From Tubulanus polymorphus (taxonomy: Eukaryota; Nemertea; Palaeonemertea; Tubulaniformes; Tubulanidae): a DNA stretch of 64,000 nucleotides. Positions 1 to 64,000 of this stretch are shown in pieces. Where the stretch lies: NCBI RefSeq assembly GCF_964204645.1, contig NC_134027.1:26772485-26836484 (forward strand). The letters run 5' to 3'. The position numbers and the translations under genes were made by a program. Below the pieces are notes generated by a model. That model was not told the origin of the DNA and made no database searches. It was given only the letters and a program-made list of their open reading frames with translations. Positions within the stretch are counted from its first letter, which is position 1. Each line of letters opens with the position of its first letter.

Positions 1-703
1 AAATACAACAAACATTTTCGAAACAATTTGGGATACATGTATGTATATATTTATTTCATAGAATACAGGTATACAGAAAGAACAGAATTCAAATACATTT
101 GCCATCGGAAACCCATACATTTATATTTAATTCTTTCTTGAAGCCTGGAACGGATCAATGAGATTAATTTTTCGGCGCAAATATACAAATGTATGCCAGC
201 AGAAAAGCGATGATGTCATAATAGGGACTCCCATCGAACTAAGCATTATAAATAGCACCTGTAAAACTATCTAAGCTAAAAACGCCGTTTCTGGCGATGT
301 AGTTTTAAAAACTGTAACAGCTGAAAACGGCGGAAATGGCGTTTTTTAAGAACAAGCCAAAAATGGCAGAAAACGCCGATTTCGGCTAAATTGGCAGAAG
401 CAGTTTAAAACTGAGTAATCCATAAATGGCTGATTCTGCCGTTATTGGCGGAAAACGCCGAAATTGGCAGAATAAGCCGTTTTTGGAAAGTGTTCCTGAC
501 TGTTAGTTAACGTTAGTTCGTTATCTGATGAATAAATCCAGGTTGTTTCATGAATCAATTATGGATATCTGCTGACCAAAAACTCTGATGATACGAGTCC
601 CTAAGCTTCAAGCAGCACTATGATCTTATTCAATAATTTTATAAAATTTTGGTTGTTTTTTTTAGATTTTACTTGTTCGAAGAAATGGCAGTAAAGAGCA
701 TCA
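1..703. other. Upstream region of the TATDN2-like gene with degenerate GC-core repeats
   Basis: No open frame of note. Positions 280-490 hold a degenerate, irregularly spaced repeat built on AACGCC and GGCGTT cores with AAATTGGCAG tails, in both orientations, so the strand can fold on itself. A possible splice acceptor (a T-run ending in TTTAG) lies near 665, so the coding exon at 704 may be preceded by a non-coding exon. The upstream ATG near 684 opens only a short frame that stops quickly. Confidence 0.4.
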
Positions 704-3700
704 ATGGATGTTACTCGACAAAGAAGTGCGCTAGGGGGTTCAGCTAGATTGTTCTTGCACGGAATACAAGGAATCGGAATATCCTATCGAGGAATCGGAC
801 GTGGGGGAGGAATCAAAGATTCCGCAGATAATAAAGACCTCGTTCAACCTGAAACGCGCGTGAAATCAGTGAAATCTTCTACGAGTTGTGACAAGGATTT
901 AATCATCGATTCAAATCATTTCTCACGGAGGAAATCAAGAATAAATAGTGAAACTACCGCGGTGACTCGTTCAGAATCTGTGAATGAAATAGAAATAACG
1001 AAAACTTGCGTGAAAAATAAAGATCCGGAATTTGTGATAAAGAATAAGTTTAAAACTGAACTGAAAACTGAACCACGAAATAAGACCGAAATTCAAAAGA
1101 AAAAAAATGATGACAAAAAACAACGCGAAAAAACAGTGAATAGAAAAGTTTCAGAGCAAACGAAACAAGATCAGAAATTTCCTCAACAGACGACGTATTT
1201 CAGTGAATTAAAGAGACCGGTGACCAGCGACGCGAGACCAGTAAACACTAGTACTAAACCAGTAAACACTAGTACTAAACCAGTGACCGCTTGTACTAAA
1301 CCAGTGACCGCTAGTACTAAACAAGTGACCGCTAGTACGAGACCAGTGACCACCCGGGCAAATCCAGTGACCACCAGTAGTACAAGACCAGTGACTAGCA
1401 GTAGAAGTCAAGTGACCACAAGTACTTGGCCAGAGACCACCCGTGCAAGTCCAGTGACCACCAGTAGTACAAGACCAGTGACTAGCAGTAGAAGTCAAGT
1501 GACCGCTAGTACTTGGCCAGAGACCACCCGAGCAAGTCCAGTGACCACCAGCAGTACAAGACCAGTGACTAGCAATAGAAGTCAAGTGACCACAAGTACT
1601 TGGCCAGTGACCACCCGAGCAGGTCCAGTGACCACCAGCAGTACAAGACCAGTGACTAGCAGTAGAAGTCAAGTGACCACAAGTACTTGGCCAGAGACCA
1701 CCTGTGCAAGTCCAGTGACCACCAGCAGTACAAGACCAGTGACTAGCAATAGAAGTCAAGTGACCACAAGTACTTGGCCAGAGACCACCGGAGCAAGTCC
1801 AGTGACCACCAATAGTAAAAGACCAGTGACTAGCAGTAGAAGTCAAGTGACCGCTAGTACTTGGCCAGAGACCACCCGAGCAAGTCCAGTGACCACCAGC
1901 AGTACAAGACCAGTGACTAGCAGTAGAAGTCAAGTGACCGCTAGTACTTGGCCAGAGACCACCCGAGCAAGTCCAGTGACCACCAGCAGTACAAGACCAG
2001 TGACTAGCAGTAGAAGTCAAGTGACCGCTAGTACTTGGCCAGAGACCACCCGAGCAAGTCCAGTGACCACCAGCAGTACAAGACCAGTAACTAGCAGTAG
2101 AAGTCAAGTGACCACCAGTACTTGGCCAGAGACCACCCGTGCAAGTCCAGTGACCACCAATAGTACAAGACCAGTGACTAGCAGTAGAAGTCAAGTGACC
2201 ACTAGTACTTGGCCAGAGACCACCCAAGCAAATAAAAGGACCAATACAACACCAGTGATTAACAGCACTAGAATAGTGACCTACAGTAAGAGACCAGGGG
2301 CTACTAGCATTAGTCCGACTGCCAATTTAACTAAACAATTTGAAATACTTAAAAAGTCATCGGATAAAGATTTAAGACGAGCGGATGAAATAGTGAATAA
2401 AATGGAAAACCTCAGCGTTTCATCAGAATCAGAATCTAAACAATTAGAAACTGTGTAAGTGAAACGTAGTTTGTTACACGTGGTGAATTTCAAATCATCT
2501 CTGAATTGAACAATGCCTTTTGTTATCCCCGCTATTGTGAAGATACTATTCTTCTGTGTGATCAGAAGCCATTCAGTCAAATCCTATTCATACTACCCGG
2601 CACTAGTACACAGTTATATCTCCTGATTTATAGAACTTGGTGTTATATATATTTACAGGTCTTTGGATGGTTCTCTTGATGGTTCATATGAAGAACGCCC
2701 CAAAGGTAATTCAAGTAGCCTACAGTCAGTGAAATTAGTAAAAAAGTAGAAAAGGACCTTGTAAAAACTAAGTAATTCCATTGAAAATTAGGTCTCAGAA
2801 AAATGTTTTCAAAAAAAGATTTACTCCTAAATCATTTGAAGATGAAGTTAAGAAGTAAAATCATTTTAAGGGTTTAAAAATTTTTGTGAAATTTGGCCCT
2901 TGTTATTTATTACATTAGAAAGGATGGCAGCACTGAGACTACCACTTTAAAAAGGTTTATGGTTTTTTCTCTCAAATATTTTCAGGGAAAAACTGATATT
3001 TAAATGTTTTTATTTCCTTCAGGTGATTCGTATCAATATTATACCGGTAATTCTGCTACAAGCGGTGATATGTATTCGGCGAAAACTTCACGAGTTCTCG
3101 ATGAAAACCTGTCTCGCGAGATGATTCATAAATTACAAAAAGAATTGGTTTCCAGGCAAACCGTACCGGGGCCAGTAGTCGATTTAACTCGCGACGATTC
3201 AGAGGATGAAATACAATTTCAATCTATGCCTACGAGTTGTGAGTGTTCTTTCGACTTGACGAAAAATGAATCAGTCGTTGGAAATTCTTCGGATTTCGAT
3301 GCGAAAAGTTCCGACGAAAGAAGAGTCGAAACGCCGAAAAGGAAAATAGTTACGGATGACACGTACAGTAAGAAACGACGTGTCATAGGTGTAAATAGTG
3401 AGAGCAGCGTTCTGTCCTCGTACGGACTGGGACTAGGACCAGATGAGAGTAGTATTCCGTCTGCGTATGGACGCGGGCTAGGACGAGGTGAGAGTTGCGT
3501 TTCATCTACGCACGGACACGGGGTAGGACGAGGTGAGGGTTGTCTTCCGTCTGCTTACGGACGCGGGCGAGGACGAGGAAAATTGAACCAGCCGAAACAA
3601 CTTGAAAACGTTGCTAAAGAAACTGATGAAAGAATCATCGTTATTAAAAGTGTCCAAGATGACAATGCTGACGATAGTAGATCGTTCTCTAGAGTAGATC

Positions 3701-6700
3701 ACGCGGTAGATCGTGATAAAAACGTGTTCGAAGACGCGACGAATCTTGTCGGTTCCGAAAATTGTGAAAATCGGGAAGAATTGGAAAATAAGAAACCGAC
3801 GACGACCGAACGTCCTGAACAAAACAACAACATAGCGAACGAAGAGAGTCATTGGTCCGATGAATATTCCAGGTCACTTAGTGCATATAACCGTAGCGTC
3901 ATCAATGATAAATGTTCTGAACGAACTGCTTCGAAACGAGCTCCGCCAGGGTTTCAATCACCTCAACAATCGTCTTCAAATACATCGTCGACGAAAGTTT
4001 ACGCGGAATGTCGTTCCAGCAGCCGCCGTCGCGTTAAATCACCGTTTACCGACGACAGTCCGCTGCTGTCGGAAAACTATCGCAACTTCGATGAAAACGC
4101 TCGATGGATGTCGCCGTGGAACTGGCAAGGTTACGGCTCAAATCCGATGACCGGATTCGAGGATCTGCTCGGACCGTGCGGTGGTCCGCCTAACGCGATG
4201 ATGAACACTGATTATTCTAGCATGATGCAGCGACATCGGTTTATGACGTCGAGTAACCGTTTCATATCTCCGTATTATAATTACCCGATGCCTAGACCTC
4301 CCGGATTTATGAGACGACCCCCGGGATTTATGAGATCACCCCCTGAGGGATTCGCACCGCGCTGTTTTAACAGCATGCCTCCGCCTCCCGGATTTCAGAC
4401 GTCCGCGATACCTCAGATGCAGTATCCGTATTACCGCACGCTCGACGCGACAGCCGCGAACAGCGGTAATATCGGTAATAACTGGACCGAGGATGTGGTA
4501 ACGTCTCCTTCGGACAGCGGTTCAACGGCTAGCGACAAAACGAATGAATCCATCGATAAACAACGTAAGCTTAAATCTATTCCCGATACTAACAATAACA
4601 ATACGTCATCGTCGTCATCGGTAACGCCGAATAAAGATTTAAACCGATCTCTAAACGCGTCGCTCAATTCGACGCTCGTCGATTATTCGGATTCCGATAA
4701 CGAGGCCAGCGACGATTCGTGGGTCGCGCGTGATTTAGTCGGCGACACTAAACGACGTAACGAGTTAAAGAGTCAATCGAGCAGCAGCAGTTTGAGCAGC
4801 GACAACGAAATATTCTTCAAACCGAATCCGAATATAAATTTACCGAATCGTTCGTTGAATCCGTGGTTGAATCGTTACGCAGAGCAGACGACGAATTCGT
4901 CCAATCGGAGACCGTCGAATCGCGCGTTTACGAGTAGTTTCAACGATGATAATTTACCGGCGGCGACTCGCAGGAATCGACCGGCGAAACGTCTCGGTTG
5001 GACTAACGCGGGTATCGCTAAAACGAGTCCGAATACGATGACAACGACGTCGCCGCGAAGCGCCAATAATTCCCCGGTTACCGGCGGTGTGAATACGTGG
5101 TCGGCGTTCGGACAATCGGATTGGCGGAACCGAACTCCCGACGTGTCGCCTACGAGTTTCACTTACCCGAAACGTTACTCGTTCGAGTCGCCGACGAACG
5201 TCGTCTCGTCTCCCGTTGATTATCTGTGGAAACAGAGATATTACGCGAAGCTATCGATGAGCGACGTTAAATTCATCGATTCTCATTGTCACATCGATTT
5301 CATATTCAATAAATCGAAACATCGCGGATCGTGGAGCGAATATAAACAGTTACACGCCGATACGTTCATGGTTAACTACGCCGGCTGTATTACTAACTTC
5401 TGTGATCCGAGGACTTATAAACAGAATGGTAGGTTTTCAGGGGGGGGGGGGGCTGCATGGGTCAATTGATTAGAATAGGCTCCCGTTTACCGCTCGGAAA
5501 AAATACCTCTTCCTGCATTTGCAACAGAAATTTACCTATGTTTTACAGATAATTTTCCGACAATCTGGACGGCATCGGGTTATTTATGACTAGTATACCC
5601 TTTGATTAAATTTTGGGGGTCTCCTTAAAAAGCCTCAGTGAGGTCAAGGGGGTCTTGCGACTCATAAGACCTCCTGAATGTGACCCTGGACCTAGTTGCT
5701 AACTTAAAACCAGTCTTAGACCGACTTTTGTCTAAGTTCTGTAGCAAACCTTCAACCAGTCTATGATAGATTTAAGACCACTATTGGACTTACGTCATGA
5801 CTCTTCAACTTGACCTTGGTTTTAAACTCAAGTGTTGAATCTATATTTGATTCACTGATGATGATCGATCTATTTCAGGTGTATGGGTCGATATACTGAA
5901 AGAAGATCAGGTTTGGGGAGCTTTCGGTTGTCATCCTAAATGCGCGAGTGAGTTCAACGACGAGAAGGCGGAATTTCTTCGCGAAATAATGAAGCATCCG
6001 AAAGTTGTGGCTCTGGGTGAAATAGGTCTGGATTATTCAAAACAGTAGTGAGTATTAAAACACCTATCGATGAGTTACTATTTGAGTTATTTCGATGAAC
6101 CATCATCCTGAATGCGTCTCTTTTCTCATTTATTTTAGCTTTCTAGAAAAGGCCGATATTCAGAAAGAAGTCTTCATCAAACAGTTGAAAATCGCTATAG
6201 AATGCAAGAAACCGTTGGTAATTCATTGTAGAGAGGCAGATAAAGATTGTATCGAGATCATGAAAATGGTAAGCAATACGCAACACTTAGGAGTTAGTTC
6301 CGCTCTTCTGGACTCAGTTCCACGGTTCAGGATTTCATTTGGTTCCACAGTACAGGACTCAGTTCCACAGTACAGGACTCAGTTCCACAGCTCAGGACTC
6401 AGTTCTACAGTTTACACATCTTAGCCTCCTACTCTTCAGCATCTGTGCTTATCTTTCAAGATGGAGTTAAAGAACTTGTTAAGAAAGCATTTTGATATCC
6501 AAACTAGGAAGCGCCTTTGAACATCCATCATTGCACAATACAAATGATTTACTCATTGCTTCATTCAATAATTCCTTTATTCAAACTTTCATTTATTCAT
6601 AAGTCTATTCAATCATACCTTTATTCAATCCTTCATTCCTCTATTCAATCCTTCATTCCTCTATTCAATCTCTCATTCCTTCATTCCTCTATTCAATCTC

Positions 6701-7747
6701 TCATTCTCAATTCGTCATTCATTCATACCTTTTTAATCAATCTTTCATTCCTTCATTCCTCTATTCATTCATTCCTCTATTCATTCATTCCTCTATTCAA
6801 TCTCTCATTCTCAATTCGTCATTCATTCATACCTTTTTAATCAATCTTTCATTCCTTCATTCCTCTATTCCTTCATTCCTCTATTCATTCATTCCTCTAT
6901 TCATTCATTCCTCTATTCAATCTCTCATTCTCAATTCGTCATTCATTCATACCTTTTTAATCAATCTTTCATTCCTTCATTCCTCTATTCCTTCATTCCT
7001 CTATTCATTCATTCCTCTATTCAATCATTCCTCTATTCAATCTTTGATTCATTCATGCCTCATTTGTTGATGTATTGTATATATATATTTACAGTACGTT
7101 CCGCGAGATTATAAAATTCACAGACATTGTTTCACCGAGGATTGGGAAACCGCCGTTCCGTGGTTGGAACATTTCTCCAATCTATATTTGGGATTCACGG
7201 CGTTGTTGACGTATCCGAGAGCCCGTGGAATTCATGACGTTGTCCGTAGGATGCCCGTAGATCGGATACTATTAGAAACGGATGCCCCGTATTTTATTCC
7301 TTCATATGTAAGTACCGGTACTCGAATTGAGAGAAACCAAATATCTACTGCTGGACCCTGGACCCTCTCTGACACCCTTCTGCCATAACCCTGCACCCAC
7401 TCTTGATATTCTGCTGCCTGGTCCCTGCATCTCCTTGAACATTTGATACACCGTTCTTTCTATTAGAACTTCACCCGAGACAATTTTGACGAAAAGAACC
7501 CACAAATCACACATCAGACATTTTATCAGCAAATTTTCAAAACTGTGAATGTGTTCGGAGCTGATCTAGGGCTGTATTATTTACCGTGTGATTTGTGTAA
7601 TTACAGGTGCCGAGGGATGAAGTAAAGTTATCACATCCCGGTATGGCGTTGTGTGTCGCGTATGAAGTAGCTAAACACAGACGTCTTCCTATCGACGACG
7701 TTTTACAAATAATACGCGAAAATACTCGAAAAATGTACAACGTATAA
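704..7747 (+). CDS. TATDN2: TATDN2-like TatD-family metal-dependent hydrolase with very long N-terminal extension
   Basis: Exons 704-2454, 2659-2705, 3023-5428, 5879-6047, 6139-6268, 7095-7307 and 7607-7747 join in frame to about 1618 residues. The C-terminal ~270 residues (from ~1347) form a TatD barrel: the metal motif DSHCHIDF, then [30 protein letters not shown] and LLETDAPYF follow in family order. TatD proteins are metal-dependent nucleases; animal TATDN2 also has a long disordered N-terminus but is about half this length. Here the N-terminus has a 29-residue Thr/Ser/Pro repeat (~171-510), four glycine/arginine-rich units with a GRG-type core (3415-3580) and PPGF motifs (4290-4400). The first two exons are joined by phase only, so the 704 start is the least certain part; exons 3-7 are secure. 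Confidence 0.85.
1216..2232 (+). repeat. 87-bp coding minisatellite in exon 1 of the TATDN2-like gene
   Basis: About ten tandem copies of an 87-bp unit encode a 29-residue repeat. Typical pieces are [22 protein letters not shown] and VTTSST. The leading part (1216-1370) is a shorter, degenerate ~24-bp version of the same motif. Since the period is a multiple of three, other frames and the minus strand stay open as well, giving spurious long ORFs. Unit differences are mostly single codons (TTS/TAS, SNR/SSR, CAS/RAS). Confidence 0.9.
5688..5815. mobile_element. Foldback MITE, family B, degenerate copy (intron 3 of TATDN2-like gene)
   Basis: It starts with GGACCTAGTTGCTAAC and ends near CATGACTCTTCAAC. 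Internal TTAAGACC and GGTCTTAA words are arranged as imperfect inverted repeats. It matches the clearer copy at 7945-8084. Confidence 0.55.
6530..7060. repeat. ATTC-rich tandem repeat in TATDN2-like intron 5
   Basis: An array of ATTCCTCT, ATTCAATC and ATTCATTC words. It has a higher-order unit of exactly 120 bp: positions 6781-6900 and 6901-7020 are nearly identical. The + strand stays open for 107 codons with a low-complexity Ser/Phe/Ile-rich translation, which is not a gene. Confidence 0.9.
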
Positions 7748-7944
7748 AAACAACATGAATCATCGGTGTGAAAATTACAGACAGTCGTAGTTTGTGTATC
7801 TTATCATTAATTCACACACAGTATTATAATTATCATTAGTTATAAGTTTTATTTTGTAGTTTCATCGAGTTCATTCTATTTTGCTATTAGGCGAATGTAT
7901 GTTTAGTTAGACCAGGGGCCGTCCATTAAGTACACGTGTATCCA

Positions 7945-8084
7945 GGGGCCAGTTGCACAGTCGTGACTTAAGTCCAAAAGTGGTCTTAAAACTTAAGACT
8001 GGTCTTAAGTTGTTAGATTGTCTATAGAACTAAGTTGGTCTTAGACTGGTCTTAAGTCTAAGCCATGACTCTGCAACCGGCCCC
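7945..8084. mobile_element. Foldback MITE, family B
   Basis: About 140 bp with terminal inverted repeats: GGGGCCAGTTGCACAG at the left and GCAACCGGCCCC at the right. Inside are repeated CTTAAGAC/GTCTTAAG palindromic words. Related copies lie at 5688-5815 and ~23951-24090. There is no coding capacity, so it is a non-autonomous element. Confidence 0.75.
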
Positions 8085-8440
8085 AGAGGATCAAGAATTG
8101 AATACTGTAGATAATGTTTAATTGTATGCGTATTGTGAGTTCCATACACACTTTATGAATGGTCACTTTAGATAGATAAAAAAACAATGATTATTTCATA
8201 ATAAGCTCTTGACGATGTTCAAAGATGATGTTGAATTGAAAATGAATTTGAATTTTGTATATAATTCATGCAATTTGAGAATTATTATGTCGGAGAAATC
8301 TGCGAGATATTTCGGTGTTAGTTTTGTTATAATTAAGTAATAATGTCATAATCGATAATGTTTTATTTTTTGCAATATAATTTGAAGGTATAAAAAGCCA
8401 GTGTTTGTTGAATGTGTTTTGCTTTTCGGTTGTTTTGTGG

Positions 8441-8446
8441 AATAAA
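8441..8446 (+). terminator. Candidate poly(A) signal (AATAAA) for the TATDN2-like gene
   Basis: A canonical AATAAA about 0.7 kb after the stop codon, just before the satellite block begins. Confidence 0.35.
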
Positions 8447-8600
8447 AATGTTTGCCGGTATCATCCCTCCCTCAGATCATTGTATTGTATTATTTGGAAA
8501 ATGCTGTGTTTGAACCCGGGACAACCCTGTACATCCTCTATTCAGAATCAGGACCACTCTGAATCAGTGTCAGTACTTACTTTTAAGATATCAACATTTT

Positions 8601-8785
8601 ACCGTACGGTGCTGCCTCTATGCTCATCGTTAGCGGGATTTTTATACACTAACGTTAGTCAACTCTGGCAAGCTAAGGTCACGGAGTATAACTGGACAGC
8701 ACGTCGAACGTCGATTGCCAGAGTTGACTTTAGTTAGTGTATGAAAACCCCGCTAACGATGAGCACAGCGGCAGCACCGTACGGT
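8601..8785. mobile_element. Foldback element 'ACCGTACGGT', copy 1
   Basis: About 180 bp with ~70-bp imperfect terminal inverted repeats. The left end runs ACCGTACGGTGCTGCC, then CTCATCGTTAGCGGG, then CACTAACGTTAG; the right end mirrors this and closes with GCAGCACCGTACGGT. The centre has GTCACGGAGTATAACTGG. Each tip is the palindrome ACCGTACGGT. It has no coding capacity. Confidence 0.85.
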
Positions 8786-8930
8786 CGGAACACCCCTGCA
8801 CATCCTTCAGCATCAGGACAACTTGGACCACTCATGGGTTTGAACCCGGGACACCTCCGTACAGCCTCTATTCAGAATCAGAACCACTCTGAATCAGTGT
8901 CAGTACTTACTTTTAAGATATCAACATTTT

Positions 8931-9108
8931 ACCGTACGGTGCTGCCTCTATGCTCATCGTTAGCGGGATTTTTATACACTAACGTTAGTCAACTCTGGCA
9001 AGCTAAGGTCACGGAGTATAACTGGATAGCACGTCGATTGCCAGAGTTGACTTTAGTTAGTGTATGAAAACCCCGCTAACGATGAACATAGCGACAGCAC
9101 CGTACGGT
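8931..9108. mobile_element. Foldback element 'ACCGTACGGT', copy 2
   Basis: Same ends and centre as copy 1. Also preceded by a TTTAAGATATCAACATTTT stretch. Confidence 0.85.
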
Positions 9109-9464
9109 CTGGACACCCGGCCCTGTACATCCTTTATTCAGCATCAGGACAACTTGGACCACTCATGGGTTTGAACCCGGGATACCCCCATACATCCTCT
9201 TTTCAGCATCAGAACCACTCTGAATCAGAATCAGTAATTGATGGGTTCGAACCCGGGACACCCCTGTACATCCTCTATTCAGCATCAGGACCACTCTGAA
9301 TCAGTATCAGTAATTGATGGGTTCGAATCCGGGACACCCCTGTTCATCCTCTATTCAGCATCAGAACCACTCTGAATCAGTATCAGTAATTACTGGGTTC
9401 GAACCCAGGACATCCTTGTACATCCTCCACTCTGAATCAATATCAGTAATTATGCTGGAATCCA

Positions 9465-9580
9465 GGACCCAGTTCCACAGTTGTGAGTTAGAGTTAACTC
9501 TGAGTTAAAGTTTATTCATTTTCAATGTTTTATTTATCCCAGGGTCAAATCTTAACTCAGAACTGTAGAACTGTGGACCC
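9465..9580. mobile_element. Foldback MITE, family A
   Basis: Ends GGACCCAGTTCCACAG and CTGTGGACCC are inverted. The inner arms carry GAGTTAACTCTGAG and CTTAACTCAGAAC. Further copies lie at 10275-10390, 11716-11831, 21717-21868, 36286-36388, 52007-52107 and 63644-63740. Confidence 0.8.
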
Positions 9581-9744
9581 AGGACGACACTACAATTCAT
9601 CCTCTATTCAGCTTCAGGACTATGAATCAGTATCAGTTATTGATGGGTTCGAACCCAGGACACCCCTGTACATCCTCTATTCAGCATCAGTACCGCTCTG
9701 AATCAATTATCAGTAATAACGTTTTTTTGAGATATCAACATTTT

Positions 9745-9922
9745 ACCGTACGGTGCTGCCTCTATGCTCATCGTTAGCGAGATTTTTATACACTAACGTT
9801 AGTCAACTCTGGCAAGCTAAGGTCACGGAGTATAACTGGACAGCACGTCGATTGCCAGAGTTGACTTTAGTTAGTGTATGAAAACCCCGCTAACGATGAA
9901 CGTAGCGGCAGCACCGTACGGT
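9745..9922. mobile_element. Foldback element 'ACCGTACGGT', copy 3
   Basis: Full-length copy. It lies within the first ~812-bp higher-order duplication. Confidence 0.85.
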
Positions 9923-10274
9923 CGGGACACCCGTGTACATCCTTTATTCAGCATCAGGACAACTTGGACCACTCATGGGTTTGAACCCGGGATACCCCCA
10001 TACATCCTCTTTTCAGCATCAGAACCACTCTGAATCAGAATCAGTAATTGATGGGTTCGAACCCGGGACACCCCTGTACATCCTCTATTCAGCATCAGGA
10101 CCACTCTATATCAGTATCAGTAATTGATGGGTTCGAATCCGGGACACCCCTGTTCATCCTCTATTCAGCATCAGAACCACTCTGAATCAGTATCAGTAAT
10201 TACTGGGTTCGAACCCAGGACATCCTTGTACATCCTCCACTCTGAATCAATATCAGTAATTATGCTGGAATCCA

Positions 10275-10390
10275 GGACCCAGTTCCACAGTTGTGAGTTA
10301 GAGTTAACTCTGAGTTAAAGTTTATTCATTTTCAATGTTTTATTTATCCCAGGGTCAAATCTTAACTCAGAACTGTAGAACTGTGGACCC
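10275..10390. mobile_element. Foldback MITE, family A
   Basis: Essentially identical to 9465-9580, because the surrounding ~812 bp was duplicated with it. Confidence 0.8.
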
Positions 10391-10555
10391 AGGACGACAC
10401 TACAATTCATCCTCTATTCAGCTTCAGGACTATGAATCAGTATCAGTTATTGATGGGTTCGAACCCAGGACACCCCTGTACATCCTCTATTCAGCATCAG
10501 TACCGCTCTGAATCAATTATCAGTAATAACGTTTTTTTTTAGATATCAACATTTT

Positions 10556-10733
10556 ACCGTACGGTGCTGCCTCTATGCTCATCGTTAGCGAGATTTTTAT
10601 ACACTAACGTTAGTCAACTCTGGCAAGCTAAGGTCACGGAGTATAACTGGACAGCACGTCGATTGCCAGAGTTGACTTTAGTTAGTGTATGAAAACCCCG
10701 CTAACGATGAACGTAGCGGCAGCACCGTACGGT
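10556..10733. mobile_element. Foldback element 'ACCGTACGGT', copy 4
   Basis: Full-length copy. It marks the start of the 1440-bp higher-order duplication. Confidence 0.85.
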
Positions 10734-10860
10734 CGGGACACCCGTGTACATCCTTTATTCAGCATCAGGACAACTTGGACCACTCATGGGTTTGAACCCG
10801 GGACACCCCCGTACATCCTCTATTCAGCATCAGAACCACTCCGGATCAGTATCAGTAATT

Positions 10861-11064
10861 GTAGAGAGAATCCCACAATGATAATAAAAAGTCCGAAAAT
10901 GAAACTTCGAGATGGTAGTTTATTTCAACGTTTCGACTATATCCTAATAGTCATCTTCAGGAATAATGAGATACTACAAAAATTATGAGATATATATATA
11001 TACAATCCAGAGACAAAGAGACTAATTCAAGTAATCAGAGTTGATACAAACTAAAGGAAAATTT
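10861..11064. mobile_element. Dispersed repeat, family H (SINE- or MITE-like)
   Basis: About 200 bp starting GAGAGAATCCCACAATG. It has the small stem word ACTATATCCTAATAGTCATC and an AT-rich end. Near-identical copies lie at 12301-12504 and in a UBA3 intron at 38890-39090; partial copies are at ~14880-15030, 17550-17750, 48610-48690 and 58390-58500. The copies here were duplicated with the satellite; the UBA3 copy shows that the family is dispersed. Confidence 0.7.
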
Positions 11065-11242
11065 ACCGTACGGTGCTGCCTCTATGCTCATCGTTAGCGG
11101 GATTTTTATACACTAACGTTAGTCAACTCTGGCAAGCTAAGGTCACGGAGTATAACTGGATAGCACGTCGATTGCCAGAGTTGACTTTAGTTAGTGTATG
11201 AAAACCCCGCTAACGATGAGCATAGCGACAGCACCGTACGGT
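11065..11242. mobile_element. Foldback element 'ACCGTACGGT', copy 5
   Basis: Full-length copy directly after a family H repeat. Confidence 0.85.
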
Positions 11243-11715
11243 CTGGACACCCGGCCCTGTACATCCTTTATTCAGCATCAGGACAACTTGGACCACTCAT
11301 GGGTTTGAACCCGGGATACCCCCGTACATCCTCTTTTCAGCATCAGAACCACTCTAAATCAGTATCAGTAATTGATGGGTTCGATCCCAGGACACCCCTG
11401 TACACTCCTCTATTCAGGCATCGGGACCACTCTGAATCAGTGTCAGTAATTGATGGGTTCGAACCCAGGACATCCCTGTACATCCTCCACTCTGAATCAG
11501 TATCAGTAATTATGCTGGAGCCCAGGACGACACTACAATTCATCCTCTATTAATCTTATCAGTAATTGATTGGTTCGAACCCGGGACACCCCTGTTCATC
11601 CTCTATTCAGCATCAGAACCACTCTGAATCAGTGCAGTAATTACTGGGTTCGAACCCAGGACATCCTTGTACATCCTCCACTCTGAATCAATATCAGTAA
11701 TTATGCTGGAACCCA

Positions 11716-11831
11716 GGACCCAGTTCCACAGTTGTGAGTTAGAGTTAACTCTGAGTTAAAGTTTATTCATTTTCAATGTTTTATTTAACCCAGGGTCAAA
11801 TCTTAACTCAGAACTGTAGAACTGTGGACCC
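11716..11831. mobile_element. Foldback MITE, family A
   Basis: Same structure as 9465-9580, with inverted GGACCCAGTTCC and GGACCC ends. Confidence 0.8.
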
Positions 11832-11995
11832 AGGACGACACTACAATTCATCCTCTATTCAGCTTCAGGACTATGAATCAGTATCAGTTATTGATGGGTT
11901 CGATCCCAGGACACCCCTGTACATCCTCTATTCAGCATCAGTACCGCTCTGAATCAATTATCAGTAATAACGCTTTTTTAAGATATCAACATTTT

Positions 11996-12173
11996 ACCGT
12001 ACGGTGCTGCCTCTATGCTCATCGTTAGCGGGATTTTTATACACTAACGTTAGTCAACTCTGGCAAGCTAAGGTCACGGAGTATAACTGGATAGCACGTC
12101 GATTGCCAGAGTTGACTTTAGTTAGTGTATGAAAACCCCGCTAACGATGAACGTAGCGGCAGCACCGTACGGT
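11996..12173. mobile_element. Foldback element 'ACCGTACGGT', copy 6
   Basis: Full-length copy, 1440 bp after copy 4 and in the same local context. Confidence 0.85.
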
Positions 12174-12504
12174 CGGGACACCCGTGTACATCCTTTATTC
12201 AGCATCAGGACAACTTGGACCACTCATGGGTTTGAACCCGGGACACCCCCGTGCATCCTCTATTCAGCATCAGAACCACTCCGGATCAGTGTCAGTAATT
12301 GTAGAGAGAATCCCACAATGATAATAAAAAGTCCGAAAATGAAACTTCGAGATGGTAGTTTATTTCAACGTTTCGACTATATCCTAATAGTCATCTTCAG
12401 GAATAATGAGATACTACAAAAATTATGAGATATATATATATACAATCCAGAGACAAAGAGACTAATTCAAGTAATCAGAGTTGATACAAACTAAAGGAAA
12501 ATTT

Positions 12505-13017
12505 ACCGTACGGTGCTGCCTCTATGCTCATCGTTAGCGGGATTTTTATACACTAACGTTAGTCAACTCTGGCAAGCTAAGAGGCCTTTTTATGAACACT
12601 CGATTAGTATATTCGAGTATGCAAAACGTTTTTATGAGCATGGATTATGTCATAATCCGTCATTTTTATGAACATTGGTTATCATAATCGATTAGCATAC
12701 TCAGCATACTCGCTCGGCGAGCAAGTATGCCGATTATCTAATCCAACCGATATGGTGTTCTCGGTAGAAGTCGCTGCTGAGTAGGCCATAATTGAATAAT
12801 TTCTACCTGGCGTTTTTATCAACCAACATACCCGGTTATGCTAATTGACACTAATCGGCTATATAATCTAAATAGCTAATCTATTTCGATTTTGCTGGTT
12901 CATAAAAAGGCCTAAGGTCACGGAGTATAACTGGATAGCACGTCGATTGCCAGAGTTGACTTTAGTTAGTGTATGAAAACCCCGCTAACGATGAGCATAG
13001 TGACAGCACCGTACGGT
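12505..13017. mobile_element. Foldback element 'ACCGTACGGT', copy 7, split by a nested insertion
   Basis: The left half runs to 12581 and the right half resumes at 12914, with a 332-bp element between them. Removing the insert and one 3-bp duplication restores the arrangement seen in the other seven copies. Confidence 0.85.
12582..12913. mobile_element. Nested 332-bp MITE with 3-bp target-site duplication
   Basis: Terminal inverted repeats AGGCCTTTTTATGAAC and GTTCATAAAAAGGCCT. It is flanked by AAG at 12579-12581 and 12914-12916, and the empty site is visible in seven sister copies. The boundary can also be read as a TAA duplication, which with GGCC-starting ends would fit PIF/Harbinger-type elements. 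No ORF. It is younger than the duplication that made its host copy. Confidence 0.85.
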
Positions 13018-13330
13018 CTGGACACCCGGCCCTGTACATCCTTTATTCAGCATCAGGACAACTTGGACCACTCATGGGTTTGAACCCGGGATACTCCCGT
13101 ACATCCTCTTTTCAGCATCAGAACCACTCTGAATCAGTATCAGTAATTGATGGGTTCGATCCCAGGACACCCCTGTACACTCCTCTATTCAGGCATCGGG
13201 ACCACTCTGAATCAGTGTCAGTAATTGATGGGTTCGAACCCGGGACAGCCCTGTACATCCTCTATTCAGCATCAGTACCGCTCTGAATCAGTTATCAGTA
13301 ATAACGCTTTTGTTAAGATATCAACATTTT

Positions 13331-13508
13331 ACCGTACGGTGCTGCCTCTATGCTCATCGTTAGCGAGATTTTTATACACTAACGTTAGTCAACTCTGGCA
13401 AGCTAAGGTCACGGAGTATAACTGGACAGCACGTCGATTGCCAGAGTTGACTTCAGTTAGTGTATGAAAACCCCGCTAACCATGAGCAAAGCGGCAGCAC
13501 CGTACGGT
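13331..13508. mobile_element. Foldback element 'ACCGTACGGT', copy 8
   Basis: Full-length copy. The 76-bp units continue to about 13850 and then decay. Confidence 0.85.
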
Positions 13509-14273
13509 CGGGACACCCCTGTACATCCTTTAATCAGCATCAGGACAACTTGGACCACTCATGGACACCCATGTACATCCTCTACTCAGCATCAGAACCA
13601 ATCTGAATCAGTATCAGTAATTAATGGGTTCGAACCCGGGACACCCCTGTTCATCCTCTATTTAGCATCAGGACCACTCTGAATCAGTATCAGTAATTAC
13701 CGAGGTCTGTGATAAGATTGCTGGATTTGAACCCGGGACACCCCCGTACATCCTCTATTCAGCATCAGAACCACTCTAAATCAGTAATTACTGAGGTCTG
13801 TGATACTCCGATAAGATTGCTGGATTCGAACAAGACTGATTTGGATTCGAGAAAACATCCGATTTTGATAGTTATATTTTTCTGCACGCGAGTACAAGAA
13901 TGTAAACTTCAGATCTGACAACTAAACAATAATGAATCAGTCTAAGAAATAATCAGCAATATAAAAATACTAGGTTCTCTACTTAAACATTACATGGCAG
14001 TAGTTGTAGTAGACTTGTCACTTTAGTCAGAAGGACGGTGCTGTATCCAATCTCAATTTATTACATTTATACCATCTTGTGACAATAATAAGGATGTACA
14101 AACATTTAGATCATCAATAATTTAACAAACAAGATCTTAATTTTTTGAAATTGTGATTGCGGACATTACTGCAGACATCGAACTAAAAATACGAACCTCG
14201 TTATAACGAACTTCAGGGATCCAGAAAATATAGTTATAATCGACAGTTCATTATATCCAATATGAAATTATCA

Positions 14274-14370
14274 AAATGTCTATTTCAACCTGACTTGAGA
14301 GCATTCCGGGTGGCCGTAAGCTAGGCCACCCAGAATGCTCTCCAGTCAGGTTGAAATAGGCCTAGACATT
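14274..14370. repeat. Long near-perfect hairpin in the 3' flank of the HEAT-like gene
   Basis: Arms of about 40 bp flank an 8-base loop (GTAAGCTA). The left arm runs AATGTCTATTTCAACC to CATTCCGGGTGGCC; the right arm is its reverse complement except for two substitutions and one 6-base insertion (GGCCTA). It could be a solo foldback element or the template of a small structured RNA. No sister copy was seen in the window. Confidence 0.85.
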
Positions 14371-14707
14371 ATTTGAGAGGAAATTTTAAGTTTGTTATAA
14401 CCAATAAATCTTTACATCTGAGGTATACATCAAAAGTTGAGGTGATTGTAAGGAAAACAATCTCATCTCAATATCTCATCTCGACTAATGGAATGTACAC
14501 AGTTACGGTTGAAACGGTCACATATCTTACCACGACGTGTAAAACAATAATCTCTAATAACATGTTAACATAATAAAGATAACAATCTACTAACAATATC
14601 ACAGGACTAAGTACATGTATATCAATCTCAAATTACAAAGCAGAAGTCATCAGACAAATCTTCTCTAACTACTATCACTCAGGTTTCAGGCGATGTGGCT
14701 GTATAAA

Positions 14708-17700
14708 CTAGAGATGCCATGACGATGATAAGTTCATATCTATCAGCGAACGAATGACTCGTCGTTCCTGATCGGGTAACATCTTCATTTTACCTTCAAA
14801 CTCTTCATATTTACCTGTCAACATAATACACAATCAATAGTATATGTCTGAATGACTAAGAATTAGAAATAATGTCTAAGAAATGTTTCCTTGAGCTAAT
14901 AGTTTATTCAAGATTTCGACTTAATCCAAATAGTCATTTTAAAATGTACAAACAGAATATAGTTGAAACATCGAATAAACTATACTAGCTCAAGGAGACA
15001 TTGCAGACTGTTTGAGGCTGCTCTTAGTGTGGGATTTTATATGGATACAGGGTCCGATCTAAGGAATGAAAGCCACTTGCCCGGGGGGCAAGCATATCTG
15101 AAATTTTGCTTGTCCCCTCCAAAAGCTACTTGCCCTACACATGCAGTCCAATTATCATCCGTTGTAATGAGTGGGAAAAAGCTTTGAAACTTTAAATTGC
15201 ACCAGCCCGGGGGACAAGTGATGATGATAACCTACTTGCCCTGGTGAGAATATACTTGTCTTGGGCAATCGGACAAGTGCTTAGATCGGACACTGTGGTT
15301 ACAACATGGACTCAGAGAGTTTCATCAATAATTATCCTCTACGTTACCTGGAATCGGTGCAGATTTAAAACAAGTTTGTAATTTCTGTAAGAAATTGGCA
15401 AATATTTCGTCGTAAGCCGACTGAGGTTCATCTTCGTCATCGGACCAGTCATCCCAATCCGATCCTCCGTCGTCTGACTGATGAGTGACAGGTGAAGGAA
15501 TACGTCCCTCTAACACATCGTTCAAATGATTACTAGATCCTGCTGCTCCTGCTCCTGCTCCTCCACTGTTATTACTCGTGTTTAATGCTTGAGACTCGTG
15601 TAGAAGTGGTGCCGGCAATTCTATATTCAAATACAATCATTCAATATTGAGTAAAAGTTTACCAACCCCCAGATTAGACCGGATCCCGAGTTGAGAGTTA
15701 ACTCACAACCAGACTACTGTCCTCATATCTCTAACTGTAGGAGTTTCACGAAAAATAAGAATAATTTGACATCAAAGGTAGAAGTTTAATTGAGAAATGA
15801 ACAAAAAATTACTCTGATTATGAGAGCATTTTAATATTTTCAGAAGGACCTATACCGAGGGTAGTTGAGCTCATCGAAAGAGTAGAAACTACTGGGTTCT
15901 CTCAAACAGTAATCATAGTCAGGTCTACAACCTCTGATAGAGGATCCAGTTCGATGTCAAAGCCATAGTTTTATTCGAGCTCAGAACTGCGGCACTGGAT
16001 TCACAGATGTATTTGAAATAGATACCTGGAATATTCTCATTTTCTGAAGAACATTCTGAATCAGAATCCGGAGTCGGAAATGCTGAAATATGATCAGTCA
16101 GTACAGCTACATCAGCTGCATCCATATCTGGTGCCGGTTTATCACAATTCGGTGCCTGCAACAAAAATAATCATCTTAGATCCAAGACAAATACTTGTAA
16201 ACCGGGAATGAAAGCTTAGAAAGTGCATATTACTGACCTTACTGACGCGAGAACAAACTTCACGAAACATATCGATCAAACTACTGTGATCCCACATCTG
16301 TGTCGTAAACACTAAATAAATATCTAAAATCTGTCGTATTCTACTCACATCCATAGTCTGTAAAATATACATCAATCTCTGATATCTACAACCACCTCAT
16401 ACAACAGGCTGAAGTCGTCTTAGTTGGGACGATCATTATTTTGACAATTTATTAAAACGATGACTTACATTTAGTAAATTGAATAAGAAATATAAATTGG
16501 TACAACTTGGACTCCAAAATAGAAATGATTTTATCAATGCGATGACTTATCCAAATAAAAACTTACAATTAAGAAATTGTATTGCAAATACACCATTTAG
16601 GACTAAGAAATTATTCAGATGACTTTAATATGATATTAATACAATGTCATTTCCAATGATGACTCGGGTTTGACTGTACTGACTGAGTTCTAAACCAACC
16701 TTAATGTTAGTAAGAGATACAAGTTGTTTCAAAGCAGCTTGACAAATCGACCGAACATTCTCCTCAGCAGACGAGCGATCCTGATGTAAGAAATACTGCC
16801 CCGTGTACATAGCTATCGTTCCAACACTGAAACATGTTATTAATAACAGGATTAGAAGAGCAGTGATATTCACACAGTCTCACATCTATTGACACATGTC
16901 ACAATCTATGTGGTATGTAAGAAAGAACATTCAACATCAAATACCGGTATCTGTTAAATTGACCTTTCACTCATCTTCAGGGGTCAATTGACCCTAAGTT
17001 GGATAAAGTTAACCAGCGGATAGTTGACATAGTGACAATTAAAACTTCATTTTTACTATGGTATTCAATCGCATCTATCTCTAACCAACTTTTCAGCAAC
17101 TACAGCCCCCGAGATTCATTAAACTTCAATATTGTGGGTCTATCATATATCAAGTTCCCTCACGCCCTGTCCCTCCCTGTCCCTCTCCCTCCCTCACCCT
17201 CATCCCTCTCCCTCATCCTCACTATCTCTCCCTCACTCCCTCACTCTTCTGTTTACCTTTCAATGAATGTTTTACAGTCATCCAGTTCTCCAGATGTAGC
17301 TCCGATATAATAGATCAATACCGGTAACATTTCAATAACGCACAGCAGATCGGCTTGTTTAAAGAAAGCAGGAAAATACAACATGACAATTTTCAATAAC
17401 TGTTTTTCGACTTGTAGAGCATTTTCGCGTGGAGTCCCAACTTTTATACAACAACTGAAAAATAAGTATGGATGAAAAAATCAATCAGTGACTGATGATT
17501 AATTATAACAGATATAATTTACCTGAGAATTCATGTAAAATCCCATAATGAGAATGAAAATATCAGAAAAAGTTTCCTTGAGCTAGTGTAGTTTATTTCA
17601 TTGATTCAACTATATCCTAATAGTCATCTGCAGGAATACTGTATTCTACTATTAGAATATAGTTGAAATGTTGAAATAAACAAATAACTCAAATAAACTT

Positions 17701-20700
17701 TTTGGACTCAATTTTTCATTGTTATTGCAGGATTTTCTATATTATCGTTACAACACGGACTCAGAGATTATTGTTTTATCAATGGTTATAATTACCTGAG
17801 AAAACCCTCGGAAGGAGTGTGGAATGTTGTTGTTACTGGTTGTGTGTTTTGTATCTGTTCTGGATGTGAATGTGAGAAAACTTTCACTATAAAATCCGAG
17901 ATCGATTTCACTTGTTCCAAGTTCTGTGAAAAGAAAATTGATACCCATCCTGTGTAAGGGCTGTAGGTAAATTCTCCTTATTTATTAATCGTATTGAGTT
18001 TATCATCGGTACCTTTTCTAAATGTGACCGAAAATACAATTGCGATATCATCAGCGTCTCCATGGCAACCAATGACAGACGATCACAAACTGGACGGATG
18101 AGCAATGAATGGACGTAATCCGACCAATCAGAGACGTTCTCAGTTACAGCATCGGTAATTGTTTGCACGACATTCGTACATAACTTCATATTGTCCTGTG
18201 AGAAATTTTGAATCAATTAATTTGTTTATAGTTTTTACCGAGAATTGTATAAAATGTTGACATCATCAGGGCGGATCTAGAAAAAGTGGAGGGCGGGATT
18301 TAAAAGGAAGGACATCCCTCAGGTAAAACAGCCTTGGTGAAGGCTTCAAGCAGGATTCCACCATCAGGGTGAGATATTTTTTAAGAAATCCATCCAAAAA
18401 GTAGCAATTTCCAAGCGTCAAATTCAAAGGCCTCAACAAATTCTGTCTTGACAAAAAAGGTGGCAACCTTGATGAGAAGCCAGAGTCCAGACCCACAAAA
18501 ACCTCCCTCTAGATCTGCCCTTGATCATACTCTCAGCGTACCTGCCACGCAGCAGGCGGATTATTCAACAGATGCTGTAGTTTTCCCGCGTGCGCAACGG
18601 CGCATTTGATAAGAACGCAAAGACCATAACTCATAACACAAGTTTCTGTAATCAGATGACTATTGATAAACTCAACCAGAAGATTCATATCAAACCATCG
18701 AATTACTTCCGATACCAGCGGCAAAACCTAAAATAATACAAAAATGGAAAGAAATTCTTATTTCTAGCAGCAAGACATCATATATTTCATATACCAGGAG
18801 CAGCAGTTGCTCAAAAGACGGTTAAAGTTAACCAGAGGATAGTTGACATAGTGACAATTAAGTTCCAATTCATCCCCCCCCTCCGGTCAACTTTAACCTG
18901 TTACTGTCCTAAGGAATTAATTTTCATAATGACACAGAACTCTTACATAGTTTACAAATCAACAGGTTTCAGTTGAACTGTTGGTATAGATGACTAAGTA
19001 AATACGACAAGTATATACACAGTACCTGTTGTCCCATGCGTCTCACTTCCCAACGACTATCCCCTAAACATTCAATAGTCTGCAATAACATCCTCTCCAA
19101 TAGAATTCTCATTGTTTGTGTATTGACAGCAGATTCTTCAGTTAAAACATCACCATTAGGCTCCTACAAGAATAGATACCTTAAATCACACTTTCAAATA
19201 AAAGATCTAGGCAAATATTGGCTATGCAGCTTATGGGGTAAGAATGATTTCCTGGGAACTGCTCAGTGACCGGGGTTATCCTGCTGAAATCTTTGTCAGT
19301 TTTACTATGATAATATCGATTACACATAGGTACTAATATATGTTGTTTTAAACAATGTAGGACCACGTAAAAATGAGTAAAAAAAGTGGGACTTTTTGGG
19401 GTCTCTGAGTGCTGGAATTTATAAACTGTCTATTTTTGTAACCTGCTCGTACACTTGCCCATGAGTGATTTGCTCATAAGGCTGCTGATGAACAGGTCTA
19501 CAGTTTTAGGAATCTGCAGAGATGAACAACGGGTCTAGGGTATTTGAAAGTTGCTCTCGTCTAAATGGAGTAATTCTTAAAATGACTGAAGGCCTGAAAG
19601 TTGCGAAAACCTATTAGTACATTTTAGTTTGCAATACTGAGGGACCAAACCATCCATAGCTCATCGGGTGACATGACTAGAGGTCAAGGATTTATTGGTA
19701 CAAAAATAATTGGGTTTCTTTATACCTTTTTGACGACGTCAGACTCTTTCGCTAATGAAAGTAAAGCGAATGATCGCGCGTTTTGTTCGGTTGATTTTGT
19801 ATAGTAACAAAAATGTTTGCTCCACGCTCTTTGTCCGCCGAGAGATGAACCGACTCGAAATGAATCACTCGTCTGCGTTCTGTAAAAATCAAACAATGAA
19901 TTCAATTCCTCGATAGGAGCCACCTGAAATATTTCTAGTATTCTAAATAAACTTTTCAGTCTTTTTACAATTGTGGGATTTTACATTCGTTGTTTTATCA
20001 CAGATCCTTGATAAGGGTTTTTAGCTGGAAACTGAAAATCAGTTTATAAAATTCTTTTCAACTATTCGTTTTTTTGAAGGTGGGTTTAACTCTATTATAC
20101 TCTTACTTGCAATAATTTCACGAGCAAATTTCATATGATAGAAAATATTGAATTTTCTTTAATCATATGAAATAAGAACAACTAATATGACGATGATAGT
20201 AGCACACAGTAACACAATATGATGATGGTACATGTATCCGTGTATGCTAGTGAAGCTGAAGCCAAAAACCTTCACAAGAGATTCACAACATTAGCTTCGA
20301 AATACATCAAACTGAACAAATTCTGTATGAATTCAATTCAGACAAGACACGCATCTAGAGGATTTATACACAAAACTCACAACATCGAAGATTTAACAAA
20401 GAAAATAAGTTACACTGACACTTTGAGATCTATTCAGAGATTTATTTGAAATGAATTTAATGAAACACTGATTTCAAATGAATTTCTGAATAAAGGTAGA
20501 AGCATTTTACCCGTAATGTCACATTAACATTGTTTTCATTAATATCAATCTTCAATATTAAGGATCTTTACAGAAATTCACAGAATTTTATACAAAAAGC
20601 TGCTAAACATAGATGAAGCAGACACAGTAATTACACATGTACGTATTTACACATAGATAACGATGATACCTTTTTAGATATTTTCGTCTGCTGTTTTATG

Positions 20701-23700
20701 ATTTATTAATGAAGAAAAAACATGCAAAACTTTATTTAGTCAACAACAGTAGGATGTAATTCACATTTTACTGGATCCAAAACTACAGTTCTCACGTACA
20801 ATTTGGTGCATTCAACATTGATAGGAACATCACTGATACATGGTATGTATAAAAGGGAATTCTATTTTGACGGGTTTTTTCACAATGCAACGATTAGAAA
20901 TAATACTGACCTCAATCTTGGATGAATGTTTTCTGTTTGTGGTTCGTCATTGCTGTCTCGCCTCTAGAAAACATGAGATAATATCAATCAATACCAACTC
21001 ATAAACAGGTTCGGTAATAAAACATAGGAATTGAATTATGTTAGTAAAATACAGTGATATAGCTGGTTCAAACCAAGCATGGAAATCAGAGACTCATAGG
21101 TAAATAAGATAGAAAAAAAACTGACAACAACTTCTTGAAACATTCATTACAAAAATAATTAAAAGATGAACTATTACTTTTATCTTATCACCTTATTTGA
21201 AATAAATGAAGAACGTATAATTAAAATGTGTATTAGAGATGACAAACACTGAAATAGACTTAAAACGATTGAATATAAAGATGAAATATAGCTATTGTAA
21301 AGAGAAATGTGCATCAATTCACATTAAGAAGAACAGATGAAATAATCACTGATAGTTGTTACAATAGTATTGAGCTATTTAACTATTGTCTAAATCTTAA
21401 ATCTCAGAAAAGTTAAATATATTAAACATTGTGTTATCAGTTCGAGCAAAAACCATAAAATCATTCACAAAACCATGATGACAACTTTAATCCTACTCAA
21501 TACATGACACGCGCACTAAAACAATGACAAAATACATCGACAACATGCTGTTAAAACTGACAGACATTTACAGCAGTGGCACATGTAAAATATTCTATTC
21601 ATCAAGTTTACCTTCACCCAGTTGTGCGCTATTACTTGAAATTTCTAGAAAAATTTACAACGTTAGTTCATAATGTTCTAGAAACTAAATGAGCTTCAGA
21701 GCGTACACAATGTCACCAGGACTCAGTTCTACGGCTCTCGAACATTTCAGCGACTCGACTTTAACCGGTTAAAATTTTGATCTTATTATTGAGATAAATT
21801 TTGTGAAAATAAACTCCCTGCGTCAATCTATTCTTAACTCTAGCTCACACAGCTGTGGAACTGGATCCTGATCCTGAAGATTGGTTTCATTGTGCAGCAG
21901 ATTCACATTCAGTATAAGGGGGTAACAGGGTCAGTGGAGTTTGAATTCGATACACAGTAAAATGTTAATCAGTTGACTACCACTACAGCATGCAGCAGAT
22001 ATAAAAAACCAATCGGTCGAAAGGTCCAAATAAAATGGCACAGAAAACATCAATAAACTGAGAAAACCAAATACACGGCTACAAAGAATTTCAGTTTTAT
22101 GTCCATGAATGGCTAATTTTCAGCCAGCATCATACTTTTAATAGAGTTGATAGTTATTTGACATCGATTATCATAGAAGTTTATATGGTTCGTACACAGC
22201 GAAACTAACCTTCAGCATAGCAGGTGGAATCTCTTCAGAAGGCATCGACGTGCTGACTGACGTATGTCTTACAACTGTCCTTCGTTTCAATTTAGCTTCG
22301 TACAACATCTCCGAAACCTACATCCATAAGAATACAAAACATTTTTTACAATTGCAATAATTTCCTGGTATCAGATTAAACATAAACGCATGTAGTAAGT
22401 ACTCTTTAGTTTAACTTGAAATCATGAGTTCAGGCGCGTTTGAAGCAATTTTTAATTGCTGCGGCCAAATGCCAATTTTGGACAGGTTCTACATATTGCT
22501 GCGGCGAATTTACTTAAATTTGTTCAAAAATATGGTATTCATAGAAAAAAAATGTCATTCAGAAAAGAAGTCGCTGCACTTCAAACGCACTGGAGTTTTT
22601 GCTACAAGTGCATTGAGTAGCTTCATCAGGTAAATGGATTAAGTCTTTCCAATAACAACAGCAATTCGAATAAAATCAATTAACTAACACCAGTACATTT
22701 ACTACCTATTGAATGATAATAATGAAAGAAGAGACTAACCCCTGGTGATGGGCAAGGACTAGGAACATTCCAGGATGTTCTCAAACTCCCAGAACTCGGT
22801 GGCTTCATAAACGTGTCTTCCGTTTCTCTACAAAATATTCAAAACATTCACCAAATATTTGAGAACAAACTTTTTTTGTTTGCATTTTCTTTTATAGTTT
22901 AAAATTAATACAAAGATTTCTTCTCACTTTTCTGTCTCATCGATAGATGAATTGAGTCGACTCGGTCCGAACGTATAAAACCAATGATTCTTAATGAGAA
23001 ATTCCAGAATTAACTCATAAGCGAACAGACGACCTTCACGCCATTCCCAAGCATCCACTAATGACCTTTTCTCTACAAATTTAAATGATTCAGTTTTCTA
23101 ATTGATATTCCTAAACTGGAATACGTTTAATTGAAATCAGCCTTGATTCAAAACGTGAAATACGACAAAAGCTTTCATTAAGAATCATCACTTTCATATT
23201 TACCGTGATCATCGAGTGAATGTATCTTAGTAATAGTCAACTGTCTGCGCAATTTTCCGTGTTTGCTTTGTCCGGTTTCCATGGAAATCGATTGTTTCAA
23301 ACGATCAGCATCGACGATCCAATCAGCGGATAGACCTTGGAGTAGTTGTTTTAAATGTATCGGGTCGTTGCAGTCGTGAGCGACGAGGTATTTGAATATC
23401 GTACTCGTAGCTTGTCGAACAGTCGACGCTGGATGCATCAGATACACATTGAACGTGTCGAAATATTCATTACGTTTTTGAAGAAGAAACGATGGAGGGA
23501 TGTGCTGAAATGAAATTGAATGGTTATTCAAAAATAAAATATGGAATCTTGACCAGGTTCCAACAGTTGTTTCTGGGCACAGTTTCATGAAAATATAAAC
23601 TAATTTTTTTGGTTTTATCGTAAAGGGTTACTTTGTGTTTTCCTGAATGAGGACAACAATTTAATTTGTAGTTTTCAGCTTAAATAAGATAAAAACTCAC

Positions 23701-26700
23701 TATCTACAGATTAAAAGAATTTAAAAAAAACAAGTTTTTTAGTCTATATCTCACACCTGACGATGATCTCTAGGTTGAGATCGAAACGTTGTGTATTCTA
23801 TATATTTCAGATTGAATAAATAAATTCTTGTTTTTTAAAAATTCTTTTAATCTGTAGATGGGTAGATGGTAGTGGATTTTTATCTTATTATCTGTTCACC
23901 ACGTTTGAGTGCGGTTATCGTTCTATTTCAGCTTTAATGTTTTCATGAAACTGCACCAAGAACGCGGTCATGGCTTAGACATAAAACCAGTCTAAGACCA
24001 TCTAAGTTCTTTAATCTTACAACTTACGACCAGTCTTAAGATTCAAAACGGCTTTTGGACTTAAGTCTCAACTATGAAAATCGCCCCTGGGGTTAAAACA
24101 TAGGTAATGAGCTGATTATATTTTGTGGCCCCTATTTAGTACCGTAAATCAATTCAATGCTTACTTTGACTAGAAAAAGACAGACTCCTAAAATACCTTC
24201 GGCGGTAAAGGCATCGATGAACATTGGTGCAGTAGATTCCTGAATATAAAAAATTGTCATCAGAAATAAGCACTATAAAGCTCTAATGAATTTTGAATTG
24301 AAACTTTTTAATCGAAAGATTTTTACTTCATGTTGTTTGTCGTTTGTAGCTGCCGTTATGTGAGGATTTTTCAAATGGCAAATAACATCATTAAATGCAT
24401 CAACGGCTTCCTGAAATATGAGAAATTAAAACATAAGAAATAAATCTATTCCTTAGAATGAAAACACATGAAAGTTCAATATTCAATTCATACCTGAAAA
24501 TCACATTTGGTGATGTACACAGAAAATGCTTTAGTCATGTTCTCTCTGATGGTCAATTGTGGATTAGCCAGTAACGAATACAACAATTGTTTAATTCCTT
24601 TCTGAATGAATTCGGGCATTTCATGCATTTCATTCATTCCCAGCTGAAATATGAACAGGTATAATATCGATAACGTGAACAAGAAAAACCCGTGCGAAAA
24701 ATCAGTAATTAATTCTTACCACTAATTTGTATTTTGGTTTATTTTCTGAAGCGACAGCAGCATCCACGTACGAGTCTGTCCAATGAAGTTTCTTCACAAT
24801 ATAATGAATTCCTGAATTATAAAGCAATGAATAGAATATGAACATGATTTATGTAACCTACGAATCAGTAAAATTCAATACGTACCAGTGATAGCACCTT
24901 CCTTCGCTTGCCACGTCGAATCAGATGATAAACAAACCTAAATCATATATCAATTCATAGTAAACCACTGAGAAAATACTCGTATAATAGTTAATAAGAT
25001 TAAAGCCCACTTAATTTAAAGGAGTCAATACAAAATTTATCATTTAACCCTTTCAGTGCTGACTTATTAATATCCATAAGTGCTGGATATCTAAATGAGT
25101 CAAACAAAATATATCAATTCAAAGTAAACCACAGAGAAAATACTCGAAGAATAGATAATAAGATTAAAGCCCTCTAAATTATAAAGGATTCAAAAACAAA
25201 ATTCATCATTTAAATCAATAAATAAGATGTTTCAGGCTCTCTCTAGAGACTATCGTCAGATATGAAATGTTTATCTTACACTTGCCAATGATCGGTAGAG
25301 TCTGAAACATTGTGTCTTTTGATATTAGTTCTTGATAAATGAATTTTGTTACCAGTCTTGGTGCATCGCTTGTTTTAATATTATCACTTAGAAAATGTTT
25401 CAATAAACAAATATATTTTACCGTTATAAGATGACTAAAGAATGACTGTAAACTTGGAATTGTTAATTTTTCAACAACAGGACCGAGTCTTGATGCGCAA
25501 ATATTACGAATTGCCGACCAGATATCAGTCATACCAGTTATCAGCAAACTCTGTAAGAGAATAATCATTAAACATCATCAGGTGCCGCAGTTTTAACCCT
25601 TTTTAAACCAGTGGAATTCTGGATGCAGGTTTCATTTCTGCTCGAATATTTCTGACCTCAACTCGTGGAAAGTTGTCTGTATTAAGCTGATCACTTGTTT
25701 TCTTCAACCATTCCATCACGTGCACAAAGGTCTGGTTTCTAACCATCGGCTTTTGGGATGCTAAAAATTGATGTAAAATTCACTTATAATTATTGAAATT
25801 CACATCATGGAATTTTATGTAATAACAATGCATTAATTGAAACAAGATTGGTTACTACAATTCAATTAACGTTTGTGTCATTTCGTAACTGTGGAACTTT
25901 TTTGCCTTTTGCTAGTGATAAAGATGAAGGATTTTGTAAGATTTACAAACCTGAATTAACAGTAAACTTGAAAGCTTCAATTAATAAATCATTGATGTCT
26001 TGGAACTTATACCTAAAACATATAAATAGTGGAGTGGATAAATCTTAAGCAGTTTAAACCTTTTTGCACTGCTGACTAATTGATAAGTGTTGAAGATAAT
26101 TTGAAAATTCTACCCAGTGCCTTGTTCAACAGGCAATGCGGTGTATCATTAGTTACTAATATTTCACTATGTTTGACAGGTGCTGCCATCTTTCAATAGA
26201 GATAAGAACTAATTACTAATTACATCAATACACTGTGAAGCGAGCTGTTCGGACATAATCCCACAGACCAAAATCCCACATCCCATATTCCCATATCCAA
26301 AATACCATAAACCAATATCCCACATTATTCCGGACAAATTACCACATTCAGGTTTTAGGAATATATAATCATAATGTATAGTAAAATATTCCTGTTCAAG
26401 TATTTTATTCTCAAAGAATATATCAAAAGTTATAAAATCTTCAAACGTAAATAATCAGTTTGTTGATATTTGCATGGCCCGTTTGATCTACTGGGAATAA
26501 TGAATAATAAGTACTCATTAATTATCATTATGTCTAATGTGTTCGTGCTAATTTCAGCTTAACACTGTTGAAAGATCAAAGTAAGACAATTTGCTGCTTC
26601 CATCATCCTTTCATCGGGAAAACAATGAAAATTAGTTATTAGTTTATTAGTGAAGCGATGTACTAGCAAGTCAATCACCGATTGATACACCGCACTGCGG

Positions 26701-27196
26701 TGTAGACGCATTGATACTCAGAGAGAAATATAGATAAAAGCACTTACCACTTAATAAAATCATCGAGTACATCGTTAAGAGGTGGTTTATATTTCACCTC
26801 GTCAATAGATGTCGCCACTACTGAATTTATACGATTCATTCTGCGTATGCGAACTTGTTTGACCTCTTTATATCCCTCCGACCAACCGTACCGTCTTTGG
26901 AACAAATAACTCGTAAATTTATTCAAATCGGATTGATTTAAACACAGCGAGCTGACGAACTGATCGGGAAATGGATTTTCATTCGATTCGAAGCTGTTAT
27001 AACGCAATAACATCGCCTCTTCCATGCTGACGTTATCAGACTTCACTTTAACCGAGGATAACGAAATATTCGCAGCTTTCTTCAACATTTGCCGTAAATC
27101 CCAAAGACTGTCTAATTCTTCTTCGGTTGTGGAAGCGAACTCTAATTTGGCTAAAGCAGCCTGCATCGCTTGTTTGATGATATAATCTGTATTCAT
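14708..27196 (-). CDS. Large HEAT/ARM-like helical repeat protein, unrecognised (1244 residues)
   Basis: 26 coding exons, in transcript order: 26748-27196, 25951-26012, 25657-25760, 25422-25550, 24886-24937, 24720-24811, 24494-24643, 24327-24410, 24165-24239, 23204-23504, 22928-23072, 22740-22827, 22210-22317, 20911-20963, 20511-20565, 19726-19923, 19026-19163, 18542-18727, 18013-18195, 17796-17923, 17257-17454, 16700-16826, 16238-16357, 16026-16155, 15348-15620, 14708-14814. They sum to 3735 nt with every junction in phase. A splice acceptor lies 14 bases before the ATG, so exon 1 is non-coding. The product is rich in amphipathic helices of HEAT style, has a Ser-rich charged linker (exons 22210-22827) and ends in an acidic tail with DWDDWSDDED. 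No signal peptide or membrane span. I cannot name the family; a cytosolic scaffold is only an inference. Confidence 0.8.
15049..15296. mobile_element. Dispersed ~250-bp MITE, family E
   Basis: Ends GGTCCGATCTAAGG and CTTAGATCGGACAC are inverted. The interior has GCAAGCATATCTGAAA and two ACTTGCCC words. A second copy sits in a UBA3 intron (39331-39588). This copy is in the last intron of the HEAT-like gene. Confidence 0.75.
16995..17112. mobile_element. Foldback MITE, family I, degenerate
   Basis: Carries AAAGTTAACCAGCGG, GATAGTTGACATAGTGACAA and a right end AACCAACTTTTCAGCAAC. Matches the clear copy at 35341-35459. Intronic. Confidence 0.5.
17158..17250. repeat. CCCTC-rich intronic tract
   Basis: A pyrimidine tract of CCCTCCCTGTCCCTCTCC-type words just downstream of the exon at 17257-17454 on the minus strand. 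On that strand it is a purine-rich (GAGGG) run near the splice donor. Confidence 0.7.
18806..18898. mobile_element. Foldback MITE, family I, degenerate
   Basis: CTCAAAAGACGGTTAAAGTT is followed by AACCAGAGGATAGTTGACAT. The right arm is truncated. Intronic in the HEAT-like gene. Confidence 0.5.
21717..21868. mobile_element. Foldback MITE, family A, diverged
   Basis: Left end GGACTCAGTTCTACGG, right end GCTGTGGAACTGGATCC, with GTTAAAATT-type inner arms. Intronic. Confidence 0.55.
23577..23950. mobile_element. Family J foldback MITE interrupted by a hairpin element
   Basis: The family J halves (CACAGTTTCATGAAA at the left, TTTTCATGAAACTGCACC at the right) flank a ~245-bp insert (~23682-23930). 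The insert has its own inverted arms: AAATAAGATAAAAACTCAC and ACTATCTACAGATTAAAAG against CTTTTAATCTGTAGATGG and GATTTTTATCTTATT. Its centre has GAGATCGAAACGTTG. A family B element follows immediately, so three elements are stacked. Confidence 0.65.
23951..24090. mobile_element. Foldback MITE, family B, diverged
   Basis: Shares GGCTTAGACATAAAACCAG and GGACTTAAGTCTCAACTATG words with 7945-8084. Intronic. Confidence 0.5.
26055..26720. mobile_element. piggyBac-like MITE (family C) remnants with internal insertion
   Basis: The left part (TTTGCACTGCTGACTAATTG) and the right part (CGATGTACTAGCAAGTCAAT, CCGCACTGCGGTGTAGACGC) match the complete element at 40252-40550. About 370 bp of unrelated sequence lies between them. 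Intron 1 of the HEAT-like coding region. Confidence 0.6.
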
Positions 27197-27239
27197 TGTG
27201 ATCAGCAGTACTGAAAATAAAATAAAAACTTTTATTACC

Positions 27240-27720
27240 ATTTGAGCTGCTTATCAACTCGAGCTGGCTTTCCTGACCAGTCACTGTGACAAGCTAGTTC
27301 AATTAAGCTGACTTTCCTGACCAGTCACTGTGACAACCCAGCTTGTCTTGTGTGTCCAGCCACTGAGACAAACTAATTGAGCTGGCTTGCGCGCTGAGTG
27401 TCCAGCCACTGAGACAAACTGATTAAGCTGGCTTGTGCCCAGAGTCCTGTGTCACTGAGACAAACTGATTGAGCTGGCTTGTGCCCTGTGTCTAGCCACT
27501 GAGACAAACTAATTTAGGTGGCTTGCGCACTGAGTGTCCAGCCACTGAGACAAACTGATTAAACTGACTTGTGCCCAGTCTCCTGCATCACTGAGACAAA
27601 CTAATTGAGCTGGCTTGTGCCCTGTGTCCAGTCACTGAGACAAACTAATTGAGGTGGCTTCCTGTGTCCAGCTACTAAGACAATCTGATTGAATCATGTG
27701 TCCAGCCACTCTGTGCTTGT
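27240..27720. repeat. Minisatellite at the 5' end of the HEAT-like gene
   Basis: Variable units of roughly 45-60 bp built from GAGCTGGCTTGTGCCC, TGTGTCCAGCCACTGAG and ACAAACTAATT. The first two units carry CAGTCACTGTGAC, with a GTCACTGTGAC palindrome. It lies in the 5' non-coding intron. Confidence 0.85.
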
Positions 27721-28631
27721 GACCGAGTCTGAGGCTGAGATAGTTAGTTACCTAATCATCGGTTGTAAGCTTTTTATAATCGGATGGGCTTACACCAAAT
27801 TGGGGTTTATGAAAATATCCGATCGTGAAACTAATCCACAGACAGGTCACTCAACTGCTTAAAAAAGGCCGAGCCACCGAGACAAATTGACCAAACAAAA
27901 ATTTAAAAAAGGCAAATTGAACAGACATGATGGCTATTTTGATAGATGACTTTTGTTTAATTTGTTCCATCTCAGTCTCCGTCTGTTGTGTGCAGATATA
28001 AGAACAAATTCACCTAAATCTTTAATCCAAAGGAAAAGAACTTCACGTTTCTGTTTGTTTCGTTTTACAATTCAATTTCCAGAAGCTGTTCCTCCATATT
28101 GTTTATTAGTTACTGAACTAATTATCGCCGAAAACATTGTATTACGGTGACGGTTTCTAGTCGTATTGAACTAAAATAATCGTTTACAGTCAGAATTTCA
28201 TCTTATTCTGCTATTTCGATGTTATATTAATCTTTCTGCGGTTTTTGTGGATTGATTTCTCGAAAAAATTGTCTGCGGCAAGAAAATCAAATCCTGCTGG
28301 CAAGCGAGGATGGAATTCCTGTAGGTGGTGCTCTCGTCGATTATACCGCGTTATCTACAAATCTGGTCTTAATTGCTATTATGCCCTAATAATCCTAATT
28401 AGTCATATTTGTGTGTGTATGTCAACATGCCATGACACGCTACGAATCAGGCTTACCACGGCACAGAACTCTCGACATAACGTTAGACTGATAGCTGGCT
28501 GATAAGATAAAAAACAACGAGATTTAGGAGCACGGTGCCCTTTTAGTTTTGGACTCTACCGAATTTTAGTCCATTCAATCCATTTCGTATTCTATTCTAT
28601 ATAATCTGGCGGTGATTCGCTGTGCGTCAGA
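27721..28631. promoter_or_regulatory. Probable bidirectional promoter region, HEAT-like gene / SAMHD1
   Basis: The two genes are head to head. A good minus-strand donor (GTGCCGTG then GTAAGCCTGA) at ~28457 could end the non-coding first exon of the HEAT-like gene. That would place its start within about 175 bp of the SAMHD1 ATG. A fragment resembling the end of the 60454-60667 element lies at 28289-28312. No coding sequence was seen. The shared promoter is inferred from geometry only. Confidence 0.35.
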
Positions 28632-31600
28632 ATGAATTGTATTGGTGAAATGAGTTTCGACGATGTCAAAGAATTCCTGATTGAGAATCAATTAGATTCA
28701 TATTCGAAAGTATTCCGTGGTAAGTTAAACCGCTAGGCCTAGCCCTGCCTTGTGCAACATCATCGTTCAGTATTGAAATACTAATGAAGACATCAAATTA
28801 TTTTGTAGAAAACAAGATTGATGGACGAGCTTTGTTGTTACTTGACGATAAAAACCTTCAAGATTTAGGAGTCGGGTAAATAAACTATTAGGTCAACGAA
28901 TCCTGAATTGAATCGTTCTTTCTTTTATGTTCTATACAGTGGAATCCACTTAATCCAGTTGACGAGAAATCCAGTATAAAAAGTCAACTGCAAATATTGT
29001 CCGGAAAAGACCAAGATTCCGATTAAGCCGATCCGGATTAAACGGGTTTGACTGTACACCAAAACAGGTCATGAACGTCCTCCTACCAAAACGTCCTCAT
29101 AGACTGTACCCTACTGGTAAATTATATATTTCAGAGCTATGGGAGATCGGTTAAAACTGTTACGTTTTATACATCAGAGCATCCAATTAGAATCGATCGG
29201 TGATGAAAAAGTAAAGGTACAAATATATTGTCTGTCTTGTAAACATGTAATAATCACTTTCACAAGCATCGATGATCAGTGGAACTTTGTTAGAGCAAAC
29301 TTCACGGGACCAGAAAATATGTTTGTCGTAACCAATGAGTTTGTTACTGTATACCCAGTATTAAATTAATCAAATCGTCTAATTGGGACAAAATTCTATG
29401 TTTGATATATATCCGATGAATCGTTGTAACAAGGTTCCACATGTGAAGTGTGGATGATCAGTTTTTGAAAGTGCACTGATAAAATGTCTAATGTCTGGTG
29501 TTTGTAGTTGCACCGCGTCGTAAGGCGACAGATTGATACTTGCTTTAATCACATTGAGAATGTTTATTATTGATAAACTCTATTTGCAGGTATTCAATGA
29601 TCCGATCCACGGTCATATAGAATTTCATCCATTATTGATTAAAATTATGGATACGCCGCAGTTTCAAAGACTTCGTTATCTAAAACAACTCGGTGCTTGT
29701 TATTACGTGTTTCCCGGCGCTTCTCATAATCGTTTTGAACATTCTATAGGGCAAGTAGTACTAACTAACACCACATATTCTCCGTATATATTTTTACTGG
29801 TTTCATAATGAAAACAATTTTGATGTATTTTCAGTGTTGCACATTTAGCCGGGGAACTAGTGAAAACATTACAACAAAAACAACCTGAACTTCAAATTAC
29901 CATCAAAGATATTATTTGCGTTCAAATTGCTGGTTTATGTCATGACTTGGGTATATATACTTTCGAGAATGACTATGATTAAATTCTAGTTTGTTTTTAC
30001 GAACGTATTTTCAAATCTTATCTTGTTTTTTAGGTCACGGACCATTCAGTCACTTGTTCGATGGAAAGTTTATTCCCCATGTGCGTCCACAATGCAAGTG
30101 GAAGGTATGAGTTCACTTTATACAAACCACTTCAGGTTGATAATGTATATGATATCATAATCAACGGTCTCTCTTTTGATTACAGCATGAAATTGCTTCA
30201 GTCAAAATGTTTCAATATTTACTGGATGATAATGAACTTTACGATGAGTTTCACAGGTACGGTCTTACGGAGAAAGACATCAAGTTCATCAAAGAGCAAA
30301 TTGCTGGACCGCGACACGATCTAAAATCTGAGGTATTCCAGGGAGAAAGTTCACTCAAAATTTCCTGTTATTTGAAGTAAGAATAGATATCTCTTTTCAT
30401 TCATTAAATTTTCTTATTCAGATTTGGCCATATGAAGGGAGGGACAAATCAAAAAGTTTCCTCTATGAGGTAAGATGTTCTGAAGCTATGTTAAGACTCG
30501 AGTCTACGCGATATGATTGTATTTTATTTTCGATGTTGAATTTTGTTATTGAAGGTCGTAGCGAATAAGAGAAATGGAATAGACGTCGATAAATGGGATT
30601 ATTTTAGTCGCGATTGTCACATGCTCGGCATAAAGAATAGTTTTGATCATCAGCGTTTTATGAAATTCGCTCGTGTTCTCGCCGTCAATAAAATGTTACA
30701 GATCTGCTGTAGAGATAAGGTCAGTAAAACCCATGTATGCTTTGAATGAATATTGATTTTGTGTCGTACAAGAAAATAGTTTACCATACAGTCAAAAGTC
30801 GTTATAGTTGGGACGATCATTACGTTAATGACTTATCCAAATGATGACTTACACTAAAATAGGCTTCAATTGATGGCCTTTGGTTAAGGAATAAAAATCC
30901 TGCATTACAAACTCTACCGGTCGCTTCTATCAGGATATAGATTATGCTATTGCAGAATAGGTAGAGCTTATTCTGGTCTTGTCTCCAGAAAAGTATTCCA
31001 GGATTGATAGAGACCCCTCAAAATTTGCCTTAGAAAATTTAATCTGATATGCAGATTTAAAGACTTATTCAGTAATGTATTGACTTATCAGATGACTTGT
31101 TAATTGAGTTTGACTGTATTTTGATATCTGTTGTACATTTTACTTAATGGTTTCCTTGATTGAATAAACTCCTACTCGAGACGGCATTACGTCGAATCAT
31201 TGTTTGGATTTCAAACCCTGCCCTGATGCATGTTTTGTTTGACAGGAAGTTGCTAATATCTATGACATGTTTCACACAAGAAACTGCTTACACAAGCGAG
31301 CGTATCAACATAAACTAAAAACGATCATTGAAACCATGTAAGTGAAATGCACACATTAATGATGAAGGATCATTACATGATTTCAGCAGATCATCCGCGA
31401 ATTACTGTAACAGCTTTAACCCTTTCAGTGCTGACTTATTAATACCCAAAAGTGCGGAGATAATTTGGGAAATTTCTAAATATTCCACTTGATGCGATGT
31501 ACTAGCAAAGCCATCACCGTTTTATACACCGTACGATGCACTGAAAGGGCTAATGAATCAAAATATTAAACCCCCATTTAATTTGGCTTTAAAGGGCTAT

Positions 31601-34225
31601 ACATTTGGCTTGTAAAGTTGTACAGGACTCAGTTCTATATTTGTCGGTTCAGATCAATCGATTTCCAAAATCTTTGAACCGGCTTCAGTTTTGTATAAAG
31701 TACAGTTGATTTCGGAAGATCTTGATTTGAAAACATGCTATCGATTCTGCGCACGTTTTAACGATGCGAGTGATTGTTATTTTTTCATGGAACGTTGATT
31801 AACAACAGGAGGTGAATAATATATACGATATGTTTCATACGCGAAGCGCGCTACATCGACGTGCTTATCAACATAAAACTAATCAAATAATGGAGGTCAT
31901 GTGAGTAATCAATGTATATATACGCAGAAAATACCATCGATTTGCTAATCTGTTGCCTGATATCTTTTTAAACTTGTCTTTTGGTGTTATGTTGCATGAA
32001 ATGCCTGGGCCTGGTTTCAGAAAATGGAATCAAGGCAAGTTTTATGCGTTTTCGCCCAAATAAATTTAAATGAATTGCTTTGTGATGATGAAATCAGCGC
32101 TCCTGTTAATAATTTCCTAATCTAAAATGAAAGGATTTTTATTTTATTTTTCAAAAACAGTCCAACCCGCTTATAATTCGGATCAGTATAATCTGGGTGA
32201 ATTTGGTCGGCAACAAATTTATAAGATTTTTTTAACATCGTTAACATTAAACAACGTTACTTGATCGGAGGATTTTACTTCCTAGGAATGAAGATTCCAG
32301 AATAATCCTATCTTAGGCGAGTTTGTACTGTAGTTATTTCATTGATTAATCCTTCTTTATCTCATTTTTTTGTTGTAATTATCAGGTTGACTGAGGCGCT
32401 GATCGAGGCTGATCCTTACTTGCTGATCAGTGGCACAAACGGGTCAGTAATAATCATATATCATCTACATTTATTCTTACACGTAACAAAATGAAGTGAG
32501 CAGCATCAGTGTATATTTAGGGATCATTCATTTATTACGTACTCATTATGGGAGGGGGAGCGGTAAGTGCAATTGCGTACTGTAATGCTTAATGTATATG
32601 AAAAAATGGCCGATTTTAAGTACAGGGGGGTTGAAAAATTCTAATTTTACGGGTAAGTTATAAATGATCCCTTATATTGTATTTTTCTTAAACAGGAAGA
32701 TGATGAAAATGAGTGAATCGATTGATGACATGGTCGCTTATTCGAAATTAACTGACTACGTTACTCATCAGATTAAAATGTCGACCGATCCGAATCTAAA
32801 AAAATCTCGAGACATCCTCGAAAAAATTGAAAAGAGAAAATTATATAAATGTATCGGACAAACGCAATCGCATATCAATGAAATTATATGTCGGGTGAGT
32901 TGAAGTTTTCATTGAAATCGCATTCAATTATTCATTACCATCGGTATTCAATTTATGCATGAATTTTTTATTGCATTTCCTTAAAAGAAAAGAGAGAGCA
33001 CAATTCCTAACGAGATCGCCAAGGCTTTATCAATCGATGAACTGGAGGAAGTTGAAGAATTAAAACATATAAAACAGAAAGCACCTTTACGGGCAGAAGA
33101 TTACTTAATTCATGTAAGTTTCATTCCACAAAATGGAGAAATAAATGATTGAAATGATCACATAATTTGGACACAATTTTCCAGTCCCAGGTGATCCGAA
33201 TTAAGTGAGTTCTCATGTATATAAGGCGGTATTTATTCGACTGTTTTCAGATAGCACAATTCGATTATGGAATGAAAGATAAGAATCCTTTGGATAACGT
33301 TTGGTTTTACATGAAGAACGATGTGAACACGCCGATTCAAGTTCGCAAAGATCAGGTATCAATTCTCAGTGATCCCGTGATGATTTTAATGATCAATATC
33401 AGGGTTTCCAGCGGTCCTTCCGAGTCCTTCTTTTGGAAAACGTATGGACTAACATCATCTTTGTCCTTCTTTTTGACTCTAAGTCCTTCCTTTTGATAAG
33501 AAAGTCCTTCCAAATTTAATTTTTATGTATTTTCACGCGCAATTTTGTCGTGCATTCGACTGTTGAAGTGTTTTATTACTCAGGACAGTAATTAAATTGT
33601 CAGTAATATTGAATATACAGGAAAGTGTTATGGAATTACCCTGAAATGTATGACTGGTCTACACGACTAGTATTTCGGCAAAGGTATTGTTTAAATGCTC
33701 CCTTATGGGCCCTCATTTTACTAGAAAGTACCTCTTTCCGAGTCAAAAAGTCCCTCTTTTTGGGTCTAAAATTGCCGAAACAGTCCTTCTTTTTATCCTG
33801 GCCTTACCTCTGGAAACCCTGAATATGTTGCGGTGTTGTTAATTCAGTTTAATGTATTTGGTTCGTACAGGTTTCGCAAATGCTTCCTGATCGGTTTTCT
33901 GAACAATACATCCGAGCGTATTCTAAGAAGACTGACGAGGACAGCATCGAAATAGCCAGAACTTGTTTCAGCGCCTGGTGTATCATGAATGATATGACTA
34001 TACCTAAGGTATTAAGTTTTTATTTTCATCGACAATCTTATTTTACAATCCAATCCATGTAGGTGCGTAAAGGGTATTGACAGCAGACTTTGAATTGTTG
34101 GCTTTTGTTTGTAGGGAGGAGATTTATTAGCAGTTGAACTGACACCGATGAAGAAAAGAGTTTCGCCACCAAAACATTCGAATCCAACTAAAGCTGTTAA
34201 ATCGCTTGATTTCTGCGAACAATGA
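28632..34225 (+). CDS. SAMHD1: SAMHD1: SAM- and HD-domain deoxynucleotide triphosphohydrolase
   Basis: Exons 28632-28719, 28809-28875, 29135-29216, 29590-29750, 29835-29950, 30034-30104, 30186-30332, 30422-30469, 30555-30719, one of 31246-31337 or 31809-31900, 32386-32442, 32696-32894, 32988-33113, 33251-33355, 33871-34008 and 34115-34225 give 590 residues (human ~626). SAMHD1 cleaves dNTPs to deoxynucleosides and triphosphate as an allosteric tetramer. Seen: an N-terminal SAM domain (~5-75); HD-site motifs [19 protein letters not shown] and [11 protein letters not shown]; and LTPMKK near the C-terminus, matching the CDK-site region of the human protein. The intron after 29750 begins GC (ATAGG then GCAAGTAG). 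All junctions are in phase. Confidence 0.93.
31246..31337 (+). other. SAMHD1: SAMHD1 alternative exon A (mutually exclusive pair)
   Basis: 92 bp with acceptor GACAG and donor CCAT/GTAAGT. It encodes [13 protein letters not shown], then [13 protein letters not shown], then IIETM. Homologous to exon B at 31809-31900, with the same length and phase. Since 92 is not a multiple of three, including both or neither breaks the frame. Confidence 0.85.
31426..31553. mobile_element. piggyBac-like MITE (family C), short copy between the SAMHD1 alternative exons
   Basis: TTAACCCTTTCAGTGC at the left and GCACTGAAAGGGCTAA at the right, about 128 bp. The TTAA target with CCCTTT ends is the piggyBac signature. 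Confidence 0.75.
31809..31900 (+). other. SAMHD1: SAMHD1 alternative exon B (mutually exclusive pair)
   Basis: 92 bp with acceptor AACAACAG and donor GTCAT/GTGAGT. It encodes [13 protein letters not shown], then [13 protein letters not shown], then IMEVM. It differs from exon A at about ten positions, including K/R in the HKR/HRR motif and L/T just after YQHK. Confidence 0.85.
33402..33822. mobile_element. Intronic element with AGGGTTTCCAG ends
   Basis: Inverted ends AGGGTTTCCAG and CTGGAAACCCT enclose ~420 bp with repeated GTCCTTCTTTTTG-type words in both halves. It lies in a SAMHD1 intron and has no credible ORF. Confidence 0.6.
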
Positions 34226-35140
34226 TAAACCTGAAAATCGGACAGTCCAATTTACAATCTTATAATTAATGAATAGTAATCTTACATTTTAAAACTCAAT
34301 TGCATTTTATTTCATATTTTGTAATTATGCTTTAAATAGTTTTATATACATGTTTTAGAAGGAAGCGTGGATTGTATTAATGCATGTAGCATGTTACCAG
34401 TTGTTAACTTGTGTGAAGTGAATTTTCTTCAATATTCTGTGATAAATATTCCAAGTTCACTTTTAACGATATTTTTTTGTTGACAGTTGCATCTGTTTCT
34501 GATCTTCCGACGTAATTGTAGTTTTAAAACTCTTAGAAGCAGAAAAATCTATCCAATAGATTGTTATTTTCAGTGGACGTTTATTTTTGTTATATAATAT
34601 AAAATTACAATCACAGTTTAAATGCAATCAACAAAATGGGAAATAATTACATTATTCATACATAATATCAGCTAAAATTCGATAGGTTAACACATAGATA
34701 ATAAGCAATAAATTGTGGTGAAGCCTCTACTCTAATTTCTCAGTGTTATTGTAAATATTCTTACTAGTTTCATTCACATGGTTGTTCACAAGCTACTAAT
34801 ACAGAATATCAGTGATTTATAACTCTACCCCCCCCCCCCTTATTGCAGGCAATTCTTCGAATTTTATGTACAGAGTGACTGATTTTGGACCCAATCACCC
34901 CATAGATGTGTGAATGAAGAACCCATCGGACCTGAAGGAAGACTCGAATCAATGATGCCCCAGTTTCACGAATAAATTAAACTCAAAATTCTAGTTTTAT
35001 ATCCATCAGGACAACAATTCAACGTGACGACACTTTATACTGTATACATGCATTAAGTATTTTTCTGTGAAAATAAATGAAATTCACACTGATTTTCAGA
35101 GTCAAAGATTTTTCGTAAAAGTTTTTGAAAGAGACCGTCT
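34226..35140. other. Convergent 3' region between SAMHD1 and ARL6IP5-like gene
   Basis: AT-rich 3'-UTR-like sequence with a poly-C run near 34829. A minus-strand AATAAA (TTTATT at ~34580-34585) could serve the ARL6IP5-like gene. No ORF was seen. Confidence 0.4.
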
Positions 35141-36604
35141 TTACGATCCTGCCTCTTGTTCCTGTCCGAGAAGTTCGAGTAATAATCCCATAGGAGTGCG
35201 TTTAACCCCAACAAATTCTATTCTGTTTGATATTTTGTTTCGTACGTTTCTCATTCGCAAACTGGCATGAATCAGAATCACTGAAAATAGAACAAAAGAC
35301 TCGTTAATTAACTGCGAATATGTAATAGATTTAAAACTCTGGGGCCGGTTTCTCAAAAGTTGGTTAGAGTTAACCAGTGGATAGTTGATATGGTGACAAT
35401 TGTAATTTCATTGTTACTATGGTATTTAACGGCCGGTTATCTTAAACCAACTGGCCCCTGCTTGCTTCGATCTCTGGTGTAATAAATTTAGACTCGGAGT
35501 CAGTTGTAGTATCATCACGAGTTGGAGTTGGATATCTTGTTCGAGGTAAAATGCAGTTAAGAGATATCAAGGAATTCTTCATCAGATTTACTTTTCCTTT
35601 TTGAAAATCAGGGAATTAGACTTTTCTAATCCCGAGTCTGACAATCAGGTAAAGTTCAGGAATTTGAATTTTTTGGAGTCCTGGGCCTAGTTTCACAAAA
35701 AAGTTTATCTAAAACTTTTGGTGTAATTACCATTGGTTACTTCATGTTTTCAATGAGGACAACAATTCAAGCTTAACCATTTTAAGCTTAAACTTGTTCG
35801 TGAAACTGGGCCCTGTTGTTGCAAACTTTTGCTGGTGCAGAGTCGCACATGGACGCTCCATGAGAATAAGAAACAACCCTGACTATCAGGGAGTTTTTGG
35901 GTATCCTGATCTGAAAGAGCCCTGTGATTGTTAAGCTGATACTAACCCGCTAAAGGTAAGGCTATTCCTAACAGAAACACGAGCACGGATCCAACAATGT
36001 AGACGAATATGTATCCCAAAGTTAAAACAACAACAAGACTCATCGCTGGATGTGAACGCTTCATTCTGCGCAGCTCGTACTTATTCTCCGTCGCATATAC
36101 AAATATTCCAAACGCGATTACCGTGGCGATAATACCGATTGCCATCTGAGCCGGGTTTAATATACTGTAAATAATCAAACAGATACCAATAAGTGTCACT
36201 TGTGGCCAGTAATGAAAGAAAAGTAAGAATACTGAATAGATTAGACAGCTGTTAGAACTGTCGAGTTCACAGACAGTCATCTCCCGGGCCCAGTTCCACA
36301 GTTGTGAGTTAGAGTTAACTTTGAGGGGAGTTAAAGTTAGTTCATTTTCATAGTCAAACAACTCAGAACAACTGTGGAACTGGACCCCGGTCTCCACCAC
36401 AGACTCCACACAGTTCAATACATACCCGATAATAATGAATATGATACAAGCTGTCAACATGTAATTAGTTTGATAATACAGTAGATTGTTTAATACTCTG
36501 TTCACCCATCTTTCTACATTTCTCACATTTGGCACCTGAAACCTCGCGGATTCCAGTAAATAGTCGTCTAAACTTCGCAATGGCGCGATCTCAATCTCCG
36601 CCAT
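35141..36604 (-). CDS. ARL6IP5: ARL6IP5 (JWA/PRAF3)-like PRA1-family membrane protein
   Basis: Exons 36426-36604, 35947-36164 and 35141-35280 give 178 residues (human ARL6IP5 is 188). Family landmarks run in order: IAPLRSLDDY at the start, NLLYYQTNY before the first hydrophobic pair, ELRRMKRSHP in the loop, a second hydrophobic pair, then IHASLRMRN and VGVKRTPMG at the C-terminus. Four hydrophobic segments form two membrane hairpins. Relatives act at the ER and Golgi in membrane shaping and in regulating glutamate transporters and small GTPases. The frame stays open upstream to 36718, but the ATG at 36604 gives the family N-terminus, so I choose it. Intron 1 contains a family A MITE that keeps the frame open and could mislead gene finders. 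Confidence 0.92.
35341..35459. mobile_element. Foldback MITE, family I
   Basis: GGGGCCGGTTTCTCAAAAG at the left and AAACCAACTGGCCCC at the right. The inner arms have GGTTAGAGTTAACC and CCGGTTATCTTAA. It lies in intron 2 of the ARL6IP5-like gene. Confidence 0.75.
35692..35813. mobile_element. Foldback MITE, family J
   Basis: GGGCCTAGTTTCACAAAA and GTGAAACTGGGCCC form inverted ends of ~120 bp, with AAGTTTATC and AAGCTTAAACTT arms. It is in the same intron as the family I copy. Confidence 0.75.
36286..36388. mobile_element. Foldback MITE, family A
   Basis: GGGCCCAGTTCCACAG and CTGTGGAACTGGACCCC are inverted ends. It lies in intron 1 of the ARL6IP5-like gene, where it is open in the coding frame. 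Confidence 0.8.
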
Positions 36605-37206
36605 TGTGGTTAGGATCAATAAAGTGGAAATTGAATTGAATTGGGAATGGAGTGTCGGGTTATCGAGTCTTGCATCAAACCCACGCGTCCATCCACTGGT
36701 TTCGAATCCCAGACACATTTCATTATATTTTATTCAAATGGATTAATTTACATCATCGACATATTTCTTTTGTCTTTTAATACGTTTTTTTATGTTTGAT
36801 TTTCATCCGAGCAATATTCTGACGATTATTCCAAATTAATTGGAATATTTAGTTCGCTATATTCCCGCTAGAGGGTACTAGCATACATTCGACTTCCGGT
36901 CTTAAAATAAATAGAAATAGAAAAGTAAAATAATAACAAACTTCCCGGTAAATATAGGTGCACTTACCCTCATAAAATTTCGATAGCAGATGCCCTGTAA
37001 AAAGAAAGACTGTAAACCAATCAGCCATTTTCGTGATTCAATTTCATTTAGCCTAATTTAGATCCGATCTCAATCAATTTAATTTTTTCAATCGATTCAT
37101 TTGACATTCAAATTCAATTCGATCATCTAATCGGTATAGACTTCAACTTCCTGAAAACTTTGTTTTAAATTCCAGCAGCTACAGCCAGGAGGTGTAAACC
37201 GCTGAT
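36605..37206. promoter_or_regulatory. Head-to-head intergenic region, ARL6IP5-like / UBA3
   Basis: About 600 bp separate the two divergent ATGs. It presumably carries both promoters. A splice acceptor (TTCCAGCAG) shortly before the UBA3 ATG suggests that UBA3 also has a non-coding first exon. No motif stands out. Confidence 0.35.
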
Positions 37207-37729
37207 ATGGATACTGATTGGCCTGATCGCTGGAATCATGTTAAAAAGTTTTTAGAAAGAACTGGACCATTCGCCCATCCAGATTTCGAGCCCAGTGATG
37301 AAGTGAGTTAGGACCCACCTTCTGTGAAAGTCACTCTAAACCTGTTTTGATTGATTTTTTTTCTAATCTCAGTTATTTTTTCTATTAAACAGTTATTGGG
37401 ATTTTTACTGGAAACCTGTCATATATTAGTAATTGGAGCTGGAGGATTAGGATGTGAACTTCTAAAAGATTTGGTAAATTAGGTTTGACTCTTGTATTTG
37501 TGATGATGTTATAACCATTGGTTAATAATCAATGAAACATTCTGCGTCTGATATCAAAACCCACAATAAGAATAGAAAAGGGTTCGAAATGTTTAGCTTA
37601 GTTTCAATATTCCTGGAGATGATTGGATCTAGCATGTGTCTAGTTGAAATTTTGAATTAGATTTCAACTCAAAGATCTCTTTTTATCCTTAGTGTGGGAT
37701 TTTATTTTATTGATACCGATCTGATATTA

Positions 37730-37765
<36 letters not shown>

Positions 37766-40700
37766 ATTACAGGCAATGATGGGTTTTAGGAATATTGATG
37801 TGATTGATATGGATACTATCGATGTATCTAATTTAAACAGACAGTTCTTATTCAGGTCAGTTTTAAACCCAATCCTGATTTCATTAATCAAATATCCTTA
37901 ATTCTATAGAAATTCTTCTTATTTAAATGATGTTCTATTTTCAGACCGTCAGATGTCGGCAAACCGAAATCACAATGCGCTGCTGCATTCATTAATAAAC
38001 GCATAGCTGGATGTAATGTTACAGCGTATCCATTTACACTATATCAGGTTCAGGGGGTCTCGTTAAAGGGGCTCCATCAGTACTTAATATGAATGAACAC
38101 AAAATTTTTCACTTTCTTTAATTTCTCGTTCAAGACATTTCGCAAAAATCCAAGATTATGACGAGGATTTCTACAGACGTAAGAATTGTTTTTAAATTTT
38201 GCATGGATTCTATTTTCAGTAGATAGAATGATTGGTATCTATCTGGTAACCCCTTGCACGCTGGGAGCCAGTCTTACGAAGCACAATTATTATAAGTTAT
38301 TTACGATGATTTCAATAATTGTGATTTTGATTGTAATTAGCTTTGTTCGATCGACCCCTGATATCTCTGATAACCATTGTTTGTTCGTCTTTTGTTTCAG
38401 AATTTCATATAGTAGTTTGTGGTTTAGATTCAGTAGTTGCTAGAAGGTGGATTAATGGAATGCTCGTAAGTTCAAAAAATCTTCCATTGACCCTGAAGGA
38501 ATAGTAAGTAAGAGATTAATTCACAGATGATTGATTTAATTTCAGTTGAGTTTAATCCAGTATGAGAATGGAGTTCTCGATCAGAGTACGGTAATACCAA
38601 TGGTAGATGGCGGCACTGAAGGTTTTAAAGGCAACGCGCGTGTGATTTTACCCGGAATGACGGCTTGCGTAGAATGTACATTAGACTTATATCCACCGCA
38701 GGTAAGATTATGATTAATATAGATCACTCGGTTTTACAGTCAAACTTGCTTAAATCATGGTAGTTGTGATGATCATTATGTTGACGTCTCAACCAAATGA
38801 CAACTTGAAACTTAGTAAATTGAATAAGATGTATAAATTGGGACTCGAAATTGGGACAACTTAGTGAACGTGACAACTTATCAGATGATGAGGAGAGAAT
38901 CCCACAATGATAATAAAAAGTCCGAAAATGAAACTTCGAGATAGTAGTTTATTTCAACGTTTCGACTATATCCTAATAGTCATCTTCAGGAATAATGAGA
39001 TACTACAGAAATTATGAGATATATATACAATCCAGAGACAAAGAGACTAATTCAAGTAATCAGAGATGATACAAACTAAAGGAAAATTAACGTAGAAACA
39101 GTTACACGCTAAAAAGATGATGACTTTGAGATTGACTATGTATGGTATTACCGGATTTCAATGATATAAAGGTAACCAGATGGCGTTGTTTGTTTCAGGT
39201 GAATTTTCCATTATGCACAATCGCGAATACACCTCGATTACCAGAACATTGTATAGAATATGTCAGAATTATTCTATGGTCGAAAGAAAATCCATTTGGA
39301 GGTAAAAATCATGAATTCAAATGTACTGTCAGGGTCAGGTCTAAGGAATGAAAGCCACTTCCCCGGGGGGCAAGCATATCTGAAATTTCGCTTGCCCCCT
39401 CCAAAAGCTACTTGCCCTACACAGGCAGTCCGATTGGTGGCACTATCATCCGTTGTATCGAGTGGGAAATAAGCTTTGAGATATAAAATTGCACTAGCTC
39501 GGTGGACAAGTGATAATGATAACCTACTTGCCCTGATGAGAATATACTTGTCCCGGGCAATCGGACAAGTGCTTAGATCGCACCCTGACTGTAGACGATC
39601 AAAATGGATCCGATCGACTCTTAGAGAATAGAGTTTAACCCTGTACTCCGATGTCAAGCGACTTGAGCAAAGTCTTCTATATGTTGATGTCAGTATTTAT
39701 TGTTTGTATTTATAGATGGTATACAGATAGATGGAGATGATCCGTCTCATATACAGTGGATCAGTGAAAAATCATTAGACAGAGCGAATCAATATGGAAT
39801 TACTGGTGTAACGTATAGATTAACACAAGGTCTGTAAGGGAGCGTTTATAACGATATTCAATCAGTTCATTTTCTTTTCACTTGCTTTATTTGTATTCTA
39901 TGTTATTTTAGGAGTTGTAAAACGTATAATTCCTGCTGTTGCCTCGACTAATGCTGTGATTGCTGGTTAGTTAAAACTAGATATTTATAAATTTGTTAAT
40001 TCAAACATATTCAGCTGATTTTATTCAACTATCATAATAATTTTCAATTTTAGCTGCCTGTGCATCAGAAGTTTTCAAAATAGCTACCAGGTATGTAAAC
40101 TGAAACTATAAATCGGCCTTTAATAAAGGACGTATTAATCCATTCTTCCTTGTGCATGAGGCTGAAAATCAACAAATATTTATGAACATGTACATATCAA
40201 CTTTAAAGTTCAGGAGAAATGAGAAACAAGGTGTCACAATTGTTTTAGCCTCAACCTTTTCAGTGCTGACTAATTAATACCCTATAATAGTGCTGGAGAT
40301 AATTTGAACATTTTAAAAAATTCCACCCTAGTGTGTTGAATAACAGGAATACCGCTATAGTGCGTCTACACCGCGGCGCAGTGTATCGTTAGTTACTAAT
40401 ATTTCACTATGTTTGACAGGTGCTGCAATCTATCAGTAGAAATAAAAACTTAATTACTAATTACATCAATACACCGCAGTGCGGTGTACTAGCAAAATCC
40501 ATCACCGATTCATACACCGCACTGCGGTGTAGACGCACTGAAAGGGTTAAGAGTTTTTTTATATTGTTGAATTTGTGATTTTCAGTTGTTGTCTTGCATT
40601 GAATAACTACGTCAATTTCAATGACACCGAGGGTGTTTATACGTATACTTTTGAAGCAGAAAAGAAGGTAAATTGTTGTTATGCAAATTAAAGTTGGAAT

Positions 40701-41676
40701 ATTCTTTAAATCAATATTGTATTCAATGTTAATGTATGTTTACAGGAGGATTGTATAGCCTGTTCGCAAATACCAAAAACCTTGATATTTTCCGAGGACG
40801 CAAAACTGAAAGAAGTTTTGGAATATTTACAAGAAAGTTTCTAGTACGTATTGCGAAGTATGACATCAATTTTTCTGTAAAGAAATGTTCGTTTGTCGAA
40901 TACTTATGTTTTTTCTTTCAGTCAATTGAAATCACCGGGAGTTACAACTTTGATAAATGGAAAAAATCGAACGCTGTACATACAAACAGTGAAATCTATA
41001 GAAGAAAAAACCAGGGAAAATCTCAGGAAATCATTGAAAGGTTTGTAGAAATTGAACTAACACAGTTTAGGCTTAAAAAAATTGATACCTTGTTTCTCCG
41101 CTCTGCTGAGCTTAAATGTTGACCCGGCCGGCCGCCTATCTACCCTATACATTACTTTTTTTAAAATCGTGATCAATTTTACCATAACAGACCCGGCCGC
41201 TATAGAAATGAACTGTTTATAAATTTTATCATATTTTACAAAAATGACCCGGCCGCTGCGGAGAAACAAGGTATCATTTTTGTTTAGCCTTATCATCCCC
41301 TGTCAGGGGATTTTAAAGGGTAATTGTTTTTAGTGTAAAACTGAAGAAGCAAATAGATTTGATCATCTTGAAATTAAGTTGAATTTAGGTTCAATCTGCT
41401 GCTATCTGTCATATTAACACTCTGCACGAACTCTTCCTGTGAACAGGGGGTGGATGACTGATAGTGCCCATTAAAAACCTCTTATCCAAGCCCTGGTCAG
41501 TCTATCGGTTTGATTACTCTCTGTGTCTCTCAGTATAACCAGTACTAATGACCATGTGAATTGAACTGGTTTCAGAATTAGGCGTCGTCGATGGACAGGA
41601 AATTTATGTGGCGGATCCAATTTCACCGGGAGCCTTAATATTCAAACTACAGCTCACTACTAAAATGGACAATTGA
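37207..41676 (+). CDS. UBA3: UBA3: catalytic subunit of the NEDD8-activating enzyme E1
   Basis: Exons 37207-37302, 37393-37473, 37773-37855, 37945-38025, 38135-38178, 38401-38465, 38546-38701, 39199-39301, 39716-39829, 39912-39965, 40054-40090, 40586-40667, 40746-40843, 40922-41040 and 41576-41676 give 437 residues (human 463), all in phase. With NAE1 it adenylates NEDD8 and passes it as a thioester to UBE2M. Seen: ATP-binding [24 protein letters not shown], zinc-ligand pairs CVEC (C191/C194) and CIAC (C335/C338), and the catalytic cysteine in [10 protein letters not shown] (C208). The C-terminal ubiquitin-fold domain ends LIFKLQLTT. The N-terminus is ~25 residues shorter than human. Introns are loaded with MITEs. 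Confidence 0.95.
37726..37762. repeat. (TA)n microsatellite in UBA3 intron
   Basis: A TA dinucleotide run of about 17 repeats just before the exon at 37773. Confidence 0.9.
38890..39090. mobile_element. Dispersed repeat, family H
   Basis: Nearly identical to 10861-11064, in a UBA3 intron. It is the evidence that this repeat moves independently of the satellite block. Confidence 0.75.
39331..39588. mobile_element. Dispersed ~250-bp MITE, family E
   Basis: Same interior as 15049-15296 (GCAAGCATATCTGAAA, ACTTGCCC words), with ends AGGGTCAGGTCTAAGG and CTTAGATCGCACCCT. It follows the donor of the 39199-39301 exon by ~30 bp. Confidence 0.75.
40252..40550. mobile_element. piggyBac-like MITE, family C
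   Basis: The right end GCACTGAAAGGGTTAA is intact; the left end TCAACCTTTTCAGTGC has decayed. The interior has several CGCACTGCGGTGTA palindromes. A fragment of the family D right end (GAGAAACAAGGTGTCAC) abuts it at ~40221. Confidence 0.75.
41069..41290. mobile_element. 222-bp MITE, family D
   Basis: Inverted ends of ~33 bp: AGGCTTAAAAAAATTGATAC with CTTGTTTCTCCGC at the left, GCGGAGAAACAAGG with TATCATTTTTGTTTAGCCT at the right. The interior has three GACCCGGCCG words. It lies in the last UBA3 intron. Confidence 0.8.
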
Positions 41677-42312
41677 ACACAATGTGGATTATATTAACAT
41701 GATCAAATACAAGACAATAGTTCAGTAGTGAACTCACGGAAAGACGCTTCCTCCTGATTCAGTTTATTCGACAGAAATATGCACTTTGTATAAACATATT
41801 GTTTGTATCCATTTTTGTGTATTCATCAGTATTATTGTCATTACGTAATAAATTGTACATTTTGTAATTAATTTAAAGATTGATGTAAATATATCGTAGC
41901 AAATGACGTCATATACTGTATACGACGTTTAGTTGGAGTTATACATTGTAATCAATTGATGAATCATGTAAATTCAATAAGAATACTTTCGTTGATTTAG
42001 TTGTGAACTTTATCTCTGTCTAATATTATAGAATTAAAAATTGTCCACGTTGAAAAACAATGCGTTTTTTTTTCAAAATGTCTCTGGGGCAATAAATTTA
42101 CATAAATAGAATTTCTGTTTTCTGTTTTTAATGGGAAAGGATTGTCAATAACGGACAATGGGATTTCAGTAAACACCTCCTTCCTACATTAAAAGTAGAG
42201 CAAATTCTTGATCTTGGCATGAAAGCCTCTGAAGGTAATAAAAACACGTCCAATTTCGGAAAGAATATCATTCTGTGAGTAAATCGGCAGACGATCAGAT
42301 TGAAATCGACCG
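41677..42312. other. UBA3 3' region and ninjurin-A upstream region
   Basis: An AATAAA at ~41847-41852 is a good UBA3 poly(A) signal. The rest is AT-rich. A possible acceptor (GACGATCAG) lies shortly before the ninjurin-A ATG. Confidence 0.4.
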
Positions 42313-43635
42313 ATGGGAAATGCACTTGTCAATGACATTAGTGATTCTGATCAACCACTAGCTGGAAATACTACAGAAATGTTCCCCGTAACTCAACCGC
42401 CTATAGTTCGCAATTCATGGCAGGATTTATCACTTCAGAACGCTACTCAGTTAGACCATTATCAAACTGTTGATCGCAGACAATCAGGCAGACTGTCAGT
42501 CACTGGTGAACCAGTAGTGACGAGCGGAGTCACCCAGCAGATACCAGGCACTAGTGGTCATCTTCAACCGGGGGTCAACTCTACCCAGCAGCAGATACCG
42601 GGCACTAGTGGTCATCTTCAACTCGGGGTCAACTCTACCCAGCAGCAGATACCGGGCACTAGTGGTCATCTTCAACCGGGGGTCAACTCTACTCAGCAGC
42701 AGATATCGGGCACTAGTGGTCATCTTCAACTCGGGGTCAACTCTACCCAGCAGCAGATACCGGGCACTAGTGGTCATCTTCAACCAGGGGTCAACTCTAC
42801 CCAGCAGCAGATACCGGGCACTGGTGGTCATCTTCAACTCGGGGTCAACTCTACCCAGCAGATATCGGGCTCTAGTGGTCATCTTCAACCGGGGGTCAAC
42901 TCTACCCAGCAGCAGATACCGGGCTCTAGTAGTCTTCTTCAACCGGGGGTCAACTCTACCCAGCAGCAGATACCGGGCACTGGTGGTCATCTTCAACCGG
43001 GGGTCAACTCTACCCAGCAGCAGATACCGGGCACTGGTGGTCATCTTCAACCAGGGGTCAACTCTACCCAGCAGCAGATACCGGGCACTGGTGGTCATCT
43101 TCAACCGAGGTTCAACCTCAACGTACCTCCTAATGATGCGGGGAGTCATCAACAAGTTCATGGATTTACCTCAATACCAGGACTGGGAGAAATAGGAAAC
43201 ACTCAATATTATCACGGCACTGAAACAAAAATCAGCAAAAAACGACGGAGGATCAGTTCTGATCAATACGTCACGAAAAAAACCGCCTTACATCAAATTT
43301 GTAATATAGCTTTATTTACATCAAATATTTCGCAGTTGAGAATGAATTTGAGTTTAGGATCTGAAGGTCGACATGAAGTTTACGTCGCCAGTATTGGATT
43401 ATTGTCTGTATCTATTCTGTTACAAGTAATAGTATCGAGTGTGTTATTAGTAATGGGTCGGAAAGAAGGCATGAAAGATGTCGAATCCGATGAAAGACGA
43501 AATAAACCGGATAATTTAGCGAACGCAGTAGCTGTCCTCAGTTTTCTCACTGTTGTCGTTAACATTGCTTTGGTGTCTTTTTCAAATGTTGGATTTGATG
43601 AGAGACCAAAAACTGGAAATTCTTCAATTATCTAA
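42313..43635 (+). CDS. Ninjurin-family protein A with tandem-repeat N-terminal extension
   Basis: Single coding exon, 440 residues. Residues ~317-430 are a ninjurin domain: QYVTKKTALH, an amphipathic helical stretch with LFTSNISQLRMNL, then two hydrophobic spans (~359-381 and ~402-424) joined by a charged loop. Human NINJ1 is ~152 residues; this protein is nearly three times as long because residues ~75-270 are 11 tandem 18-residue units. Family members are plasma-membrane proteins; NINJ1 mediates cell adhesion and oligomerises to rupture the membrane in lytic death. The N-terminus of ninjurins is extracellular, so the repeat would face outward. First of three tandem ninjurin genes. A poly(A) signal is at 43769-43774. 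The domain assignment is firm; the function of the extension is unknown. Confidence 0.88.
   Translation: MGNALVNDISDSDQPLAGNTTEMFPVTQPPIVRNSWQDLSLQNATQLDHYQTVDRRQSGRLSVTGEPVVTSGVTQQIPGTSGHLQPGVNSTQQQIPGTSGHLQLGVNSTQQQIPGTSGHLQPGVNSTQQQISGTSGHLQLGVNSTQQQIPGTSGHLQPGVNSTQQQIPGTGGHLQLGVNSTQQISGSSGHLQPGVNSTQQQIPGSSSLLQPGVNSTQQQIPGTGGHLQPGVNSTQQQIPGTGGHLQPGVNSTQQQIPGTGGHLQPRFNLNVPPNDAGSHQQVHGFTSIPGLGEIGNTQYYHGTETKISKKRRRISSDQYVTKKTALHQICNIALFTSNISQLRMNLSLGSEGRHEVYVASIGLLSVSILLQVIVSSVLLVMGRKEGMKDVESDERRNKPDNLANAVAVLSFLTVVVNIALVSFSNVGFDERPKTGNSSII
42535..43110 (+). repeat. 54-bp coding minisatellite in ninjurin-A
   Basis: Eleven units of 54 bp (one is 51 bp, lacking a Gln codon) encode STQQQIPGTSGHLQPGVN and variants (PGTGG, SGTSG, PGSSS; LQP/LQL alternate). 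The period keeps other frames open too: a 213-codon frame on the same strand and a 221-codon frame on the other are shadows. Confidence 0.92.
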
Positions 43636-44249
43636 AATTCGTGTTTGAACCCTTTCTTGATAAACTTTTCATCTACGAATCTACCGCGTATCCCATTTAC
43701 CGCATCTTATCCTTTTACTTATTCTGAAGTAGTTTCATAGAACAGATGAGGACATTCCGAGTTTGGAAAATAAATTGGATCGGGAAATGATGGTGTTAAC
43801 TGTTCAGAGAGCGAGCAGCCTGTTCCTTGCTCCAGACCGGACAACTCAGTAAACCGCTCACAAACTTTATTCCCTGGCTCTCATATATATCTACAGTCGA
43901 ATACTACCAAATAAGCTGGAATTTACTGATTTATGTTGTCAGTATCGAGTTATTTATCAGATAGCGTATTTATGATATAATAATGATATTTATCTATTGA
44001 TAATAATCGTTTATAAAAGATTTTTGTACAGTTTTAAACAGGGACGGGGATTGTTGTTTATTGAAACGAGTTCATTAACTGGTTCCGGGACATAATCCTT
44101 GCATTGACATAGTTATGGTATTTAGAATCTGATCATATGTGACATTTTGAACAAGATTATATACATTTTTATGTTATATTGTGTGCGACATTTGCTGCTC
44201 GGCCACTCTCAAATATTCGGGCGCTGAGATTCCCGTTCTGGTCGCGATT

Positions 44250-44939
44250 ATGGATCCAAAAATCGCTCACGTCAACCCGGCTTATTCATCAGTGGACTAC
44301 GAGGAATACATGTCACAAATTCCGCCGAGTTATTCATCACCGGTTGGACATCACGATGAATTCAGATTCGAGCTCCGGTCACCGCCGCCACACAGGATGA
44401 TAAAACGATCAGCTGATGACGTCACCACCCCCAGTGACGCGCATCACAGTCGAAGCTTACAAAATGCTTCCGGACGAAGTAAGAAAAACGACGTGATTAT
44501 ACCCGCGGACATTTTAAGACGAAACAAAAAATCTGATGGTAATAAAGTTCAGCAGCAGAAAAAGATAATCACGAATGACCATTACGCCGCTAAAAAGACG
44601 GCAGTTCACAGTGTGTGCAATCTAGCATTACTTACATCGAATATTTCGCAATTAAGAATGACTCTTAGTTTGGGAGCTGAACGAGTTGAATTTTACACGT
44701 TCGTTATAAGCATGTTATCGATATCTGTCATTTTACAAGTTTTAGTCGCCTGCGTTTTGTTGTGTATCGGTAAAAACGAAGGTTTGAAATCGACTGAATC
44801 GGAGAAACATATGAACCATTCGGATATATTAACGAATATTGTGGCTGTTCTAAGTTTTCTTACAGCTATTGTCAATGTTTGTATCACATCGTTCTCGACG
44901 ACTGACATCAGACAAATAAACAGAAATACATCTCATTAA
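44250..44939 (+). CDS. Ninjurin-family protein B
   Basis: 229 residues from the ATG at 44250. The frame is open back to 44181, but that start is less natural. The N-terminal tail is polar, with NPAY and PPSY words (PPSY fits a WW-domain ligand), and basic near KKSDGNK. The ninjurin domain runs from NDHYAAKKTAVH through LLTSNISQLRMTL, then two hydrophobic spans. The ninjurin part is closest to protein A (SNISQLRM, SLG, LTNIVAVLSFLT), so A and B look like a recent duplicate pair without the repeat in B. A poly(A) signal is at 45093-45098. A 5' exon cannot be excluded. Confidence 0.87.
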   Translation: MDPKIAHVNPAYSSVDYEEYMSQIPPSYSSPVGHHDEFRFELRSPPPHRMIKRSADDVTTPSDAHHSRSLQNASGRSKKNDVIIPADILRRNKKSDGNKVQQQKKIITNDHYAAKKTAVHSVCNLALLTSNISQLRMTLSLGAERVEFYTFVISMLSISVILQVLVACVLLCIGKNEGLKSTESEKHMNHSDILTNIVAVLSFLTAIVNVCITSFSTTDIRQINRNTSH

Positions 44940-45544
44940 CAGACATTATAGACAAACATTGTTTATGTTTGTTGAGAGATTTGTTGATATGTTATTTGTA
45001 ATTTGCTATGTAAATTAATATGTTATTTTATGTAATCTATATATAATCTATAGAATATGTAATCTATGTAATTTAATATATATTTAGAACGAAATAAATG
45101 TCTTTTTTAAATGATAAATCAATTCTGGGCTCCTAATCTTCTGAAAAGCGATCAAAATCAAAACCTTTTTGTCATTTTGCTAAATGAAATCGAAATCGTA
45201 ACAAATACCCGTGCTGTAGCGCAAACCAAACCTGTGTCCACTGGTTAAAAATGATTTCCCATGTTTAACCGTGACGATGATCATCATATCTCGTCAGCTA
45301 AAATTCCCTGAGTTGTTTTCTCAGGATTTGGTATTGAAATCAGTTTGTGATGTGTCATCCTGTACGGGGCATCATGTGGAAATAATGCAATTCTTTCGCT
45401 AATTGATATTCCACATATTAGTCAACACCCTCATTATACTGGTTTCATATGACTTCCAGTGACAGATGGACCTGTAATATTCTATAGGTGGTTTCAGCGC
45501 TTATATCTGTTGTAGTTACTTGTCAAACCAACAGCTTATATACA
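44940..45544. other. Region between ninjurin-B and ninjurin-C
   Basis: Holds the 3' UTR of B and the promoter/5' UTR of C. No ORF or clear element was seen. Confidence 0.35.
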
Positions 45545-46797
45545 ATGGTAAGTTAGTTTCTATTAAAATTCTACTATGGGAGTTTTTTTTTGTATTTATA
45601 ATCATATTAAAAGAAACGATGAAAATCAAATTCGAAGCCTGTACCACTGACCTGTTACGACAGAGGTAGGAAGTTTGTTTGTTCGATGTGGTGACTGTCT
45701 ATGAGTATAATGACCAAATCAAGTGTGGTGACTCTTTCGCTAGAATACCCGCTACCATTCTGCAAAAAATAAAATCGAAAGGAATGTATAATTTAGAATT
45801 GAAGCGTAGGTGAAATTTTCAAATGGTTACAGAGAGGATTTTCTAACAAAATGAGGTCGAATTGTGGCACCAATTGAGGCCCAACCTGGCACTAGCCAAC
45901 CCTAACTCTAGCCCCGTCTCTACCCTAACCACAGGCTCGAACCAGCAACCTCCAGCATTCAAGTCGTGTACACTACCCACTTGACCAATGAGCTCCGGGT
46001 GGTTGACGGGGTTCACAGATTTGCCTGGTCAGTGTGGTGACCATAACTGGTGATCAGTCAGGTGTGGTGACTGCGGGTTGTTATCACTAACCCTATCAAA
46101 GCGAATCCATTGTGAGACACATTCACCACTGTTCGATCTACTGTTCCAGTATCGACGGGTTTTAGGCGATTTATGAATTATCTTATCAAATGACTGATTA
46201 TTTTTCTAGGCGACAAACGAACAAGAAATATCGTCGAAAGAGACGGTTCCATTAGTCGCGACCAGTAATAAAGAAGATTCGGTTGATAATCCAGCTGCGT
46301 CGATATCAACGACTTACGGAGGAACAACGGGTGCTTCACCACCAGTGGAAAACAGCAGAAATAAAGATCCTGAAAAATTAACAGAACAGAAACAGCAAAT
46401 TCCCAAAGTCATCAGCATTAATCATTATAACACGAAGAAAACGGTCGCCCATGCTGTAACATGTATTACTGTGCTGACAGCGAACGCGAGTCAAATTCGT
46501 CAGATAATCCTCTCCGAGAAATCCGAGGAGGCTTTCTACTGGCCTCTGCTCGGTTTGATGATCAGTTCTTTAGCGTTACAGATTATCACGCTTATCATAC
46601 TGTTGATAGCTGGTAAATCCGAGGGGGAGGATTATGAGGTGAATGAAGGAGCCGCTTTGATATGGTTGGATAAATTAACGAATGTATTGGTCGCATTTTG
46701 TTGTTTGAGCGCTTTACTGAATATCTTCATTACGACGTTCGTTTCTGATATCCCGATAAGTAACCAATCTTCGTATCCATCAAAACTCACTGGATGA
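45545..46797 (+). CDS. Ninjurin-family protein C
   Basis: Exon 1 contributes only the ATG (45545-45547, directly followed by GTAAGT). Exon 2 is 46210-46797. Total 196 residues. The ninjurin domain starts ISINHYNTKKTVAH and has LTANASQIRQIIL, the best match in the cluster to human NINJ1 (NHYASKKS, MANASQ). The lysine and alanine positions I recall as needed for NINJ1 oligomerisation are kept. Two hydrophobic spans follow, then a short tail. It is the most divergent of the three paralogues and the only one with a visible coding intron. A poly(A) signal is at 46912-46917. Confidence 0.87.
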
Positions 46798-47462
46798 TGA
46801 TGGAACTGTTAATCAGGTGGTTGTCGTGTTTGAATCTGTATTCTGGATCCGGGGATAAATCGATCAAAAATCATCAAACTATCAGTATTTTTTTCTGTAC
46901 AATATCATTTCAATAAACCTTTAAAAACTAAAGGAAAACTTAGATCATTTTTATGGATTTAGCAACTGATGCTGTGTTTGATGTTCAGCAGTGAATGAAA
47001 AATCAACGATTGAAATCTTCCAAGAATTCCTTGATTTAAGATATCCGCAGTGGGGCTGTCTTTTATCAAGAGGTTCCTTTGCCAATCATCACCAACAAGA
47101 ACAACAAGACACCAAAAGCTCGAATTCTCCGTTTTTCAAAAGAGTCAGAATTCCCTGATCTGTAAAAAGAACCCAACTGCCAGTGATGTAACCAAATTAA
47201 TCCTCACTAGTCACAGTCTCGAGTTGAAGAAGTATATTTCAAGCTGCAGTCTGTAAGCCTCGTCATTACAACAATAACAAACACAAACAATCATCTTTTC
47301 AAGTATTTATCGATTTTAATTAATTTGACAATTTTTTAAACCATTTTCCACAAAATAAATAGATATATAATACAAAGAACAGATTAAATGGAAATTAGAT
47401 TTCTAAGCGAATAAGTACAAAAACTTGAATACAAGCAGATCTTGTCCCTACATCCTTATTAC
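46798..47462. other. Convergent 3' region, ninjurin-C / DYNLRB
   Basis: AT-rich 3' UTR sequence of both genes. The 68-codon open frame here has no family signature. Confidence 0.35.
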
Positions 47463-49399
47463 TTATTCATTGGGAGCTTGGATTACCAGCAACAAATATT
47501 CTTTATCTGAAAAATAGATGAAATAATCATGTTTAATTTTGCGAAGAAAAAGAATTTTCAAAGGCGGGTAAATAATAAATTAGGACACCCAGAGACTGTA
47601 ATAAACACTGAGGGAGGTGTGAGACAATCAATGACTGCTCCCTAGGATGCTCAGGAAGGTATGAGACAATCAATGAGTGCTCCCTGGGACACTCACGTAG
47701 GTGCGCAAGACAGCATCATCTCGCTCCACCTTACTAGAACTAGTACAGTAGATTCCACACTTGCTCAGATCTCACTGGCACAAATCAATTCTCAAACCGA
47801 GGTACACAAATTCCGAGGCAGTTGGAGCAGGGATGGGTTGTTATTACAATGAATTTGTAATATACTAGGTCTGAATAGATATGAAATATTCAAGGATTCA
47901 CAGGAAATTTTTCAATGAAACAAACTAGCAAATGTAACTCAAGGAATAAGAAGGAAGGAGTCTATAGGAAATACCTGGCACCGATATCATTTAAATTTAT
48001 AAAGCAAGAATGAATGTTTTCCACCAGGAATCCATCACCGTCACTAAACCCGATAACTAAAACATAACCCACTGAATAAATAGACCTTCGAACCGAAAAT
48101 TGGATAAAAAATATTTCATTAAAACTTTTGGTCACCGGAAAAACATTTTAACATTTTCGATCAGACGAATCTTTCGTGATCACAATCATGACATATTCAT
48201 TTTCTAAACAGAAAAACAAAGCAAAAATCCTTCAAAACAATAGAAACAATTAAATTACAACACGAAATCATTCGAATAATCGAGACTCACCGGGGGCGAC
48301 CATGATTTCGTGTTTCTTCGATCGAATCCGTAAAAACGTTAAATCGTTGAGAGGATCGATGTCTCGTACCATACTCTTAGCTTTAGCTGTTAACGCATGT
48401 AATAAACCCGCGTATTGAACGGTGGTCGCGTTATCTAATGTGCTTCTGATTGGAATACCTAGAAAACAAAAACAACATCAGAAACGTTACCACAGCTCTC
48501 TCTACAGATATACATAGGCCTACAGATAATTAGTATTAGGATCCAGTTCTACTGTTAACCATCGACTCCGTGTTGTAAAGATACTAAAAAGTTCACAAAA
48601 TAAGAGTCTGCAATGTTTCCTCGAGCTAAATGAAGTTTCAACTTTATCCCGATAGACATCTTCAGGAATACTGTTAGGATATAGGACATTTCGCAATTCT
48701 TGGTGTGGTTAAACTTGAAGATTTTCAATACAGAAATGAAGGCTGAGGAGATTAAACTAAGATGAACAGTTAAGTATTCAGGATTTAATTCCAGATTTCT
48801 TGGGATTAAACTTGTTTTTTTTCAGTTGAATGGCAAAAGAGTCCTATCTCAACTCAGAACTGGTGCCAGGCTGCAGCATGGCCCAGTGAGTGACAGTAGT
48901 GTCTGATTGCCAATCTGGTTTCAAACTAACTGATTAAGGATTAGATACTGGATATTCCAGAGCAACTGCTGATTTCCCTAATCGTTAGGTTCCTTACCAA
49001 ACCATAACCTTTTTATTCACTTCGTCTTCAGCTTTTTGGCATCAGATCAAATAGTGGTGAGGTGACATACTATTACTACTAACGCCAACAAGAAACTGAT
49101 ATATCTATTTTCTTACCTTCATTATTGACGACAATGATACCAATAACACCTTTGTGAGATTGAATACGTTTTAAAGTTTCTTCGACTTCAGTTGCCTGAA
49201 ATTATATATTAGGAAAACAAACATAAACTAAACAGCACCTACCAAGACTACACATGACAAAAATCCAGTTGGAACTTGCAGCATATTTGCCATGTTTACA
49301 GCTTGCAGTAAGTTGACCACCACATTAACAATCCTGCCTCCCTCGCCCCTGACCCTCCTGCTCCTTACCCATCCCTGTTGGGACCTGATAACTCACCAT
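47463..49399 (-). CDS. DYNLRB1: Dynein light chain roadblock-type
   Basis: Exons 49397-49399 (ATG only, followed by GTGAGT), 49117-49195, 48291-48458 and 47463-47506 give 97 residues (human DYNLRB1/2: 96). Family landmarks: [56 protein letters not shown] and [10 protein letters not shown] at the end. It is a homodimeric light chain on the dynein intermediate chain that helps cargo binding in cytoplasmic and ciliary transport. The single-codon first exon rests on phase and the donor match; the other three exons are certain. A family H fragment sits in the intron near 48610-48690. Confidence 0.93.
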
Positions 49400-49816
49400 T
49401 ATTGCAGTAAATTCAGTGATCTGTACTCTAGTGACTGTCTGGTACCCCCGTACTGTGGTATGTATGTTGCTAAGCTCTACTGCGCTTGCGTAGTCAAGGC
49501 AACTTTACTCGCTAGGCGGCGTTTATGCGGGGATTCCCGTAATTTCATTTCCGGGTTTTCTAGTTATTGACGTCATCGATTGGATTTTGACAGATTTTGC
49601 GCTGTTTTAAGGATTTCTACCGGTTTACACGAATCTACCGTTCAAAAAAGTAAATCCCCAATAACTGTGAAATAAGTTTACGATAACTGATGCGTTAAAA
49701 ATACGTGACAATTCTGTATCAATGCCTTTCTCAGGATAGAAAACGTAAATAAATGTCAATTCAAATGTAGTATATTTGTTTTGGATACTTGAAAACTGAT
49801 ATTTCGTGATTACAGA
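49400..49816. promoter_or_regulatory. Head-to-head region, DYNLRB / copine
   Basis: Contains the DYNLRB 5' flank and the copine 5' region. An acceptor (GATTACAG) ends one base before the copine ATG, so copine has an upstream non-coding exon. A 92-codon + strand frame (49292-49570) overlaps the DYNLRB first exon and looks like chance. Confidence 0.35.
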
Positions 49817-62038
<12,222 letters not shown>

Positions 62039-63859
62039 ACACTTAAAACCAGCTGAATTGAAGTTTTGAGTGGATAAATAATTTCAAACTGAACAAGGTC
62101 AGGATTTGTACGTAAATTGTGGGACATTTTTCAATCTTTCAATTACATATTGTTACTCTGATAGTTAGATTGAGGAAAAAGTTGATTTAATGCTGTTTAG
62201 TATATAAATCTGGCTTCAGCTAATAAAGGAAAAAGAAGTGTCAAAACGAAAATTTTCAATGATATCGATAGTAAAAATAAAGTCATTAAAGAATTGTGCA
62301 TTTTTACAATAATAGTTGTAGTATTCAGTTCTTGCTTTAGATGATTATAAACGCCTTGCTTTAAAACGATTTTGTAACTATCTACTTGTATTTGTAATTG
62401 CTGTACTTTTTTTGGCAAATTTCAAAGAATTCATCTAAATGTAAAATAATGACTCTATGATAATAACAATTTGCCAAAGTTTAAAAACTTTTGTCTGACT
62501 TAAGAGCTATATCTGAGTTGGATGATATGTAATTCATATATAGCGTCAAAAAATATTCCAACCGACCTCAGTCAGTCTTTCAACTGTTATTTCTGGTTGT
62601 TCAGAGCCTTGAATTGCGTGATTATGCGAAACAACTTAGAAATTTAATAATAATTGAACTCTTCCTACATTTTATCGTACTTAGAATATATATTATATAC
62701 TATTATATACAAACAATTTTTATTAGGGAATATAGATATATTCATGTATATCCTCGTGCAAGTTTCTTTTTGTTTTCTTACAAATGACAAACTTATAAAG
62801 TTAATATTTTGTTATTCAAAGGCTCTTTCTATTTATACAATGTGAGTGTAAATGCGTTAACGCATGGAAATAAAGATATAACTTATCAAAATGTATTAAA
62901 AATAACTTTATTTTTGTGTTTCCTAGACTGGATCCAGTCCCTGAAATTACATCAGTAACTCCCTGCAGGTTTCTATGTATTTCCGCCAACGGAGAGAATA
63001 GAGAGAGTGATGTGGTTTTGAGCCTCGTCAAACAATGTTATCCATAACGATAGAGAGAGATGCCCAAACCATGGGCAGAAAGCCCAAACCATAGGCAGAG
63101 ACAGGAGGGAGAGGTCGATTACTTCACAGTCGGGAATGAGCATGGACGATGTACACGCAGCACTCTGATCCACAGTTCTGAGTTTAAGATTCGACTCAAG
63201 ACTTAAAAACTCATTGAAAATTAGATAATATTAACTTAAACTCACAAATGTGGAACTGAACAAAATTCCTATAACAGATTCCGAGGATGACTGAATATCT
63301 CCTGCAACTTCACGGCGAGGACCGAGAATGGACAACGGATTTCTTTAAAATATTCCAGATATTTCTCATGTTTATTGTTTCGAACATTTCAACAAAAGTA
63401 AAAAATGAATTACACACATAATTCATCGCGATTTATCACAAAATACTATCACATAATGACTAAAACATTCTCAAATCATTCATCTATATTTCACAGATCG
63501 TGAACATTATTTTTGAATTAAACACAAGGTTCAATTCAAACACAACAAAAACTCCTTTCTTCGAAATAAAAGGAATTAAGATGAATATTGAATACATTCG
63601 TGGTATCAATTACTTAGTTTAAACTTCTTTTCTCCTTACTTACTGGATCCAGTTCCATTCAGTTAACTCTGAATAACTCATTTTCATTAACTCATTTTCG
63701 ATGACTCAAATCCTAACTCACAACTGTGGAACTGGGTCCAGGTTTGAAAAAAATAGCGAAAATGTCTTCAAAGGAGAAAATCGTGAAAACAGCGGGTCGA
63801 AAATCTAAATCTAATTCACTGTAGAAACAACGATATTATAGAAAAAAATACTAACAAGA
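62039..63859. other. Copine 3' UTR and convergent 3' flank
   Basis: An AATAAA at 62869-62874 is the probable copine poly(A) signal. AT-rich, no credible ORF. A family A MITE lies at 63644-63740. Confidence 0.45.
63644..63740. mobile_element. Foldback MITE, family A
   Basis: GGATCCAGTTCCATTC and CTGTGGAACTGGGTCC ends, with CAGTTAACTCTG and CCTAACTCAC arms. Confidence 0.75.
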
Positions 63860-64000
63860 TTATACTTTATCTGTGGGAGTGTTCGGAAGAACGTTATGGA
63901 ACATTGTAGAATGTTGCATCGAAACTCTACGAATTGTATTTTGATAATCATTTTGTTGAGGTGTCGCCGACCTTTCTCTACCAGCATCACATTCTACGAG
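63860..64000 (-). CDS. Possible last coding exon of an unidentified gene (partial, runs off the window)
   Basis: An open frame of 46 codons plus a stop runs from the window edge to the stop at 63860-63862. Translation pieces: ECDAGRERSATPQQND, TIRRVSMQHSTMF and a C-terminus LPNTPTDKV. Balanced polar composition and an AT-rich 3' flank after the stop are consistent with the end of a real gene, but no domain is visible. The end TDKV could fit a class III PDZ ligand. Weak evidence; the gene would lie to the right. Confidence 0.35.
   Translation of the reverse strand, partial: LVECDAGRERSATPQQNDYQNTIRRVSMQHSTMFHNVLPNTPTDKV

Follow-up and report, generated by a model that had tools for sequence, protein, structure and literature searches.

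A candidate pair of mutually exclusive exons in the SAMHD1 gene of the nemertean Tubulanus polymorphus

The SAMHD1 gene and its neighbors

The window analyzed here, that is, the whole stretch of 64,000 nucleotides taken from contig NC_134027.1 of Tubulanus polymorphus, harbors a gene for SAMHD1 on its plus strand, whose coding part extends from the ATG to the TGA over positions 28632-34225. The exon model, assembled by hand from the sequence, lists 17 exons, 16 of which are used in each transcript, and its spliced product is 590 aa in length with either exon 10A alone or exon 10B alone (see below). This protein is composed of a SAM domain (E-value, 1.2e-12) and an HD domain (1.4e-10), and is 55.5% identical to human SAMHD1 across 541 aligned residues. 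Comparison with the human enzyme reveals that the HD metal ligands H167, H206, D207, and D311 are present, and that the allosteric residues K116, D137, Q142, R145, R333, R352, K354, N358, R372, H376, K377, R451, and K523 are all the same as in human. Those encoded by exon 10 agree with human in both isoforms, as does every catalytic, AL1, and AL2 residue checked. With the two domains, the metal ligands, and both allosteric sites in place, the gene is, by its sequence, that of a SAMHD1 dNTP triphosphohydrolase. When the protein was used as a query against the whole 268-Mb assembly, a second SAMHD1 copy was not found, and the other matches were weak and SAM-like. A search of the genome with the HD family profile gave no match; split exons limit the sensitivity of this profile search, while the protein query did succeed.

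Some minor features of the gene are also worth recording. Intron 4 starts with GC instead of GT (TATAGG/gcaagt; 29750-29751), i.e., it is a GC-AG intron, and the frame across it (HSIGVAHL) agrees with that of human SAMHD1. Among the three redox cysteines of human SAMHD1 (341, 350, and 522), only C350 is kept, and L and M are found at the other two positions. The protein retains T592-P-x-K as the CDK site, along with R451/L453 for cyclin binding.

Directly downstream of SAMHD1, a PRA1-family gene (PF03208) is located on the minus strand at 35945-36733. Just 5′ of SAMHD1, degenerate tandem repeats of about 50-65 bp (GAGCTGGCTTGTGCCC...CACTGAGACAAACT) can be seen by eye at 27250-27700, and a minus-strand ORF (26747-27250) lies on the far side of these repeats. 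Furthermore, Ninjurin (PF04923) is matched by each of three consecutive plus-strand ORFs at 42304-46794, suggestive of Ninjurin genes clustered in tandem; an in-frame tandem-repeat stretch is also present in the first of these ORFs, at about 42500-43190.

Two versions of exon 10

Exon 9 (30555-30719; donor, AAG/gtcagt) is followed by two homologous exons on the same plus strand, exon 10A at 31246-31337 (acag/GAAGTT...ACCAT/gtaagt) and exon 10B at 31809-31900 (acag/GAGGTG...GTCAT/gtgagt), both 92 bp in length and separated by 471 bp, and then by exon 11 (32386-32442, plus strand). Exon 9 ends on a codon boundary, each of the two copies starts in phase 0 and is open in the coding frame only, and exon 11 completes a split ATG codon (M385 in human), two bases of which have to be supplied to it. 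In the spliced models, joining of 10A to 10B leads to a product of 347 aa ending in ...ETMR and a stop, and skipping of both copies to one of 317 aa ending in ...DKVD and a stop; in either case, no more than three codons are read before the stop. Because both copies or neither give an early stop, full-length SAMHD1 needs exactly one of them. The sequence-only reading of this stretch, which had named the gene SAMHD1 and described two homologous 92-bp exons of the same phase about 470 bp apart, just one of which can be used at a time, agrees with the protein comparison, the coordinates, and the spliced models.

Both copies are bordered by GT-AG sites. Their donors score 9.08 (A) and 8.95 (B) with a standard matrix and belong to the better donors of the gene. 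The acceptor of 10B contains pyrimidines at 6 of 17 positions, the lowest value in the gene, compared with 10 for the acceptor of 10A, and with this weak acceptor the B form could be rare. At the level of sequence, features expected of mutually exclusive exons are found here: neighboring homologous internal exons of equal length and the same phase, with usable splice sites, unproductive joint use, and purifying selection on both copies (see next paragraph). Exons 10A and 10B are a good candidate for such a pair, which would be ordinary in type.

The two copies share 59 of 92 nucleotides (64%) and 21 of 30 amino acids, and their 33 nucleotide differences are distributed as 8, 7, and 18 over the three codon positions. 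dN between them is close to 0.24 and dS has reached saturation, and their 150-bp flanks are without detectable likeness; because of the saturated synonymous change and the unlike flanks, the duplication is considered to be old. When an equal number of random changes was introduced in a neutral simulation, protein identity was 10/30 on average and 18 at maximum, 21/30 was reached in none of the 20,000 runs, and a stop codon arose in 71% of them. Identity to human SAMHD1 is 22/30 for 10A and 20/30 for 10B, and the mean over the protein is 17.2 per 30-aa window. As far as can be judged from these comparisons, neither copy looks decaying. The poor pyrimidine tract of 10B might be taken as a sign that one of the copies is left over from the duplication and is unused or in decay, but this is very improbable in view of the frame, splice sites, and protein kept intact in both copies despite the saturated dS, the outcome of the simulations, and the fact that 10B is nearer to human than the gene average. 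Mis-assembly can also create duplicated segments; an assembly or haplotype artefact is, however, hardly credible for copies that are 36% divergent and accompanied by unrelated introns in an assembly with a single SAMHD1, and the divergence between the copies led us to reject it. No third copy of exon 10 exists on either strand of the window, where 10A and 10B score 163 and 160 and the next best match 42, and no further exon duplications were found within the SAMHD1 gene.

The human SAMHD1 gene consists of 16 coding exons, in which exon 10 starts at residue 355 with GAA GTT and exon 14 covers residues 502-536 with 105 nt (PMC3503569). The T. polymorphus gene is the same gene with the same domain order and coding exon number; its exon 10 starts at the same codon (E355), and its exon 14 is likewise 105 bp with the same extent. 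Because these 16 exons, the start of exon 10, and the extent of exon 14 are shared with human, the ancestral exon 10 was probably single and doubled later in this lineage. The human gene has one exon 10 and its known variants skip exons, resulting in unstable and inactive proteins, whereas here either copy completes the enzyme.

Differences on the helix of the tetramer interface

Exon 10 encodes the segment corresponding to human residues 355-384. The contacts of allosteric site 2 in this segment, N358, R372, H376, and K377, are identical in 10A and 10B, and the same holds for R366, H370, Y374, and Q375 of the active site; D361, H364, and L369 also agree. The copies differ at nine human positions, 357, 367, 368, 371, 378, 379, 380, 382, and 384, none of which is a nucleotide contact. 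Two of the nine, C/A at 368 and K/R at 371, are on listed residues of the Dimer-2 interface and the other seven are outside them, an overlap that is a description and not a statistical enrichment with so few positions. Mouse and another mammalian SAMHD1 likewise carry C at 368. Both the C/A and the K/R exchanges are mild and may make little difference to function.

In a cryo-EM structure reported in 2024, N358, D361, H364, S368, and R371 on the neighboring helices 13 form the hydrogen bonds of Dimer-2 (PMC11074143), and an earlier structure placed R372, D361, and H364 at the interface (PMC4592219). The human interface changes D361K, H364K, and R372D result in less tetramerization and activity (PMC7045340), and L369S, an AGS patient mutation, lowers oligomerization (PMC8843919).

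These comparisons bear on the rest of the sequence-only reading. It had correctly placed the contacts R372, H376, and K377 in this segment and noticed the L/T exchange just after YQHK, which is position 378 among the nine. The difference between HKR and HRR that it pointed out is real but lies at 371, not at R372, a contact where both copies have R, and its view that the difference touches the nucleotide contacts is contradicted by the identity of all four. It had offered an altered activator preference or tetramer stability as the outcome; assembly or lifetime of the tetramer is favored over activator choice, because the contacts are identical and 368 and 371 are on the Dimer-2 interface. A difference in the preference for activators or substrates, set at allosteric site 2, is improbable for this pair: the exon holds the four contacts and the differences at 371 and 378 adjoin them, yet no contact residue itself differs between the copies.

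Another possibility is that the exons are truly mutually exclusive, but that the isoforms are biochemically near-equivalent and the pair is kept for regulating SAMHD1 output through unproductive splicing with both copies or neither. The identical contact residues and the mostly conservative differences are consistent with near-equivalence. Output regulation, in turn, accords with the stop within three codons in both failure products and with the fact that 60% of human mutually exclusive exon clusters are frame-incompatible (PMC5740500). We nevertheless regard this as rather unlikely, since a single skippable exon or a poison exon is all that output regulation needs, and the identity of both copies to human (20-22 of 30) is left unexplained.

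Probably, the locus is an old tandem duplicate kept as a mutually exclusive pair, from which two enzymes differing in tetramer assembly or lifetime are produced. In this reading, an ancestral SAMHD1 gene of 16 exons would have undergone an ancient tandem duplication of its exon 10, after which neither copy was lost. Each mRNA would carry either A or B, while transcripts with both or neither would stop at once, give no full-length protein, and presumably be decayed. The A and B enzymes are predicted to share the active site and the nucleotide contacts and to differ on the outer face of helix 13 (368 and 371; Dimer-2) and in the following stretch 378-384, and the most likely effect would be that the active tetramer assembles more or less readily or persists for a different time. 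At the interface, helix 13 packs against its own counterpart, so that three kinds of contact could arise where a cell contains both isoforms; A and B subunits may mix, and cell types or stages could set dNTP breakdown differently. More tentatively, and with less confidence than we place in the pair itself, one gene may give two complete enzymes that differ only in the tetramer helix and form homo- and hetero-tetramers of different lifetime, so that splicing, not phosphorylation alone, sets the duration of dNTP breakdown in each tissue.

To be active, SAMHD1 requires a tetramer that is long-lived, and control of this lifetime in cells has been studied mainly with artificial mutants. If the proposal is true, the interface helix would occur in two natural, selectively maintained forms, which would offer a ready-made comparison, and the pair would also show that tuning of the enzyme by splicing occurs in a non-mammalian SAMHD1 gene.

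Mutually exclusive pairs in enzymes are already known. For example, exons 6a/6e of coq-2 in helminths, annelids, and molluscs also go back to an ancient tandem duplication of an exon in a metabolic enzyme of invertebrates, with one copy nearer to the common animal form and single-residue differences in the core (PMC7434440). A duplicated exon in one invertebrate enzyme gene is also described for the alternative oxidase of oyster, a different gene for which two mRNAs are reported (PMC5589949). In coq-2, the swap alters substrate choice, as shown by RNA and genetics (PMC7434440), whereas the pocket of SAMHD1 is identical in both forms and its exon pair, unlike that of either enzyme, is known from genomic sequence alone. 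Human mutually exclusive exon clusters resemble the present pair in that adjacent homologous exons in the same frame encode a segment embedded in secondary structure and shift the frame when used jointly; SAMHD1 is absent from the main text of that survey (PMC5740500). In the titles and abstracts of open-licence literature, we found no report of SAMHD1 with mutually exclusive or duplicated exons, which is not proof of novelty, and we know of no other such pair in SAMHD1.

Splice choice and the intron between the copies

All the splice sites are U2-type in appearance by eye. Splice-site geometry is one mechanism of mutual exclusion, not a requirement for it. In this case, exclusion by steric geometry (less than 50 nt from donor to branch point) is ruled out by the 471-bp intron, and the sites give no sign of a U2/U12 mismatch. 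The reading frame itself serves as a backstop against joint use or joint skipping.

An arm in the upstream intron (31136-31155, plus strand) is complementary to the donor region of exon 10A (31329-31348, plus strand), which covers -9 to +11 of the splice site, with the first intron base bulged. The predicted stem has 18 bp, interrupted by a single bulge, and an energy of -18.2 kcal/mol; none of 1000 shuffled introns paired as strongly. A comparison of the gene's 16 donors with the same three introns gave the strongest deviation for that of 10A (z, -3.3), and folding of the region (local fold z, -3.0) recovers the stem in the MFE structure as well as in the centroid. Because 15 site-intron pairs had been tried before the stem was found, 2.2% of random 21-mers from the gene pair equally well with the upstream intron, and the stem comes from a single genome, it is regarded as a lead only to a candidate control element over the 10A donor. 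In the same site-by-site tests, neither the pairing of the 10B acceptor with the downstream intron (64/1000) nor that of the exon 9 donor (70/1000) stood out clearly from chance. Exon choice probably reflects a balance between the weak acceptor of B and a donor of A that could be hidden in an RNA stem.

The intron between 10A and 10B also harbors a MITE-like short repeat (31416-31553, plus strand) with 16-nt terminal inverted repeats, TTAACCCTTTCAGTGC / GCACTGAAAGGGCTAA. Its relatives in the genome number 43 among the matches listed, with 421 first-look candidates, and a sequence resembling this element is also seen near 26050-26180 of the window.
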